Assembly (NCBI GenBank): GCA_009782785.1
Contig: WRIJ01000001.1
Span: 1-64,000 of the forward strand
DNA: 64,000 bases
Direction of reading: 5' to 3'
Source of the DNA: Propionibacteriaceae bacterium
GTDB lineage: Bacteria; Actinomycetota; Actinomycetes; Propionibacteriales; Propionibacteriaceae
Of this stretch, positions 1 through 64,000 are shown one piece after another. Each line of letters begins with the position of its first letter. Position 1 is the stretch's first letter. The notes beneath the pieces are model-generated. The model saw only the letters and a list, made by a program, of their open reading frames with translations, was not told the DNA's origin and ran no database searches. A program made the position numbers and the translations under genes.

Positions 1-415
1 CAAACCGATCAAAACCAACATAATGTTTAGACAACACAACCCGCTGATAAGACATAACACCAACACCTCCATGCGACAAAGTGTTGCAACCACCACTAGA
101 CCACAAGGTATCCAGAATCCACACTGGCCACCAGTGGGAGTCTGCCGAATTCACTCACCACCACCAGACTCCACATCGGAGAACTCACTGGCCTGGATTC
201 CTGCCAAGTCGGGCTGGTGCCCTCCGCGGAATGACCGGGAAAAGGGTGTCGCAACGCAACGTCTGTGCATGGTCACTGCAAGACAGTTGCGGCCCATGAA
301 GGAAACAACTACCTAGTCACACTATGAGATGGCAGCATGTTTGGTGGGCCAGTGTGATAGATTTTGGGAAGATTTTGGTCCATCACCATCACGGCCATTC
401 ATTAAAGGAGTATCC
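1..415. other. Leading intergenic region without a supported gene
   Basis: I see no convincing coding region here. The ORFs at 23-316 and 81-299 have low-complexity composition, no ribosome binding site and no recognisable family. The stretch at 131-191 contains nested complementary arms (GGAGTCTG with CAGACTCC, flanked by CCAGTG with CACTGG) that could fold in RNA. The region ends with the Shine-Dalgarno AAAGGAG that serves the gene at 416. Confidence 0.5.
131..191. other. Possible structured RNA element (nested inverted repeats)
   Basis: CCAGTG followed directly by GGAGTCTG can pair with CAGACTCC and, after a 13-nt bulge, CACTGG. A competing local hairpin, CACTGG-CCA-CCAGTG, uses the same 131-136 arm and begins at 122. 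Mutually exclusive pairings are typical of regulatory leaders, but I recognise no known riboswitch class and the strand is unknown. Confidence 0.2.
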
Positions 416-1006
416 ATGACGAATTACAGTCCCCCCCCCGTTAGCCCGCAACCAGGTGGCTACCCCCCACAGGGTGCCTACCCGCAACCAGGTGGCTACC
501 CGCAACCAGGTGTTGCTCCTGGTTATGCCCCCGGTTACGGAGCCATGCCAATGAGTCGACCCAGAAACACATTCCTCTTCGTTGTCTCTATTGTTCTCTG
601 CGTTTTTGCAGCCATATCTGTTATTGGTGTGATTTTTGAATTCATCGTAGTAGCAGAACTAGCGGACTGGATCGGCCCTCTCGCTTGGATATTAGTCTTC
701 TTGGATTTGCTCATAGTAGGCTTCGTCATTTTTGCTTCTATTGTGGGTATCAAAGACTCGGCTAATCCGAACAAGGCGAAATTCCTGATGATCATTGGCA
801 TTATCTATGCCAGCATCGCGTTGGTGACTTTTATCCTGAAGATTGTTGGCGGGCAAAATGTCGGTCTCGCGATCGTAGGTCTGATATTGCCCATTTTGTA
901 CGTCGTCGCTGCCATCATGCACAAAAACTTCTTTGGCCCCCGCATTGGAGTGCCACAACCTGGAATGGTACAGCCAGGGATGCCTGGCCAATACCCCGGT
1001 ATGTGA
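416..1006 (+). CDS. Proline/glycine-rich N-terminus, four-helix membrane protein
   Basis: A 196-residue protein of unknown function. The first ~45 residues are Pro/Gly/Tyr-rich with repeated PQPGGYP units. About four hydrophobic segments follow (roughly residues 48-180), and a second Pro/Gly/Met-rich tail ends the protein. This layout is common among small actinobacterial membrane proteins (DUF4190/DUF4064-like), but I cannot assign a family with certainty. I start at ATG 416 because AAAGGAG lies just upstream; the longer ORF start at 329 has no ribosome binding site. A run of nine C residues lies in codons 6-8, which could slip during replication. It stands alone, with a hairpin downstream. 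Confidence 0.75.
   Translation: MTNYSPPPVSPQPGGYPPQGAYPQPGGYPQPGVAPGYAPGYGAMPMSRPRNTFLFVVSIVLCVFAAISVIGVIFEFIVVAELADWIGPLAWILVFLDLLIVGFVIFASIVGIKDSANPNKAKFLMIIGIIYASIALVTFILKIVGGQNVGLAIVGLILPILYVVAAIMHKNFFGPRIGVPQPGMVQPGMPGQYPGM
446..512 (+). repeat. Imperfect tandem repeat encoding PQPGGYP units
   Basis: The 20-nt unit CCGCAACCAGGTGGCTACCC occurs exactly at 446-465 and 482-501. A degenerate copy lies between them, and a partial copy begins at 500. It encodes the Pro/Gly-rich N-terminus of the membrane protein. Copy number could vary between strains. Confidence 0.75.
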
Positions 1007-1310
1007 GATATTCTTCTCTGAGTAGTGGTTTGTGTTGAGGCAATGCGTCTTCCCCATAGCAGTGCCTTCACAGCCACTGACAGGGCGCACCTAGCTCTTG
1101 CTGGGTGCGCTCTGTACTATGGCGGACGATAAGCGAAGGTTACAGATAGGTCACGATTGGGTGATAATGATTGCTCAGTGCACTGCGGGGTTCTAGCCTT
1201 GTTCTATGCCTGCCAGTTGTCCGCACAAGGCTCAAAAGCCACTGACACCACTGTTGTCATGCAAGGTCGACTTGAGGCACTTTATCCCTTCGAACAAAGG
1301 AATGTGACTT
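1007..1310. other. Intergenic region before the sugar-transporter operon
   Basis: No supported gene. The region holds a hairpin at 1085-1110 after the membrane protein and, at its end, the AAAGGA ribosome binding site of the binding-protein gene. A promoter for the transporter should lie here, but I could not identify a -35/-10 pair with confidence. The ORF at 1157-1387 has no ribosome binding site or family resemblance. Confidence 0.5.
1085..1110 (+). terminator. Hairpin downstream of the membrane protein gene
   Basis: GCGCACCTAGC and GCTGGGTGCGC form an 11-bp stem with one G-T wobble and a TCTT loop. The following sequence is only mildly T-rich, so termination may be inefficient. Confidence 0.55.
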
Positions 1311-2564
1311 ATGCGTCATGGCAAGATCATCGCCGCGCTGTCTGCAGCGGCACTCGCCCTCACCAGCTTAACTGGGTGTGGCAGTAAAGAACCAGACTTA
1401 GAAATCTTTTCATGGTGGGTAGCAGGCTCTGAAGCCAATGGACTCGCCGCTCTCCAAGATGTCCTAGCTGAGAAATACCCAGACATCACCTTCGTCAATA
1501 ATGGCGCCTCCTGTGGTGGCGGTTCTTGTAAGGATGTTCTCCAGACCCGTATGGCCGGTGGAAATCCTCCGGATTCATTCCAGGTTCACGCTGGTGCTGA
1601 GGCACAGGATTACATCACTGCTGGCCAGCTTGAAGACGTCTCTTATCTCTATGAAGAATTTGGCCTCAACGATGTCTTCCCTAAGGATTTGGTGGACATG
1701 CTCACCCAAGACGGGAAGATCTACACGATTCCTTCCAACGTCCACCGTTCCAATGTGATCTGGGCTTCTGTTGCTTCCCTGGAAGCTGCTGGCCTCAACA
1801 CTGAAAGCGCTTACTACGAATCTATTGATGCTTTCATTCAAGCCCTCGACAAAGCAGTTGCTGCAGGCATCGAGAAGCCACTTGCGGTCGGCACAACCTG
1901 GTGTCAGGTCCATTTGCTGGAGACCGTGCTCATGGCTGATCTTGACCAAGCAACCTACAATGGCCTCTTTGATGGCACCACCGATTGGGCTGGGCCTGAA
2001 GTCAAGGTCGCCCTGGATCACTTTGCCAAACTGATGACCTACACCAATGTTGATCGCGACGCCATGGACTGGGAACCAGCAATGGACAAGATCTTTGAAG
2101 GCACTGCTGTCTTCACCATCATGGGTGACTGGGTTCCTGGTGCTCTGGGTGAAAAAGTGGAAGGGACCGACTATCTGTGGGCACCCTCTCCAGGCACACA
2201 AGGCACCTATGGTTTCTTGGCTGATTCCTTCGGTTTGACTGTTGGCGGGCCAAATCCTGATGGCGGAAAAGCGTGGCTTGATGTTATTTCATCGCGTGAA
2301 GGCCAGATTGCTTTCAACAAGGTCAAGGGTTCCATCCCTGCTCGTACTGACATTGATCTCACTGAATTCCCGGCCTATCAGCAAGCCGCTGCACAATCTT
2401 TCTCGAATGACAAGATTGTCGGCTCGATTCAGCATGGCGCCATGGCCACTATTCAGCAGGGTGACGATACCGGTCTTGCTGTGTCAAAATTCACTGGAGG
2501 AGCAATGGATGACGCTGCTATGGCAGCCCTTCAAGCTGATCTAGTGAAGGCATATTCTTCGTAA
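1311..2564 (+). CDS. Sugar ABC transporter substrate-binding lipoprotein (CUT1 type)
   Basis: A 417-residue extracellular solute-binding protein of family 1. The N-terminus is a lipoprotein signal with lipobox LTGC (Cys23), so the mature protein is anchored outside the membrane. The segments LEIFSWW near residue 31, a DSFQVHAG stretch and VHRSNVIWA resemble glucose/mannose-type CUT1 binding proteins; the substrate assignment is inference. AAAGGA lies about 10 nt upstream of ATG 1311. The two permease genes follow across a strong hairpin that probably keeps their expression below that of the binding protein. No ATPase is encoded nearby, so a shared MsiK-type ATPase elsewhere is likely. Confidence 0.9.
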   Translation: MRHGKIIAALSAAALALTSLTGCGSKEPDLEIFSWWVAGSEANGLAALQDVLAEKYPDITFVNNGASCGGGSCKDVLQTRMAGGNPPDSFQVHAGAEAQDYITAGQLEDVSYLYEEFGLNDVFPKDLVDMLTQDGKIYTIPSNVHRSNVIWASVASLEAAGLNTESAYYESIDAFIQALDKAVAAGIEKPLAVGTTWCQVHLLETVLMADLDQATYNGLFDGTTDWAGPEVKVALDHFAKLMTYTNVDRDAMDWEPAMDKIFEGTAVFTIMGDWVPGALGEKVEGTDYLWAPSPGTQGTYGFLADSFGLTVGGPNPDGGKAWLDVISSREGQIAFNKVKGSIPARTDIDLTEFPAYQQAAAQSFSNDKIVGSIQHGAMATIQQGDDTGLAVSKFTGGAMDDAAMAALQADLVKAYSS

Positions 2565-2590
2565 TCTCCCCTATTCATCATGTTTATCAC

Positions 2591-2626
2591 AACCCGCGAA
2601 GCAACCTCTTGGTTGCTTCGCGGGTT
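2591..2626 (+). terminator. Strong intercistronic hairpin (attenuator or 3' stabiliser)
   Basis: AACCCGCGAAGCAACC and GGTTGCTTCGCGGGTT form a perfect 16-bp stem around a TCTT loop. It lies between the binding-protein stop and the first permease start, and only TCATG follows. Such hairpins commonly protect the upstream message and reduce readthrough, giving excess binding protein over permease. Confidence 0.8.
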
Positions 2627-2643
2627 TCATGCATACTAAGACC

Positions 2644-3603
2644 ATGAGCACTCCGACCCCGGTGTATCATCGCAAACCGACCAAGTTTGTCCCTCGGTTC
2701 AAAAGGTATGCTCCGCCACTGGCACTCTTGGCTCCTTCCATCATTCTCATTGGAATATTTGTTTACTATCTTATTTTCCGCGCTGCTCACATGTCGATGA
2801 CGAACATGGAGACAGCTGAGCAAGCTGCCGGAAATGCCCCGGTTGAGTTTGTCGGTTTGGATAACTATGTCACTTTGCTCCGCGACCAGGATTTCCAGCA
2901 TTCATTGTTGAATCTGCTCCTCTACACAGTAGTGTTTATCGGCGGGACAATGGTTCTCGGATTCTTCTGGGCCTGGTTGCTGGATCGCCGATCCAAAGCT
3001 GAAGGAATCTTTCGTTCCCTCTTCTTGTTCCCCTTCGCTGTGTCGTCTATTGCTGCAGGTGTGGTCTGGAAGTGGCTACTCAACCCTATTCAAGGAGCCG
3101 ATGCGACAGGTGTCAACAGACTCTTTCAGACCATTGGATTAGGTGGGCTCCAAAATGGTTGGACAAATTCCCCCGACAATGCTGGGTCACCTGGGATAGG
3201 AATCATCGCGGTTGCTATACCAGCGATCTGGCAAATGGCAGGGTATGTCATGGCGCTCTTCCTCGCTGGGTTTCGAGGGATCTCTAACGAAATGAGAGAG
3301 GCAGCCAGAGTTGATGGCGCCACAGAATGGCAACTTTATCGCCACGTGCTCTTTCCCCAATTATCACCAGTAGCCCTCTCTGCACTGATCATCTTGGGCC
3401 ATATGTCCTTGAAGGTGTTTGATCTTGTCATGGCTTTGACAGGTCATGCGGTCTACGCCACACAGGTGCCAGCTATAACATTATATAACTTCTTCAAGAA
3501 GTCTCAGTACGGGTCGGCTTCAGCTGTTGGCATTATCTTGTTAGTCATCATTGCTATCGTCATCATCCCTTACCTGATTCACATTGCGAGGGAGGACAAA
3601 TGA
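2644..3603 (+). CDS. Sugar ABC transporter permease (MalF type)
   Basis: An inner-membrane permease of the binding-protein-dependent family, 319 residues from ATG 2644. It has six predicted transmembrane helices and the cytoplasmic EAA loop EAARVDGATEWQLYRHVLFPQL, which docks the ATPase. The track start at 2629 lies 2 nt after the hairpin arm and has no ribosome binding site; ATG 2644 also lacks a clear one, so the start is uncertain. The stop overlaps the next gene's start as ATGA, indicating translational coupling with the second permease. Confidence 0.88.
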   Translation: MSTPTPVYHRKPTKFVPRFKRYAPPLALLAPSIILIGIFVYYLIFRAAHMSMTNMETAEQAAGNAPVEFVGLDNYVTLLRDQDFQHSLLNLLLYTVVFIGGTMVLGFFWAWLLDRRSKAEGIFRSLFLFPFAVSSIAAGVVWKWLLNPIQGADATGVNRLFQTIGLGGLQNGWTNSPDNAGSPGIGIIAVAIPAIWQMAGYVMALFLAGFRGISNEMREAARVDGATEWQLYRHVLFPQLSPVALSALIILGHMSLKVFDLVMALTGHAVYATQVPAITLYNFFKKSQYGSASAVGIILLVIIAIVIIPYLIHIAREDK

Positions 3604-4514
3604 GCACGACTGTGGCCCCGTTGAACGACAAGGCTGTTGAGGCTCGCCATGTGAGGCGAGGATTCGACTGGGGAAGACTTGTGCGGTATTTCCTCCTTTT
3701 CATTGGTCTCGTCTTCGTTCTTATTCCGGTTTACGTGCTGGTCATCACGTCATTCAAAGAGGTGAGCGATGCTGGACCATCGAGAGCCTGGGCCCTGCCG
3801 GAAAAATGGTCAGTGGGTGGGTGGCAAAGAGCCTGGGGAGGTTTTGACGCCATGCCAGCGATAGGGCAGGCCCTCGGGCGTACGCTTCTGATGGTTATTC
3901 CTGCTGCCCTCATTTCAAGTTTCCTGGGATCCTTGAATGGATTCGTCCTCTCCAAGTGGCGCTTCCCCAAGGCAAACATAGTGTTTGTCCTACTCCTTTT
4001 TGGAATGTTCATTCCCTATCAGGCTGTGATTATTCCGCTCTACCAAATGGTGGCAAACATCCAAGCCACAACCTTTATTAGCCCGGGTATTCCGTCCCTC
4101 ATCATGTTGCATGTGATTTACGGAATTCCGATCACCACCCTCATCTTCAGAAACTACTACCACAATGTTCCCCAAGAGCTGATTGAAGCAGCTCGAGTAG
4201 ATGGGGCAGGAATGCTCGCAACTTATTGGCGAATTATTCTCCCCATCTCTATCCCCAGTTTTGTCGTTGTGCTCATTTGGCAGTTTACGTCTGCGTGGAA
4301 TGATTTTCTCTTTGCGATTTTCTTCGGTGGGGTTCCACAAACCCAAGCACCGGTGACTGTCTCCCTGCAATTTATCGCGACCGGTTCGATGTACGCTGAC
4401 CATGGTGCCACCATGGCAGCAGCACTTCTTGCTTCTGCTCCGACCATGCTGGTCTACATCTTGTTGGGACGCTATTTCATTGGGGGTCTCATGGCTGGAT
4501 CAGTGAAAGGCTAG
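3600..4514 (+). CDS. Sugar ABC transporter permease (MalG type)
   Basis: The second permease of the sugar transporter, 304 residues. After a hydrophilic N-terminus of about 25 residues it has a first helix near 30-50, a periplasmic loop, and five more helices. The EAA loop reads EAARVDGAGMLATYWRIILPISIPS. It starts at ATG 3600, overlapping the previous stop by 4 nt. The pair would form the transport channel fed by the lipoprotein at 1311. No sugar-metabolism gene or ATPase adjoins it. Confidence 0.9.
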   Translation: MSTTVAPLNDKAVEARHVRRGFDWGRLVRYFLLFIGLVFVLIPVYVLVITSFKEVSDAGPSRAWALPEKWSVGGWQRAWGGFDAMPAIGQALGRTLLMVIPAALISSFLGSLNGFVLSKWRFPKANIVFVLLLFGMFIPYQAVIIPLYQMVANIQATTFISPGIPSLIMLHVIYGIPITTLIFRNYYHNVPQELIEAARVDGAGMLATYWRIILPISIPSFVVVLIWQFTSAWNDFLFAIFFGGVPQTQAPVTVSLQFIATGSMYADHGATMAAALLASAPTMLVYILLGRYFIGGLMAGSVKG

Positions 4515-4559
4515 TAACCTATTCACACCGGGAGCGCAGACAGCCCTGAGAGGTAGTTC

Positions 4560-5519
4560 ATGAGTCATAGCAGTGGCAAAAAAGCAGTGTTGGCTGCCTT
4601 AGGTGCGAACCTGGCGATTGCCACGATGAAACTTGTTGCCTTTGCGTTGACACGAGCCTCGTCGATGCTTGCGGAAGCCATTCACTCCTTCGCGGATTGC
4701 TCCAATCAACTCCTGCTACTCATGGGAGCCAAATCTGCCCAGAAGAAACCCGATGATCTCCATCCGTTTGGATATGGCCGTGAACGATATCTCAGTGCAT
4801 TCCTGGTCTCCATCATTTTGTTCACCATGGGTGGGATATTCGCACTCTATGAGGCCTATAGGAAAGTCGCTGAGATACGTGAAGGCCACCCATCCCAGCT
4901 CCTTGAATCGTCGTGGTGGTGGGTCCCTCTGGCGGTCCTCGTCGGTGCCATGGTGGCCGAGTCTTTGAGCTTGCGTACGGCGGTGAAAGAATCACTACCG
5001 GCAAAAGGATCCTCCTCGTGGTTTCGGTTTATCCATCAAGCGAAATCTCCTGAACTGCCTGTGATCCTTCTCGAGGATGTGGCGGCCTTGTTAGGGCTTA
5101 TTTTTGCTTTGATTGGTGTGGGAATGACCCTCGTGACCGGATGGTCCGGGTGGGATGCTATCGGCACTGGGCTCATTGGTGTGCTCCTGATCGTTGTGGC
5201 TTTCATTCTCGCGGCAGAAACCCGGTCGCTCCTCATCGGGGAATCAGCATCGCCAAAGGACATCACAGCCATTGCCGAGGCACTGACCACGACACCAGGA
5301 GTCTTGCGGCTTATCCATATGAGGACGATTCATCTCGGACCAGAAGAGATCATGGTTGCCGCGAAGATTGATGTGGAAAGAAACAAAGAAACCGCTGAAG
5401 TGGCAGCCATCTTGGACCTGGCTGAGGACCGGGTGAGGTCAACCAATTCCATGGTGACCTTGATGTATCTCGAACCTGACCTCTACCGCAATCCGAATAC
5501 TGAGACACACCAAGAATGA
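4560..5519 (+). CDS. Cation diffusion facilitator (SLC30A9-like)
   Basis: A 319-residue integral membrane metal transporter that probably exports Zn2+ or a similar divalent ion in exchange for protons. The second helix has the CDF site in AEAIHSFADCSNQLLLLMG (His42, Asp46). HPFGYGRERY follows in the next loop, and LLEDVAALLGL lies in a later helix. This pattern is characteristic of the ZnT9-like CDF branch. About six helices are followed by a cytoplasmic C-terminal domain (residues ~225-310). GAGAGG precedes ATG 4560. It lies just upstream of the nickel-dependent hydrogenase, but nothing in the sequence shows nickel specificity. Confidence 0.85.
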   Translation: MSHSSGKKAVLAALGANLAIATMKLVAFALTRASSMLAEAIHSFADCSNQLLLLMGAKSAQKKPDDLHPFGYGRERYLSAFLVSIILFTMGGIFALYEAYRKVAEIREGHPSQLLESSWWWVPLAVLVGAMVAESLSLRTAVKESLPAKGSSSWFRFIHQAKSPELPVILLEDVAALLGLIFALIGVGMTLVTGWSGWDAIGTGLIGVLLIVVAFILAAETRSLLIGESASPKDITAIAEALTTTPGVLRLIHMRTIHLGPEEIMVAAKIDVERNKETAEVAAILDLAEDRVRSTNSMVTLMYLEPDLYRNPNTETHQE

Positions 5520-5718
5520 AATGCCCCACTGTGAGCGGAAACTGAGCCGTCAAAGTCAAGTATTGGCAGATTCTTTTGAAACTTTTGAGATTTCTCGCAT
5601 CCCAATTACCCAAAACGCTATGATGTGGCATGTAATCGTCAGTCTCCCATGCAACTGATATCTCACCAGGTGCACAGGGGAGCCCCACGGTTAGTAGTCC
5701 CCAAGGAGCGGAGTTCGA
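5520..5718 (+). promoter_or_regulatory. Likely promoter region of the hydrogenase structural operon
   Basis: This 199-nt gap precedes the hydrogenase small subunit. A -10-like TATGAT occurs at 5619-5624, but I see no -35 at proper spacing, so a regulator-dependent promoter is possible. No clear CRP/FNR palindrome was found. AAGGAG at 5703-5708 is the ribosome binding site for GTG 5719. Confidence 0.35.
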
Positions 5719-6924
5719 GTGACTTATTCAATGGACGGTTGGCAAGAGCCAACTTTTAGCGAAAACCTAGAGAGGGCTGGCGTTACACGTCGAGACTTCC
5801 TCACTTATTGTGGCAGCCTGGCTGCCATTTTTGCAGCCGGTACGACCGTACTAGGTTCTGCAAGTCCAGCCTACGGCGAACCGGATGTCACAGCTGAGGA
5901 CATCGCACGTGCTTTCGACTCTGTGAAGAAACCGAATGTGATTTGGTTGCAACTCCAGGAATGCACCGGATGCATGGAGTCTGTGTTGCGCGGGGCCGGG
6001 ACAACGGTAGAAGACGTGGTGCTCAATTTGTTGAGCGTCAACTACAACGAACTCGTCATGGCAGCCACTGGCGAAGCGGCCAACCAGGCTCTCGAAGACA
6101 CAGTCAAAGAGGGCGGCCACATCCTGGTCGTCAATGGGGCAGTATCCCGCAAGGATGGTGGAGTCTGCTGCATGATCGGTGGAGAAACATCTGAGAACCT
6201 GTTGAAGAAGTCAGCAGAAGGTGCAGCAGCGATCTTGGCTGTTGGCGCCTGCTCTGTTTATGGTGGTGTCCAAGCAGCCGCACCGAACCCCACAGGAGCT
6301 GTCGGGGTCGACACGGTCCTCGGGAATCGCTCGGTGATCAACGTCTCTGGTTGCCCGCCCATCGCTGAAGTGATTTTGGCAACCATCGCGTACTTCCTCA
6401 CCCACGGTGATCCTCCAAAGACTGATTCCCAAGGGCGCCCACTGTTCGCCTATGACCAGCGCATTCACGACTCCTGTCAGCGGAGACCACACTTCGATGC
6501 CGGGCAGTTCGTTCGTACCTTCGATGATGAGGGTGCCCGTAATGGCTGGTGCCTCTATCACGTCGGTTGCAAAGGCCCGAGTACGTTCAGTGCATGCCCC
6601 ATCATTCAATGGAATATGCATACGTCGTGGCCAGTGAAGACTGGAAACCCGTGCATTGGGTGCACAGAGAAAGACTTCTTCGACAAGTTCACCCCCTTCT
6701 TCTCCCGGTTGCCTAGCGTTCCAGGTTTCGGTGTGGAAGGTACCGCCGAAAAGGTTGGACTGGGACTGGTTGCCGCAACAGCTGTAGGCATCGGCCTGCA
6801 TGCTGGTGCTACTGCCATCCGCAAGTCGGCCGCCTCGAAAAACTCCGAGGAGGAGCCTCTGGCTGCCTTCGGTGATGAATCATCCACCTCCGCCAATGCC
6901 GCTGACGCGGCACGCACATCCTGA
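5719..6924 (+). CDS. hyaA: [NiFe]-hydrogenase small subunit, Tat-exported
   Basis: The 401-residue electron-transfer subunit of a membrane-bound uptake hydrogenase. A Tat signal (RRDFLTYCG, twin Arg 24-25) is followed by a probable cleavage site near AYG-EP at ~53. Proximal cluster ligands lie in QECTGCMES (Cys82, Cys85), GACSVYGG and SGCPP. Medial and distal cluster ligands lie in the HDSCQ, WCLYHVGCKG, FSACP and PCIGC segments. A C-terminal hydrophobic helix (~345-367) anchors it before a Ser/Ala/Glu-rich tail. Gly lies between the first two cysteines, so the extra cysteines of oxygen-tolerant enzymes are absent. GTG 5719 is chosen because AAGGAG is 10 nt upstream. It is first in the structural operon. 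Confidence 0.95.
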   Translation: MTYSMDGWQEPTFSENLERAGVTRRDFLTYCGSLAAIFAAGTTVLGSASPAYGEPDVTAEDIARAFDSVKKPNVIWLQLQECTGCMESVLRGAGTTVEDVVLNLLSVNYNELVMAATGEAANQALEDTVKEGGHILVVNGAVSRKDGGVCCMIGGETSENLLKKSAEGAAAILAVGACSVYGGVQAAAPNPTGAVGVDTVLGNRSVINVSGCPPIAEVILATIAYFLTHGDPPKTDSQGRPLFAYDQRIHDSCQRRPHFDAGQFVRTFDDEGARNGWCLYHVGCKGPSTFSACPIIQWNMHTSWPVKTGNPCIGCTEKDFFDKFTPFFSRLPSVPGFGVEGTAEKVGLGLVAATAVGIGLHAGATAIRKSAASKNSEEEPLAAFGDESSTSANAADAARTS

Positions 6925-6936
6925 AAGGAATAAAAC

Positions 6937-8724
6937 ATGGCAGACCGCGTCGTTATTGACCCCATCACTCGCATTGAGGGGCACCTACGCATTGAGCTCG
7001 AAACTAGTGGAGGAAAGATCACTGATGCTTGGAGCTCGACAACCCAATATAGGGGTTTTGAAGAAATCCTTGTCGGACGTGACCCGAGGGATGCTTGGGC
7101 ATTCACCAACCGCATTTGCGGAGTGTGTACGGGCACCCACGCCCTGGCTTCCATCTCCGCAGTTGAGAACGCTATCGGTTCACAACCTCCTGAGCAGGCT
7201 GTTCTCATCCGCGACATGATTCTCTCAGCAACAGACATCCATGACCATGTGGTTCACTTCTATCACCTGCATGCTTTGGACTTTGTCAATGCAGCTAATG
7301 CAGCTAGTGCTGACCCACAAAAGGCCGTCGATTTTGCCAAGTCCATCGGCTCAACCTGGAGAGGCAATAATCTCACCCGCATGACTGAAGTGCGCGACAC
7401 AGTGAAGAATCTTGTTGAGTCAGGGCAGTTGTCTGTGTTCACTGGTGGATACTGGGGACATTCAGATTATCGGCTCCAGCCAGAAGCTGATCTCATGGCT
7501 GTGGCCCACTACCTGGATGCCTTGGAATTCCAGCGTTCCATGATTCGTATTGTCACCACCTTTGGTGGAAAGAATCCTCACCCCCACTTCCTCGTTGGTG
7601 GAATGGCGTGCACGATCGACCAGAATAAGTCGGAAACAGTCAACCAGGTTCAGGTCTCTCAACTCCAGGCATGGATAGCTGAGATCAACGAATTTGTGGC
7701 CACCTGTTATGTCCCGGATGCTATGGCGATTGTGGGAGTTTATAAAGACTATTTCGACATTGGTGCAGCGAACCCCAACTACTTGGCTGTGGGTCTTGCT
7801 GGGGCAACATTTAGTGGTGATCCCAATGAAGTGCCCAAGTTCCCCACGTCAAAAATGGCTGTGAAACCTGGAGTGATCTATGACGATGACTTCTCCCAAG
7901 TTCACCCCTTCGATCCCACCCTCATTGCTGAATCAGTGAACTCGACATGGCTGAGTTATGAAGGCGGGGAAAAGGCTCTCACTCCTGATAAAGGTCAAAC
8001 CAAGATGGCCTACAGCGGGCCACAACCACCGTACGAATCCAAGACAATGGCCAGCGATGACTCTGTTTTGGTTGTCAGTCGGGATAGTGATTGGGATGGC
8101 AAGTACACCTGGTGCAAGGAGCCCATGTACAACGGCAAGCGTATGCAGGTCGGACCAGTTGCCCGTGTCATCATGGCGTACGCACAAGGCCATCCTCGCA
8201 TGAAAGAAATCGTTGATGGTGCTGTGGCGAAACTCGGAATCACACTCGGACAGATGAACTCGACAGCAGGACGTGCCCTCGCTCGTGCGGCAGAGTGCTT
8301 GCTCACTGCCGAGATCCTCGCCCAAGATACCTTCCCGAAATTTGTGGAGAACCTCAAAAAGGGAAACATTGATGTCTTCGATGCCTCCAAGTGGGAGCCT
8401 AGCTCCTGGCCGAAAGAGTCCTCAGGATATGGCATGGTCGAAGTTGCCCGTGGAATGCTCTCACACTGGGTCACGGTCAAGGATCGCAAGATCGAGCGCT
8501 ATCAGTGCGTGGTTCCCACCACGTGGCTTGGTGGCGGGCGAGATGAGTCAGGACAGATGAGCCCCTTCGAACATTCGTTGGCAGGGGATAAGAATCACCC
8601 CTTGGCTGATCCGAAACAACCTCTTGAAGTGTTGAGGACGATCCACTCCTTTGATCCTTGTATGTCCTGTGCAGTCCATGTTTTGGATGTGGATGGCAAT
8701 ATTCTCCAGGTGGCCCAATCATGA
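6937..8724 (+). CDS. hyaB: [NiFe]-hydrogenase large (catalytic) subunit
   Basis: The 595-residue catalytic subunit that splits H2 at a Ni-Fe(CN)2CO centre. The L1 motif is RICGVCTGTHAL (Cys61, Cys64), preceded by RIEGHLRIE. The L2 motif DPCMSCAVH is at the C-terminus (Cys575, Cys578, His581). Fourteen residues follow His581, the usual length of the peptide removed by the maturation endopeptidase after nickel insertion. The length is typical of group 1 enzymes. AAGGAA lies upstream of ATG 6937. It lacks an export signal and would cross the membrane bound to the Tat-tagged small subunit. Its stop overlaps the cytochrome b start as ATGA. Confidence 0.97.
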   Translation: MADRVVIDPITRIEGHLRIELETSGGKITDAWSSTTQYRGFEEILVGRDPRDAWAFTNRICGVCTGTHALASISAVENAIGSQPPEQAVLIRDMILSATDIHDHVVHFYHLHALDFVNAANAASADPQKAVDFAKSIGSTWRGNNLTRMTEVRDTVKNLVESGQLSVFTGGYWGHSDYRLQPEADLMAVAHYLDALEFQRSMIRIVTTFGGKNPHPHFLVGGMACTIDQNKSETVNQVQVSQLQAWIAEINEFVATCYVPDAMAIVGVYKDYFDIGAANPNYLAVGLAGATFSGDPNEVPKFPTSKMAVKPGVIYDDDFSQVHPFDPTLIAESVNSTWLSYEGGEKALTPDKGQTKMAYSGPQPPYESKTMASDDSVLVVSRDSDWDGKYTWCKEPMYNGKRMQVGPVARVIMAYAQGHPRMKEIVDGAVAKLGITLGQMNSTAGRALARAAECLLTAEILAQDTFPKFVENLKKGNIDVFDASKWEPSSWPKESSGYGMVEVARGMLSHWVTVKDRKIERYQCVVPTTWLGGGRDESGQMSPFEHSLAGDKNHPLADPKQPLEVLRTIHSFDPCMSCAVHVLDVDGNILQVAQS

Positions 8725-9947
8725 CAACCACATCACCCGGCACCCTTGCTGAGGTTCCTCTACTCGTAGCAGGGACGGCCTATAGCCTCGGTGTGGTTTC
8801 TGAGGGGCGCATCATGACAATGGCTGCCGCTGCTCCTCCGGGCAGTGATGATCCTGTTGATCAGGCAGCGATTGCAGCACTGAAGGCTAACTATGTTGGT
8901 CTTGATGTTCCGCTGGTCGATGCCGCAGATGTTGACCCAGCCACACCAAAGAGGCGATACAGCATTACTCGCATTCGGGCCTACCATCGTCAAGATGGTG
9001 GTCGAGATGATCGTGTGATTATGCGTGGTGATCTGGATGCTGTCCTGGACAAAGTCGAAATCTCGAAAGAGGAACGTCGAGTCATTAAAAAGAATGCTGC
9101 TGCGGTTGTCCGCAATGGCTGGCGCCCCTTAGCGGTCGCTCGTGCCAAGGTCAATGCTAAGGATGAGGTCGGCCCTTTCCGTATTGAAGGGTTTGTCCCG
9201 GTCGCCCCTGAAGCCAGTCATGCCAAATTGGCTGATGTATCCTCAGGGCCAGCTGTGTTTGCCCGAGTACGAGTGTGGTCAGCATCCTTGCGTTTCCAGC
9301 ACTGGTTGAATGTGGCGACGATCTTTGTTCTGAGCTGTACGGGTTTCTTCATTATGGATCCTTTCTTTGGAACAACCAGTGTTGAATCTGACGCTAGTGG
9401 CTACCTGATGGGGACGATTCGAATGATCCACTTCACTGCTGCTTTCATTTGGCTCATCATCGGTCTTGCTCGAATCTGGGCAGCGTTCATGTCACGTGAT
9501 CGCTATCTTCGTTGGCCTACTTTGTGGCCGCTGAAGAAGAAGGAAGACGTGAAGAATCTTGGCAAGATTCTCCAGCACTATGCGCTGATAAAAGAGCATG
9601 CTCCGCTGTATTTAGCTCATAATCCTCTACAGCAATTGGCGTACACCTCGTTGTATGTTGCTGGTGGTTTTCAGTTGCTCACAGGTTTCATGCTCTATGG
9701 TCTCTACCACCCAAGCAGCAGTTTCTGGGCCTTTATTTCCACACCAGCGACATGGATAGGTATTCCCACTCTTCGCTTGATCCATGCCATGATGATGTTC
9801 CTGTTGTGGGCTTTTGTGCTCATGCACATCTATATGGTGCTGCGCAGTGAATCCCTGGAGCGTCACGGTGGGTTGTCAGCGATGATCAACGGTGGTGTCT
9901 GGGTCAGGCGTGGTTCTGAGCCTGTGGATGCCCCGAAGGTCGAGTGA
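8721..9947 (+). CDS. hyaC: Hydrogenase cytochrome b subunit with P-type ATPase N-domain-like extension
   Basis: A 408-residue protein in two parts. Residues ~180-400 are a HyaC-type di-haem cytochrome b with four helices and conserved His in FQHWLN, IRMIHF, RLIHAM and VLMHIYM; this part passes electrons from the hydrogenase to quinone. Residues ~31-163 are soluble and absent from ordinary HyaC. They match the order of motifs in P3A H+-ATPase nucleotide-binding domains: DDPVDQAAI, a KR pair, an MRGDLDAVLD segment where KGAPE would lie, then NGWRPLAVARAKV and GPFRIEGFVPV. No DKTGT phosphorylation motif is present. ATG 8721 overlaps the hyaB stop. The cytochrome call is secure; the ATPase-like origin is inference. 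Confidence 0.9.
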   Translation: MTTTSPGTLAEVPLLVAGTAYSLGVVSEGRIMTMAAAAPPGSDDPVDQAAIAALKANYVGLDVPLVDAADVDPATPKRRYSITRIRAYHRQDGGRDDRVIMRGDLDAVLDKVEISKEERRVIKKNAAAVVRNGWRPLAVARAKVNAKDEVGPFRIEGFVPVAPEASHAKLADVSSGPAVFARVRVWSASLRFQHWLNVATIFVLSCTGFFIMDPFFGTTSVESDASGYLMGTIRMIHFTAAFIWLIIGLARIWAAFMSRDRYLRWPTLWPLKKKEDVKNLGKILQHYALIKEHAPLYLAHNPLQQLAYTSLYVAGGFQLLTGFMLYGLYHPSSSFWAFISTPATWIGIPTLRLIHAMMMFLLWAFVLMHIYMVLRSESLERHGGLSAMINGGVWVRRGSEPVDAPKVE

Positions 9948-10449
9948 GTTCGAGATCGACGAGTCTCTTCGCGATAGGTTTGCCGTCACCGTTTTGGGTG
10001 TCGGCAACCCGATCATGGGCGATGATGGTGTGGGGATCACACTCTTGGAGAGGTTGCGCCATGAGTACGGTGATCCCCGTGTTGACTTTGTTGATGGTGG
10101 GACAGGTGGACTCGAACTGATCCCCGTCGTTCAAGATGCGAGACGTTTACTCATCGTTGATGCCGTGGCTGGGGACACCCCCGGTGAGGTTGTTCAATTC
10201 GATGGTGACCAGATTCCAAGGATGATGCAAGCCAAACTTTCGCCCCACCAAATCAGTTTGCTGGATCTTTTTACTACGGCAAGAATGCTCGGTAGCGAAC
10301 CTGAACATATTGCTGTGGTGGGTGTCGTACCCCAGTATGTCGGATTGCGTGTGGGACTGTCTGGAGTGGTGGAAGCTGCCCTCTTGCAAGCGACCAGCAA
10401 AGCTGGGGAGATCCTTCGCACATGGCTTGGTGAAGAGAATCTGGCATGA
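9928..10449 (+). CDS. hyaD: Hydrogenase maturation endopeptidase (HyaD/HybD family)
   Basis: A cytoplasmic peptidase of 173 residues that removes the C-terminal tail of the large subunit after nickel insertion. VLGVGNPIMGDDGVG near the N-terminus, VDFVDGGTGGLEL and the His in LSPHQISLLD match the nickel-sensing Glu/Asp/His set of the family. The track start at GTG 9892 lies well inside hyaC; ATG 9928 leaves a 20-nt overlap and a normal N-terminus, although its ribosome binding site is weak. It is the last gene of the structural operon and converges on hypA. Confidence 0.9.
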   Translation: MPRRSSEFEIDESLRDRFAVTVLGVGNPIMGDDGVGITLLERLRHEYGDPRVDFVDGGTGGLELIPVVQDARRLLIVDAVAGDTPGEVVQFDGDQIPRMMQAKLSPHQISLLDLFTTARMLGSEPEHIAVVGVVPQYVGLRVGLSGVVEAALLQATSKAGEILRTWLGEENLA

Positions 10450-10490
10450 ACACAGCCCCCAGTGATCCGCACCTTGACGACGAGGAGCAA

Positions 10491-10841
10491 CTATCCCTTG
10501 ACCATGTCAGCATAGGTGACGTCAAATTCATTCCCGGAGACAATTTTGCCTGCAGGCGAGCCGCACACTGGGCATGTCAAGGCAAAATACTGATCAATGT
10601 CTTGATCCTTGTCGCAGGTACCACACCACACACGCGCGGGAATTTCTTCAATCTCCAAGGTCGCATCAACGCAGATCGTTCCCTGGGTAGCGATAGGCCA
10701 GGCTCCTTCCAGAGCCTCGCGTACTGCACCACTGCGAACCCCCACACGCAAACCCACCTTGGTCACCGAAACCGCACCATAGGTGTCGGCAGCATGACGA
10801 ACAGCGGCCACGACATCAGCCAACAAGCCCAGTTCATGCAT
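10491..10841 (-). CDS. hypA: Hydrogenase nickel-incorporation protein HypA (copy 1)
   Basis: A 116-residue zinc- and nickel-binding adaptor that works with HypB to insert nickel into the large subunit. MHELGLL supplies His2, the nickel ligand, and the zinc site is CGTC with CPVC near residues 77-97. The start at 10841 is fixed by the MHE motif and by AGAAGG upstream; the track start adds six residues. It faces hyaD tail-to-tail, and its start is 32 nt from the divergent large-subunit paralogue. A second hypA lies at 14893-15231, and the two sequences are quite different. Confidence 0.92.
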   Translation of the reverse strand: MHELGLLADVVAAVRHAADTYGAVSVTKVGLRVGVRSGAVREALEGAWPIATQGTICVDATLEIEEIPARVWCGTCDKDQDIDQYFALTCPVCGSPAGKIVSGNEFDVTYADMVKG

Positions 10842-10873
10842 GGATACCTTCTTTTTCACCAGGGACGATTGCC

Positions 10874-12118
10874 ATGATACAACAGGTCAATATTGGTGCA
10901 GTGATCGATCCTGCTCCCGCTCGCGTACTAGTGAAACGAGACACCCACGGTGAGGTGGTGGAGGCTACCTTTGATTTGTCTGGGTTACCTCGGGTGGATT
11001 CTATGCTCATTGGCCGGAAGGTAGCCGATGTTCCTGGACTCGTTGAGCGGTTGTGTGGGATCTGCCCTGCGGCTCACCATCTTGCTGGTATCCGAGCTTT
11101 GGAGGATCTGGCAGGCATCACCCAGATTCCGCACTCAGCAGCTCAACTGCGAAGGCTATTGCACTACGGATCAGTGATGGCGATCCACGTCGTCTCACTG
11201 GTGGCAACCCACCCTCATGAAGCTCTCCTGCTTCGCCGTTTCGCCAAAGCCGCCATGGCTGCTGCAGGTTCCCCAGGACACTTTCCCACCACTGCTGTTC
11301 CTGGGGGAGTAGCAACTAGCCTTGATCCAGGTACGAGCCAGCAGTGCCTGGAGATGGCCGCTGAAGCCCTCGATGCAGCAACCGCTCTCGTCATGCAGAC
11401 TATGGCCACTGAAGTACCCGCTGACCCTTTCACCGGTGCCAACCTTGCTCTGGTGGACGACGATGGCCTCCTTGACCTGTTTGGGGCCTATGTACGAGTG
11501 GTTGACCACCACGGCGAAGAACTGATCTCTCAGGCGGATCATCACCAATGGGAGACACTGGTGGCAGAAGCCATACCAGGGTCATCCTCCCCGAAACCTT
11601 TTCTTCGTGGATGGGGATCTGGTGCAGGGACCTATCGGGTTGGTCCGGTCGCTCAACTGCGGGTTGCCCCCCTGTCCACCCCACTCGCTGACGAATTCCG
11701 CCATCTCTGGAATGAACAAGGCCAGGGGGCTGCTCGAGCCCGAGCGATTAGCATTCTTCACTGTGTGGAGGCCATTGAGTCCATACTGTTGGATACCCAG
11801 TCCCATCAAGGTGAGCTGGTCGGTGCAGGTCACCATGAGCGTCTTACACGCAATACCGGTGTGGGATGGGTTGATGGGGCCCGTGGTCTGCTCGTACATC
11901 GTTACGTCACTGACCATGATGGCCTTGTCACAGATGCACAAATTTTGACTCCCACAGCACAAAATGAACCATGGCTGGGAGCCCTGCTCACCCATGAGGC
12001 TGCGTCGATGAGTGACTTGGGTTTCGAAGCTGCCATTCATGAAGCAGATCCATGCCTGCCCTGCTCGTCAGCACCTGCTGGTGCCATGGGGCTCCACGTG
12101 GAGACTGGGCAAGTATGA
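10874..12118 (+). CDS. Hydrogenase large-subunit paralogue, HupK/HoxV-like scaffold candidate
   Basis: A 414-residue protein related to [NiFe]-hydrogenase large subunits but shorter, with no small-subunit gene beside it. The L1-like motif is RLCGICPAAHHLAG (Cys61, Cys64). The C-terminal motif DPCLPCSSA keeps both cysteines (394, 397), but Ala400 occupies the place of the conserved His, and a 14-residue tail remains. It is followed at once by an extra HypC paralogue, the arrangement of HupK/HupF-type assembly factors, which scaffold Fe(CN)2CO delivery. A scaffold role is my preferred inference; an alternative catalytic subunit sharing HyaA is possible. AGGGA precedes ATG 10874. Confidence 0.75.
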   Translation: MIQQVNIGAVIDPAPARVLVKRDTHGEVVEATFDLSGLPRVDSMLIGRKVADVPGLVERLCGICPAAHHLAGIRALEDLAGITQIPHSAAQLRRLLHYGSVMAIHVVSLVATHPHEALLLRRFAKAAMAAAGSPGHFPTTAVPGGVATSLDPGTSQQCLEMAAEALDAATALVMQTMATEVPADPFTGANLALVDDDGLLDLFGAYVRVVDHHGEELISQADHHQWETLVAEAIPGSSSPKPFLRGWGSGAGTYRVGPVAQLRVAPLSTPLADEFRHLWNEQGQGAARARAISILHCVEAIESILLDTQSHQGELVGAGHHERLTRNTGVGWVDGARGLLVHRYVTDHDGLVTDAQILTPTAQNEPWLGALLTHEAASMSDLGFEAAIHEADPCLPCSSAPAGAMGLHVETGQV

Positions 12119-12130
12119 GAGGATGGTCCC

Positions 12131-12376
12131 ATGTGCATTGCTGCTCCCGTACCCATTCTTGACATCAGTGAAGGTCCCATGGCGATGGGGCACGTACTGT
12201 GTGACGGTGAACCGCATCCATGCTGTTTTGCGTACGTACCTGAAGCGCGCGTTGGCGATTACGTCTTAGTCCAGAACGGATTCGCCACTCAACTCCTTGA
12301 TGAGGAATCTGCTGCACTCAGTATGGCTGCCTTTGAGGAGTTAGCCAAGCTACCATCAGCGGTGCAATTGCCTTAG
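12131..12376 (+). CDS. HypC/HupF-family hydrogenase assembly chaperone (copy 1)
   Basis: An 81-residue HypC-family protein. It starts MCIAAP, giving the exposed Cys2 that carries the iron ligand group, and contains VGDYVLVQNGFATQLLDEE, the usual HypC/HupF C-terminal motif. An unusual HPCCF pair of cysteines lies in the middle, absent from the second copy at 18710. GAGAGGA precedes ATG 12131. It sits 12 nt after the large-subunit paralogue, so the two are probably co-translated and may act together. The stop overlaps that of tatB on the other strand. Confidence 0.85.
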   Translation: MCIAAPVPILDISEGPMAMGHVLCDGEPHPCCFAYVPEARVGDYVLVQNGFATQLLDEESAALSMAAFEELAKLPSAVQLP

Positions 12377-12810
12377 TTTTGTCCCGATTCCTCTTCCGGT
12401 GCTGCAGGTGGCGGCAGGACCGGCGGGCGTGGGCGCGGGGGAATCAGGTGAGCTCCGGCTTGGAGGCGCAACTTAGTGACTTCAGTGCGCATGGCGTTCA
12501 TCTCATCGCGCAGGGCAATCAGTTCGCCACCCACATCGTGTTCCAGTGAAGAGATCTCCTCACCAAGAACAGAATTAACTAATGACTTGGGGTTAAGATC
12601 CGACACATTGAGGCCATCGAGGGGGAGATCAGAAAACTCTTCACCGAGCTCTGCCTTGAGTTGATCGGTGGCGTCGTTAGCAATTCCGCGCAGAAAATTG
12701 ATGACAGTTGACACTTTTTTCACCATGGGAGGGATCTTGTCAGGGCCAAAAACCACAGCAACCAAGACACAGATGACAAGAAGCTCGGCCATGCCGATAT
12801 CGAGGAACAT
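12373..12810 (-). CDS. tatB: Sec-independent translocase component TatB
   Basis: A Tat receptor subunit of 145 residues. The N-terminal helix MFLDIGMAELLVICVLVAVVFGPDKIPPMV is the TatB signature with the hinge FGPDKIP. An amphipathic helix and a coiled-coil-like region (~85-115) follow, and the tail is Pro-rich (PPRPRPPVLPPP). The track start at 12825 is GTG; I prefer ATG 12810, which gives the typical MFxDIG beginning. It partners with tatA and tatC encoded on the opposite strand just after it, and would help export the hydrogenase small subunit carrying the RRDFL signal. Confidence 0.85.
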   Translation of the reverse strand: MFLDIGMAELLVICVLVAVVFGPDKIPPMVKKVSTVINFLRGIANDATDQLKAELGEEFSDLPLDGLNVSDLNPKSLVNSVLGEEISSLEHDVGGELIALRDEMNAMRTEVTKLRLQAGAHLIPPRPRPPVLPPPAAPEEESGQN

Positions 12811-12907
12811 CAGTGTCATAACCACAGTTTAGCCGCGTCGCTTACAGGAGGCGATTATTGCTGATAGGATCGTGAGACACACTGGCTCTGTTAAGAGGAG
12901 GTCCTTC

Positions 12908-13147
12908 ATGACCGGTTTGGCACTGTGGATGCCTGGCATCTGGCAGATGGTTATCGTCCTAGTTATCGTGTTGCTCGTCTTTGGTGGAACGAGGATTGCT
13001 GGAATTGGGAAAGAATCTGGTCGAGCCATTCGAGAGTTCAAAGAAGAACTCAAGGGCCCAGAATCACCGTCTTCCCAGGGAGAGACTGCTGGGGAGGCAA
13101 GCACAGCAAAGCTGGAGGCCAAAGCCACTGAGCAGGCTGACTCATAA
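12908..13147 (+). CDS. tatA: Sec-independent translocase component TatA
   Basis: A 79-residue single-helix pore subunit. The N-terminal membrane helix GIWQMVIVLVIVLLVFGGTRIAGIGKESGRAIREFKEEL contains the FGG hinge and the amphipathic helix of TatA. The tail is Ser/Glu/Ala-rich. ATG 12908 is chosen because AGGAGG lies at 12896-12901; the longer ORF start has none. It is 14 nt upstream of tatC and transcribed with it. Its position inside a hydrogenase locus suggests dedication to hydrogenase export. Confidence 0.88.
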   Translation: MTGLALWMPGIWQMVIVLVIVLLVFGGTRIAGIGKESGRAIREFKEELKGPESPSSQGETAGEASTAKLEAKATEQADS

Positions 13148-13161
13148 GGCAGGGGTCAATC

Positions 13162-14040
13162 GTGCCCAAGAAGGGTTCGCGCCTAGCGTGGCTGCGGGCA
13201 CCCAAGTCCTCTGACACCCAAGGGTCGATGCCCCTGATCGACCATTTGCGTGAATTGCGCTACCGGTTCCTCATGTCGATGATTGCTATCGTGGTCTTGA
13301 CAATCGTGAGCCTTTTTTTCCAATCCCAGCTTCTTCGCGTCGTCTTGTGGCCCATTGATCGAGCTGTCGAAATCTTCAACACCTCACGTCCCGATGATCA
13401 TGTCGAAATGGTCACCCAAGGAGTCACCGCTGGTTTCGCCCTATTTTTCCGTGTAGGTCTAGTGGCAGGATTCATCGCCGCATGCCCAGTGTGGTTGTTT
13501 CACCTGTGGCGATTCATCATCCCTGCTGTGGGGAAAGCTCAGCGCCGTGTTGCCCGAGGGTTCCTTGCCGCCGCAGTCCCACTCTTCCTGCTTGGTGTTG
13601 GGGTGGGTTACTCGTTTTGTCCTCGAGGTTTTGCAGTCCTACTCGAATTCAATCCACCCACAGTGACCAACCTCAATGACGTGGGAACCTTCCTCACCTT
13701 TGAATTACGCTTGCTGCTCGTCTTTGGTCTGGCCTTCCAATTGCCGGTGCTCTTAGTGAGTTTAAACAAAGTGGGGTTGATCACGGGGAAAGCTTTGGGG
13801 AAATTCCGAGGCCCAGCCATTGTCTTGTGTGCCCTCTTCTCGGCCATCGCAACCCCGACCACCGATGCGTTCACCATGATGGTTTTGATGGTGCCCATGA
13901 TGATCATGTACGAGATCGCCGAAGTGCTGTGTCGCATCGGTGATCGCAGACGGAGGAATCGTGGGGATGAAAGAGAACAAACACCATCGAGGTTCTCGAA
14001 GCGACAACCACCAGGCCACGTGGAGCTAGAATCCCACTAG
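13162..14040 (+). CDS. tatC: Sec-independent translocase subunit TatC
   Basis: A 292-residue polytopic Tat signal receptor. The cytoplasmic N-terminus has SMPLIDHLRELRYRFL, the conserved site for recognising twin-arginine signals. About six transmembrane helices follow, with GVGYSFCPRGFAVLLEFNP and an NDVGTFLTFELRLLLVFGLAFQLPVLL segment typical of TatC. The GTG start at 13162 follows AAGGCAGGGG. The Arg/Lys-rich C-terminus overlaps the stop of hypB on the other strand by 4 nt. It forms an operon with tatA. Confidence 0.93.
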   Translation: MPKKGSRLAWLRAPKSSDTQGSMPLIDHLRELRYRFLMSMIAIVVLTIVSLFFQSQLLRVVLWPIDRAVEIFNTSRPDDHVEMVTQGVTAGFALFFRVGLVAGFIAACPVWLFHLWRFIIPAVGKAQRRVARGFLAAAVPLFLLGVGVGYSFCPRGFAVLLEFNPPTVTNLNDVGTFLTFELRLLLVFGLAFQLPVLLVSLNKVGLITGKALGKFRGPAIVLCALFSAIATPTTDAFTMMVLMVPMMIMYEIAEVLCRIGDRRRRNRGDEREQTPSRFSKRQPPGHVELESH

Positions 14041-14891
14041 CTCGCCAACACCCAGTCGATCCACTCACTAACACCCTCACCAGTCGTAGCACTGGTTCTG
14101 ATCACTATTGCCTGGGGATTGATCTTGTGGATGTTAGCCACCAAGAGATCGATATCGAAATAGAGGTACTCAAGTAGATCGATTTTGTTGATGACTATCG
14201 CTTCAACATTGCGGAACATAACTGGGTATTTGAGAGGTTTATCTTCCCCCTCAGTGACACTGATGATCATGGCTCGTCGGTGGGCTCCCACATCGAATTC
14301 TGCCGGGCACACCAGGTTTCCCACATTCTCAATGAAAACCAGGTCGAGTTCATCCACGTTGAGACCGGTGAGCCCTTGGGCAACCATGGGGGCATCGAGG
14401 TGGCATTCACCCCCAAAACCGTGACCTGTGTTCAGCAAAGAGATTTGCGCACCGAAACCGGTGAGGCGATCAGCATCAAGTGAGGTTTCAATATCGCCCT
14501 CAATGACTCCACAACGTAATTGAGATTTGAGAACCTTCAGTGTTTCAGCCAGGAGGGTGGTTTTTCCTGCCCCAGGAGAACTCATCAGGTTGATAGCGCG
14601 CACATGGGCGGCGTCTAATAATTCACGGTTCCGTGCGGCTGCGCGGTCATTTTCTTCGAAGATCGCTTCAAGGACGCTCACCCGCTCACCAGCAGTGTCA
14701 TAGTGACTATGGTCGCCGAGATGTTCCAGGTGGGTATCGTGGTTGTGTTCATGGGTGTGATCCCCATCACCATGACTGTGTTCATGAGTGTGGGCGGGGC
14801 CATGGTCATGGCTATGTTCGTGACTATGGTGAAGATCGTGTTCACCGTGGCTGTGTGCCGTACCATCATCGTGGCGATGGAATCGTCCCAT
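14037..14891 (-). CDS. hypB: Hydrogenase nickel-incorporation GTPase HypB with His-rich N-terminus
   Basis: A 284-residue GTPase that drives nickel insertion into hydrogenase with HypA. The first 63 residues contain 23 His, a nickel-storage extension found in only some HypB proteins. The GTPase domain has SSPGAGKTTLL (P-loop), IEGDIETSLDADR, GGECHLDA with the metal-binding Cys-His, and NKIDLLEY for guanine recognition. TGGAGG precedes ATG 14891, and the stop of hypA copy 2 lies 1 nt away, so the two are translationally coupled. Its 3' end overlaps tatC by 4 nt. Confidence 0.95.
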   Translation of the reverse strand: MGRFHRHDDGTAHSHGEHDLHHSHEHSHDHGPAHTHEHSHGDGDHTHEHNHDTHLEHLGDHSHYDTAGERVSVLEAIFEENDRAAARNRELLDAAHVRAINLMSSPGAGKTTLLAETLKVLKSQLRCGVIEGDIETSLDADRLTGFGAQISLLNTGHGFGGECHLDAPMVAQGLTGLNVDELDLVFIENVGNLVCPAEFDVGAHRRAMIISVTEGEDKPLKYPVMFRNVEAIVINKIDLLEYLYFDIDLLVANIHKINPQAIVIRTSATTGEGVSEWIDWVLAS

Positions 14892-14892
14892 A

Positions 14893-15231
14893 TCAATCCT
14901 CCAGTACGAGCGAGGTCACCATGAACTCTTCACCAGTGAGGATGTCCACTTTCGTACTCTCGCAAAAGTCACACACCAGTATAGGTGTATCCCGCAGGGT
15001 GGTTTCCTTGAGACAATCCTGGCATTTCAGTGTTCCCTCGATGGAGTGAATCTTCAAGGTGGAACCCTCTAATGTGGTCGATGGTGTGACAAAATCCCAA
15101 CAGTAAGCCAGTGTTGCAGGAACCACTTGTCGCAGGTTACCCACATCGAGTTCCACGACTCGTACTCGGCGTCCTCGTGCAGCCACCTCAGCGATAGCCA
15201 CAATGGAGTGGCACAAAGACAACTCGTGCAT
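14893..15231 (-). CDS. hypA: Hydrogenase nickel-incorporation protein HypA (copy 2)
   Basis: A 112-residue second HypA. MHELSLC provides the nickel ligand His2, and CQDC with CDFC form the zinc site. The start at 15231 is set by MHE and a strong GGAGG; the track start is nine residues longer. It is the first gene of the minus-strand pair hypA-hypB and is divergent from hypF. It differs widely from copy 1 outside the motifs, so recent duplication is unlikely. Confidence 0.93.
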   Translation of the reverse strand: MHELSLCHSIVAIAEVAARGRRVRVVELDVGNLRQVVPATLAYCWDFVTPSTTLEGSTLKIHSIEGTLKCQDCLKETTLRDTPILVCDFCESTKVDILTGEEFMVTSLVLED

Positions 15232-15305
15232 GGATCCTCCAATAGACCAGGGTCTCAAGCTTTGCTACGCTCGTGGATATTCATCCTACGTCAAGGCAGG
15301 TCATC

Positions 15306-17603
15306 ATGGTATCCGTGATTCGGCGCCAACTCGTGGTGACTGGGGTCGTTCAAGGCGTAGGGTTTCGTCCCCATGTTGCTCGGGTGGCAACCCAGTATTC
15401 CCTATCAGGGTTCTGCGGCAATGACGACAACTCGGTGTTTATTGAAGTCCAAGGAGCACCGGGGGATGTGGACGCATTTAGTGCCGAGGTTGTCGACACC
15501 AGTCCTCCCATGGCGAGCATTGTCCATATGACAAGCCACGACGTCCCCCTCGTCGATGCGTCAGGATTCCACATCGTCCCTTCACGCCGGGCAGCAGGTG
15601 CTTTAACACTGATACCTGCCGACGCTGCGATCTGTGCCGATTGTTGCGCCGATATGGATGACCCGGGCAACAGGCGCTACCAGTATCCGTTCACCACGTG
15701 TACCAACTGCGGGCCCCGGTTGACGATCATTCGCGATGTGCCCTATGACCGACCATTCACGACCATGGCTGGGTTTCCCCTGTGTGAGGCGTGCAACAAG
15801 GAATACGTCAATCCAAGCGATCGCCGCTATCATGCCCAGCCGATTTCCTGTTTCGATTGTGGGCCCACCGTGTGGTTGGAGACCAAGGATCATCCCCGTG
15901 ACAGCGATGTGCCTGACGACACTCGCTCGCGCGAGTCCATGGCACACACTCTTGCCCAGGCTCGGGAGATGCTCGCGGGGGGAAAGATCCTCGCGGTGAA
16001 AGGTATCGGTGGATTCACTCTGATGTGTGATGCTCGCAATGAGGAAGCAGTGGACACTCTGCGCAGGAGAAAAAATCGCCTCGGAAAACCTCTGGCAGTC
16101 ATGGCGATGACTCGCACGTCTGCTTCGTCTATTGCCGATTTCAGTGAAACCCAGTTGGCCACTTTTTCATCCCGCGAAGCCCCTATCGTGATTGTTCCCA
16201 AATCAGCCACCTATGATGTGGCAGAAGGCGTCGCTCCTGGGGTGAATGACGTCGGAGTGATGAAGGCGTATACACCACTTCACCGGCTCCTGTTCGATGA
16301 TGACAATGACATCCTTGTCGCCACGAGTGCCAACTGGTCAACCCTGCCACTGACCTATTGCAATGACGACGCCAGAAAGGATCTAGCAGACATTGCCGAT
16401 GGTTTCCTCATGCACAATCGCGAGATTCATGTCCCAGTGGAAGACTCAGTGGTTCTGGCTCACGGTGATCAGGTTTCTCCAATTCGGCGAAGCCGAGGTT
16501 ATGCCCCCCTTCCTGTCGTGATAGGCCAGAAGGATCACTGCGTCTTGGCGGTGGGTGCTGAGTTGAAAAACACTTTCGCTCTGACTCGTGATGGGATGGC
16601 TTTTGTCAGTGCCCATATCGGGGACATGGGCTCGCTGGAAACAAGGTCTGCCTTTGAAAAGTCCGTCTCCCAGATGCTGGGTGCTCATCGTCGTACCCCA
16701 GAACTGATCGTGGTCGATAAACACCCCGGTTATGCCACCCGTGGGTGGGGGATAGCCACGGCAGAAGAACTCGGTGTCCCCGTGCTGGAGATACAACATC
16801 ACCATGGCCATGCCCTCTCCCTCCTGGGGGAATCGAGGGAAGAACAACCGTCGACCTTTCTCGTCTTGGATGGAACAGGTTATGGGGATGACCAGACCAT
16901 CTGGGGTGGTGAGGTTCTTCGCCTGGGGACCCACCCTCTTGACTATGAGCGCATCAACCACCTACCGAGTTTCGACTTGCCCGGCGGCGATTCTGCTGTG
17001 AGACATCCGTGGAAATCTGCTCTCGGTGTCCTGAAAAAGTACGGCATCGATGCAGCGGACGTACGTGCTTGGCAAGACGTCAACCATGGGGGAGGATCCC
17101 CCAGTCGCGATGAGGTTTTGGCGGTGTCTTCTCAATTGGATGCCCATCTCAACTGTGCCCAAACTACCTCTGCTGGTCGGTTGTTTGATGCTGCTGCTTC
17201 GATCTTGGGTGTGTGCCACCAGATCACGTACGAAGCTCAAGGCGCCATGGAGCTGGAGGCGCGGTCCTGCCACCATGATCATGACCTGGCGCCCACCAGT
17301 GTCGAGTACCTCATTGGTCACCTGATTGTCGGAATGAAAAACAGACGTGAAGTTGAGTGTCTTGCCCACGAATTTCATGTGGGGTTAGCTCACTTGCTGG
17401 TGGAGATGGTGCGGGAGTCACACCCAACGACCAGTATTGGTCTCACTGGTGGAGTCTTTGCTAATCGCTTACTCACCAGGGTTATCACGACCCGACTAGC
17501 TCAACACGGTCTCGTGGCGCTCACTCACCGGGTCGTACCTGCCGGTGATGGTGGTCTCTCTCTCGGGCAGGCGTACGCAGGTTATCTTCACCTGGTCAAC
17601 TGA
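15306..17603 (+). CDS. hypF: Carbamoyltransferase HypF
   Basis: A 765-residue enzyme that makes thiocarboxamide on HypE from carbamoyl phosphate, the source of the cyanide ligands. Domains in order: acylphosphatase-like (VTGVVQGVGFRPHVARVA); two zinc fingers (CADCCADM...CTNCGP and CEACNKEY...CFDCGP); a YrdC-like domain (KGIGGFTLMCDA, LGKPLAVM); and a Kae1/carbamoyltransferase-like C-terminus with HHHGHALSLL and GLTGGVFANRLL. I prefer ATG 15306 with AAGGCAGG upstream over the track GTG 15273. It starts the hypFECD operon. Confidence 0.95.
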   Translation: MVSVIRRQLVVTGVVQGVGFRPHVARVATQYSLSGFCGNDDNSVFIEVQGAPGDVDAFSAEVVDTSPPMASIVHMTSHDVPLVDASGFHIVPSRRAAGALTLIPADAAICADCCADMDDPGNRRYQYPFTTCTNCGPRLTIIRDVPYDRPFTTMAGFPLCEACNKEYVNPSDRRYHAQPISCFDCGPTVWLETKDHPRDSDVPDDTRSRESMAHTLAQAREMLAGGKILAVKGIGGFTLMCDARNEEAVDTLRRRKNRLGKPLAVMAMTRTSASSIADFSETQLATFSSREAPIVIVPKSATYDVAEGVAPGVNDVGVMKAYTPLHRLLFDDDNDILVATSANWSTLPLTYCNDDARKDLADIADGFLMHNREIHVPVEDSVVLAHGDQVSPIRRSRGYAPLPVVIGQKDHCVLAVGAELKNTFALTRDGMAFVSAHIGDMGSLETRSAFEKSVSQMLGAHRRTPELIVVDKHPGYATRGWGIATAEELGVPVLEIQHHHGHALSLLGESREEQPSTFLVLDGTGYGDDQTIWGGEVLRLGTHPLDYERINHLPSFDLPGGDSAVRHPWKSALGVLKKYGIDAADVRAWQDVNHGGGSPSRDEVLAVSSQLDAHLNCAQTTSAGRLFDAAASILGVCHQITYEAQGAMELEARSCHHDHDLAPTSVEYLIGHLIVGMKNRREVECLAHEFHVGLAHLLVEMVRESHPTTSIGLTGGVFANRLLTRVITTRLAQHGLVALTHRVVPAGDGGLSLGQAYAGYLHLVN

Positions 17604-17641
17604 TAGGATGATGAGGCTCGCCTGCCAAGAAGAGGATGGAC

Positions 17642-18700
17642 ATGAACGATACCTCGCGTCCGGCTCAGCGTACTCGCAGAACTCCGCTTCGTGATGTGTC
17701 GATTACCATGGCCCATGGCTCGGGGGGCAAAGCCGCAGCAGCTCTGCTGGAGGAGGTCTTCCTTCCAGCTTTCGGAAATCCAGCCTCTCTCAGTCTTCCT
17801 GATGCTGCCACCCTGGCAGTGGAGGCAGGGCGTATCGCCTACACCACGGATTCCTTTGTGGTTCAACCAATACGATTCCCTGGTGCGAGCATCGGTGAGT
17901 TAGCGATCAACGGTACCGTGAACGACCTCGCAGTCAGTGGAGCCCAACCGCGCTGGTTGACTGCTGGTTTCATTCTCGAGGAAGGGTTCCCTATCGAGGA
18001 GCTGCGCAGGGTCACCCAGGATATGGCCCGAGCAGCCTCGAGTGCTGGTGTGGAGATTGTTGCTGGCGACACGAAGGTTGTTCCGCATGGGGCAGCGGAT
18101 CAAATCTTCATTAACACCTCTGGAATTGGGGTGATCCCGCCAGGGCGAACACTGGGAGAGGATCACGTACGCGTGGGGGATAAACTCATCATCTCTGGGC
18201 CTATTGCCGCTCATGGAATGGCGGTCATGATTGCGCGAGGCAACCTTGCCATCACGGCACCGATTGAATCAGATTGTGCACCACTCAATCATCAAGTCGA
18301 AGCGCTCTATGGCAGTGTCAATGTTGACGATGTTCGCTGGATGCGTGATGCGACTCGTGGGGGAGTAGCCACCGTAGTCAATGAACTAGCCCATGGGTCT
18401 GGTTGTGGCGTTTTACTTGCTGAGGAAGGGTTCACCGTTGAACCAGCAGTACGCGCTGCCTGCGATATGTTGGGGATCGATCCTCTCTATGTCGCTAATG
18501 AGGGGTGTTTCATTGCTGTGGTCAGTGAGGACTCCGGTGACCAGGCTCTCGAAGCACTGCGGGGCGCAGGGGCAATGAGAGCCTCGATCATCGGCCAGGT
18601 GGTCGAGGATCCTCCCGGGCTCGTGGGGGTGCGCAATAGTTTTGGTGGAACCCGTTTAGTGGACATGCTGGTCACTGATCCGTTGCCGAGGATTTGTTAA
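17642..18700 (+). CDS. hypE: Carbamoyl dehydratase HypE
   Basis: A 352-residue ATP-dependent dehydratase of the PurM/ThiL-like fold that converts the carbamoyl group on its C-terminal Cys to thiocyanate. MAHGSGGKAAAALLEE is the N-terminal signature, AGDTKVVPHGAAD lies in the ATP-binding region, and the protein ends in PRIC, whose last residue is the catalytic Cys. ATG 17642 is preferred because AGAGGA is better spaced; ATG 17636 is an alternative. It follows hypF by 38 nt and precedes hypC by 9 nt. Confidence 0.95.
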   Translation: MNDTSRPAQRTRRTPLRDVSITMAHGSGGKAAAALLEEVFLPAFGNPASLSLPDAATLAVEAGRIAYTTDSFVVQPIRFPGASIGELAINGTVNDLAVSGAQPRWLTAGFILEEGFPIEELRRVTQDMARAASSAGVEIVAGDTKVVPHGAADQIFINTSGIGVIPPGRTLGEDHVRVGDKLIISGPIAAHGMAVMIARGNLAITAPIESDCAPLNHQVEALYGSVNVDDVRWMRDATRGGVATVVNELAHGSGCGVLLAEEGFTVEPAVRAACDMLGIDPLYVANEGCFIAVVSEDSGDQALEALRGAGAMRASIIGQVVEDPPGLVGVRNSFGGTRLVDMLVTDPLPRIC

Positions 18701-18709
18701 GGAGAGAAC

Positions 18710-18976
18710 ATGTGTCTGGGTTTACCGTGTGAAGTGGCTACCGTATTAGACGATGATCTAGCTGTCGTGTCAGTCAGTGGGGTAGAGCGAGAGATTTCGA
18801 TAGGCCTGCTGAAAGACGAGGGTATCAAAGTCGGGGACTGGGTCTTGGTTCACGTGGGTTTCGCCCTGTCCAAGATTGACGCCCATGAGGCAAGCGAAAC
18901 CTTGGAACAGATCAAGAAACTAGGGACCCTCTGGGATGACGAATTGGATGCCTTCTCGTCAACGGAGATCAGATGA
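18710..18976 (+). CDS. hypC: Hydrogenase assembly chaperone HypC (copy 2)
   Basis: An 88-residue chaperone that carries the Fe(CN)2CO group with HypD and delivers it to the large subunit. It starts MCLGLPCEV with the functional Cys2 and has KVGDWVLVHVGFALSKIDAHEA. AAGGAGAG precedes ATG 18710, and the stop overlaps the hypD start as ATGA. This is the canonical copy because it sits in hypFECD; the copy at 12131 may serve the large-subunit paralogue. Confidence 0.95.
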   Translation: MCLGLPCEVATVLDDDLAVVSVSGVEREISIGLLKDEGIKVGDWVLVHVGFALSKIDAHEASETLEQIKKLGTLWDDELDAFSSTEIR

Positions 18977-20079
18977 AGTACGTCGACGAGTTCCGTGACC
19001 CCACAGCTGCCCGAGGGCTGATTGCATCAATTACTACTTTGGCGGAGCGCTTGGGGCGATCATGGAAATTCATGGAAGTCTGTGGAGGCCACACACACAC
19101 GATCTACCGCCATGGCCTTGAACACCTGTTACCTCCAGCTGTTGAGTTCATTCATGGCCCAGGGTGCCCGGTGTGCGTGATCCCTTCGGGGCGTGTTGAT
19201 GACGCAGTGTGGTTGGCGGGCCAAGAAGGGGTGATTCTCACCACCTTTGGTGACATGATGCGCGTACCAGGGAAAAACGGCAATCTGCTCCAAGCCCAAG
19301 CGCAAGGGGCGGACGTACGATTCGTTTATTCCCCCTTGGACGCGGTCAACATTGCCCAAGCTCATCGGGACCAAAAGGTCGTGTTCTTCGCTGTCGGGTT
19401 CGAGACGACCGCTCCCTCCACAGCGATGGCCCTCATGGTTGCGAAAGCGCGAGGAGTGAAAAACTTCTTCGTCTTTTGTAACCATGTTCTGATTAATCCA
19501 CCAGTTCGTGCCATCTTAGAAACCCGCAATGTTCAACTCGATGGGCTCATCGGACCTGGCCATGTGGCTTCGGTGGTGGGGGCTGATCATTTTCAGTTCG
19601 TCACAGAAGAGTTCTCCACACCGATCGTGGTCACCGGGTTTGAACCACTCGACATTCTGCAGTCCGTAGCGATGCTGCTCACCCAATTCGACGAGGGACG
19701 CTGTGAGGTGGAGAATCAGTATTCACGCGTGGTTCTACGGCAAGGAAACCATGAAGCGATCAGGGTTCTGGACGAGGTTTTCTCCATGAGAGAATCTTTT
19801 GAATGGCGCGGTTTGGGTACGATCCCACACTCGGGGTATGAGCTGGCGGAAGAGTATGAACACCATGATGCTGAAAAGCAGTTTGATCTCCCTGGTGTCA
19901 AGGTTCCTGACCATCCAGCCTGCCAATGTGGGCTGGTGTTGACTGGTCAAATCAAACCCAATCAGTGCAAGGTTTTCGCTCGAGGTTGCACCCCAGAGAC
20001 TCCTATTGGCACCTGTATGGTGTCCCCTGAGGGGGCATGCGCTGCCTACTATAGCTTTGGTCGATTGTCGCAGCCCTAG
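18973..20079 (+). CDS. hypD: Hydrogenase iron-cofactor assembly protein HypD
   Basis: A 368-residue [4Fe-4S] scaffold that assembles Fe(CN)2CO with HypC and HypE. Conserved blocks are EVCGGHTHTIYRHG near residue 36, GPGCPVCVIP, FAVGFETTAPSTA, the LIGPGHVASVVG stretch, and a C-terminal Cys set in CQCGLVLTG, QCKVFARGCTPETPIGTCM and EGACAAYY. The length is normal. It starts 4 nt inside hypC and is the last gene of the hypFECD operon; no terminator follows. Confidence 0.96.
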   Translation: MKYVDEFRDPTAARGLIASITTLAERLGRSWKFMEVCGGHTHTIYRHGLEHLLPPAVEFIHGPGCPVCVIPSGRVDDAVWLAGQEGVILTTFGDMMRVPGKNGNLLQAQAQGADVRFVYSPLDAVNIAQAHRDQKVVFFAVGFETTAPSTAMALMVAKARGVKNFFVFCNHVLINPPVRAILETRNVQLDGLIGPGHVASVVGADHFQFVTEEFSTPIVVTGFEPLDILQSVAMLLTQFDEGRCEVENQYSRVVLRQGNHEAIRVLDEVFSMRESFEWRGLGTIPHSGYELAEEYEHHDAEKQFDLPGVKVPDHPACQCGLVLTGQIKPNQCKVFARGCTPETPIGTCMVSPEGACAAYYSFGRLSQP

Positions 20080-20177
20080 GGTGTGCGGTGCCAGTGATCG
20101 GTGATGGATCTCTCCAGCGATGAGGGCTGTGAGTGCTCAACCATCTCACTTCAGTCCATTCCAGCGGGACAGTTCTC

Positions 20178-20205
20178 TTGAGTTGACTGTGTCCGTCGAT
20201 AGGGT
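20178..20205 (+). promoter_or_regulatory. Probable promoter of the small membrane protein gene
   Basis: TTGAGT at 20178-20183 and TAGGGT at 20200-20205 are separated by 16 nt. Transcription would begin about 30 nt before the start codon at 20244, leaving room for the TAGGAGAG ribosome binding site. Confidence 0.45.
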
Positions 20206-20243
20206 GGAGGTGATTTCATAAGACATGACTGTTAGGAGAGATT

Positions 20244-20423
20244 ATGAGATTGAATGCACCAACGAAGATTGTCTTCCTCATCAGCATTGCTATCATGCTT
20301 GTCGGGCTCATCATTTTCATTGCAACCGCCTCAAAGCACGGTGGTTGGACATGGGTGGCCTACCTGATTACTCTTGCTGGGGCGCTCCTGCTGACAGCAT
20401 CCACCATCCTTAAAGGACTCTAG
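20244..20423 (+). CDS. Small two-helix membrane protein (59 aa, absent from ORF track)
   Basis: A 59-residue protein, MRLNAPTKIVFLISIA..., with two hydrophobic helices (~8-28 and ~36-55) joined by a KHGGW turn. Its function is unknown. It is supported by TAGGAGAG 8 nt before ATG 20244, an upstream promoter-like pair, and a strong terminator 20 nt after the TAG stop. The ORF listed at 20225-20413 is a shadow in another frame. Confidence 0.7.
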   Translation: MRLNAPTKIVFLISIAIMLVGLIIFIATASKHGGWTWVAYLITLAGALLLTASTILKGL

Positions 20424-20443
20424 TCACTACGTGACAAACACCG

Positions 20444-20473
20444 GAAGGCTGCCTGGGAAACCAGGCAGCCTTC
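20444..20473. terminator. Bidirectional rho-independent terminator
   Basis: GAAGGCTGCCTGG and CCAGGCAGCCTTC form a perfect 13-bp stem with a GAAA tetraloop, followed by TTTAGTT on the plus strand. It lies between the small membrane protein and the convergent lipoprotein gene and can serve both. Confidence 0.85.
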
Positions 20474-20498
20474 TTTAGTTGTCGACGGTAGACGAGTT

Positions 20499-20912
20499 CT
20501 ACTTGTAATCCTCAGGGGTTACTCTCGCGAACAAGATTTCTTCCCCATCATTGGTCTTGTTATGAAATTCGAAGACGACATCGAAATCTCGCAAGGTTTG
20601 CATGTCTGGCTCTATTCGAATTCTTCTCGTAGCTTCTGCTTGAAGTTCACCTTGAAATTCTGCAATCTGTTCAGGGGTAAGGTCACCACTAGCAATCTCA
20701 GTGAGCGTGTAATTGAGGCGGATCAACCTGTCACCAGGGGCCTCAGCGCTATCGAACTGTAGGCCGTCATCGACCATGTAGGGAGCACGCTGGTTGAGTT
20801 CGTTTGCTGCCTCACGCAGAGCCCCATCGACACTCACTGAGCAGGCAGTCAACGATAATGCTGCGAGCACTACAGCGCCAAGGGTGAACAATCGCGTACT
20901 GGTTGTCTTCAT
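20499..20912 (-). CDS. Hypothetical lipoprotein
   Basis: A 137-residue protein with a lipoprotein signal: a positively charged start, a hydrophobic stretch and the lipobox LTAC (Cys24). The mature part contains an Asp/Glu-rich region with no family I can recognise. AAAGGAC lies upstream of ATG 20912. It is monocistronic and converges on the terminator at 20444. Probably surface-anchored; function unknown. Confidence 0.75.
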   Translation of the reverse strand: MKTTSTRLFTLGAVVLAALSLTACSVSVDGALREAANELNQRAPYMVDDGLQFDSAEAPGDRLIRLNYTLTEIASGDLTPEQIAEFQGELQAEATRRIRIEPDMQTLRDFDVVFEFHNKTNDGEEILFARVTPEDYK

Positions 20913-20988
20913 CGAAAGTCCTTTGTTCTAGTTTCAACCTTGAGACTATGAAACTATCACAGTGGCTGCTCGGGCAGACCCCGCCTTG

Positions 20989-21429
20989 TCAAGGGCGCTG
21001 CTTCGTGGCGAACCTGGACCCCAATTCCATGAGTTTTGTTTCCTCATCAGTCGTGGCTTCGACAACGATTCCATGAGTGAGTGGCGCGCCATCATCAGTG
21101 ACATTCACGTAGGTGAAGAACCCATCCACTACAAAACCTCCAGTCATCACTGACTCAACTCGTACGTACACCACCAAAGAGGAACGCCCCGCATAACACA
21201 AGGTTGAGGTGTATTCGACTTGATCACCTTTGTGTACTGGGGTGCGGAAAGATAGATCATTAATGTGAACGCAGACGATGTGATTTCTCCTGGTAGCATC
21301 GCAGGCCGCGATGAGCCCAGCCTCCACCATCCACTCCACACAACGACCGGCATAGAGTGTTCCATGGTGATTGAGGTCTTGACCCATGACGATATGACGC
21401 AAGGTGATTGGTTGGATCTTCATGACCAT
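20989..21429 (-). CDS. Hotdog-fold acyl-CoA thioesterase
   Basis: A 146-residue single hotdog domain of the YciA/acyl-CoA hydrolase type, which cleaves acyl-CoA to free acid and CoA. The segments IVMGQDLNHHGTLYAGRCVEWMVEAGLIAA and HINDLSFRTPVHKGDQVEYTSTL correspond to the N-x-x-G-x-x-x-G helix and the central strand of the family. The ORF track start at 21519 adds 30 residues that do not belong to the fold; I start at ATG 21429 (ATG 21423 is an alternative). The substrate is unknown. Confidence 0.8.
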   Translation of the reverse strand: MVMKIQPITLRHIVMGQDLNHHGTLYAGRCVEWMVEAGLIAACDATRRNHIVCVHINDLSFRTPVHKGDQVEYTSTLCYAGRSSLVVYVRVESVMTGGFVVDGFFTYVNVTDDGAPLTHGIVVEATTDEETKLMELGSRFATKQRP

Positions 21430-21526
21430 CACTCTAGCGAGCAGACAGGGCAATAGATAGAACACGACTATTGTTGATTCCCGGCGAGTCGGTGGGATCC
21501 TCTCACCGGGGCAGCACACGACCAGC

Positions 21527-21532
21527 TAGGGT
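21527..21532 (+). promoter_or_regulatory. -10 element of a likely leaderless transcript (YwaF-like gene)
   Basis: TAGGGT ends 6 nt before GTG 21539, and no Shine-Dalgarno sequence is present, so transcription probably begins at the start codon. Confidence 0.5.
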
Positions 21533-21538
21533 GTAACC

Positions 21539-22306
21539 GTGAAACATCTGTTTGAATATTTCTGGTCCTCACCCTATGGCACCCCAGAAGAGCTGTGGTT
21601 CGGGCAATTCACGCTTCAGCATTTGGCTGCTCTCGTGGCCATGGTGGTTCTCATAGCCGCGGTAGTGTGGATCTATCGCCGATCCTCGATTCACAGACGA
21701 AAACTCATCCGCTTGGTGGTGGGAATCTGCGTGCTGTCCATGGAGCTGATTATTCGACAAGTAGGGTTCGTAGTCACGGGAATATATTCAGCAGGGATTC
21801 TTCCCCTTCACGCATGTGCTGCTGCGACCTTCTGTGTTTTCATTGATTCAATCAAACCCAATTCCTGGTGTCGGGAGTATCTCTATGCGATCGGATCCTG
21901 GGGCGCTCTGTGCGCGCTCATCTTCCCCGATTGGGCCGACCAACCTTTGATGAACCTCTTCACCTGGCAATCCTTCCTTGCCCATGGTTTCTTGGTCGCC
22001 TATATCCTGATGATTCTGGTCGCTGGAGAGTTCAGACCTTCAATTCACAACCTGTGGAAAGTCGTGGTGATCATGGCCATCTTTGTGATCCCATCAGTGA
22101 TAGCAAACAATACCTGGGGTACGAATTTCTGGTTCTTAGCTTCAGGGTCGCAAGGATCACCCTTGGCTCCACTACAACAGATGGCAGGCAGTTACTATAT
22201 TCCTGTTCTCGCAGTCTTACTCACGGTTGTGTGGCTGGTGATGTATCTTCCGTGGCTGGTGAAGAAGTCTCCTCGTGAATTGGGTGGATCATATGCCGAC
22301 CAGTGA
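21539..22306 (+). CDS. YwaF-like (TIGR02206/TMEM164) integral membrane protein
   Basis: A 255-residue membrane protein with about seven helices. The segments FWFGQFTLQHL-like near residue 20, ILPLHACAAATF and NNTWGTNFWFLASG match the YwaF family, whose role is unknown. It begins with GTG 21539 directly after TAGGGTGTAACC, suggesting a leaderless message. Its last 86 nt also encode the C-terminus of the potassium channel on the other strand. Confidence 0.75.
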   Translation: MKHLFEYFWSSPYGTPEELWFGQFTLQHLAALVAMVVLIAAVVWIYRRSSIHRRKLIRLVVGICVLSMELIIRQVGFVVTGIYSAGILPLHACAAATFCVFIDSIKPNSWCREYLYAIGSWGALCALIFPDWADQPLMNLFTWQSFLAHGFLVAYILMILVAGEFRPSIHNLWKVVVIMAIFVIPSVIANNTWGTNFWFLASGSQGSPLAPLQQMAGSYYIPVLAVLLTVVWLVMYLPWLVKKSPRELGGSYADQ

Positions 22307-24011
22307 GGAACCTCCAGGCTCGTGAGGTAGGAATATCGACACCAGTCACCGTGTAGTACAACGTTGAGTCATCGTGAAGGGATTCGCTTTGGTCATCAAA
22401 AGCTTCATGGGTGCCGATCATGAGCACCTCATCACCAACAAAAATCTTTTCATCATCCTCAGGGAGGGTGATGACCTCCTGGTCGCGCACAATCATGATC
22501 GGCATTGCTGAAATGTGTTGAGAAGAATCCTGGGCAGAGTGAAAGAGATCACCAACGCGCAGAGAACCACGTTGAAGCCATCGTTCAATAGCTGGAGTCT
22601 GTTTCTCCCCAATCGTCATCTTGACAGCGCGAGGGGTAGATGGACCGACACGGTCCACGATCCTATTGGTCAATTTCTGAGCAGAACTATCGGTGAGCTC
22701 CATGATGGATTTCACAAATTCCCACATCCGAGGACTGACAAGATTGGCCATTGTACGCTCTGAAATCACCTGGGGAGGGAAAAAAGTAAAGTCCGGAAGG
22801 AAAGCATCGAGAAGCGGGAGTCGTGAGTGTGCACGCTGGCGTACAACCAAAAAGATCTCGGGATGCGAATGGCGTACGTGTGCAGCCAAAGCAAGATTGG
22901 CTGTATCCGAGGCGGCACCAGCAATCACAGCCTGGAAGTCAGTGAAATCATGGTCATCGCGTGGATCCATGATGGCTACATCATATTTCTCTCGGCGAAG
23001 GTCGTTAGCGATTTGTTCCCCGAAAGGGTCATCACTGATGACCAACCATCGGTCCACCTGTGCTCGGCGAGGAATCGGGGGAAGGGCTGTTCCCTCCTGG
23101 GCAATGAGCCACGTGATCAACCGGTAGACATAGGGGTGTTTGAGAGCCAAGACGAAAACATTGCCGAAATCATCAAAGGGGTTGATGATGGTCTGGGGAT
23201 GGAAATCCTCCATTGCTTCAACAATTCGAGGAGTTGCTGCCCGAGCAATGACCGGTATGTCTGGTCGCAGCAAGGAGCAGTTCATGACAATCTGAAGATT
23301 GATTTCCTCATCTCCGGTCAGGGCAAGAACTGCTTCACAGTTATGGTGGCCGAGTCCTGCCAATCCTAAGGTTGCCGGATTGCACGCATCCCCAGTGATG
23401 CCGGGCACTTCTTGGCTCAGCATGTCAGTGGCGAGGCGCTCGATAGGTAGCTCCTGCTCATCAAGCACCACGATTCTCCTCCCTAAGCGGTCTAAGGCTT
23501 TGGCCACACTTCGCCCGGTGTAGCCGTACCCTGCAATGATCACGAAAGGTTCACGCATGTGGTTGATTGTTCGTCGAACTGACTGGGCCGCACGTGCTGA
23601 TTGAAAAGCAGAATCTTGCATGAGTGACATGACTCGCGCAAGCATATAAGCCCATCCCATCACAGAGACATAAACGAAAAAGACTACCCACCAGCGCTGG
23701 TAGATCGAGAATTCGTGAGGTATCTCTCCGAAACCGATGGTGGTCGCTGTTGTTGAGAAGACATAGAAGGCTTCGAAGGCGCTCAATCGACCTGAGGATC
23801 CATCCTCTTGAACAATCCCAGGCAGCAAAGACAGTCCGATGATTCCGACAGTCATGATGGTAATGATCGCAAGAAGAGGGGTACGAAGGCGGCGAAGGGC
23901 AATGAAGATCGCCGTGGTGTTGGGGATCTCTGTTGGGATCTCCACTTCGGCCACGTGCAAGCTACGCGGTCGAAGTGGCGATTTCATTCGCCGACGGCGA
24001 CGTGTGGGCAT
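22221..24011 (-). CDS. Two-helix potassium channel with RCK/TrkA regulatory domains
   Basis: A 596-residue ion channel. An Arg-rich N-terminus is followed by a first membrane helix (~43-63), the pore loop with selectivity filter TTIGFGE (~90-96), and a second helix (~105-128). The soluble part starts with an RCK Rossmann fold (FVIIAGYGYTGRSVAKALDRLG). It appears to contain a second RCK-like segment (RWLVISDDPFGEQIANDLRRE), and a TrkA-C-like end (IMIVRDQEVITLPEDDEKIFVGDEVLMIG). ATG 24011 overlaps the TGA of the upstream DUF6394 gene. It probably conducts K+ under ligand control. Confidence 0.88.
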   Translation of the reverse strand: MPTRRRRRMKSPLRPRSLHVAEVEIPTEIPNTTAIFIALRRLRTPLLAIITIMTVGIIGLSLLPGIVQEDGSSGRLSAFEAFYVFSTTATTIGFGEIPHEFSIYQRWWVVFFVYVSVMGWAYMLARVMSLMQDSAFQSARAAQSVRRTINHMREPFVIIAGYGYTGRSVAKALDRLGRRIVVLDEQELPIERLATDMLSQEVPGITGDACNPATLGLAGLGHHNCEAVLALTGDEEINLQIVMNCSLLRPDIPVIARAATPRIVEAMEDFHPQTIINPFDDFGNVFVLALKHPYVYRLITWLIAQEGTALPPIPRRAQVDRWLVISDDPFGEQIANDLRREKYDVAIMDPRDDHDFTDFQAVIAGAASDTANLALAAHVRHSHPEIFLVVRQRAHSRLPLLDAFLPDFTFFPPQVISERTMANLVSPRMWEFVKSIMELTDSSAQKLTNRIVDRVGPSTPRAVKMTIGEKQTPAIERWLQRGSLRVGDLFHSAQDSSQHISAMPIMIVRDQEVITLPEDDEKIFVGDEVLMIGTHEAFDDQSESLHDDSTLYYTVTGVDIPTSRAWRFLTGRHMIHPIHEETSSPATEDTSPATQP

Positions 24012-24394
24012 CAGCGGCGACGGAAGGAGGAGGTTTCGATGACCAGCAGGATCACCGACACGATATTGGCCAGGAGGGCCCCACCGGACAGCGACACGGT
24101 CGTGGAAACCATCTGCGGGGAGAGACCTTGGGACGCTGTCACGCCAATGGTGTACACCACCGCAGCAGCAATCAGTTGGATCTCAGCCACCAGGGAGGTT
24201 GCGAGGTGGACCGCACCGATTTGGGTACGATCACCCAGCTTCAACACTGTTGCCACTAAGCCGACCACAATAGCCGCATAGAGTTCTATAGGTGAATGAT
24301 GCAAGGGGTCGGACATCTCTCCCAAAAAGAACCCAAAGTTCAATGTTGCAGCGAGAAGGACAAAGAACCCGAAAAAAACTTTCTCAAGACTCAT
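24011..24394 (-). CDS. DUF6394 small membrane protein, coupled to the K+ channel
   Basis: A 127-residue membrane protein with three to four helices. MSLEKVFFGFFVLLAATLNFGFFLGE and VATVLKLGDRTQIGAVHLATSLVAEIQLIAAA match the DUF6394 family as I recall it. Its stop overlaps the channel start in TGATG, so the two are translated together, suggesting an accessory subunit or modulator of the channel; this is inference. No Shine-Dalgarno is present, and TAGTTT lies 6 nt upstream of ATG. Confidence 0.75.
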   Translation of the reverse strand: MSLEKVFFGFFVLLAATLNFGFFLGEMSDPLHHSPIELYAAIVVGLVATVLKLGDRTQIGAVHLATSLVAEIQLIAAAVVYTIGVTASQGLSPQMVSTTVSLSGGALLANIVSVILLVIETSSFRRR

Positions 24395-24400
24395 AGGGAC

Positions 24401-24406
24401 AAACTA
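24401..24406 (-). promoter_or_regulatory. -10 element of a likely leaderless transcript (DUF6394 gene)
   Basis: Read on the minus strand, TAGTTT is followed by GTCCCT and ATG 24394, giving a spacing of 6 nt and no ribosome binding site. Confidence 0.5.
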
Positions 24407-24423
24407 GCATGATTTTGAGGTGT

Positions 24424-25146
24424 TCATGTGTCCTCAGTGCGCCGCAGGACTGTGGAGAGTTTCTCCGCAGCAGCGACAACCGCTGGAGCATGGAGACGCC
24501 CAGGGGAGCGAGTGAGGCGTTCGATGGGTCCTGAAACTGAAACAGCTGCGATAATCTTCCCCCCAGGGGCTCGTACTGGGGCTGAGACAGAAGCCACCCC
24601 TGCTTCGCGTTCTGCTACCGACTGGGCCCAACCACGATGGCGTACTGTCGATAAGGTTTCTGAAGTGAATTGAGCATGCATGAGCCCACGATGAATTTTG
24701 TCCGGTTCCTCCCAGGCAAGAAGAATATGGGCAGCAGAGCCGGCTTTCATGGACAGTTGGGCACCGATGGGAACAGTGTCTCGCAAGCCGGAAGGACGCT
24801 CAGATCCAGCAACACAGACACGGATCTCTCCTTGGCGGCGAAAGAGCTGGGAGGACTCCCCAGTGATGTCCCGCAACCGAACCAGAATGGGCCCGGCAGT
24901 GGATAGTAGTTTATCTTCGCCTGCGGATTGAGCTAGTTCCCCTAGTCGAGGACCGAGGACGAATCGACCATTGAGGTCGCGCCCGACGAGCCGATGGTAT
25001 TCCAGGGCTACTGCGAGGCGATGTGCCGTTGGGCGAGCTAGTCCTGTGACCGTCACCAAACCGGCAAGTGTCATGGGCCCAGATTCCAGAGCCGCCAGGA
25101 CGGACGTCGCCTTATCAAGAACGCCAACACCGGAAGTAATGTCCAT
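24424..25146 (-). CDS. ndgR: IclR-family regulator of leucine biosynthesis (NdgR/LtbR type)
   Basis: A 240-residue transcription factor. Residues ~6-70 form the winged helix-turn-helix (MTLAGLVTVTGLARPTAHRLAVALEYH), and ~75-235 the IclR ligand domain. It is divergent from leuC with a 70-nt gap, the conserved actinobacterial arrangement of NdgR/LtbR, which controls leuCD and other amino-acid genes. Its ATG follows TAGTATCAACAT, suggesting a leaderless message. A CATATG-centred imperfect palindrome lies in the shared promoter region. Confidence 0.9.
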   Translation of the reverse strand: MDITSGVGVLDKATSVLAALESGPMTLAGLVTVTGLARPTAHRLAVALEYHRLVGRDLNGRFVLGPRLGELAQSAGEDKLLSTAGPILVRLRDITGESSQLFRRQGEIRVCVAGSERPSGLRDTVPIGAQLSMKAGSAAHILLAWEEPDKIHRGLMHAQFTSETLSTVRHRGWAQSVAEREAGVASVSAPVRAPGGKIIAAVSVSGPIERLTRSPGRLHAPAVVAAAEKLSTVLRRTEDT

Positions 25147-25152
25147 ATGTTG

Positions 25153-25158
25153 ATACTA
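25153..25158 (-). promoter_or_regulatory. -10 element of the ndgR promoter (likely leaderless)
   Basis: On the minus strand TAGTAT ends 6 nt before ATG 25146, and no ribosome binding site is present. Confidence 0.5.
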
Positions 25159-25162
25159 GCGT

Positions 25163-25178
25163 CTTGCCATATGAGAAG
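25163..25178. promoter_or_regulatory. Candidate NdgR operator between ndgR and leuC
   Basis: CTTGCCATATGAGAAG is an imperfect palindrome around CATATG, located just upstream of the ndgR -10 element. IclR-type regulators of this group bind short AT-centred palindromes in the leuC promoter; the exact site here is inferred. Confidence 0.4.
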
Positions 25179-25188
25179 TCTAGTGAGA

Positions 25189-25202
25189 TGATCAAACGAT
25201 CA
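25189..25202. promoter_or_regulatory. Inverted repeat TGATC-N4-GATCA upstream of leuC
   Basis: A perfect 5-bp inverted repeat with a 4-nt spacer ends 14 nt before leuC. It may be an operator or a weak stem close to the leuC ribosome binding site. Confidence 0.3.
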
Positions 25203-25216
25203 CTGAAGGGAGAGAT

Positions 25217-26617
25217 ATGTCACGCACGTTGAGCCAGAAACTCTGGGATGACCATGTGGTCGCCCCCGGATCCCCAGGAGAACCCGACCTGCTGTACATC
25301 GATCTACACCTGTGTCACGAAGTGACCAGTCCACAAGCATTCGATGGATTGCGCCTCGCTGGTCGCCAGGTACGACGTACAGACCTCACCTTAGCCACCG
25401 AAGACCACAACACTCCGACAGAAAACATTCTCGAACCCATCGCAGACCCTGTATCACGACTCCAGGTTGATACTCTGCGCCATAATGCAGCCGAGTTTGG
25501 GGTGCGAATCCACAGTCTCGGTGATCGTGATCAAGGCGTGGTCCATATCATCGGGCCTGGGCTCGGGATCACTCAGCCAGGAATGACTATCGTGTGTGGA
25601 GACTCTCACACCTCCACCCATGGTGCCTTTGGTGCACTCGCTTTCGGTATAGGCACCTCAGAAGTGGAACATGTGCTCGCCACTCAGACTCTTCGGCTAG
25701 CCAAACCAAAAACCATGGCAGTCAACGTCCATGGGGTCCTCCCCGCAGGTGTCAGCGCTAAAGACTTGATTCTTGCCCATATTGCTCACGTGGGAACCGG
25801 TGGTGGAGCAGGTTACGTTGCCGAGTATCGTGGGGACACCATCGAAGCGATGAGCATGGAAGCTCGAATGACCATCTGCAACATGAGTATTGAGTGGGGT
25901 GCTCGGGCAGGAATGATTGCCCCTGACGAGACCACCTTTGAATACTTGTTGGGGCGACCGCACGCCCCGAGAGGATCGCAGTGGGATGAAGCAGTGGACT
26001 ATTGGCGTACCTTGGTGAGTGACGAGGCGGCAGAATTTGATCGCGAGGTCACTATTGATGCTTCAACGTTAACACCCTTCGTCACCTGGGGGACCAACCC
26101 TGCCCAAGGGGTCGGAATTGGAGAGCGTGTTCCCGCACCTACTGACTTTGAGGACGAAACCGGGCGTATAGCTGCCGAGCGGGCCTTGGAATATATGGGG
26201 CTGACCCCAGGAACCCCCATGCGTGAAATCGGCATCGACACGGTCTTCTTAGGATCATGCACCAATGGCCGTATTGAAGATTTACGTGAGGCCGCAGCGA
26301 TTCTCAAGGGGAAGAAAATTGCCCAGGACCTCCGCATGCTCGTTGTCCCAGGATCTGCACGAGTACGGGAGCAGGCCATGAAAGAGGGTCTCGATCACAT
26401 CTTCATCGATGCTGGGGCACAGTGGCGAGAAGCCGGGTGTTCGATGTGTCTGGGTATGAATCCTGACACTCTGTCCCCAGGGGAACGCTCAGCTTCCACA
26501 TCGAATCGTAACTTTGAAGGTCGCCAAGGCCCAGGAGGGCGTACACACTTAGTTTCACCCACAGTTGCGGCTGCTACTGCCGTACGTGGGCATCTAGCCG
26601 ATCTCAGTGATCTGTGA
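25217..26617 (+). CDS. leuC: 3-Isopropylmalate dehydratase large subunit
   Basis: A 466-residue aconitase-family subunit catalysing the isomerisation of 2- to 3-isopropylmalate in leucine synthesis. [31 protein letters not shown] is the family signature, and the [4Fe-4S] ligands lie in CTNGR and CSMCLGMN near the C-terminus. GAAGGGAGAG precedes ATG 25217. It forms an operon with leuD and is divergent from ndgR. Confidence 0.97.
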
Positions 26618-26628
26618 GGAGGAGAAAG

Positions 26629-27234
26629 ATGCAAGAATTCACCACACATACTGGTATTGGAGTGCCACTGAGGCGCTCGAATGTTGACACAGATCAGATC
26701 ATTCCAGCTGTTTACCTCAAGCGTGTCACCCGCACTGGATTTGCCGACGCCTTGTTCCACGCCTGGAGACAGGATCCGTGTTTTGTTTTGAATAGTGAAC
26801 CATATGCCCACGGTTCGGTTCTGGTGGCTGGTCCCGATTTTGGCACAGGGAGCTCCAGAGAACACGCAGTTTGGGCACTGATGGACTATGGATTCAAGGT
26901 AGTGATCGCGTCGCGTTTTGCTGACATTTTCAAAGGAAACTGCGGCAAGGCTGGCCTACTCACAGCCCTATTGAGCGAATCGGATGTTGAACAGCTGATG
27001 ACCCAGCTAGAACAAAGCCCGGGCTTGAATGTCAGTGTTGACCTTCTTCACCAAAAGATCACTGCCGGGGAAGCAACATATTCGTTCGACATTGATGACT
27101 ACACCAAACACCGTCTCATCAATGGACTCGATGATATTTCTGTGACCCTCAAAGACGAGAACCTCATTTCCCAGTACGAGGCGAACCGTGCAAGTTTTCT
27201 TCCTACGACTCTACCTATACTCACCAAGGAGTAA
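26629..27234 (+). CDS. leuD: 3-Isopropylmalate dehydratase small subunit
   Basis: A 201-residue swivelling-domain subunit that completes the dehydratase active site with Leu[43 protein letters not shown] and [17 protein letters not shown] are the conserved blocks. ATG 26629 is chosen for its GAGGAG ribosome binding site, 11 nt after the leuC stop; the track start overlaps leuC and adds MRRRK. Confidence 0.96.
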
Positions 27235-27288
27235 CTCCCAGATGGGTATGACTCGGGGTTTCGTGAGTCAGTCTGCAATGATGGCCAT

Positions 27289-27294
27289 TAGGCT
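27289..27294 (+). promoter_or_regulatory. -10 element of a likely leaderless thiL transcript
   Basis: TAGGCT ends 6 nt before ATG 27301, with no Shine-Dalgarno between them. Confidence 0.5.
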
Positions 27295-27300
27295 AGAAAC

Positions 27301-28248
27301 ATGAGTCAAACCCTGTCAGAGGTTGGTGAATCTGGATTGATTGACCACATCACAGCGGACCTGGTCGCAGGATCACATCAGGTGGTCGGCCCTGGTGATG
27401 ATGCAGCGGTCATCAGCGTCGATGGATCAGTTGTCTTGTCCACTGATGTGATGAATGAGAACGTCCATTTTCGTACTGATTGGTCGAGCGCATCGGATAT
27501 TGGTCATCGCTGTGTTGGTGGCGCATTAGCTGACATTGAAGCAATGGGAGCAGTACCGAGTGGGGTTCTCATTGCTTTATCTGCACCAGCAACGACTGCT
27601 GTGTCTTGGCTCGATGGATTCATCGAAGGGGTGAGGGAAGAAATCGAACCCATCCATGTTTCTTTGCTTGGTGGAGATCTGTCAAGCGCAGCTCAGATTT
27701 CTATTGCTGTCACCGCCGTCGGTGACACTAGGGGGAATCCCATCATCACCCGCGCCGGTGCTCGCGTGGGCGATGTGATCGCCGTCACTGGGCGGTTGGG
27801 TTTCGCTGCTGCAGGGTTGGCGGTGCTTTCTCGAGGATTTCGCTCCCCACGAGTTGTGGTCAATGCCTATCGCCGCCCACAGATTCCTTACGGCGCAGGA
27901 GCAGAGGCAGTACGCCACGGTGTCCATGCCCTCATTGATGTTTCCGACGGTCTTGCTCAAGACCTGGGGCATATAGCAAAAAAATCTGGTGTTATCGCGT
28001 CACTTGATTCGCAGATGCTGATCATTGACGAAACACTCAAGGCTGTCGCCCATGCCACAGGGCAGAACCCCATGGACTTCATGATGGGTGGGGGAGAGGA
28101 CCACGCCTTGGTTGGATGTTTTCCCCCAGGGGGTGTTCCTGTCTCCTGGAAACCTATTGGTGAGGTCAAGGACTGTGCAGACCTTGATCCTGGGGTCCTC
28201 CTCGACTCTCAACCATGGCTCGGAGCCTCGGGGTGGAGCCATTTCTGA
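27301..28248 (+). CDS. thiL: Thiamine-monophosphate kinase
   Basis: A 315-residue kinase that phosphorylates thiamine phosphate to the diphosphate cofactor. It has VVGPGDDAAVISVDGSVVLSTDVMNENVHF, GGALADIEAMGAVP, LLGGDLSSAAQISIAVTAVGD and LIDVSDGLAQDLGHIA in the family order (PurM/ThiL fold). ATG 27301 follows TAGGCTAGAAAC, so the message is probably leaderless. It sits alone between leuD and ftsK. Confidence 0.93.
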   Translation: MSQTLSEVGESGLIDHITADLVAGSHQVVGPGDDAAVISVDGSVVLSTDVMNENVHFRTDWSSASDIGHRCVGGALADIEAMGAVPSGVLIALSAPATTAVSWLDGFIEGVREEIEPIHVSLLGGDLSSAAQISIAVTAVGDTRGNPIITRAGARVGDVIAVTGRLGFAAAGLAVLSRGFRSPRVVVNAYRRPQIPYGAGAEAVRHGVHALIDVSDGLAQDLGHIAKKSGVIASLDSQMLIIDETLKAVAHATGQNPMDFMMGGGEDHALVGCFPPGGVPVSWKPIGEVKDCADLDPGVLLDSQPWLGASGWSHF

Positions 28249-28292
28249 ACGCTCCACGGCGTGGGAGTCAGGGGATAGGGGTGCCAATAGCG

Positions 28293-28298
28293 TAGTCT
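28293..28298 (+). promoter_or_regulatory. -10 element of a likely leaderless ftsK transcript
   Basis: TAGTCT ends 7 nt before ATG 28306, and no ribosome binding site is visible. Confidence 0.5.
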
Positions 28299-28305
28299 CA
28301 CGCGC

Positions 28306-30630
28306 ATGGCGAGTCGTACACCACCCAAGACCCGCGCCCGGAAATCAGCGCCCAAAAAACGCTCTCCGCGCCAGCCCACGGGCTTACTTCCCACGATAGG
28401 TCGTGGGATCAGTGCTACATGGAACTGGGTCGCTGGTGGATTGGGGCGATTGGTTCGCAGTATCGGGCGCAGTGCGTCAGATATCCACCCCGATGTACGA
28501 CGTGATGGTGTGGGGCTGCTCTTTATCATTTTGGGAATCATCTTGTCGGCGGCTTTCTGGTTCCATCTTCCCGGGTCTGTCGGAACAGGACTTCGCGTAG
28601 CCATCACAACAGTGTTTGGTGTGGGAGCTTATGGGCTTCCACTGATCGCCTTCGTGTCGGCAGTCCTCATCTTGCGTCATCGTCAAGGTGGTGGCTCAAG
28701 GCATTTGGTTCTCGGCTGGATTGCGGTGAGTCTCAGCTTTCTGGGTTTGCTTCACATAGCACGCGGGCTTCCCAAACCTGCGGATATGTCGGCTGTGCGA
28801 GGAGCCGGAGGGCTCGTTGGTTATATTGCTTCCTCGATCATTGCCCAACCACTGAGTGTGTGGGTGGCGACACCTGTGCTGCTCATCGTGGGCTTATATG
28901 GTGTTCTTATCTTGGTTGGTCGCCCCCTGGCTGAGATTCTTTCCTCTCTGACTACATGGATCCAAAAACTGCTCTTCCCACAGACCTTGATCACTGGGGA
29001 TCAACCGAAAGACACAGAAGAAGCCTCAGAATCAACACAGGGGTTTCAACCTGAGGATTCCCCGCCGCGCCGTCGTAGCCGTACGCCCTCTGCCCCCAGC
29101 CAAGCAAAGAAGGCACCAGCACCAGACAATACGACCCCCTTGCGCCAAACACCGGTCGTCACCCAGGGAATGGAATACCACCTTCCTAGCCCGTCACTAT
29201 TGGGAGTTGGTACGGTTGCCCAGACCAAGACTCAAGCCAGTGATCACACAGTGGCTGCGCTCCAAGAGGTGTTCCGCGAATTCGACATCGATGCTGAGGT
29301 CACTGGATATTCCCGAGGCCCCACAGTCACCAGGTATGAAGTAGAGCTCGGGCCTGCAGTGAAAGTGGAGAAGGTGACCGCGCTCTCGCGAAATATTGCC
29401 TATGCGGTGGCATCCACAGATGTACTGATCCGTTCCCCGATCCCAGGCAAGTCAGCGATTGGTATTGAGATCCCCAATTCTGACAAGGAGATCGTCTCCT
29501 TGGGTGATGTTTTGCGCTCTGGTCAAGCCCGCAAACAAACCCATCCTCTCACTGTTGCCCTCGGCAAGGATGTTGAAGGTGGATTTGTTGTCGCGAACCT
29601 GGCAACCATGCCCCACCTTCTCGTGGGGGGGACGACTGGTTCAGGCAAATCGAGTTTCATCAATTCAGTCATTGTCTCCATCATGATGAGGGCCACCCCC
29701 GATGAGGTACGCATGCTGCTTGTTGACCCGAAGAGGGTTGAATTGAGTCACTACAGTGGCATCCCTCACTTGGTGACACCTATCATCACCAATTCCAAGA
29801 AGGCTGCTGATGCTTTGCAGTGGGTTGTTCACGAAATGCAACTGCGTTATGACGACTTGCATGCCTTCGGATACCGACACATTGACGACTTCAACAAAGA
29901 CGTACGTTCAAAGAAACTCACCCCTCTTCCTGGCTCGGAAAGGGAACTCACTCCTTATCCCTATTTGTTGGTCATCATCGATGAATTAGCTGATCTCATG
30001 ATGGTCGCTCCGCGTGAGGTGGAAGAATCGGTGGTGCGCATCTTGCAGCTGGCACGGGCGGCCGGAATTCATTTGGTCTTGGCTACCCAGCGTCCGTCAA
30101 CCGATGTTGTTACCGGACTCATTAAAACCAATACTCCAGCACGATTGGCTTTTGCTGCGAGCTCCATGATCGATTCACGAGTAATTCTGGACCAAAGCGG
30201 TGCAGAGAAACTTGTGGGGAGAGGTGATGGGCTCTATCTTCCCCAAGATGCCTCCAAACCTGTGAGAATCCAAGGTGCGTGGGTGTCGGATGATGAGATT
30301 AAATCAATTGTGGCCCATGTCAGTGCTCAAATCCCAGCCCAATATCGTGAGGATATTGTCGATGTTGTTTCCGAGACAAAGACTGTTGCCGAAGATATTG
30401 GTGATGATCTTGACCTTGCCCTTGAGGCGGCACGGCTAGTGGTCAACCTCCAACTCGGATCTACTTCGATGCTTCAACGCAAACTTCGTGTGGGATTCGC
30501 CAAAGCAGGGCGGCTCATGGACATTTTGGAATCTCGCGGGGTTGTCGGACCATCGGAAGGGTCCAAACCGAGAGAGGTTCTGGTGGCTCCTGATCAAATC
30601 GACGAGGTGCTCTCCTGGTTGGAGGGTTAA
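28306..30630 (+). CDS. ftsK: DNA translocase FtsK/SpoIIIE
   Basis: A 774-residue septal DNA pump that clears the chromosome dimer region during division. A basic N-terminus and four helices (~70-215) are followed by a short Pro/Ser-rich linker (~225-290). The alpha and beta motor domains come next, with Walker [14 protein letters not shown] and Walker [15 protein letters not shown]. The C-terminal gamma winged helix ([41 protein letters not shown]) reads chromosome-orienting sequences. The stop overlaps the rimO start in TAATG. Confidence 0.96.
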
Positions 30631-31985
30631 TGGCTCCCATACCACTGAGCATCCGTTCCTTGGGTTGTGCCCGCAATGATGTGGATTCTGAAGAACTTGC
30701 AGCACGTTTTGTCGCTGGTGGGTTCACTTTGGTGGACACCGATGATGAAGCTGAGGTGATTGTTGTCAACACTTGTGGTTTCATTGAGGCGGCCAAAACG
30801 GAGTCTATCGACGAACTCTTGAGCGCTAGTGAGCTCAAGACAAAGGCCAAGAAAACCGTGATTGCCACCGGTTGTTTGGCACAGAGGTACGGCCTTGAGC
30901 TCGCAGAGACCCTGGGGGAGGTTGATGGAGTTTTTGGTTTCGACCACTATGAGCAGATTTCTTCCCGCGTACGAGAAATCCTGGAAAGAAAAACTGGTGC
31001 TCCCGGGCACATTGATGCCCGACGCCGTCTGCCTCTCGTGTCGAGGCAACTGCAGGAGGAACCCTCACAGCCTCGGTGGACACCGTCTCGTCGACTCAGG
31101 GTTGAGAATTCACCCATGGCACCGTTAAAAATAGCGACCGGATGCGATCGCCGCTGTTCCTTCTGTGCGATCCCCAGTATTCGTGGGCCTTTCACTTCTC
31201 GGCCAGTGTCAGACATTGTCGATGAAGCGCGGTGGTTAGTTTCCCAGGGGGTCAAGGAACTGTTTCTCGTCTCCGAAAACACGACCTCCTATGGAAAAGA
31301 CATCGGTGGTGTGACCCTGCCCAAGCTGTTGGGTGAACTGGCTCACGTGGATGGTCTTGAGTGGATTCGCCTCAGTTACCTTCAACCAGATGAGGTCAAC
31401 CTCTTGCTGGTGGAAACCATAGCCTCCACCAGCAAGGTTGTCCCGTACTTCGATCTTCCTTTCCAGCACGCATCCAAGAGTGTGTTGGAAAGAATGCGAC
31501 GACGAGGAGACCAAGAGACATACCTGTCACTGTTGTCCGATATCCGTCGTCTCATACCGCACGTGGGCATACGCACTAACGTCATTGTTGGTTTTCCAGG
31601 TGAAACCGAAGAAGATCTGGAGATTCTTACTCAATTTCTGGGTAGTGCCCACTTTGATGCCCTGGGAGTCTTCCCCTACTCCGATGAGGAGGGCACCCAT
31701 GGCGCGTCCCTTCATGGCCACCTTGATGATGATGAGATACGAGCTCGTACTGCTTCAGTGTTAGATTTCTCCGCAGCGGTGATGGCATCGCGAGCACTCG
31801 AGCGCGTCGGGGAGAAGGTCAGTGTTCTGGTTCTCGACGCTGACCATGGATCAGCGACAGGGCGCAGCGAGCAACAGGGCCCCGAAGATGGGCAGAGCTT
31901 GCTTTCCGCTCGATATCGGCCAGGTGACATCGTCGAGGGTGTCATTGATGATACGCAAGGGGTGGACTGGCTGATCCGCGTGTAG
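30630..31985 (+). CDS. rimO: Ribosomal protein S12 methylthiotransferase RimO
   Basis: A 451-residue radical SAM enzyme that methylthiolates an Asp of ribosomal protein S12. The N-terminal UPF0004 domain has SLGCARNDVDSE and VVNTCGFIEAA; the radical SAM motif is CDRRCSFCAIP; and a TRAM domain ends the protein. It belongs to the same family as miaB at 34915, but the S12-type SLGCxxN start distinguishes it. Translation is coupled to ftsK. Confidence 0.95.
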   Translation: MAPIPLSIRSLGCARNDVDSEELAARFVAGGFTLVDTDDEAEVIVVNTCGFIEAAKTESIDELLSASELKTKAKKTVIATGCLAQRYGLELAETLGEVDGVFGFDHYEQISSRVREILERKTGAPGHIDARRRLPLVSRQLQEEPSQPRWTPSRRLRVENSPMAPLKIATGCDRRCSFCAIPSIRGPFTSRPVSDIVDEARWLVSQGVKELFLVSENTTSYGKDIGGVTLPKLLGELAHVDGLEWIRLSYLQPDEVNLLLVETIASTSKVVPYFDLPFQHASKSVLERMRRRGDQETYLSLLSDIRRLIPHVGIRTNVIVGFPGETEEDLEILTQFLGSAHFDALGVFPYSDEEGTHGASLHGHLDDDEIRARTASVLDFSAAVMASRALERVGEKVSVLVLDADHGSATGRSEQQGPEDGQSLLSARYRPGDIVEGVIDDTQGVDWLIRV

Positions 31986-32037
31986 GATTGCCCCAGATGA
32001 TCGATACGTCATCACCCCACGATGAGATTGGGTATCC

Positions 32038-32712
32038 ATGAACGAGTCCAACACTGTTGTCCCCGTGGTTAACATTCCTAACGCTTTGACCGTCCTTCGT
32101 TTGGCCATGGTTCCACTGTTTGCTTGGATGCTTCTCTCCCATCCGGATAACATCACATGGCGGTGGATGACTACAGCAGTCTTTATCGTGGCCCTGCTCA
32201 CAGATCTGGCAGATGGAGCTATCGCTCGACGAAAGAATCTCATCACGAACTTTGGCAAGCTCTGGGATCCTATCGCCGACAAAGCAATAACAGGCATGGC
32301 CATGATCGGGTTGTCGATCATTGGAGAACTATGGTGGTGGGTGACCATTGTGATCCTCATTCGTGAATGGGGCATCACCATCATGCGCTTCCTCATCGTC
32401 AAATACGGTGTACAAGCTGCTGACCGACTGGGCAAGATGAAGACCTTCTTCCAGACCATCGCCTTGGTCGGTCTGCTTGCTCCGTTTATCTTCCATATGG
32501 AAGAGCTTGTTTCTGGCCCATGGTATATGGTTTGCTTTTTCCTGCATTGGCTCGCGATCATTGCTATGGCTATTGCACTGACACTGACCATTGTCTCGGG
32601 GGTGAACTATGTTTTAGGCGCTTGGAGACTGCGTCAAAACTACCTGGCTACACATCCCCAGGATTCCTCACCCCCCGATAGTGGAGTCAAGAAAAACTCT
32701 GACGATCAGTGA
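32038..32712 (+). CDS. pgsA: CDP-diacylglycerol-glycerol-3-phosphate phosphatidyltransferase
   Basis: A 224-residue membrane enzyme making phosphatidylglycerol phosphate. The CDP-alcohol transferase motif D-x2-DG-x2-AR-x8-G-x3-D-x3-D is complete in DLADGAIARRKNLITNFGKLWDPIAD. There are about four to six helices. It begins NIPNALTVLRLAMVP, typical of PgsA. It lies between rimO and clgR; cinA, often present after pgsA in actinobacteria, is missing. No clear ribosome binding site precedes ATG 32038. Confidence 0.93.
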   Translation: MNESNTVVPVVNIPNALTVLRLAMVPLFAWMLLSHPDNITWRWMTTAVFIVALLTDLADGAIARRKNLITNFGKLWDPIADKAITGMAMIGLSIIGELWWWVTIVILIREWGITIMRFLIVKYGVQAADRLGKMKTFFQTIALVGLLAPFIFHMEELVSGPWYMVCFFLHWLAIIAMAIALTLTIVSGVNYVLGAWRLRQNYLATHPQDSSPPDSGVKKNSDDQ

Positions 32713-32721
32713 CATGGACTT

Positions 32722-32731
32722 CCCCTAGGGG
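32722..32731. promoter_or_regulatory. Palindrome CCCCTAGGGG in the clgR promoter
   Basis: A perfect 10-bp palindrome lies where the -35 region of the clgR promoter would be (its -10 is at 32748). ClgR is known to regulate itself in other actinobacteria, so this may be an operator, although it does not match the published C. glutamicum box as I remember it. Confidence 0.3.
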
Positions 32732-32747
32732 TGATGTATCTCCACGG

Positions 32748-32753
32748 TAGAAT
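32748..32753 (+). promoter_or_regulatory. -10 element of a likely leaderless clgR transcript
   Basis: TAGAAT ends 6 nt before ATG 32760, with no Shine-Dalgarno sequence. Confidence 0.55.
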
Positions 32754-32759
32754 AGTGTC

Positions 32760-33047
32760 ATGGCCCATCCGCGTACCTATCTTCTTCGAGAAGCCATGGG
32801 CGAAACCATTCGAGATCTTCGAATTCACCAGGGGCGAACTCTGCGAGAGGTCTCCCAAGAAGCTCAAGTCTCTTTAGGGTATCTTTCTGAGATTGAGCGC
32901 GGCCAGAAGGAAGCCTCCTCTGAGGTCCTCTCTTCTATTGCTGAGGCCTTTTCACTCACTCTCGGAGAGCTCATCTCACAGGTCGCCACCACTGCGCTGG
33001 CCCACGAATCTGAGGCTGTCATCTTTCTTCCACGACTGGCGGCTTGA
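32760..33047 (+). CDS. clgR: ClgR-like XRE-family transcriptional regulator
   Basis: A 95-residue DNA-binding protein. The helix-turn-helix spans ~15-70: MGETIRDLRIHQGRTLREVSQEAQVSLGYLSEIERGQKEASSEVLSSIAEAF. Size, sequence and position between pgsA and recA match ClgR, which activates clp protease and stress genes. The C-terminal tail is hydrophobic, consistent with proteolytic control seen in ClgR. It ends in TGATG, coupled to the DUF3046 gene. Confidence 0.88.
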   Translation: MAHPRTYLLREAMGETIRDLRIHQGRTLREVSQEAQVSLGYLSEIERGQKEASSEVLSSIAEAFSLTLGELISQVATTALAHESEAVIFLPRLAA

Positions 33048-33241
33048 TGCGCGAAGCAGAACTTTGGACACGACTCAATGATGTGTTGGGCTGCGATTAT
33101 GCCCCAGCATGGGCAGATTTAGTGGTCATGGCCGATCTTGGTGGGCGGGTAGTCAACGAAGCGATCCAAGCCGGGATTCCCTATAAATCGATCTGGTTGG
33201 CTGTGTGTTCTCAACTTGAATTGCCGGAGAACCTGCGCTGA
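33047..33241 (+). CDS. DUF3046 small protein
   Basis: A 64-residue protein, MREAELWTRLNDVLG..., of the DUF3046 family, which is found only in actinobacteria and usually just before recA. Conserved ADLVVMADLGGRVVNEAIQAGIPYKSIW lies in the middle. Function unknown. ATG 33047 overlaps the clgR stop; the track start TTG 33044 adds one Met. Confidence 0.85.
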   Translation: MREAELWTRLNDVLGCDYAPAWADLVVMADLGGRVVNEAIQAGIPYKSIWLAVCSQLELPENLR

Positions 33242-33273
33242 TACCTCGACACGCCGGAACACCGCCGCGTATT

Positions 33274-33287
33274 CGAACAGGTGTTCG
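33274..33287. promoter_or_regulatory. LexA (SOS) box upstream of recA
   Basis: CGAACAGGTGTTCG is a perfect CGAAC-N4-GTTCG palindrome, the Gram-positive/actinobacterial LexA site. It lies 101 nt before the recA start and indicates SOS control of recA and recX. Confidence 0.9.
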
Positions 33288-33387
33288 CTAGTATGGGCAA
33301 AGAGTTATCCACAGATAGGATCTCCCAGAGCAAAATGTCAGAGGTGGGTCCTATGGTTTACCTAGACGACCAAAAGAAAGGTACGAG

Positions 33388-34428
33388 ATGGCAGCCACTG
33401 ATCGTGAGAAGGCCCTGGAAGCAGCGCTCGCTCAAATTGAGAAACAACACGGTAAAGGGTCCGTGATGAAGCTGGGGGAGAGAACCCAGCAGGCCATTGA
33501 AGTTATTCCCACTGGGTCCATTGCTTTGGATATTGCTCTAGGGATCGGTGGAATACCTCGCGGGCGCATCGTAGAAATCTACGGTCCCGAGTCTTCAGGA
33601 AAGACAACATTAGCTCTGCACATGATTGCCCATGCTCAACAGCTGGGCGGGATCTGTGCCTTCATTGACGCCGAGCATGCCCTCGACCCTGACTATGCTG
33701 CACGACTGGGAGTCAAGACTGAAGAGCTCCTCATCTCCCAACCTGACAATGGGGAACAGGCTCTGGAAATCGCTGATACCTTGGTTCGATCTGGAGCTTT
33801 AGCTTTGTTAGTCATTGATTCTGTGGCTGCTTTGACTCCACGAGCGGAAATCGAAGGCGAAATGGGTGATTCCCATGTTGGTTTGCAAGCCAGGCTCATG
33901 AGCCAAGCCTTGCGCAAGATGGCTGGAGGTTTGGCGAATGCCAAGACAACAGCTATCTTTATCAATCAATTGCGCGAGAAGATCGGTGTCATGTTCGGAT
34001 CACCGGAGACCACCACTGGTGGACGGGCCTTGAAATTCTATTCCTCCGTGCGTCTGGATGTTCGTCGCATTGAAGCCTTGAAGGATGGCACTGATGCCGT
34101 CGGTAATAGAACTCGGGTGAAGGTGGTGAAGAACAAGGTGGCTCCTCCCTTCAAACAAGCCGAGTTCGACATCCTGTATGGGGAAGGAATATCTCGCGAA
34201 GGTGGCTTGATTGACTTAGGTGTTGAGGCAGAGATCATCAGAAAGGCTGGTAGCTGGTTCACCTACGATGGTGAACAGCTAGGCCAGGGTAAAGAGAATG
34301 TGCGAGGTTACTTAAAATCGCATCCAGAGATTGCATTGGAGATCGAAGAAAAGATTCTCTCGTCTTTCGGTGTTCGACAGGCGGTTCCCCAGGGAGTTGA
34401 TCCAGCAACTGGAGAAGTGAGTTTCTAG
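33388..34428 (+). CDS. recA: Recombinase RecA
   Basis: The 346-residue recombinase for homologous recombination and SOS induction. Walker A is [13 protein letters not shown], Walker [11 protein letters not shown], and the ATPase/DNA loops include [45 protein letters not shown]. No intein is present. AAGAAAGG precedes ATG 33388. A LexA box lies upstream, and recX starts on its stop codon (TAGTG overlap). Confidence 0.98.
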
Positions 34429-34922
34429 TGTCGAAGCTCACCGACGGTGATCAGGCACATCAGATTGCACTTCGACGTCTGAGTGTTCGCGCACGGTCTT
34501 GTGGAGAGCTTCGCCAGGATTTAATTGACCGCCATGTTGAGGAAAGCCTTGCTGACCAAATTGTTGAACGATGTCTGAGGGCAGGGCTGCTCGATGACAA
34601 GAAATTCGCAGAATCATGGGTGAGTTCTCGCCAGAGAACTAGGTCTATGTCAGCGAAGAATCTACGCAGGGAACTGTCAGCAAAACAGGTGTCTGAGGAC
34701 ATCATCACTGAGGCGATAGCCGGTGGCGAAGATGACATCGTCCTTGCCCTCGATTTTGCAAGGCGCAGAGTCAGTTCCCTGCACCGTTATGACCAAGAGA
34801 CTAAAACTCGACGATTGTCAGGGCAGTTAGAAAGGCGTGGATTCTCCTACTCCGTGATTCGACAAGCTCTCGAGGCTGTTCTTGATGAGCCGGAGATTGG
34901 TATTCTCGACACCGATGAATAA
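34428..34922 (+). CDS. recX: Regulatory protein RecX
   Basis: A 164-residue modulator that binds RecA filaments and limits their activity. It contains repeated three-helix units, visible in [55 protein letters not shown]. It starts with GTG 34428 overlapping the recA stop, so the proteins are made together. The end overlaps miaB by 8 nt. Confidence 0.93.
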
Positions 34923-36342
34923 ACCACACACCTACCAAGTCATTACCTATGGCTGCCAGATGAATGCTCACGATTCCGAGAGGATTGCGGGTCTCCTTGA
35001 TGAAGCCGGGTACCAGCCAGTGGACGAGGGCAAAGATGCAGATATCATTGTCTTTAACACCTGTTCAGTCAGAGAGAATGCTGACAATCGCCTCTATGGA
35101 AACCTGGGACACCTAGCACCGCTCAAGGCAGCCAACCCTGCTATGCAGATTGCTGTGGGCGGATGTATGGCCCAAAAGGACAAGGATCTGGTGATCTCCA
35201 AAGCGCCATGGGTTGACGTGGTGTTCGGCACCCACAACATTGCTCACCTCCCAGCCCTCTTAGATCAAGCTCGCAGCGAAAAGTCTCCCCAGGTTGAGAT
35301 ACTCGATTCACTGGTGACCTTTCCATCCAACCTTCCCACGCGTAGGCAATCTGCCTATAGCGCTTGGGTGACCATTTCAGTGGGGTGTAACAACACCTGC
35401 ACCTTCTGCATCGTGCCCACGGTGCGAGGTAAAGAACTTGATCGCGAAGAAGAAGACATTGTCGGTGAGGTAACAGCGCTCGTTGGTCAAGGAGTCCAAG
35501 AGGTGACCTTGCTGGGTCAAAATGTGAATACCTATGGGGTGGGTAGTGGTCAACCAGATGCCTTTGCGCGATTACTGAGGACTGTGGGCAGTGTGGAAGG
35601 GCTGCAGCGTCTGCGTTTCGCATCCCCACACCCGGCGTACTTCACCGATTCTGTCATCGCTGCTATGGCCGAAACCCCTACTGTGATGCCCAGTTTACAT
35701 ATGCCGTTACAATCAGGTTCTGATGAAGTTTTAAAGAAGATGCGTCGAGCCTATCGCCGTGATCGCTTCATGGACATCATCGCATCAGTGCGCGCCGCTC
35801 TACCCGATGCTGCAGTGACGACCGATGTGATCGTGGGGTTTCCAGGTGAAACAGAACAAGACTTTGAAGCGACCCTCGATATCGTACGCCAAGCACGTTT
35901 CTCGGGAGCCTTCACATTTTTGTATTCACCACGACCAGGTACCGTTGCCGCCACCATGGAGAATCAAGTTCCCCCTGAGGTCGCCCAAGGTCGCTACACC
36001 CAATTGGTGGAATTGCTTGATGAGATTGCCTGGCAGGAGAACAAAACCCTTGTTGGCCACAAGGTGGAGATACTTTTTGCCACGGGTGAGGGTCGCAAGG
36101 ACGAATCGACTCAGCGAATCTCTGGACGAGCGCGAGATAATCGCCTCGTGCACGTGCAACTGCCTCGCCAAGGTGAGATTCCACGCCCCGGTGATCTTGC
36201 TACGACCACTATCACCTATGGTGCTCCCCATCACCTTCTCGCTGATTCTCCCCTAGAAAACTTGATTCGCACTCCAGGCGGGGATGCTTGGGAGTCACTC
36301 CACCAACGAGACGGATCCAGTGCTGCGATCCGCAGTGGGTGA
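34915..36342 (+). CDS. miaB: tRNA-2-methylthio-N6-dimethylallyladenosine synthase MiaB
   Basis: A 475-residue radical SAM methylthiotransferase modifying A37 of tRNAs. The UPF0004 domain has [17 protein letters not shown] and [13 protein letters not shown], the radical SAM motif is [11 protein letters not shown], and a TRAM domain lies near the end (~385-450). I choose ATG 34915, giving [14 protein letters not shown], over the track start inside recX. It is the last member of the recA-recX-miaB group. Confidence 0.95.
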
Positions 36343-36344
36343 CC

Positions 36345-39300
36345 ATGGGCAACCCCGGTCAATCGAAGCACGCAGGGAAGGCCTCTGACCGGTTGGCATG
36401 CTTTTCTGCCCCAACAAGGACGTGGTTCACCCAAGAATTGGGGGATCCGACACCGGTACAATCCGACACCTGGGAACAGATCCAACAAGGCAAGCACGCC
36501 CTCGTCATTGCTCCCACGGGCTCAGGAAAGACTCTAGCGGCCTTCCTCCACGCCATCGACACCTTGTTGACCACACCCAGTACAACACCTGGAGTGAAAG
36601 TTCTCTACATCTCTCCGCTGAAGGCCCTGGGTGCTGATGTCGAGCGCAACCTTCATATCCCCTTGCAAGGGATCAAAGACTTGGCAACCCAGATGGGCAC
36701 ACCGACCCATCAGGTCCGTGTTGGAGTGCGCAGTGGTGACACCCCGCAGGCGCAACGCCGAGCTATGGTGATCCATCCACCAGAGATACTGATTACCACC
36801 CCTGAGTCTTTGTTCCTCATGTTGTCCTCCCAAGCCTCAAAAATCCTGACCGGTCTTCACACGGTGATCGTTGATGAGGTTCACTATCTTGCAGGAACCA
36901 AACGTGGAGTGCACCTGGGTGTCAGCCTTGAACGTTTAGAGGAACTCAGCGATGTCGGTGGGTTTCAAAGGATTGGTCTTTCAGCCACGGTGAGACCGGC
37001 ACAAAATGTTGCAAGATTTCTTGTCGGCCCACATCGCGAGGTATCGGTGGTGGAACCAGGAACACCCAAACAGTTCGAATTGGACGTACGGGTGGTCGTT
37101 GACGATATGACGCAATTGCCCAGGAGGGTAGAGGACAGTTCACATGACGACACCCAACCAGACAGAGCAGGGTCTATCTGGCCATTTATTGAAGAAGAGA
37201 TCCTAGAACTCATTGTTCACAGTCGTTCTACGATATGTTTCTGCCACTCCCGAGCTGTCGCTGAGCGCCTGAGTCGCAACCTTCAACAGCTTTACAACAC
37301 CAAGAATCCTGATGATAGTGACACAGTCATTGCACGCACCCACCACGGGTCCTTGTCGGCGGCGGTGCGAGAAGAAGTGGAGGAAGCCCTCAAAGCGGGA
37401 AGCCTGCCGTGCGTGGTGGCGACAAGCACCCTAGAATTGGGCATCGATATGGGGGATGTTGATCTTGTCATTCAAGTAGGTTCCCCCAGCAGCGTTTCTT
37501 CGGGTCTTCAAAGAATTGGTCGAGGAGGCCACCAGGTTGACGCTATCTCTCGGGGTGTGATCTTTCCCTTGTCACAAGCAGATTTGTTGACAACTGCGGT
37601 GGTGGTCGAGCAAATGGCCGCAGGAGACATTGAAGAAATCACACCCATCACGAACCCACTCGATGTCTTGTCCCAGCACTTGGTCTCCATGTGCTTAGAT
37701 CAGCCACAGAAACCAGAGAAATTACTGGATATCCTTCACCGTACAGATAGTTTTGCCCATCTCAGCCGACAGGTGTTGGATGACTGCCTCAACATGCTGA
37801 CCGGTGTCTATCCTAGTGACGATTTCGTCGAACTTCGCCCCCGATTAACCTGGGATGAAACGACCAAGATGCTGAGCGCTCGACCAGGTGCTCGCAGACT
37901 GGTCACTACCTCAGGTGGGACTATTCCTGATCGCGGCCTCTACCCAGTGTTCATGGACACCACTGGCGATACTAAGACATCTGGCAGGGCAACCAGCACC
38001 AGAGTGGGGGAACTTGATGAAGAAATGGTGTACGAAACCCGCATAGGTGAAGTTGTTACCCTCGGAAGCAGTTCGTGGCGGATCACTGACATCACTGCGC
38101 ACCACGTCCTGGTCTCTCCCGCTCCAGGACAGCTAGGAAAGATGCCCTTCTGGAAGGGCGATGATTCACTGTCACGATCAGCTCGCCTTGGTCAAGGAGT
38201 TCAGCAGTTAGTCGAACTCTTAGGGGAAACAACTGATGATAGGTCCGTCGGTGAGCGGGCGAAAGAAAACTCTACCCAGACTCAACTCACTGCCCTCAAT
38301 CGTCGTGCCCAAGATAATCTCCGCGACTATGTCCATTCTCAACGTCAGGTGACGGGCGTACTTCCAGGGGGAACAACCATCGTTATCGAGCGCCACCGTG
38401 ATGAGATGGGGGCTTGGCGAATCTGTGTCCACTGCCCCTTAGGCAGGGATGTGACAAGACCGTGGGCCATGGTGATCCGTGACCGACTTCGTTCAGCTTA
38501 TGGGATAGCACGCGGTGAGGAAATCCCTGTCCTAGCAACCGACGATGGACTCCTGATCAGGTTGGGAGAAATTGAAGATCCTTCCTTTGCCCACTTGTTG
38601 ACCTGCGACGTGAACGATCTTGAGACAATCGTAGGACGCCAGACTCAGCATTCGTCGATGTTTGCTGCTCATTTTCGTCACTGTGCAGCTCGCGCTTTGC
38701 TGCTCCCGCGCCGAGACCCGCACAAGCGAATGCCTCTGTGGCAGCAGAAATTACGATCCCACCATCTCCATTCTGTTGCCGTGCAATATGAAAACTTCCC
38801 CATCATGGTTGAGACATTACGCGAATGCCTCTTTGATGTGTTCGACCTGCCAACATTAGCCACACTCTTCACAGGCATCCTTACCCGGCGCGTACGTCTC
38901 ATAGAAGTGGAAACCCAGACCCCTTCGCCGTTTGCCTCGTCGATGTTGTTTGGTTACATCGGTGATTTCATGTACGACACCGATCAACCCATAGCAGAAA
39001 GAATGACTGCTGCCCACAGCGTTGATCCAGCGCTAGTCGCCAGTCTTCTTGGTGACTCCAGTGGGGAATTACTTGATCCCCAGGCAGTGGAACGCTATGA
39101 GGAGAACCAGCAGTTTCTTAGCCACCGTGTCACCTCACTCGAGGCCCTGTGGGACATGGTGAGAATCTTGGGGCCATTGACTCACCAAGAGTGTTCGGAT
39201 CGTAGTGGAGATGAGTCCCCCCAGTGGATTGATGAACTGCTGGCCACGAGGCGAATTATCCAGGTCAATCGAGGCCCCCACAGTTTTCTTGTCGTCAACC

Positions 39301-40787
39301 AAGACCGGTCAATACTGGAGAACCTCGACGATGAACTCTCTGTGAAAAGACTCGTCAAACGCTGGGTACGTACTCACGGTGTGACCCATCCGCACACCCT
39401 TGCCCAACGCTACGACCTTGACAATGACCTAGTGCGTTCAGTCCTAGAAAGCCTGGTCGAAGCCGGTGAACTTAGTCGAGGGCATTTTGTTTTAGCCCAT
39501 GAGATTCACTATGCGACGAAGGAGGCTCTTGCCTCCATACGCCAGCGCCATATAGCTGGTCTGCGTGCAAGTATTCGTCCAGTGAGCGAAGCGACCTATG
39601 GTTGTTTCCTCAACTCCTGGCATGAGGTGGATTCCCCCGGATGCGGGGTGGACGCTCTCCTTGGCGCAGTCGAACGCCTGGCAGGATACCGACTTCCTGC
39701 TTCAATGGTGGAGTCGGTCATTCTTCCTTCCCGAGTGGTGGACTATACCCCAGCCATGCTTGACCACGTGCTCTCCACTGGGGAAGTGACATGGATGGGC
39801 CAGGGGAGAGCAAGCTCACATGATGGTTGGGTTTCTTTATGGCCAGGGGATGTGGGCCACCTCTTAGAGGTTCATCCACACGACCTGTCTGACGATGCTG
39901 GGAAGATTCTCGACCACCTGAGCGGTGGGGGAGCATGGAGCGTGGAGGCTCTTGGTGAGCGCGTAGACTCCAGTGGCGTGGTCGAGGCACTGAGCGAACT
40001 GACCTGGGCGGGGTTAGTGACCTGTGATAACTTCAACCTGGTACGTACCCTCGTGACGCCGCGTCTAGGTCCCACGACTCGCGTGGCACCCCAACCCCGC
40101 ACAGTGATCCGATTGAGACCTCACCCCACGCGGCACCATGGGCGCTGGATGATAAGCCCAGTCTTCTCGGGGGAACCATCACAGCGACTAATTCAGGTAG
40201 CAGAACTCGAACTAGGCAGATATGGGGTATTGACCAAAGGCAGTGTTCTCTCAGAAACGATGTCACCAAGTTACCCCGACATGTACACGGTCCTCTCAGC
40301 TATGGAGACCGCAGGAGCAGTACGGCGAGGATATTTCATCACATCTCTTGGGCCAGCCCAATTCGCTCTCCCCGGTGTTGTTGATCGTTTGAGGGATACC
40401 ACCACATCGCCGATGGTTCTCCTCGCGGCTTGTGACCCAGCAAACCCCTGGGGAGCTGGATTGTCATGGCCACCATCGCTTGGGCACCAACCAACGCGCA
40501 AAGCCGGTGCGATGGTCGTACTCACCGATGGATACCCCGTGATCTATCTGGAGAAAGGAGCCAAAAGCGTAGTGAGTTTTGGAGATGATCTTGATCAGAT
40601 CACCCGTGCCCTCACGATAGTTGGCCAGTGGATTGATCAGGGGAGACTGGGGCAGATCACGTTGACCAAGATTAATTCTTCCCCCAGTTTTGATGTACGC
40701 TCCTGGCATGCTCCCTTGGAGCGTGCAGGATTCGTCATGGTCCCTGCAGGTTTTAGGCGTCGAATCAGCTCAGAGAATCTCAGTTAA
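36345..40787 (+). CDS. lhr: Large ATP-dependent helicase Lhr
   Basis: A 1480-residue superfamily 2 helicase with roles in DNA repair in mycobacteria. The motor domains occupy ~25-430, with the Q-motif region TPVQSDTWEQI, Walker A APTGSGKTLAAF, motif II VDEVHYL, SATV, and motif VI QRIGRGGH. The Lhr-specific winged-helix and beta domains follow, then a long C-terminal region (~860-1480), as in the full-length mycobacterial Lhr. ATG 36345 starts 3 nt after miaB; the track start is inside miaB. The end overlaps the convergent methyltransferase by 8 nt. Confidence 0.94.
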   Translation: MGNPGQSKHAGKASDRLACFSAPTRTWFTQELGDPTPVQSDTWEQIQQGKHALVIAPTGSGKTLAAFLHAIDTLLTTPSTTPGVKVLYISPLKALGADVERNLHIPLQGIKDLATQMGTPTHQVRVGVRSGDTPQAQRRAMVIHPPEILITTPESLFLMLSSQASKILTGLHTVIVDEVHYLAGTKRGVHLGVSLERLEELSDVGGFQRIGLSATVRPAQNVARFLVGPHREVSVVEPGTPKQFELDVRVVVDDMTQLPRRVEDSSHDDTQPDRAGSIWPFIEEEILELIVHSRSTICFCHSRAVAERLSRNLQQLYNTKNPDDSDTVIARTHHGSLSAAVREEVEEALKAGSLPCVVATSTLELGIDMGDVDLVIQVGSPSSVSSGLQRIGRGGHQVDAISRGVIFPLSQADLLTTAVVVEQMAAGDIEEITPITNPLDVLSQHLVSMCLDQPQKPEKLLDILHRTDSFAHLSRQVLDDCLNMLTGVYPSDDFVELRPRLTWDETTKMLSARPGARRLVTTSGGTIPDRGLYPVFMDTTGDTKTSGRATSTRVGELDEEMVYETRIGEVVTLGSSSWRITDITAHHVLVSPAPGQLGKMPFWKGDDSLSRSARLGQGVQQLVELLGETTDDRSVGERAKENSTQTQLTALNRRAQDNLRDYVHSQRQVTGVLPGGTTIVIERHRDEMGAWRICVHCPLGRDVTRPWAMVIRDRLRSAYGIARGEEIPVLATDDGLLIRLGEIEDPSFAHLLTCDVNDLETIVGRQTQHSSMFAAHFRHCAARALLLPRRDPHKRMPLWQQKLRSHHLHSVAVQYENFPIMVETLRECLFDVFDLPTLATLFTGILTRRVRLIEVETQTPSPFASSMLFGYIGDFMYDTDQPIAERMTAAHSVDPALVASLLGDSSGELLDPQAVERYEENQQFLSHRVTSLEALWDMVRILGPLTHQECSDRSGDESPQWIDELLATRRIIQVNRGPHSFLVVNQDRSILENLDDELSVKRLVKRWVRTHGVTHPHTLAQRYDLDNDLVRSVLESLVEAGELSRGHFVLAHEIHYATKEALASIRQRHIAGLRASIRPVSEATYGCFLNSWHEVDSPGCGVDALLGAVERLAGYRLPASMVESVILPSRVVDYTPAMLDHVLSTGEVTWMGQGRASSHDGWVSLWPGDVGHLLEVHPHDLSDDAGKILDHLSGGGAWSVEALGERVDSSGVVEALSELTWAGLVTCDNFNLVRTLVTPRLGPTTRVAPQPRTVIRLRPHPTRHHGRWMISPVFSGEPSQRLIQVAELELGRYGVLTKGSVLSETMSPSYPDMYTVLSAMETAGAVRRGYFITSLGPAQFALPGVVDRLRDTTTSPMVLLAACDPANPWGAGLSWPPSLGHQPTRKAGAMVVLTDGYPVIYLEKGAKSVVSFGDDLDQITRALTIVGQWIDQGRLGQITLTKINSSPSFDVRSWHAPLERAGFVMVPAGFRRRISSENLS

Positions 40788-41421
40788 GCTTCGTACACAT
40801 CAGTAAGCCATCACCGACAGGCACCAGAGCGTGGTGAATGTTCTCCATCGTCTGTACGGCGTCCAAGGTATCTCGCATCACCATGGTTGCATCCCAGGTG
40901 TTGCTGGGATCACTCACAGTGCCGTTTAACAGCACATGATAGAGAATAACCATCCCACCAGGTCGAATCAGTTTCAACCCTTCTTCGAGATACTCTGGAT
41001 AGTGCATGTTGTCGGCATCCACGAACACCAGGTCATAACCTCCCGCCCTCAGCTTGGGTAGGACTTTCACCGCGTCACCGGCGATGAGTCGAGTTCTCTG
41101 TGGTGGGTATCCCGCAGCTGACAGGGCAAGGCGAGCTGCTTGTTGGTGTTCAGATTCATGATCGACTGAGGTCAATTGTCCGTCGTCAGCCAATCCCGCC
41201 ATGAGTCCCAGGGTTGCTACCCCTGCACCCGTACCTACTTCAACAATGGCCCGAGCTTGGAGGGTGGCTCCCACGACAGTCAGCAAGGCAGCCGTCGCAG
41301 GGGTGACTGGTTCTAGCCCGAGTTCTAGAGAGGTGCGGCGAGCCTCGGCCATGACTGGAGTTTCGAGAGGGAAACCTTCGACGAATTCATGAAGAGTCGC
41401 CATATATGCTGATGATTCCAC
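40780..41421 (-). CDS. SAM-dependent O-methyltransferase (CCoAOMT-like)
   Basis: A 213-residue class I methyltransferase resembling mycobacterial Rv1220c. The SAM site is IVEVGTGAGVATLGLMAGL; LTSVDHESEHQQAARLALSAAG and YDLVFVDADNMHYPEYLEEGL complete the fold and the metal site. The substrate is unknown. GTG 41421 is kept because TAGGGT lies 6 nt upstream, suggesting a leaderless message; ATG 41403 is an alternative. Confidence 0.85.
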   Translation of the reverse strand: MESSAYMATLHEFVEGFPLETPVMAEARRTSLELGLEPVTPATAALLTVVGATLQARAIVEVGTGAGVATLGLMAGLADDGQLTSVDHESEHQQAARLALSAAGYPPQRTRLIAGDAVKVLPKLRAGGYDLVFVDADNMHYPEYLEEGLKLIRPGGMVILYHVLLNGTVSDPSNTWDATMVMRDTLDAVQTMENIHHALVPVGDGLLMCTKLN

Positions 41422-41427
41422 AGGTCC

Positions 41428-41433
41428 ACCCTA
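41428..41433 (-). promoter_or_regulatory. -10 element of a likely leaderless methyltransferase transcript
   Basis: On the minus strand TAGGGT is followed by GGACCT and GTG 41421, a 6-nt spacing without a ribosome binding site. Confidence 0.5.
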
Positions 41434-41528
41434 GACCACATTGGACACCAAGAGCTGAAGCACACCAGAGAATAGATTGAGTTTCATGAGAAGATAGGAC
41501 CATCAAGGAATTCGCTGAAGGGAGCGAT

Positions 41529-41819
41529 GTGTCGTTAACCACCAAGGACGTTGCGCGATTGGCTGATCTTGCGCGGCTAGACCTCAGCGAAGAAGAATTG
41601 ACTACCTTTGCTACCCAGCTCGACGTCATTTTGGATGCGGTAGCAAGTGTCTCGCATGTCGCACAACAAGATATTGAACCAAGTTCACATGTGGTGGCAT
41701 TGAACAATGTATGGCGCGAAGACGTCGTGACACCATCACTTCCCCAGGACAGTGTTCTGGCGATGGCACCCGCTTCCCAAGAGGGACGTTTTCGTGTCCC
41801 AAAGATTTTAGGGGAGTAG
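41529..41819 (+). CDS. gatC: Glutamyl-tRNA(Gln) amidotransferase subunit C
   Basis: A 96-residue subunit that stabilises the GatCAB amidotransferase. [36 protein letters not shown] is the typical N-terminal helix pair. It starts with GTG 41529 after GGGAGCG. The gene is followed 2 nt later by gatA. The complex amidates Glu-tRNA(Gln), and possibly Asp-tRNA(Asn). Confidence 0.95.
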
Positions 41820-41821
41820 GA

Positions 41822-43324
41822 ATGGATTCTTTGATCTATCAATCAGCCACGAAACTTGGTCAACTGATCTCATCTCGCCAAGTTACCAGCGAAGAGGTGG
41901 CTCAGGCTCACTTTGATCGCATTGAGGCCAAAGAACATGAGATTCACGCATTCCTTCACGTGGACACAACCCGCGGCCTTGACACTGCACGCCGAGTCGA
42001 TGCTGCCTTAGATAGTGGGGAGAAACTTGGTCCGCTTGCTGGTGTACCAGTGGCTCTCAAAGATGTCTTCACCTATACCGGTGCTCCCACAACCTGCGGA
42101 TCGAAGATGTTGGAGAATTGGATTCCTCCCTATGATGCGACCATCACCAGGTGCCTCATTGATGCTGACATGGTGATCCTCGGCAAGACCAATATGGATG
42201 AGTTTGCCATGGGATCTTCCACCGAGAATTCGGCCTTTGGTCCCACATGTAACCCCTGGGACACCACAAAGGTTCCCGGCGGTTCAGGCGGTGGTTCTGC
42301 AGCCTGTTTAGCGTCTTTTGAAGCTCCCTTAGCTCTTGGGTCGGACACTGGTGGATCTATTCGCCAACCTGCAGCTGTCACGGGCACTGTCGGGGTGAAA
42401 CCCACATACGGCACGTGTTCCCGCTATGGGCTGGTTGCCATGGCTTCCTCCCTGGACCAACCTGGGCCCTGTGGGCGTACGGTCGAAGATACTGCTGCGC
42501 TTCACGAAGTCATTGCTGGGTACGATCCGTTGGATTCCACGTCGATCAACCACGAGCTCGGGTCATTGGTGGAGGCCGCACGGATGCTGGATGTTGCCGG
42601 AATGAAAATCGGGGTGGTGAAGGAATTATCAGGTGCAGGGTATTCCCCACAGGTGCTGGCCAGATTCCAGGAATCCATGGACGTGCTCAGTAACGCAGGT
42701 GCTGATGTCATCGAAGTGTCATGCAAGCATTTTCCGACGGCTTTAGGTGCTTACTACCTCATCATGCCTAGCGAAGTGTCCTCCAACCTCGCTCGATTCG
42801 ATGCCATGAGATATGGGTTGAGAGTTGGCGATGATGGCAACCAATCAGCTGAGCAGGTCATGAGAAGCTCCAGGGCAGCTGGGTTTGGGCGAGAAGTGAA
42901 AAGAAGAATCATTCTCGGCACCTATGCCCTCTCCAGTGGCTATTATGATGCCTACTACGGTTCTGCTCAGAAGGTACGTACGCTGGTCATGGAGGACTTC
43001 ACCAAGGCCTTTGAATCAGTGGATGTCCTGATGTCTCCCACGACACCCACCACGGCTTTCGCCATCGGTGAGCGCGTTGATGACCCTATCGCTATGTATA
43101 TGGCTGACCTGTGTACTATCCCATCGAATCTTGCTGGTAACGCAGCGATGTCTCTTCCATGTGGATTGAGTCAAGAAGATGGAATGCCCATAGGAATCCA
43201 GATTATGGCACCTGCTCTGTGTGATGACCGGCTTTACCGGGTCGGTGGGGCTTTGGAGGCTCTCTTGCAGGAGCGCTGGGGAGGTCCTGCATTAGCCCAG
43301 CTCATAGCGAAGGAGCCATCATGA
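41822..43324 (+). CDS. gatA: Glutamyl-tRNA(Gln) amidotransferase subunit A
   Basis: The 500-residue amidase subunit that releases ammonia from glutamine. The catalytic Lys lies in VPVALKDVF, and the Ser/cis-Ser pair in [14 protein letters not shown] and [26 protein letters not shown] precedes ATG 41822; the track start lies within gatC. The end overlaps gatB as ATGA. Confidence 0.97.
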
Positions 43325-44814
43325 CCTACGAGGAGCTCATGGACTATGAGCAGGTCTTCCACGACTATGAACCTGTGATTGGCCTAGAAGTTCATGTGGA
43401 GTTAAACACTAAGTCCAAGATGTTTTGTGGATGCTCAACCCAATTCGGTGCAGAACCTCAGACACAAACCTGTCCAGTGTGTTTGGGCCTGCCTGGATCT
43501 CTCCCTGTGGTCAACGCACAAGCCGTCGAGTCAGCAATCCGCATGGGGTTGGCACTGAATTGTTCGATTGCTTCGTCGAGTCGTTTCGCACGGAAGAACT
43601 ATTTCTACCCAGATATGACGAAGAACTTTCAGACCTCCCAATATGATGAACCGATCTGCTTCGATGGGTATGTTGATGTGGATGTGGATGGACTAAGTTT
43701 CCGTATTCCTATTGAGAGAGCTCACATGGAGGAGGATGCAGGCAAATCGGTTCACCGCGGTACGACCGGACGCATTCACGGGGCAGACTATTCCTTGATG
43801 GATTACAACCGAGCAGGGGTTCCGCTGATCGAAATTGTGACCAAACCCATCATGGGCACCAGTGATCGTGCACCTCAGGTCGCCCGCGCCTACGTCGGTT
43901 ATCTTCGTGATCTTCTCCGTGATTTGGGTGTTTCTGATGTGCGCATGGAACAAGGCTCTCTTCGATGTGATGCGAATGTGTCGCTCATGCCTAGTGGATC
44001 CGAAGAATTGGGCATACGTACTGAAACCAAAAACCTCAATTCCCTTCGCTCTATTGAGAAGGCATTGAGGTACGAAATATGTCGCCAGGGTGCAATCTTG
44101 GCTAGCGGTGGGAAGGTTAAACAAGAAACCAGGCACTTCCATGAAGAATCCCAGTCCACTTCTCCAGGGAGGTCCAAGGAGATGGCCGAGGACTATCGGT
44201 ACTTCCCCGAACCGGATCTCGTCCCCCTATGCCCTGACCGGCAATGGGTGGAACAGCTTCGTGCGACCATCCCTGATCCTCCAGCAGTACGCCTTGGGCA
44301 GGCGAAAACGACCTGGGGTTTTTCCGATGAGCAGTTCCGTGATGTTGTTGCAGCTGACGCACTAGCAGTGATTGCAGCGACCGTCAATGCAGGTACGAGC
44401 CCTCAAGCTGCCAGAAAGTGGTGGATGGGAGAGCTCTTGAGAAGGGCAAATCTCGATTCTGTTTCCCTGGATGAACTCCCCATCACTGCCGGCGAGGTGG
44501 CCGAGCTTCAACAACTCATTGACTCTGGTGAGATCAATGACAAGGTTGCTCGTCAAGTGATCGATGAAGTTCTCGGCAGTGATCAATCCCCTGCGGAGAT
44601 TGTTGAATCCCAAGGGTTGTGCGTGATCACTGATACTGAGGCTTTACTAAGTGTGGTTGATCAGGTGATCGAGAAGAATAGCGATGTTGCAGAAAAGATT
44701 CGCCAAGGTAAGGTTCAAGCCGTGGGTGCACTGATAGGGCAAGTGATGGCACAAATGTCCGGCCAAGCTGATGCAGCGAAAGTTCGCGAGCTCATTATGT
44801 CCCGATTGAGTTGA
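43321..44814 (+). CDS. gatB: Glutamyl-tRNA(Gln) amidotransferase subunit B
   Basis: The 497-residue kinase/tRNA-binding subunit. [20 protein letters not shown] with CPVCLG carries the zinc-binding cysteines, EDAGKSVH and [16 protein letters not shown] form the catalytic cradle, and a helical/YqeY domain occupies ~350-497. It is the last gene of the gatCAB operon, followed by 51 nt and the mtrA gene. Confidence 0.97.
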
Positions 44815-44865
44815 CTTGTGATCGTACATCATCGGTAGAAAACAACCGTAGAGACGGGAGGAAGG

Positions 44866-45552
44866 ATGGAATCCATCGAGGGTAAAGTACTCGTGGTTGA
44901 TGACGATGCTTCTTTGGCGGAGATGCTCCAAATTGTCTTGCGACAAGGAGGTTTTCAGACCGCATGGTGTTCTCGAGGGGATCAAGCGATGGAAGCTTTC
45001 CACGCAGAGAAACCGGATGTGATCCTGCTGGATCTCATGCTTCCGGGGCGTGGGGGAGTCGAGATCTGTCGTGATATTCGGGCGGAATCTGGGGTTCCGA
45101 TCATCATGTTGACAGCCAAGTCAGAGACCTCAGATGTGGTGAAAGGTCTCGAAGCTGGGGCAGACGATTATGTGGCTAAACCTTTCGCACCGCGAGAACT
45201 TATTGCTCGAATTCATACTCGTCTGCGCAGGATTCCTCTCAACGATGAGATTGAGACGATCACCGTACGCGATCTGTGCATTGCGGTGGAAACCCATCAA
45301 GTCTCCAGGGGTGAGGAGGTTATCAATCTCACTCCCTTAGAATTCGATCTATTGTTGTCGCTGGCTCGAGCACCTAAGCATGTCTTCACTCGTGAACAAT
45401 TACTCACCCAGGTGTGGGGATATCGCAACCCTGCAGATACGCGATTAGTGAATGTCCATATTCAAAGGCTTCGAGCCAAAATTGAACGTGACCCGGATAA
45501 TCCTGAGATTGTCATCACGGTACGAGGCGTAGGATACCGAGCTAGTGGATGA
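44866..45552 (+). CDS. mtrA: Response regulator MtrA
   Basis: A 228-residue OmpR-family regulator controlling cell division and wall genes in actinobacteria. The receiver domain has VLVVDDDASL and the phosphorylated Asp in DVILLDLMLPG, with the switch Thr in IIMLTAKS and Lys in VAKPFAP. The C-terminal winged helix ends in RLRAKIERDPDNPEIVITVRGVGYRASG. GGGAGGAAGG precedes ATG 44866. It is followed by mtrB and lpqB, the conserved operon. Confidence 0.96.
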   Translation: MESIEGKVLVVDDDASLAEMLQIVLRQGGFQTAWCSRGDQAMEAFHAEKPDVILLDLMLPGRGGVEICRDIRAESGVPIIMLTAKSETSDVVKGLEAGADDYVAKPFAPRELIARIHTRLRRIPLNDEIETITVRDLCIAVETHQVSRGEEVINLTPLEFDLLLSLARAPKHVFTREQLLTQVWGYRNPADTRLVNVHIQRLRAKIERDPDNPEIVITVRGVGYRASG

Positions 45553-47107
45553 GATGACCTGGTCGAGAATTCGCCGGATTCTAGCGATCCCTCTCCGCAA
45601 GTGGAAGTCGTCGCTAGTAGCAAGGGTTGTCTCCTCAGCTATGTTGGGTTCTTTCATCGTCATGATGATCGCTGGGATTTTCTTGCTCAATAGAGTCACT
45701 GGGGGAATCATTGAAGGCTCCCAAGAATCAGCCTTGGTGGATGCCAATGAAGCAATGGTGGAAATTGATCAGCAGATGCGCGCAGCTGGATTTGACTCGG
45801 CTAATTGGGATGCACTCACTGCGATAGTCACTTCGGCAATTCAACGAGGAAACACGTCGGGCAGGTACCAGGTGCATTTTGTGACATCTATCGGCACTTT
45901 TTCTGCTGCCAACCTTGATACGGCATCTATCCCTGATGAGATTCGCGAATCTGTGTCTAAGGATCCAGCTGCCATGTATTGGGTTCCGACTCGAGTTTTG
46001 TTCAAAGATGGCACCCAAGGTCCCGGATTGGTTGTGGCTTCGGGTGGCGAGGATCCTCGTGATAGCTACCAAGTATTCTTTGTCTTCTCGTTGGAGCAGG
46101 AGGCCCGTACCCTCACGATGGTACGTACTGCTGTGGGATTGACGTCTCTCGTGGTCCTCATCGGTGTCGGTGCGGTCTCCTATGGGATCTCTCGACAGGT
46201 TCTTGCACCAGTACGCATCGCTCGCCGCGCTGCCGAGAAACTCTCCAGTGGCGAACTCACTTCGTTGATGCCCGTACGTGGGACTGATGACTTAGCTCAA
46301 CTGGCAGTGTCAATGAATCACATGGCTACCCAACTCCAGCAGCGAATCCGTCAGTGGGAGCAATTATCGAGGCTTCAACAAAGATTTGTCTCTGATGTTT
46401 CCCACGAATTACGCACCCCCTTGACGACGGTCAGAATGGCTGTGGATGTCATCTACGACCAAAGAGAGTCTTTGCCGGAGGTTCAAAACAAGTCGATCGA
46501 ATTGCTCAACAAGGAGCTCAACAGATTCGAAAATCTCTTGGGTGACCTTCTCGAGATCTCACGATTTGATGCCGGGGTTGCCGTACTCAATGTGGAAGAA
46601 CACGACCTCACTGCCCTCGTCCTTACAGAAGCAGAGGCACTGTCTGAATTGGCAGCTTCAGCAGGGTGCGAGGTTATCCTCACCTGCGATGAGCAGTGTA
46701 CGGCCATGGTGGATGCTCGACGAATTTCGCGGTTAGTGAGGAACCTGATCAGTAACGCCATCGAACACGGTGAAGGTGAAGTCATCAACCTTATGTTGGT
46801 CAAAGACGAATCAGTGGTTGCCTTGGCAGTACGCGACCATGGGGTTGGTTTCGATATTGACCAAGCCAAGATGCTCTTTGATCGTTTCTGGAGAGCAGAT
46901 CCAGCCAGAACCCGCCATAGTGGTGGCACTGGGTTAGGATTGTCCATCTCTCAAGAAGACGTACGGCTCCACCAGGGGTGGATCCATGCCTGGGGGAGGC
47001 CAGGGCAGGGGGCACAATTCCGTGTTGTCCTCCCTCGCCGCCAGGACATAGTGGTCACTCATTCACCTATCGGTTTGGTCCCTAGTGATGTGGGGGAGGA
47101 CTTGTGA
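45545..47107 (+). CDS. mtrB: Sensor histidine kinase MtrB
   Basis: A 520-residue membrane kinase for MtrA. Two membrane helices (~30-55 and ~195-220) enclose an extracellular sensor domain; a HAMP linker (~217-270) follows. The H-box is SDVSHELRTPLTTVRMAVD. The ATPase domain has NLISNAIEHGEG, RDHGVGFD and GGTGLGLSI. The start is GTG 45545 in the track, with AGGA upstream; ATG 45554 is an alternative. Its stop overlaps the lpqB start in TGATG. Confidence 0.95.
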   Translation: MDEMTWSRIRRILAIPLRKWKSSLVARVVSSAMLGSFIVMMIAGIFLLNRVTGGIIEGSQESALVDANEAMVEIDQQMRAAGFDSANWDALTAIVTSAIQRGNTSGRYQVHFVTSIGTFSAANLDTASIPDEIRESVSKDPAAMYWVPTRVLFKDGTQGPGLVVASGGEDPRDSYQVFFVFSLEQEARTLTMVRTAVGLTSLVVLIGVGAVSYGISRQVLAPVRIARRAAEKLSSGELTSLMPVRGTDDLAQLAVSMNHMATQLQQRIRQWEQLSRLQQRFVSDVSHELRTPLTTVRMAVDVIYDQRESLPEVQNKSIELLNKELNRFENLLGDLLEISRFDAGVAVLNVEEHDLTALVLTEAEALSELAASAGCEVILTCDEQCTAMVDARRISRLVRNLISNAIEHGEGEVINLMLVKDESVVALAVRDHGVGFDIDQAKMLFDRFWRADPARTRHSGGTGLGLSISQEDVRLHQGWIHAWGRPGQGAQFRVVLPRRQDIVVTHSPIGLVPSDVGEDL

Positions 47108-48846
47108 TGAAAACCCACCCATGGATCATGATATGCCTGGTGATGGCTCTGTGCGCAGGGTGTACCACCCTTCCCACGCAGGGCAGTGTTCACTTTGAAC
47201 CTCGCCGCAGTACAGATATCGGTTCGGGCGGAATCACTATTGTTCCAGAATCTCCCCCTCAGGGAGCTTCTCCAACGATGATCATCAGAGGTTTCCTCAC
47301 TGCTATGGCAAGTTTTGGCTCCGATTATGCCACTGCAAGAGAGTATCTCACCCACGAGGCATCAGCTTCCTGGGATCCAAGCCAGTCAGATGTCTTGATC
47401 TATGCCAGCGGTACGACTCCGCGCATCTCAGGCAATCAAGTGTCGATGTCGGGACCTGTTATTGGCATGCTTCACCGAGATGGCTCTTTTGCTGGCGCGC
47501 AGGAGCCCACCTGGAATCATGATTTTGCCTTGGTACGAGAGGATGGAGAATGGCGTATCTCTCATCCACCCGATGGGTTAGCACTATCGCACTACATGTT
47601 CACTCAAAGCTATACTCGTATAGATACCTACTTCCTTTCCTCACCAGGATCTGTCCTCGTACCTGATCCTCGATATGTCCCACGAGGGGCCTGGGATCGA
47701 ACTGCCGCTACCCGCTTGGTGATCCATGGGCCTTCCAGCTGGCTTTCCACCATCATTGACCCCTCACCTAGGCACCAGGTTTTTCTTGACGGTGAGGTGA
47801 CTCTCAATAAAGGCATCGCCGATATTCCACTCTCACCAGAAGCCCAGCTTCTCGACATCGACCAAGCCACTGCCCTTGCCATTGAGATCTCTGCATCCAT
47901 GGGTGATGTTCCTGGTGTCTCGCGGGTTCGCTTGCTCAGTGAGGGGGAGGTCATTGATGTGGCTCATAGTGGCGCAGATGGATCAATCGCCGTCAGTGTC
48001 GCCCAAGACTATCGACCACCAACCATGGCCTCTCAGCAGGTGCTCTACGTGGAAAGTGAGGGATCAGTAGCTACGCTAGCAGATTCTCAACTCAGCGTAC
48101 TTCCAGGTGACTGGAATGGGATGCCGCGCAGCATTTCCTCATTAGCAGTTTCCCGTTCCACCTCTGACATCGCCTGGGTTGGTGATTCTGGGCTCGTGAC
48201 TGTGTCCGGGGGACAAGAACCTCAAACCAGGTTGCGTAGCGATCTTCTGTTGCGACCGCACTATGATTCTCAGGGCCATCTGTGGGCTGTCTCCTTGTCC
48301 AAGGGTCGCGCTCAACTCCACATGATAGGAACAGACGCGGTTGTCGATGTGGATTCTTCGGTCTTGAAGGGGATGACTATTTCGGGTTTTCAAGTGTCTC
48401 CAGATGGGCGGCGAGTGGTGTTCGTGTCTGGGGCAGCTTCACCAGGGGGAAAGGCTCAACATGTTCTCGGGATTGCACTGATTGCATACGAAGATGATGT
48501 CCCAACCGCACTCGTGTCATGGAAGCCAATCCGCCTCACCTGGCAAGGCGCACCGCTATCCTCCATCATTGATGTGGCGTGGATGGGACCTTCTTCACTG
48601 TTGGTTCTTGGTAGTGACTCTGGGAATCCTCCAGGGCTCTTTCACACCGATATCGATGGTGTGGGAATAGAAGAATGGGGTTATCCACAGCCGTGGATCC
48701 CTCAAGAAATGGCTGCGGTGTACACCGATTCTGGGCCACAAATCATGATTCTCGACACTGATCACCACGTGTGGGCTTATCAAGATGGTTATCGATGGAG
48801 TCACCCGGTCGACAATGTCCTTCAGTGTTTGGCGTTTCCCAGTTAA
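47107..48846 (+). CDS. lpqB: Lipoprotein LpqB
   Basis: A 579-residue lipoprotein that modulates MtrB signalling. The lipobox is LCAGC near residue 19, a GerMN domain occupies the middle (~190-310), and a C-terminal beta-propeller-like domain follows. ATG 47107 overlaps the mtrB stop, with GGAGG upstream; the track begins one GTG codon earlier. Third gene of mtrAB-lpqB. Confidence 0.92.
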   Translation: MKTHPWIMICLVMALCAGCTTLPTQGSVHFEPRRSTDIGSGGITIVPESPPQGASPTMIIRGFLTAMASFGSDYATAREYLTHEASASWDPSQSDVLIYASGTTPRISGNQVSMSGPVIGMLHRDGSFAGAQEPTWNHDFALVREDGEWRISHPPDGLALSHYMFTQSYTRIDTYFLSSPGSVLVPDPRYVPRGAWDRTAATRLVIHGPSSWLSTIIDPSPRHQVFLDGEVTLNKGIADIPLSPEAQLLDIDQATALAIEISASMGDVPGVSRVRLLSEGEVIDVAHSGADGSIAVSVAQDYRPPTMASQQVLYVESEGSVATLADSQLSVLPGDWNGMPRSISSLAVSRSTSDIAWVGDSGLVTVSGGQEPQTRLRSDLLLRPHYDSQGHLWAVSLSKGRAQLHMIGTDAVVDVDSSVLKGMTISGFQVSPDGRRVVFVSGAASPGGKAQHVLGIALIAYEDDVPTALVSWKPIRLTWQGAPLSSIIDVAWMGPSSLLVLGSDSGNPPGLFHTDIDGVGIEEWGYPQPWIPQEMAAVYTDSGPQIMILDTDHHVWAYQDGYRWSHPVDNVLQCLAFPS

Positions 48847-48898
48847 CTATTGTCACCGATCACAGCAAATGAACCCTTGTCCTTGCCATAGTCTAGGT

Positions 48899-49627
48899 AT
48901 GCAGTTGATCGACGCGGCAATGGATCTGTTCTTTCAAGAGTTATGCTCTGGGTGTGGCTCTGTGAGCCACGGGTTGTGTTCTTCGTGTTATGACGAGATC
49001 ATGAAAGATCACGTACGGAATGACACGAGGCCAGGAATCGTGGTTCCACTATGGTCGGGCGGAGTTTACAGTGATCCGTTGAAACGGGTCATTTCTCAAG
49101 CGAAAGATCATCAACAACGTGGTGGAATACCTGTGTTGAGCATTCGACTAGCACTAGCAGCGGCTAGCCTGGTCGATGAGTGTCGCCCACAAGGAAAAGG
49201 AGTTCTTATTCCCATCCCATCACAACCCCGTGTGGTGCGTCGTCGAGGACTAGATTTCACTGCAACCCTTGCCCACCAAACTTCCAGGCATCTGAGTCGC
49301 CTGGGACTGGAAACCCAAGTTTCTCAACCGTTCTCATACACCCGCGTGGTTCACGACCAATCCCGATTAGCTACTGGCGCCAGACAAGATAATCTTCACC
49401 GATCCTTAGCTGTGAGACGGGAACCTTCCCAGGGGTGGATAGTGCTTGTTGATGATGTCGTCACCACAGGTGCCTCTCTGAAAGAGGCCTATCGTGCGCT
49501 GACAGAGGCCGGGCATATGGTGGAAGGGATGGCCACTATTGCAACCACAACACTGCGCCATGGGCAGTCGGCAGGCGAGATGATGGGCCATCGTCTTCCC
49601 ACCAAGGCCTCCAGCAAGCTAACCTAG
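48899..49627 (+). CDS. ComF-family phosphoribosyltransferase-like protein
   Basis: A 242-residue protein with an N-terminal double zinc-finger segment (CSGCG...CSSCY, ~16-33) and a C-terminal PRTase fold with the PRPP-binding motif VLVDDVVTTGASLKEA (~180-195). ComF proteins are linked to DNA uptake, but many actinobacterial members have no proven role. ATG 48899 is preferred to the track start inside lpqB. TAGTCT lies only 4 nt upstream, so the transcript may be leaderless or nearly so. It occupies the usual place between lpqB and hpf. Confidence 0.88.
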   Translation: MQLIDAAMDLFFQELCSGCGSVSHGLCSSCYDEIMKDHVRNDTRPGIVVPLWSGGVYSDPLKRVISQAKDHQQRGGIPVLSIRLALAAASLVDECRPQGKGVLIPIPSQPRVVRRRGLDFTATLAHQTSRHLSRLGLETQVSQPFSYTRVVHDQSRLATGARQDNLHRSLAVRREPSQGWIVLVDDVVTTGASLKEAYRALTEAGHMVEGMATIATTTLRHGQSAGEMMGHRLPTKASSKLT

Positions 49628-49668
49628 TCCCATCCCCAAACAGGGTGAGATTACTTCAAGGAGGAATC

Positions 49669-50274
49669 ATGGATGTCACCATCACTGGTCGCAGAATTCA
49701 AGTGACAGACGACTTTCGAGCGCAAGTTGCAAGGAGAATGGAAGAGTTAGATTCCAGGGTTGACAAGGTCATTCGCGCAGAAGTGCATGCACAAGCTGAA
49801 CCGCGTGGCTCCTCTGAGGTGGTACGTGTGGAGATTACTCTCATTGGGAAAGGCCCCGTGGTACGTGCTGAGGCGATCGCCGATGACAAATCACAAGGGT
49901 TTGATGAGGCTTTTGACCACTTGAAAACTCGACTGCGTAAGGCTCAAGACCGCCGCCGCAACCACCGTAATCTCAGGAAGGTCGGGTTCTTGGAACCTGC
50001 CGTGGAGACGTCTACTCCCGTGGAGGATGGTGAACAGCCCATTGCCGTGAAAAAGGTGGCCGGTCTGGAAATTCAAGGTGATGGGCCGATGGTTGTGCGA
50101 GAAAAGATCTTTCGCTCAACACCGCTGACCTTAGCCCAAGCGCTCGATGAGATGGAACTGGTCGGTCACGACTTCTTTCTCTATGTTGACGCCGACTCTC
50201 AACTTCCATCAGTGGTTTACCGACGCAAAGCCTACGACTATGGTGTGATCCATCTGAAAGTGATCGAGTCATAG
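49669..50274 (+). CDS. hpf: Ribosome hibernation promoting factor, long form
   Basis: A 201-residue stress factor that dimerises 70S ribosomes. Residues 1-100 are the S30AE/HPF domain (DVTITGRRIQVTDDFRAQVARRMEELDSRVDK), a charged linker follows, and the C-terminal dimerisation domain has REKIFRSTPLTLAQALDEMELVGHDFFLYVDADS. AAGGAGG precedes ATG 49669; the earlier track start is 24 nt upstream and lacks it. Confidence 0.95.
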   Translation: MDVTITGRRIQVTDDFRAQVARRMEELDSRVDKVIRAEVHAQAEPRGSSEVVRVEITLIGKGPVVRAEAIADDKSQGFDEAFDHLKTRLRKAQDRRRNHRNLRKVGFLEPAVETSTPVEDGEQPIAVKKVAGLEIQGDGPMVVREKIFRSTPLTLAQALDEMELVGHDFFLYVDADSQLPSVVYRRKAYDYGVIHLKVIES

Positions 50275-50307
50275 TAGTCGTCCCACGTACGAGAGGAAAT
50301 CCGACAT

Positions 50308-50335
50308 TTGAAACCGGAATCAGGCAGAATAGTCT
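50308..50335 (+). promoter_or_regulatory. Probable thrS promoter
   Basis: TTGAAA at 50308-50313 and TAGTCT at 50330-50335 with a 16-nt spacer. The message would carry a leader of about 25 nt before ATG 50369, with TTAGGAA as the likely ribosome binding site. Confidence 0.5.
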
Positions 50336-50368
50336 TGGTGAAAAGTTCTCATCAGTTAGGAATCGCAT

Positions 50369-52363
50369 ATGTCCCTTACCGTGACACTCGAACAAGGAAG
50401 TGACGGCGTACCCCAAATTCTCGACGAAGGGGCGAGCGGACTGACCATCTTCGGTGGGGACAAGTCTGTGGTAGCAATGAAGGTCAATGGCGAGGTAGTT
50501 GATCTGGCCAGGGAGCTTCACGATGGAGATGTGGTTACCACCATCGAAGCGGCTTCTGATGAGGGGTTGTCGATTATTCGACATTCTGCTGCCCATGTCA
50601 CTGCGCAGGCACTGCAAAGTCTTTTTCCCGAAGCCAAACTGGGTATTGGCCCACCTATTTCCGATGGTTTCTACTATGACTTTAACGTCGACCCGCTCAC
50701 TCCTGAGGATCTGAAAGCAATCTACAAAAAGATGGTCTCTATTATCAAGGAGCGCCAGAGTTTTGTTCGCAGGGTCGTCACTCAACAGCAGGCACTCGAG
50801 GAGGAAGCGAGCGAACCCTACAAGTGTGAATTGATTAACGACTCCTTGCATGCTGGTAGCGAGGAGGGCGCTTCAGTAGAGGTCGGCGGAGATGAACTAA
50901 CTATCTATGACAATGTACGTCGGGATGGCTCTGTGGCATGGAAGGATCTCTGCCGCGGCCCGCACGTCCCCCACACGGGATACATCACAGCATGTGCCCT
51001 CACCAAGACCTCAGCGGCCTACTGGCGAGGTAACCAGGCCAATGACACTCTTCAGCGTGTTTACGGCACGGCTTGGGCTTCACCAGAAGACCTCCAAGGG
51101 TACCTCACGCGCATGGAGGAAGCCGCCAAGAGGGATCATCGTAAGCTTGGTGCAGAGTTGGATCTGTTCAGCTTTCCTGAAGAGATTGGCCCAGGTTTAT
51201 CGGTCTTCCATCCGAAAGGTGGAATGGTGCGTATGGAGATGGAGCAGTATTCGCGCCAACGCCATCTTGAAGCGGATTATAGTTTCGTTAACACTCCGCA
51301 TATCACTAAAGGGAAGCTTTTTGAAATCTCCCAGCATCTGTCATGGTACGAGGATGCCATGTACCCACCGATGCGTATGGACGAGGAGCGGGGTGACGAT
51401 GGTACGGTACGCCGCCAAGGAGTGGACTACTACCTCAAACCCATGAACTGCCCAATGCACAACCTTATTTATCGTTCTCGCGGTCGCAGTTATCGTGATC
51501 TCCCTCTTCGCTTATTCGAATTCGGTACGGTCTACCGTTATGAGAAGTCCGGGGTCGTCCAAGGGATGCTGAGAGCCCGAGGTTTTACCCAAGACGATGC
51601 CCACATTTATTGCACCCGTGATCAGATGAAAGAAGAACTCGCTTCCTTGCTGGAATTTGTTCTCGGTCTTCTTCGTGACTACGGCTTTGATGACTTCTAC
51701 CTCGAATTATCCACCAAGAACCCAGACAAGTGTGTGGGAGATGATCAGGTGTGGATTGATGCTACCGATGTTCTTCAACAAGTGGGTGAAGAATCTGGTT
51801 TGGTCCTCATCCCCGATCCTGGGGGAGCAGCATTCTACGGGCCAAAGATCTCGGTCCAGGTCAAGGACGCAATTGGGCGTACCTGGCAGATCTCCACTAT
51901 TCAACTGGATTTCAACCTACCTGAACTCTTTGGATTGGAGTACGTTGCCCCCGATGGATCCCATCAGCGTCCTGTCATGATTCACCGTGCGCTCTTTGGC
52001 TCAATGGAAAGATTCTTCGCAGTACTCACCGAGCATCACTCGGGGGCTTTCCCCGCTTGGCTGAGCCCCGTACAGGTGATAGGTGTGCCCGTAGCAGCTG
52101 ATTTCAATGAGTATTTATCAGGGATTCTCGCCGACTTGAAAACACGAGGAATCAGAGTAGAACTTGATGACGGTGAAGATCGGATGCAGAAGAAGATTCG
52201 CAACGCTTCCAAGTCTAAGGTTCCTTTTATTCTGATCGCTGGGGCAGAGGACCAAGCTGCACAAGCTGTGTCCTTCAGATATAGGGATGGAACTCAGAAG
52301 AATTCTGTTCCCATTGCCGAGGCAATAGGTGAGATTGTCACTACCATTGCGGAGAGGAAGTGA
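50369..52363 (+). CDS. thrS: Threonyl-tRNA synthetase
   Basis: A 664-residue class II synthetase. The N-terminal TGS domain (~1-65) is followed by the editing domain with [11 protein letters not shown], the catalytic core with MNCPMHN (zinc and motif 1-2 region) and [26 protein letters not shown], and the anticodon-binding domain (~560-660). All blocks are intact. Its stop overlaps the HIT-family gene in TGATG. Confidence 0.97.
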
Positions 52364-52908
52364 TGGGGGAGAAGGAAATAGAGATCCTGACAGGGGAAGG
52401 CCTACCTGGAGTGAGTGATGGGTTTGAACGCCTGTGGACTCCGCATCGGATGGCGTACGTGTCCTCGCATAAGGACCCTACCCGGGAGTGCCCTTTTTGT
52501 GTAGCGCCGGGGCTCGATGAGGATGACACCTTGGTCGTGACCCGTGGTACCACCTGTTACGTGGTGTTAAATCTCTACCCTTATAACTCTGGCCACCTCC
52601 TGGTATGCCCCTATCGCCATGTTGCATACTACACTGAGGTAACCAGTGAAGAGCGCACTGAAATGGCGCAACTCACCCAAGAGGCTATGGTGACTCTGGC
52701 TGAAGTCTGTCAGGCTCAAGGTTTCAATATTGGCATGAATCAAGGTATAGCTGGCGGCGCGGGGATTGCCGAGCATCTGCATCAACATGTTGTGCCCAGG
52801 TGGAGTGGGGATGCGAACTTCTTTCCTCTGATTGCCCAGACGAAAGCCCTCTCCCAGCTGTTGCCAGAAACCCGCACTCAGCTTGCCAGTCGGTGGGGTG
52901 AACAGTGA
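52363..52908 (+). CDS. HIT-family phosphorylase/hydrolase (Rv2613c-like)
   Basis: A 181-residue histidine-triad protein with HLHQHVVPRW as the triad and ECPFCVA as a zinc-like pair near residue 43. The homologue in mycobacteria, also next to thrS, is a diadenosine tetraphosphate phosphorylase; this activity is a transfer of knowledge, not visible here. ATG 52363 overlaps the thrS stop, and the end overlaps the phosphatidyltransferase. Confidence 0.87.
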   Translation: MGEKEIEILTGEGLPGVSDGFERLWTPHRMAYVSSHKDPTRECPFCVAPGLDEDDTLVVTRGTTCYVVLNLYPYNSGHLLVCPYRHVAYYTEVTSEERTEMAQLTQEAMVTLAEVCQAQGFNIGMNQGIAGGAGIAEHLHQHVVPRWSGDANFFPLIAQTKALSQLLPETRTQLASRWGEQ

Positions 52909-53537
52909 GTCAAACAACACCTAGTGCGCTCAGTGCACCCCCAAGCTTCGATACCACCAGGATATTCACTGTTCCCAATATCGTGAGTTTCATTCGTTTG
53001 GCGGGCATCCCACTGTTTCTCTGGTTCCTGCTGGGATTGCACGCAGATTTACTGGCCATCCTGGTGTTAGTGGTGGCTGGGATCACTGACTTTCTTGATG
53101 GGTATCTTGCTCGCATCTGGCATCAGGTCTCTCGCCTCGGGCAGGTCCTTGACCCGATTGCCGACCGACTCTACATTCTCGCTATCATTTGCGGATTGGC
53201 TATTCGCGGGGTGCTTCCGTGGGTGTTGGTCATCGTACTGCTGGCTCGCGATGCCATGCTCACAACCCTGGTTCCAGCATTGAGAGCTCGTGGTTTTGCC
53301 AGTCTGCCGGTCCACTTTCTAGGAAAGATTGCCACCTTCTGTTTGCTCTACGCTTTTCCGATCGTCTTGTTGGGTGAATTGGATTTCTTTGCAGCGCACC
53401 TGTGTCATGTCTTTGGTTGGGCTGTTGTTTTATGGGGAGCCTTCTTCTATTGGTGGGCAGGAATTCTCTATATGTACCAAGGGGTGAGTTTTATTCGTCG
53501 AACAGCTCACGTACAAACTCAGAACGTGACAGAATGA
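52905..53537 (+). CDS. CDP-alcohol phosphatidyltransferase (PgsA2-like)
   Basis: A 210-residue membrane enzyme with the complete motif DFLDGYLARIWHQVSRLGQVLDPIAD and about five helices. It is a second member besides pgsA at 32038. Because gcvH, garA and MerR genes follow, it corresponds by synteny to mycobacterial PgsA2 (Rv1822). The lipid product (phosphatidylglycerol phosphate or cardiolipin) is not clear. GTG 52905 overlaps the HIT gene by 4 nt. Confidence 0.88.
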   Translation: MSQTTPSALSAPPSFDTTRIFTVPNIVSFIRLAGIPLFLWFLLGLHADLLAILVLVVAGITDFLDGYLARIWHQVSRLGQVLDPIADRLYILAIICGLAIRGVLPWVLVIVLLARDAMLTTLVPALRARGFASLPVHFLGKIATFCLLYAFPIVLLGELDFFAAHLCHVFGWAVVLWGAFFYWWAGILYMYQGVSFIRRTAHVQTQNVTE

Positions 53538-53555
53538 ACACTATCAGGAGGAAGA

Positions 53556-53939
53556 ATGACTAACTGTCCACAGGATTTGAAATACACCACCGATCACGAA
53601 TGGGTGCAGCCACGCTCAGGGGACACAGTACGGGTCGGCATCACCCAACATGCTGTCGAAGCGCTGAGCGGAATAGTTTTTCTGTCACTGCCAACCATTG
53701 GTCAGAGCTTCTCCCAAGGGGAGCAAGCCATGGAAGTGGAATCAACGAAAGCAGTGTCCGAAGTCTTTGCCCCCCTCGACGGCGTTGTGGTTGCAGTGAA
53801 TGAGGATGCGGCGAATAATCCAGATTGTCTCAGCGAAGATCCTTATGAAGCGGGCTGGCTCTTTGAGCTGGAGATGTCCGACACGCCGCAACTCGATACC
53901 TTGCTCGATGCCCAGGCATATACTAACTTGATTGAATGA
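53556..53939 (+). CDS. gcvH: Glycine cleavage system H protein
   Basis: A 127-residue lipoyl carrier that shuttles the aminomethyl group in glycine cleavage. YTTDHEWVQPRSGDTVRVGITQHAVEAL is the N-terminal part, and the lipoylated Lys lies in EVESTKAVSEVFAPLDG. AGGAGGAAG precedes ATG 53556. gcvP lies downstream after three regulatory genes; gcvT is absent. Confidence 0.96.
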   Translation: MTNCPQDLKYTTDHEWVQPRSGDTVRVGITQHAVEALSGIVFLSLPTIGQSFSQGEQAMEVESTKAVSEVFAPLDGVVVAVNEDAANNPDCLSEDPYEAGWLFELEMSDTPQLDTLLDAQAYTNLIE

Positions 53940-53961
53940 CCAGTAGTGAAAAGGAGTGTGA

Positions 53962-54447
53962 ATGATCATCTGTACAGCCTGCGGCGGCGAAGTAGTCGAT
54001 GACGCGCGGTTCTGCTCACACTGCGGGGAGAGGATTCAACTAGCAGAATCCACCACAACCATGCCAGTCTTAGAAGAGACCACACTGACCAATGAACTCA
54101 ACAGTGAGGATATCGCTGCCATTGAAGCATTGCCTCATGGATCGGTTCTGCTCATTGTTTTACGTGGTCCAGCCACCGGTGCTCGATTCTTGCTCAATCA
54201 GAGTCAAACAATCGCAGGGCGTGCACCAGAATCGGGGATCTTCCTCGACGACATCACCGTGTCCCGAGCCCATGTTTGCTTCACCATCGTGGGAGATACA
54301 GTCACGATTGAAGATCTTGGATCACTCAATGGCACCTATGTCAATCGATCCTTATTGAAGGATCCTGCGCCTTTGCGCAATGGGGATGAGGTTCAGATTG
54401 GAAAATTCAAAATGGTTGTCTTCCTAGGATCATCTGGACAGGAATAA
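53962..54447 (+). CDS. garA: FHA-domain regulator GarA with zinc-ribbon N-terminus
   Basis: A 161-residue phosphothreonine-binding regulator. The N-terminal zinc ribbon has CTACGG and CSHCG (~4-22), followed by the EETTL motif (~33-37) in the position of the kinase-phosphorylated ETT site of GarA/OdhI. The FHA domain (~55-155) has GRAPES, SRAH and GSLNGTYVN. GarA inhibits 2-oxoglutarate-consuming enzymes and activates glutamate synthase in mycobacteria. AAAGGAG precedes ATG 53962. The stop overlaps the next gene. Confidence 0.92.
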   Translation: MIICTACGGEVVDDARFCSHCGERIQLAESTTTMPVLEETTLTNELNSEDIAAIEALPHGSVLLIVLRGPATGARFLLNQSQTIAGRAPESGIFLDDITVSRAHVCFTIVGDTVTIEDLGSLNGTYVNRSLLKDPAPLRNGDEVQIGKFKMVVFLGSSGQE

Positions 54448-55130
54448 TGGCTAGTTCCGGGCTTGCAATTGGAAAGGTCCTTGATCTGCTCAAGGCCGAG
54501 TACCCGGATATTTCTATCTCCAAGATCAGGTATTTGGAAACAGAGGGGTTGGTCACTCCTCATCGTGCAGATTCTGGTTTCAGAAAATTCTCTAAGCAGG
54601 ATGTGGAGCGGTTGCGTTATATCCTGTCCGCCCAGCAGAATCACTATCTTCCGCTCAAGGTGATTCGCGAAAACTTGGAGCTCATTGATCAGGGGATAGA
54701 GCCCGCTCCTTTGGAACCGGTTGAACCCCCATCGCCAGTTGGAAGCGATTCACCTGAAGCCGTCCACCAACCCCCAGTACGTATTTCGCGGGCAGAACTC
54801 CTGGAGCGTTCGAGGCTTCCTGAAGCTACCCTTATTGAATTGGAGAGACAGGGCATTATCCGCCTTCGCCGAGGTACGTCGTACTATGGTTGGGAGGCGT
54901 TGACCTTGGCTATCGTGGCAGTCAAGGTTGCTCCCTTGGGTATCCAAGCTCGCCAGTTGAGAGTGATTAAGGCAGCAGCCGACCGTGAGGTGGAGTTGAT
55001 CCTTGCCGCCTCGGCGACATATGTCCGTAACCCAGAGACAGCTAGACGTGCCACCTTGGAGGTTGCCGAAGTGGTAGCCCAAGCACATGCAGCCCTGCTT
55101 CAGGTGGGTCTCGACCATTCTTATCACTGA
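54447..55130 (+). CDS. ftsR: MerR-family regulator FtsR-like (Rv1828 homologue)
   Basis: A 227-residue MerR-type DNA-binding protein. The N-terminal helix-turn-helix is AIGKVLDLLKAEYPDISISKIRYLETEGLVTPHRADSGFRKFSKQDVERLRYIL. The linker is Pro-rich (~85-105), and a C-terminal effector-like region follows. FtsR activates ftsZ in corynebacteria; the same target here is inference. It starts in TAATG on the garA stop. Confidence 0.85.
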   Translation: MASSGLAIGKVLDLLKAEYPDISISKIRYLETEGLVTPHRADSGFRKFSKQDVERLRYILSAQQNHYLPLKVIRENLELIDQGIEPAPLEPVEPPSPVGSDSPEAVHQPPVRISRAELLERSRLPEATLIELERQGIIRLRRGTSYYGWEALTLAIVAVKVAPLGIQARQLRVIKAAADREVELILAASATYVRNPETARRATLEVAEVVAQAHAALLQVGLDHSYH

Positions 55131-55335
55131 ACTACTATCAATCTTGACTGAGGGTTGAGAGTTCATGTCCTCGCCGGCTGTCCAAGCATTACCCCTTGTC
55201 AATACACCTTTTCTTCCAAGGACAAGCACCCAAGATTCTCTTGAGTCTACTTCGCCACGCCGAGAGCATCCTCAGTGATTGTCGAAGGAGGTTTTCTCTC
55301 ATAGCGTTATACCTACTCCCAGGCGAAAGGATGCC

Positions 55336-55872
55336 ATGGAATCCGAGGACTTCCACCAAGACCGGCTCTTCGACGGCGACTTCGAGGTCGTCGGACAGGG
55401 TGTGGGTTTTCGTGGGCCGGTTGCCTGCTCAGCAGTAGGGATCACCTATCGCCAACTCGACTATTGGGCACGGACAGGTTTGGTCATTCCAGAGATTCGT
55501 ATAGCTGAAGGTTCGGGAACACAGCGCCTCTATAGTTTCCGGGATCTGCTCTTCCTCAAGGTGATCAAGCGCCTCATTGATACTGGCATCTCTCTCCAAC
55601 AAATTCGACTGGCTATCTCGCATTTGCGTTCTCGCGGTGATGTGGACATGACCACCATCACTCTTGTCTCGGATGGGACCTCTGTCTTTGAATGCACCCA
55701 AGACAACGAAATCATTGACCTTGTCAAAGGTGGCCAAGCTATGTTTGCCATTGATCTTGCCGGGGTGTGGCATGACATCGAGGGTACGCTAGTACAGTTA
55801 CCAACAAACACCCCAGATCAACTCTGGACTGACGAATTGAGCGAGAGGCGCCGGGCACGACGGGTTGCCTAG
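55336..55872 (+). CDS. MerR-family regulator (Rv1830/ResR-like)
   Basis: A 178-residue MerR-type protein with GITYRQLDYWARTGLVIPEIRIAEGSGTQRLYSFRDLLFLKVIKRLIDTGISLQQI and a C-terminal small domain. In mycobacteria this homologue (ResR/McdR) affects growth and division. ATG 55336 is chosen for AAAGGA upstream. It precedes gcvP; the bifunctional nuclease gene that often separates the two MerR genes is missing. Confidence 0.85.
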   Translation: MESEDFHQDRLFDGDFEVVGQGVGFRGPVACSAVGITYRQLDYWARTGLVIPEIRIAEGSGTQRLYSFRDLLFLKVIKRLIDTGISLQQIRLAISHLRSRGDVDMTTITLVSDGTSVFECTQDNEIIDLVKGGQAMFAIDLAGVWHDIEGTLVQLPTNTPDQLWTDELSERRRARRVA

Positions 55873-55897
55873 TCTTTTGCCGGGAAGTAGAGCGACA

Positions 55898-58690
55898 ATG
55901 TTTCTATCTCGACACCTAGGATTATCCGACAAAGACTGTGACCAAAACGTCTTCCCTGTTCTGGGTGGATCGAGTTTCACCCAATTTCTTGCCCACCTAG
56001 ACTCTCACCCTACTTTCGGCGACGAAGCTGATCATAGACCAAGGCTAGAACATGAGGTCGGTCAAGAATTAGCCAGTTTGGCGGCCCTCAATTCTTGTGT
56101 TCTTCCGATGTACGGGATGGGTTATTCTCCAGCGATCACCCCGGCTGTTATTCGCAGGAATGTTCTAGAAAACCCTGCATGGTACACCGCGTACACTCCC
56201 TATCAGCCGGAAATCTCTCAAGGACGCTTAGAGATCCTCATGGTTTTCCAGACTCTGATTGCAGACATGATGGGACTCCCGGTAGCAAATGCTTCCATGC
56301 TCGATGAAGCAACAGCCCTGGGTGAAGCAGTGGCGTTGGCTCGCCGAAGTGTGAAAACTGGGTCTACGGTGGTCATTGATTCACGTGTTTACCCAGCGAG
56401 TATCGATGTTGTGCGCACTCGAAGCCAGGGACTGGGAATCAATGTCGAAGTCCATGATGACCTCAGCGAAGCGATCACTGACGATGTGTTCTGCGTCGTT
56501 ATTGCCCAACTTGGCCTCGATGGCCAATTGTGTTTGGTCGAAGATTCTCAAAGAATCGCTACAGCGGCTCATGACCACGGTGCCTTCGTCGTGGCAACCT
56601 CTGACCTGCTGGGGGCAACATTGATGACCCCGCCAGGAGCGTGGGGAGCTGATATGGCGGTCGGTTCTGCCGGGAGGTTTGGGATTCCCCTCTGGTATGG
56701 AGGTCCGGGGGCTGGGTTCTTGGCAGTACGAGATGGTCTGGAACGTCAATTACCAGGAAGACTCGTGGGGGAATCTCGTGACGCAGACGGTACGGTGGCC
56801 TATCGCTTAACTCTGCAGACCCGAGAGCAGCATATTCGCCGCGAAAAAGCCACCTCAAATATCTGTACCTCCCAGGTGCTCATCGCAGTCGCAGCAGCCT
56901 TTTACGGGCTGTGGCATGGCCCTCAGGGTCTGAAACAGATTGCCCAGTCCATTCACCACCAAGCGTGCCTGATCGCTGAAGCGGCGCAGCAGGAGGGTTA
57001 TCGTCTCGAGTCTGAGGACTTCTTTGACACGATCGTGATCACTCCACCAGACGGGGCAGCTGAAGTCGCCAAGAAAGCCCGCAGGCAAGGGGTTGGGTTC
57101 CGACTTCGTGGTGAAGCCCTGGTGTTGAACTTCCATGAAGCATCACTGGGGCACACCAAGATTCTTGAAGAGATCCTTGGAGTGAGGTGTGCAGGAGATG
57201 TGGACTCTCAGCACTTGGGTGACCATAACCGCGAAGATGACTATCTCCTGCATCCAGTGTTCTCTTCCTACCACGACGAAACTTCGATGATGCGCTACAT
57301 GCGTGCCTTAGCTAACAAGGACTATGGGCTCGATACAGGCATGATTCCTTTGGGTTCGTGCACGATGAAACTCAATCCAGCACTTGGGATGGAGCAGATA
57401 TCCTTGCCGGGGTTCACTCAGATTCACCCCTATGCGCCGAAAGAAGACGCGCAAGGGTATACTCAGATGATCGAGCACCTCGAAGAAAGGTTGTGTCAGC
57501 TCTCTGGATTTGACGCTCTATCCTTCCAACCAAACGCCGGGTCACAAGGGGAGTTTGCTGGGCTCATGGCGATTCGTCGCTACCACCTCTCTCGTGGTGA
57601 GGATCGTACCATCTGCTTAATTCCCACCTCAGCCCATGGAACTAATGCTGCCTCTGCTGCCTTGGCGGGACTGAAAGTGGTCGATGTCGAGGTGGATGAT
57701 CACGGTTCTGTTGACCTCACTGATCTGCATCACAAGGTGGAGAGCCATGGTTCAGATCTGGCTGTCATGATGGTGACCTACCCCTCGACCCATGGGGTGT
57801 TTGAAACCACCATCCAGCAGCTGTGTGACCTCGTTCACAGTGTGGGTGCCCAGGTCTATATTGATGGAGCTAACTTCAATGCCCTGGTGGGATTGACCAC
57901 CTTGGGTGAACTCGGTGCTGATGCAAGCCATCTCAATCTCCACAAGACCTTTGCTATGCCTCATGGTGGCGGCGGGCCTGGAGTTGGACCACTGGGTGTG
58001 AAAGCACACCTTGCTGATTTCCTTCCCGGCCATGAGTTGTTCTCTGAGGCGACAGGGGCTGTTTCAGGAGCTCCCTATGGTTCTGCTGGCTTATTGCCCA
58101 TCACGTACGCTTACCTCGCCCTCATGGGTGATAAGGGGATGAAAACGGCTACTCAGCGAGCGATCACCGCCGCTAACTATGTCTCTGGGCGGTTGAGTCA
58201 GCATTTCCCGACTCTCTACAGTGGAGCAGATGGCCGAGTTGCCCATGAATGTATCCTCGACTTGCAGGACATCACCGCTGCCAGTGGGATCACTGTTGAT
58301 GATGTTGCCAAGAGGTTGATCGACTATGGTTTCCACGCACCCACCATGAGTTTTCCTGTACCTGGGACCTTGATGGTGGAACCCACCGAATCGGAATCCT
58401 TAGCTGAACTTGATCGGTTTTGCGACGCCATGATATCCATACACGCAGAGATTGAGGCTGTGACAGCGAAGCAATGGCCCAGTGATGATAATCCGTTGGT
58501 TAATGCTCCACATCCAGCCATAAGAATCACTGGTGAGTGGACCCACCCGTACACGCGTGACGAGGCTTTCTTTCCCGGAGGGAAACACCACGGTCCCATA
58601 CTCGATGGACTGCGTGGAAAGTACTGGCCTCCTGTTGGGCGGATTGATTCAGTTTATGGCGACCGCAATCTGAAACTTCGACTCAGTTGA
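55898..58690 (+). CDS. gcvP: Glycine dehydrogenase (decarboxylating), P protein
   Basis: A 930-residue PLP enzyme that decarboxylates glycine and loads the aminomethyl group on GcvH. The two halves are fused as usual in actinobacteria. The N-terminal half contains MYGMGYSPAITPAVIRRNVLENPAWYTAYTPYQPEISQGRLE. The PLP Lys lies in HLNLHKTFAMPHGGGGPGVGP in the C-terminal half. ATG 55898 replaces the track TTG start; GGGAAG lies upstream. Its end overlaps a hydrolase gene on the other strand by 8 nt. Confidence 0.96.
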   Translation: MFLSRHLGLSDKDCDQNVFPVLGGSSFTQFLAHLDSHPTFGDEADHRPRLEHEVGQELASLAALNSCVLPMYGMGYSPAITPAVIRRNVLENPAWYTAYTPYQPEISQGRLEILMVFQTLIADMMGLPVANASMLDEATALGEAVALARRSVKTGSTVVIDSRVYPASIDVVRTRSQGLGINVEVHDDLSEAITDDVFCVVIAQLGLDGQLCLVEDSQRIATAAHDHGAFVVATSDLLGATLMTPPGAWGADMAVGSAGRFGIPLWYGGPGAGFLAVRDGLERQLPGRLVGESRDADGTVAYRLTLQTREQHIRREKATSNICTSQVLIAVAAAFYGLWHGPQGLKQIAQSIHHQACLIAEAAQQEGYRLESEDFFDTIVITPPDGAAEVAKKARRQGVGFRLRGEALVLNFHEASLGHTKILEEILGVRCAGDVDSQHLGDHNREDDYLLHPVFSSYHDETSMMRYMRALANKDYGLDTGMIPLGSCTMKLNPALGMEQISLPGFTQIHPYAPKEDAQGYTQMIEHLEERLCQLSGFDALSFQPNAGSQGEFAGLMAIRRYHLSRGEDRTICLIPTSAHGTNAASAALAGLKVVDVEVDDHGSVDLTDLHHKVESHGSDLAVMMVTYPSTHGVFETTIQQLCDLVHSVGAQVYIDGANFNALVGLTTLGELGADASHLNLHKTFAMPHGGGGPGVGPLGVKAHLADFLPGHELFSEATGAVSGAPYGSAGLLPITYAYLALMGDKGMKTATQRAITAANYVSGRLSQHFPTLYSGADGRVAHECILDLQDITAASGITVDDVAKRLIDYGFHAPTMSFPVPGTLMVEPTESESLAELDRFCDAMISIHAEIEAVTAKQWPSDDNPLVNAPHPAIRITGEWTHPYTRDEAFFPGGKHHGPILDGLRGKYWPPVGRIDSVYGDRNLKLRLS

Positions 58691-59465
58691 TGAACTGGCG
58701 CAGTGCCTCGGTGACCACATCAGGGGCATCGGCATGCACCCAGTGGCCAGCCTGCTTGACGCGAAGGTGGCGACAGCTTGGGAAATACTTTCTCATCAGG
58801 GTTGGGTCACCAGAAGTTGCCGTCGAGTCAGATCCTGTGATCCATAACACTGGGCCAGTGTAGATGGCATCAATGTCGTGCCATGCACCGACCAGGGCCA
58901 TGTCTCGGACGATAACGTCCAGGTTGTGGGTCCATCTCCAGGTTCGGTCGAGGCTCATGGTGAGACCTTGTACGAGGAATCTCAGCAGGAGTTCATCGTT
59001 GATGGTCCGGCGAAGCAACTGGTGTGCTTCTTGGCGGCTTGCCACAGTGCCCAGATCAAGGTCGGCCATCGCTTGCGCAATGTCGCGGAGGTGGTCAATG
59101 GGTTGATCTATTGGCTCGGTGTCCACGATAACGAGACGATCAACTAATCTCGGATGGTGCAAGGCGGTCGCCATGGCAACGCGACCACCCATGGAATGCC
59201 CAACCAGACACACCTGCTGTTGAAGACTCACCAGGGTGCCCACCACCTCGGCCACCATGTCCAGATAGGAAAACCTGCAAGTCCACGGTGAATTTCCGTG
59301 ATTGGGAAGATCGACCAACACTGAGGAATGGGGTTGGAGGCTTTGAGCAATGGAGGCCCAATTTCTACCCCGGCCAAAAAGACCGTGGAGGAAAACGAAA
59401 CTATTGCCCGAGGTTCCGAAGGTTTCGATGGCCAAAGAAGTCCCACCACCAGGACGGGAGGCCAC
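58683..59465 (-). CDS. Alpha/beta hydrolase
   Basis: A 260-residue alpha/beta-fold hydrolase resembling YbfF-type esterases. VFLHGLFGRGRNW is the oxyanion loop, GHSMGG (~92-97) holds the nucleophile Ser, and a late HWVHAD segment supplies the probable catalytic His. The substrate is unknown. GTG 59465 is the start, directly after the adenosyltransferase stop, so the two genes form an operon. Confidence 0.87.
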   Translation of the reverse strand: MASRPGGGTSLAIETFGTSGNSFVFLHGLFGRGRNWASIAQSLQPHSSVLVDLPNHGNSPWTCRFSYLDMVAEVVGTLVSLQQQVCLVGHSMGGRVAMATALHHPRLVDRLVIVDTEPIDQPIDHLRDIAQAMADLDLGTVASRQEAHQLLRRTINDELLLRFLVQGLTMSLDRTWRWTHNLDVIVRDMALVGAWHDIDAIYTGPVLWITGSDSTATSGDPTLMRKYFPSCRHLRVKQAGHWVHADAPDVVTEALRQFIN

Positions 59466-60035
59466 CTAGAGATCCTTTCCTTGTGCAGGGACCCAGAGGA
59501 TTTCTTCCTGATCACACAGAATATTGGCTGCTCGGGAGAGGATGAAAAGCAAGTCCGAGAGTCTATTGAGATAGGTCATGGCAAGCGTGTTGAGTTCCTT
59601 GTCGAGGTGGACGGTCCACGCCAGCCGTTCCGCTCTTCGTACGACAGCTCGTGCGCAGTTGAGGTGAGCACAAGCGCTGGTTCCCCCTGGAAGGACAAAG
59701 GAGGTCAAAGCAGGGAGGTTCTTACCCCAAGAATCGCACCACCCTTCGAGCCGGTCGATCCACTGTTTCGAAACCCTGAGAGCGGGTTCATGCCCGAGCG
59801 GGGTGGAGAGGTCTGCCCCCACATCGAAGAGATCGTTTTGAATATGGCGGAGCACTGGCACCATCGTGGTAGGGATCTGTGGATCGCTGATGGCAAGCCC
59901 GAGAAAGCTGTTCGCTTCATCGACACTTCCGTAGGCATCAAGGAGAGGATCTGATTTGGATACCTCCTGGTTGTTGGCAAGTCGTGTGGTACCGTTGTCT
60001 CCGGTTCGGGTGTATATCCTGGTGAGATGAACCAT
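59466..60035 (-). CDS. Cob(I)alamin adenosyltransferase, PduO type
   Basis: A 189-residue trimeric enzyme transferring adenosyl from ATP to cobalamin. The ATP-binding N-terminus RIYTRTGDNGTTRLANNQEVSKSDP, DAYGSVDEANSFLGLA and the RAVVRRAERLAW helix are diagnostic. It would supply adenosylcobalamin for methylmalonyl-CoA mutase, in line with the epimerase at 62769. TAGGCT lies 7 nt upstream of ATG, so it may be leaderless. Confidence 0.93.
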   Translation of the reverse strand: MVHLTRIYTRTGDNGTTRLANNQEVSKSDPLLDAYGSVDEANSFLGLAISDPQIPTTMVPVLRHIQNDLFDVGADLSTPLGHEPALRVSKQWIDRLEGWCDSWGKNLPALTSFVLPGGTSACAHLNCARAVVRRAERLAWTVHLDKELNTLAMTYLNRLSDLLFILSRAANILCDQEEILWVPAQGKDL

Positions 60036-60042
60036 GGAGATA

Positions 60043-60048
60043 AGCCTA
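60043..60048 (-). promoter_or_regulatory. -10 element of a likely leaderless adenosyltransferase transcript
   Basis: On the minus strand TAGGCT is followed by TATCTCC and ATG 60035, a 7-nt spacing without a ribosome binding site. Confidence 0.45.
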
Positions 60049-60068
60049 GCAAGATGGAAAGGATGTCC

Positions 60069-60770
60069 ATGAAAACCAAGGCACTATTTCTTGGCCTAGC
60101 ACTGGCAGCCCTCGTCATGGGTGGCTGTAGTGAAAACCCTGGGGAACTGACGAGTGACCCGCCAGTGGGATCCCCAGATTCAACCCCGAGTCTCACGGAT
60201 ACCGACGAGGCTGGTGCTTGCACCTATTATCCCAGTGGGCAGGCTGCAAAAACTGTGAACGGGACACCGGATTCCAATCCACCTTCGACAGGATCAGTAA
60301 CAATCACCCTCCACATGAGTGGCGGTGATGTGACCATGACTTTTGATCGCTCCCCAGCACCGTGTGCCGTTGGTTCCTTCGAGTTCCTTGCTTCCCAAGG
60401 GTATTTCAATGCGACGACCTGTCATCGGTTCGTTGACGGTTTCGTCCTCCAATGTGGGGATCCACTCGCTCAAGGTTTTGGCGGACCAGGTTATCGTTTC
60501 GACGATGAACTGTCAGGGACAGAAACATACCCCTATGGAACTGTTGCGATGGCTAACTCTGGCCCCAACTCGAATGGATCCCAATTCTTTATCGTGATTG
60601 GTCAATCGGTGAATCTTCCCCCAGATTATGTTGTTCTCGGTACGGTGGATCCTGCTTCGATGGCTACTATCGAAACCAACATTGTGGCCCATGGAGGCGT
60701 TGATCCTACCGATCCGAACGGAAGTGCTCCCCGTCAAGGGGGAGACATCATCTCCGTGACTGTGGATTAG
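60069..60770 (+). CDS. Peptidyl-prolyl cis-trans isomerase lipoprotein (cyclophilin)
   Basis: A 233-residue exported cyclophilin. The lipoprotein signal MKTKALFLGLALAALVMGGC is followed by a Ser/Pro/Thr/Asp-rich linker of about 60 residues and the isomerase domain. That domain has CHRFVDGFVLQCGDP (the catalytic Arg-Phe-Gln region) and MANSGPNSNGSQFFI. It probably folds proteins outside the membrane. ATG 60069 is chosen for AAAGGA; several upstream in-frame starts exist. Confidence 0.88.
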   Translation: MKTKALFLGLALAALVMGGCSENPGELTSDPPVGSPDSTPSLTDTDEAGACTYYPSGQAAKTVNGTPDSNPPSTGSVTITLHMSGGDVTMTFDRSPAPCAVGSFEFLASQGYFNATTCHRFVDGFVLQCGDPLAQGFGGPGYRFDDELSGTETYPYGTVAMANSGPNSNGSQFFIVIGQSVNLPPDYVVLGTVDPASMATIETNIVAHGGVDPTDPNGSAPRQGGDIISVTVD

Positions 60771-60773
60771 CCA

Positions 60774-61451
60774 GTGCGCCTGATCGTTGCCACCTGTGAG
60801 GTTGACTACTCAGGTCGGCTTTCGGCTCATCTGCCGCAAGCACAACGTCTCATCATGGTGAAATCTGATGGGTCGGTCTCTATCCACAACGATGGCGGGG
60901 CATATAAACCATTGAATTGGATGGCTGCTCCTTGCTCTATAGTGATCGAACAACCCGCCGGTGGCGATCAACAGACCTGGACCGTGAAGAACAAAGGCAG
61001 TGACGTACTAAAAATCGCAATCAGTGAGATTTCCCTAGACACGACCATCGATCTCGGCATTGATCCTGGGTTGGAAAAAGATGGTGTCGAAGCACATCTC
61101 CAAGAGATCCTCAGCTCTCACCCGTCGCATCTTCGCAGTGATCTTTCCCTCGTACGCCGAGAATACCCAACCGCTATTGGGCCAGTGGACCTCATGTGCC
61201 GAACCGATGATGGGCGATACGTTGCTATAGAGATTAAAAGGCGAGGCGAGATTGATGGGGTCGAACAACTCAGTCGCTATCTCGAACTACTTCGTCGAGA
61301 TCCGCTCTTGGGAGAAGTGGAAGGAATGCTCGTCGCCCAAGTGGTGAAACCACAAGCACGCGTCCTGGCTCGTGATAGGGCAATCCAGTGCGTCATCGTC
61401 GATTACGACGATCTGCGTGGATTAGAACCTAGAGAGAATCGACTCTTCTAA
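60774..61451 (+). CDS. nucS: Endonuclease NucS (mismatch-specific)
   Basis: A 225-residue nuclease for non-canonical mismatch repair in actinobacteria that lack MutS/MutL. The N-terminal DNA-binding domain begins [21 protein letters not shown]. The RecB-like nuclease core has [38 protein letters not shown]. The protein ends in NRLF, where NucS carries its sliding-clamp tail. GTG 60774 is the start, 3 nt after the cyclophilin stop. Confidence 0.94.
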
Positions 61452-61458
61452 CGGGAAA

Positions 61459-62685
61459 TTAGTCGTCCTGGTTGTCGGTGAGAGCCTCTTCTATGGCTGC
61501 AGCATCGGGAACATTCAAGGACACTCCAGAGCTATCCTCGTCAATCTCCTCAATGATTTCTTCAATGAATTCCACCTCTTCGAAGTCTTCACTCAAGGTA
61601 GAGAAAGAGACCTCGGGAAGCTCAGACCAGTCATCATCACTGAATTCTGTTGCTGCGGCGGTTCCCAAACCGAAGAGGTTTCCGAGTTGCTGGGTCAAAG
61701 CCCGCTTGCGCTGTTGCAAAGAGTTAATATCCGCTTGGAGCTTGCTACGGCGATTAGAAGCCTCAAGGGCAACCTGTTGTTGCATGTCAGCAATTTCTCG
61801 ACGAGTGGAGCTCATCAACTGCTGGGCCTGCTGTGAGGCATCCTTGCGAATCTGTTCAGCTTCAGCAACAGCCGTACTACGAATATTGGTGGCCAGTTGT
61901 GTCTCTTCGGCAAGCTTGGTCGCAGCAGACTCTTGGCGTTCGGTGATCTCAGCGAAAGCAAGAGATTTAGCTTCCTCTGCCTCTTCAAGAGATTGGTGGG
62001 CCTCACTAATCAGTGCATCTCTCGAAGCCTGAGCGGTAGCAAGAGACTCTGTGATAGACAGCTCTGCCTCATTTTGCAGGGCTGTGGCTTGGCGTTGCGC
62101 CGAATCGATAATGGACTGTGCTTCCTGCTGAGCCTGGGTCACCATCGCTTCAGCCTGCCCTTGAGCAGCAGTCAGGGATGCGTCAGCATCAGCCTTGGAC
62201 CGATCAAGAATCGCTTGGATCTCCGACATTTGCTGTTCACGATTTTCGGTGATATCGCTCATGGCATTGGAGCGAAGAGCATCGACTTCACCCTGGCTCA
62301 CTGAACGCATCTCTTGGGCGGCAGTTGTTGCTTCGGCCGTGATGCGCTGGGCCTCTCTCATGGCAGTCGAAATAATTTCATCTGCTTTGGCTTGAGAAGC
62401 ATGCAGGATTTGCGCTGCATGGCCAGAGAGCCTGTCGACTTCGATATCACCCGAATCATTACGTGTAGTGTCGGCAGCCTTGTCTGAACCAGCAGCTGGC
62501 TGCTTGGATGCCTGGACGAGACGCTGGCGAAGGGTGACGACTCTTTCTTCAAGGCTTCGAACATAAGCGTCCACTTGCGCTTTATCGTACCCGCGCATCT
62601 GGGATTGGAATGTACCAGCTGCGGTATTCGATGAGCTGGTCGCAGTGTTCTCGCTGGTCGATTCAGTGGTCTGGTTGCTAGGCAT
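61459..62685 (-). CDS. DivIVA-domain coiled-coil protein
   Basis: A 408-residue protein. After a Ser/Thr-rich N-terminus, residues ~27-62 (FQSQMRGYDKAQVDAYVRSLEERVVTLRQRL) form a DivIVA-like domain with the RGYD motif. A long Ala/Gln/Glu-rich coiled coil follows (~85-340), and the tail is acidic (DDDWSELPEVS..., EEIIEEIDEDS). This resembles polar scaffold or cytoskeletal proteins such as Wag31/Scy, but it is not the typical Wag31. TGAGGAG precedes ATG 62685. It converges with nucS. Confidence 0.75.
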   Translation of the reverse strand: MPSNQTTESTSENTATSSSNTAAGTFQSQMRGYDKAQVDAYVRSLEERVVTLRQRLVQASKQPAAGSDKAADTTRNDSGDIEVDRLSGHAAQILHASQAKADEIISTAMREAQRITAEATTAAQEMRSVSQGEVDALRSNAMSDITENREQQMSEIQAILDRSKADADASLTAAQGQAEAMVTQAQQEAQSIIDSAQRQATALQNEAELSITESLATAQASRDALISEAHQSLEEAEEAKSLAFAEITERQESAATKLAEETQLATNIRSTAVAEAEQIRKDASQQAQQLMSSTRREIADMQQQVALEASNRRSKLQADINSLQQRKRALTQQLGNLFGLGTAAATEFSDDDWSELPEVSFSTLSEDFEEVEFIEEIIEEIDEDSSGVSLNVPDAAAIEEALTDNQDD

Positions 62686-62715
62686 GCATACTCCTCAAGA
62701 GTCAACAAAACTCAC

Positions 62716-62740
62716 GTCCTGGCGAGGGGGTCGCCAGGAC
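62716..62740 (-). terminator. Hairpin between epimerase and DivIVA-like genes
   Basis: GTCCTGGCGA and TCGCCAGGAC form a perfect 10-bp stem. Read on the minus strand after the epimerase gene, it is followed by GTGAGTTTTGTT, a weak T-tract. Confidence 0.6.
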
Positions 62741-62768
62741 ATAGGTGATTCTACTTCATTACCACCAA

Positions 62769-63218
62769 TTAGTGGGAATCGTGTGCCGGTTCGACAATTT
62801 CCAATAGTACGCCACCGGTGTCTTTCGGATGGACGAATTGGATTCGCGACCCACCAGTACCAATTTTTGGAGTGTCATAGAGCAGTCGTGCACCACGTTC
62901 GCGAAGGACCTCAGACACATGGTCGATATCTGCTACGCGATAGGCGACTTGCTGGATTCCACCGCGCCCGTTGTTAGCGGTAATGAATTTTCCAATCGTG
63001 GAGTCTTCACTCAGCGGTGCCAAGAGTTGCACCTGTGCAGCGAGTTCAACCTGGTCCCCAGTTCCCAGCATGGCCTCCTCGACACCTTGTTCTTCATTAG
63101 TTTCTCGATGGAGCAAACGGAACCCAAGGACCTCAGTGTGAAACTTCAAGGCATCCTCAAGATTGGGTACGGCATAGCCGACGTGGTCAATACATGTGAA
63201 AAGATCAGAATTATCCAT
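62769..63218 (-). CDS. mce: Methylmalonyl-CoA epimerase
   Basis: A 149-residue glyoxalase-fold enzyme interconverting methylmalonyl-CoA epimers between propionyl-CoA and succinyl-CoA. CIDHVGYAVPNLEDALKFHTEVLGF supplies the first metal ligand His, and KDTGGVLLEIVEP the Glu ligand at the end. ATG 63218 is preferred because family members start just before this block; the track start is 12 residues longer. It is near nucS, as in mycobacteria. Confidence 0.93.
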   Translation of the reverse strand: MDNSDLFTCIDHVGYAVPNLEDALKFHTEVLGFRLLHRETNEEQGVEEAMLGTGDQVELAAQVQLLAPLSEDSTIGKFITANNGRGGIQQVAYRVADIDHVSEVLRERGARLLYDTPKIGTGGSRIQFVHPKDTGGVLLEIVEPAHDSH

Positions 63219-63361
63219 ACCCCTAGTGTTCCACAAACACCACGATCTCTTCACACATTCCCATGATGAGATTCCTGTGAGCTAGTTTTCAACACGCGGG
63301 GCGATAAGCCCCACGGATGGTGAGATTTCAGGCAGAATGAGGGGTGGCGAAAGAAGGAACC

Positions 63362-63526
63362 ATGGCTAAGGTGATAAGGAATATTGCGATTGTTGGAGTC
63401 GTGATCTTCCTGGCATTCTTCATTTTCACGCGTCCTGAAGATTCGGCTAACGCCGTGAAGTCCTTCTTCGAAAGCTTTGGATCACTCGTCCGCTTCTTCC
63501 AGACCCTTGTGTCCAAGGGGGGATAA
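63362..63526 (+). CDS. Small single-helix membrane protein
   Basis: A 54-residue protein, MAKVIRNIAIVGVVIFLAFFIFT..., with one membrane helix (~7-24) and an amphipathic tail ending in VSKGG. Function unknown. AAGAAGGA lies just before ATG 63362; the track start GTG 63344 adds six residues. It ends in TAA directly before the ATG of the PH-domain gene, so the two are probably co-expressed. Confidence 0.72.
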   Translation: MAKVIRNIAIVGVVIFLAFFIFTRPEDSANAVKSFFESFGSLVRFFQTLVSKGG

Positions 63527-64000
63527 ATGGACTCTCGTCCATCCCTTTTCACTCCTGATGTTGCTCGCTACTTGCTCACCGATGAGGGTGAACAAATTGT
63601 TGACGAAGTTGTCAAACACCCTGTCTGCATGATCCCGTCGGTCTTCCTGACTATTGTTGGAATTCTGGTGATGTTTGCTGCCCCAATAGCGGGGAAACTA
63701 TGGATTGTTGTCTTGGTGGCCGGTGCTGGGATTTCATTGTTTGGGTTGTGGAAATATCACATGCTCGCCATGGATCGTTTCGTGGTGACCAATATGCGGG
63801 TCTACCGCGTCCATGGCATTACCGAACGTCACGTCGCGACCATGCCACTGTCACGAATACTAGATATTTCTGTTGTTCAATCTCTGTGGGGGATGACCTT
63901 CAACTATGGGCATTTCACTTTTGAATCGGCTGCCGAAGCGCAAGGATTACGCGAAATTACCTTTGTGGGTGATCCACGAACCCGTGATCTGACTATTCAG
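63527..64000 (+). CDS. PH-domain (DUF304-like) membrane protein, 3' end outside the window
   Basis: A partial gene; 158 codons are visible without a stop. The protein begins MDSRPSLFTPDVARYLLTDEG, has two hydrophobic helices (~36-75), and then a bacterial PH-like domain (DRFVVTNMRVYRVHGITERHVATMPLSRILDISVVQS...). Such proteins are common small membrane proteins of unknown role. The start is ATG 63527, adjacent to the previous stop. Not listed as a full ORF because it is cut by the window edge. Confidence 0.8.
   Translation, partial: MDSRPSLFTPDVARYLLTDEGEQIVDEVVKHPVCMIPSVFLTIVGILVMFAAPIAGKLWIVVLVAGAGISLFGLWKYHMLAMDRFVVTNMRVYRVHGITERHVATMPLSRILDISVVQSLWGMTFNYGHFTFESAAEAQGLREITFVGDPRTRDLTIQ

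Follow-up and report, generated by a model that had tools for sequence, protein, structure and literature searches.

A P-type ATPase nucleotide-binding domain fused to the membrane cytochrome b of a Propionibacteriaceae [NiFe] hydrogenase

The 64,000-nucleotide stretch of Propionibacteriaceae DNA analysed here (the window) carries a hyaC-like gene in which a hydrogenase cytochrome b is preceded by a long N-terminal extension. The initial annotation read this extension as the nucleotide-binding domain (N domain) of a P-type ATPase. Such domains usually occur as insertions within enzymes of a single superfamily, the P-type pumps. The locus raises two questions, namely whether the extension is such a domain and what it could do on a hydrogenase subunit.

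The hydrogenase locus and the cytochrome half

The hyaC-like gene lies among genes for the large and small hydrogenase subunits, a HyaD-type protease, and maturation and Tat proteins, and its ATG overlaps the hyaB stop codon (ATGA). The principal features are as follows.

5719..6924, + strand: HyaA, hydrogenase small subunit (TIGR00391, 9.6e-123), in which a Tat signal (RRDFL) and a hydrophobic stretch at the C terminus were read from the sequence
6937..8724, + strand: HyaB, hydrogenase large subunit (NF007550, 2.1e-153, below the equivalog cut-off)
8721..9947, + strand: hyaC-like gene, N domain plus [NiFe]-hydrogenase b-type cytochrome, 408 aa in a single open frame (TIGR01647 at residues 7-161, TIGR02125 at residues 185-391)
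9273..9893, + strand: HyaC-type cytochrome b domain, residues 185-391 (PF01292, 1.3e-27; TIGR02125, 2.4e-39; 4gd3_A, 4.7e-21)
9892..10449, + strand: HyaD-family hydrogenase maturation protease (TIGR00072, 1.6e-38), overlapping the end of hyaC

The nearest PDB chains to HyaB are 3myr_B and E. coli Hyd-1. The cluster also contains hypA, hypC, tatB, tatC, hypB and hypF, identified by family search, and hypE, hypD and tatA, read from the sequences; the hyaB-hyaC-hyaD order is conserved in the complete related loci. The gene product is the membrane cytochrome b of a Tat-exported, membrane-bound [NiFe] hydrogenase.

The cytochrome half is an ordinary HyaC, scoring 135.1 bits against a TIGR02125 equivalog cut-off of 121.5, and its nearest solved structure is the E. 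coli Hyd-1 cytochrome b, HyaC (4gd3_A). Four histidines that are invariant in a seven-sequence alignment (H194, H237, H355 and H369) are candidate haem ligands. Lysine and arginine residues number five before the first transmembrane helix, nine between the second and third, and five after the fourth, with none in the two opposite loops. Together with the hydrophobic segments, this charge distribution supports a predicted topology in which the HyaC N terminus and its N domain are cytoplasmic, and the domain would thus be exposed to cytoplasmic nucleotides. E. coli HyaC belongs to the same cytochrome b family (TIGR02125/PF01292), and its gene likewise lies next to those for both hydrogenase subunits and the maturation protease, but it has only about 12 residues ahead of the matched region, the place taken by a folded domain of 150 residues in the window protein.

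Several further genes of the cluster were recorded. The tatB gene, a tatA-like gene and tatC lie within the hydrogenase maturation cluster at 12373-14040. Two hypA-like genes are present, one at 10491-10859 that scores below the TIGR00100 cut-off and one at 14893-15258 (- strand) that was assigned by eye. Between the first of these and the tat genes, positions 10874-12118 encode a 414-aa hydrogenase large-subunit-like protein, the best NCBIfam match of which is VhuA (6.2e-34, far under the cut-off). It has CxxC pairs close to both termini (LCGIC and DPCLPC) and no adjoining second small-subunit gene, and may be a scaffold like HupK or else an additional large subunit. The same assembly contains another complete hydrogenase operon (L102, G000:C2:43000-62000), with tatB and tatC likewise in its maturation cluster and a hyaC copy (L102:9117-10343) that also carries the N-domain fusion. 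Its gene order is identical to that of the window, down to the cation-efflux and sugar ABC transporter genes on its flanks, and the proteins are 67-89% identical; this operon is either a segmental duplication or comes from another strain that was binned with the first (estimated contamination 6.48%).

Homology of the extension to P-type ATPase N domains

Residues ~14-163 of the window protein are homologous to the P-type ATPase N domain, with the P3A proton pumps as the nearest group. The features of this region are listed below.

8760..9209, + strand: N domain, residues ~14-163 (AlphaFold2 pLDDT 81.6; best 50 Foldseek matches P-type ATPases; hhalign 95.5% to P3A N domains)
8850..8861, + strand: DPVD, residues 44-47, equivalent to P3A DPID / DAID; D44 invariant in 28 of 28 sequences
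8931..8957, + strand: VDPATPKRR, residues 71-79, equivalent to P3A FDPxxKR; P73 invariant, R78 and R79 kept in 93-96%
9024..9029, + strand: R102-G103, equivalent to KGAP Lys-Gly (SERCA Lys515); unchanged in all 28 sequences
9123..9140, + strand: RPLAVA, residues 135-140, equivalent to P3A R(x)LAVA; R135 (the SERCA Arg560 position), L137 and A140 invariant
9210..9272, + strand: linker, residues 164-184, from the N domain to the first transmembrane helix; low confidence

Matching of the window protein to TIGR01647 (P3A H+-ATPase; E = 0.00098) is confined to profile positions 295-439, the N-domain part, and this was the family most often matched by the relatives (11 of 27 with E no higher than 1, the lowest value being 6.5e-6). 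When a profile of the fused family was aligned with hhalign to P3A N domains, the probability was 95.5% (E 1.5e-8, 134 columns), as against 84% for P3B, 41% for P1B and 38% for P2 ATPases and at most 0.9% for reversed-profile controls. A reciprocal profile search of 395 class-level genomes returned the two copies of the source genome and five other matches, all five of them P-type ATPases.

The predicted structure agrees. AlphaFold2, run with seven sequences, gave a well-predicted domain over residues 10-167 (mean pLDDT 81.6, pTM 0.77), and Foldseek matched this model to 66 PDB entries at E <= 0.001, the best 50 of these 66 all being P-type ATPases with a probability of 1.00. The best match was SPCA1 (7.5e-7), and the P3A pumps AHA2 and Pma1 reached query TM-scores of up to 0.63-0.64. 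The elements run helix 28-35, helix 45-57, strand 80-89, strand 95-104, helix 105-109, helix 116-131, strand 135-144 and strand 153-163. A full-length model (pLDDT 67) kept both halves and matched P-type ATPases and 4gd3_A; within the linker, pLDDT drops below 50 over residues 168-183 when the domain is modelled alone and over 168-178 at full length.

The extension is only ~20% identical to P3A N domains, and searches with it gave no significant match in Pfam or in profile searches of PDB sequences, as might be expected if the resemblance had arisen by convergence or if another fold had been mispredicted. That explanation is hardly credible given the profile-profile match with clean reversed controls, the reciprocal hits, the order of motifs, and the restriction of the best 50 of the 66 Foldseek matches to P-type ATPases. 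Weak Surp, hexokinase and CopA lines in the Pfam and PDB sequence searches were rejected as chance, the best CopA stretch lying outside the CopA N domain.

The order of motifs is that of the P3A pumps of the phylum (L055-L059), which read DPIDLAVL, FDPATKRTEA, VIKGAPQIIL and GLRIIAVA. Both the predicted fold and the element order are common to the window domain and the P3A N domains (AHA2, 5ksd; Pma1, 9ugc/7nxf; TIGR01647), with equivalents of DPVD, VDPxxxRR, RG and RxLAVA at matching places. The core fold is also shared with the P1B copper ATPases (CopA 2voy_J, 2b8e and 3a1c; ATP7B), with a TM-score of 0.78 by the length of 2voy_J; however, the P1B pocket residues differ (E1152/D1167/D1171 and N1150 in ATP7B), and the motifs of the window domain are those of the P2/P3 type.

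The initial annotation's fusion of a P-type N domain to a hydrogenase cytochrome b is upheld by sequence profiles, predicted fold and about 30 related genes. DDPVDQAAI (43-51), MRGDL (101-105), GWRPLAVA (133-140) and FRIEGFVPV (153-161) stand where it had placed them. Other details needed adjustment. The domain, given as ~31-163, ends as described but begins earlier, at about residue 14; the basic pair near the 'DKRT' position exists, but it is R78-R79 that is conserved and not Lys-Arg, K77 being kept in only 3 of 28 sequences; and MRGDLDAVLD does occupy the place of KGAPE, with the conserved lysine of that motif an invariant arginine in the fused family.

The rest of the pump is missing, as had been proposed. 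The window protein sequence contains no DKTGT, GDGxND or actuator domain, has no Pfam match to E1-E2_ATPase or hydrolase families, and lacks the transport helices of P3A pumps; as judged from the sequence, the extension is an N domain only, without P-type phosphorylation and actuator domains. P3A N domains are inserted in the phosphorylation domain, unlike that of the window protein. An N domain from a donor closest to the P3A pumps would have been grafted onto the cytoplasmic N terminus of the cytochrome, acquired alone and with the flanking phosphorylation and actuator domains lost. With these domains gone, the N domain would be unable to be phosphorylated or to drive transport.

Distribution and age of the fusion

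The extension is carried by 24 of 397 genomes of the order, all 24 of which belong to one family. The same fusion, sought in HyaC homologues, was present in every one of the 28 matches above the TIGR02125 cut-off in 198 Propionibacteriaceae genomes, all in frames of at least 414 aa, and the loci fetched from this family search have the end of the N domain upstream of the cytochrome. Among 297 genomes sampled across the phylum, the other above-cut-off HyaC proteins lie in frames of 206-330 aa without the extension, and scanning 397 genomes of the phylum with a profile of the extension turned up no further fusion. The fused cytochromes form one clade with support of 100/99 in a 60-row tree.

Some longer frames were considered and set aside. 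The 330-aa frame of L104 is extended by only ~30 residues and lacks the N domain. In some relatives of high GC content, frames run to 628-942 aa just because the upstream sequence is free of stops, and not because the proteins are longer; in L030 and L031, what precedes the start in frame overlaps hyaB, which is read in a different frame.

Four MAGs labelled Bifidobacteriaceae (L005-L008) have the same fused hyaC, placed inside the Propionibacteriaceae branch, reflecting either transfer or mislabelled bins. A relative in the genus of the window (L004), labelled Propionibacteriaceae, may be a termite-gut MAG, as its isolate name Emb289P3 suggests.

The N domain is under purifying selection: its dN/dS of 0.06-0.29 in seven pairs indicates constraint, at values slightly above those of the cytochrome. 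A fusion created by frameshift or assembly error is ruled out by the same junction, without stops, in complete copies from about 30 genomes. The single clade, the conserved hyaB-hyaC-hyaD order and the purifying selection together establish a single ancient fusion event and not an assembly artefact. The missing partner domains might suggest an inert relic carried as a functionless passenger, but this reading is strongly disfavoured, and in our estimate very improbable, by the constraint on the N domain, the absence of stops in complete copies, and the fact that no HyaC above the cut-off in this family has lost it.

The nucleotide pocket and a possible role in the hydrogenase

Besides its two anchor residues, SERCA contacts the nucleotide through Lys492, Lys515 and Leu562. 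The anchors themselves are Phe487 and Arg560 (PMC3203174). Mapped through the P3A alignment, Arg560 corresponds to R135, Leu562 to L137 and Lys515-Gly to R102-G103, all invariant in the fused family; Lys492 corresponds to R78/R79 (93-96%) and Phe487 to V71. At this last position, that of the stacking phenylalanine, 20 of the 28 fused sequences have valine and 2 have phenylalanine; L011 and L014 retain the phenylalanine. With D44 included, seven pocket positions were compared, and five of them are invariant, out of only nine such columns in the core (p = 4e-6 by a hypergeometric test and 1e-4 by an entropy rank test), values that come from related sequences and from positions chosen by the author from the alignment, and so not fully independent. 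Some of the invariant residues may simply hold the fold. The concentration of invariant positions at the former nucleotide site suggests that the pocket has been kept for a ligand, with the adenine contact altered.

An isolated N domain can suffice for binding, as that of ATP7B binds ATP alone with a Kd of about 52-74 uM (PMC3203118). In the reading favoured here, the domain on HyaC would bind a nucleotide, with ATP or ADP the first candidates. We give about an even chance to this reading, in which the subunit that reduces quinone bears a regulatory module able to bind nucleotide in the cytoplasm, with both binding and regulation inferred. Quinone reduction by HyaC-type cytochromes probably takes place at the cytoplasmic face, and the N domain, on a ~20-residue linker ahead of the first transmembrane helix, would sit at that same face. 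Through a bound nucleotide, nucleotide levels in the cytoplasm could adjust either assembly or the passage of electrons from H2 to quinone. The predicted cytoplasmic location and the invariant Arg, Gly and Leu pocket residues make it plausible that nucleotide sensing couples H2 oxidation to energy charge, as the initial annotation had envisaged; the more specific proposal, that a repurposed N domain on the electron-outlet subunit acts as a sensor through which the ATP/ADP state of the cell allosterically controls H2 oxidation into the quinone pool, is a tentative one, to which we give somewhat less than an even chance. The full-length model, of low confidence, reveals no mechanism linking the N domain to the haems.

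Several differences from P3A pumps speak against a nucleotide role: the stacking phenylalanine is mostly valine, the KGAP lysine is arginine (the motif reading RGxL), and one to three extra residues lengthen the loop near R78-R79. The main rival to a nucleotide module is a structural or docking domain that no longer binds nucleotide and serves hydrogenase assembly at the membrane or the recruitment of a cytoplasmic partner. The loss of the stacking phenylalanine in most members and the Lys-to-Arg change fit this reading, as does the lack of a phosphorylation domain to use a bound nucleotide, and purifying selection and a conserved fusion are equally expected under it. A docking surface, however, would not need invariant positions to cluster at the former nucleotide pocket, and we regard this role as a serious but less likely explanation. 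Binding of another cytoplasmic ligand that regulates the hydrogenase, such as NAD(P), a nucleotide second messenger or a phosphometabolite, would fit the retention of the basic residues R78, R79, R102 and R135 without the adenine-stacking phenylalanine; since the change from Phe to Val alone need not abolish adenine binding, this is considered rather improbable.

The protein is a new architecture built on a known HyaC, its unusual part being an N domain used outside a pump. No description of the fusion, of HyaC extensions, of stand-alone N domains or of the hydrogenases of Propionibacteriaceae was found in the open-access literature (PMC open-licence). That an N domain alone, cleanly excised, has long been kept on a hydrogenase subunit presents it as a portable module. 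To our knowledge, there is no earlier case of direct allosteric control of a hydrogenase by ATP/ADP, and a sensor of this kind, if confirmed, would be the first. If the nucleotide-binding module proposed here still binds its nucleotide, it would offer a simple physical route for adjusting H2-driven respiration to energy charge, with relevance for H2 turnover by Propionibacteriaceae, including termite-gut members, where H2 is abundant.
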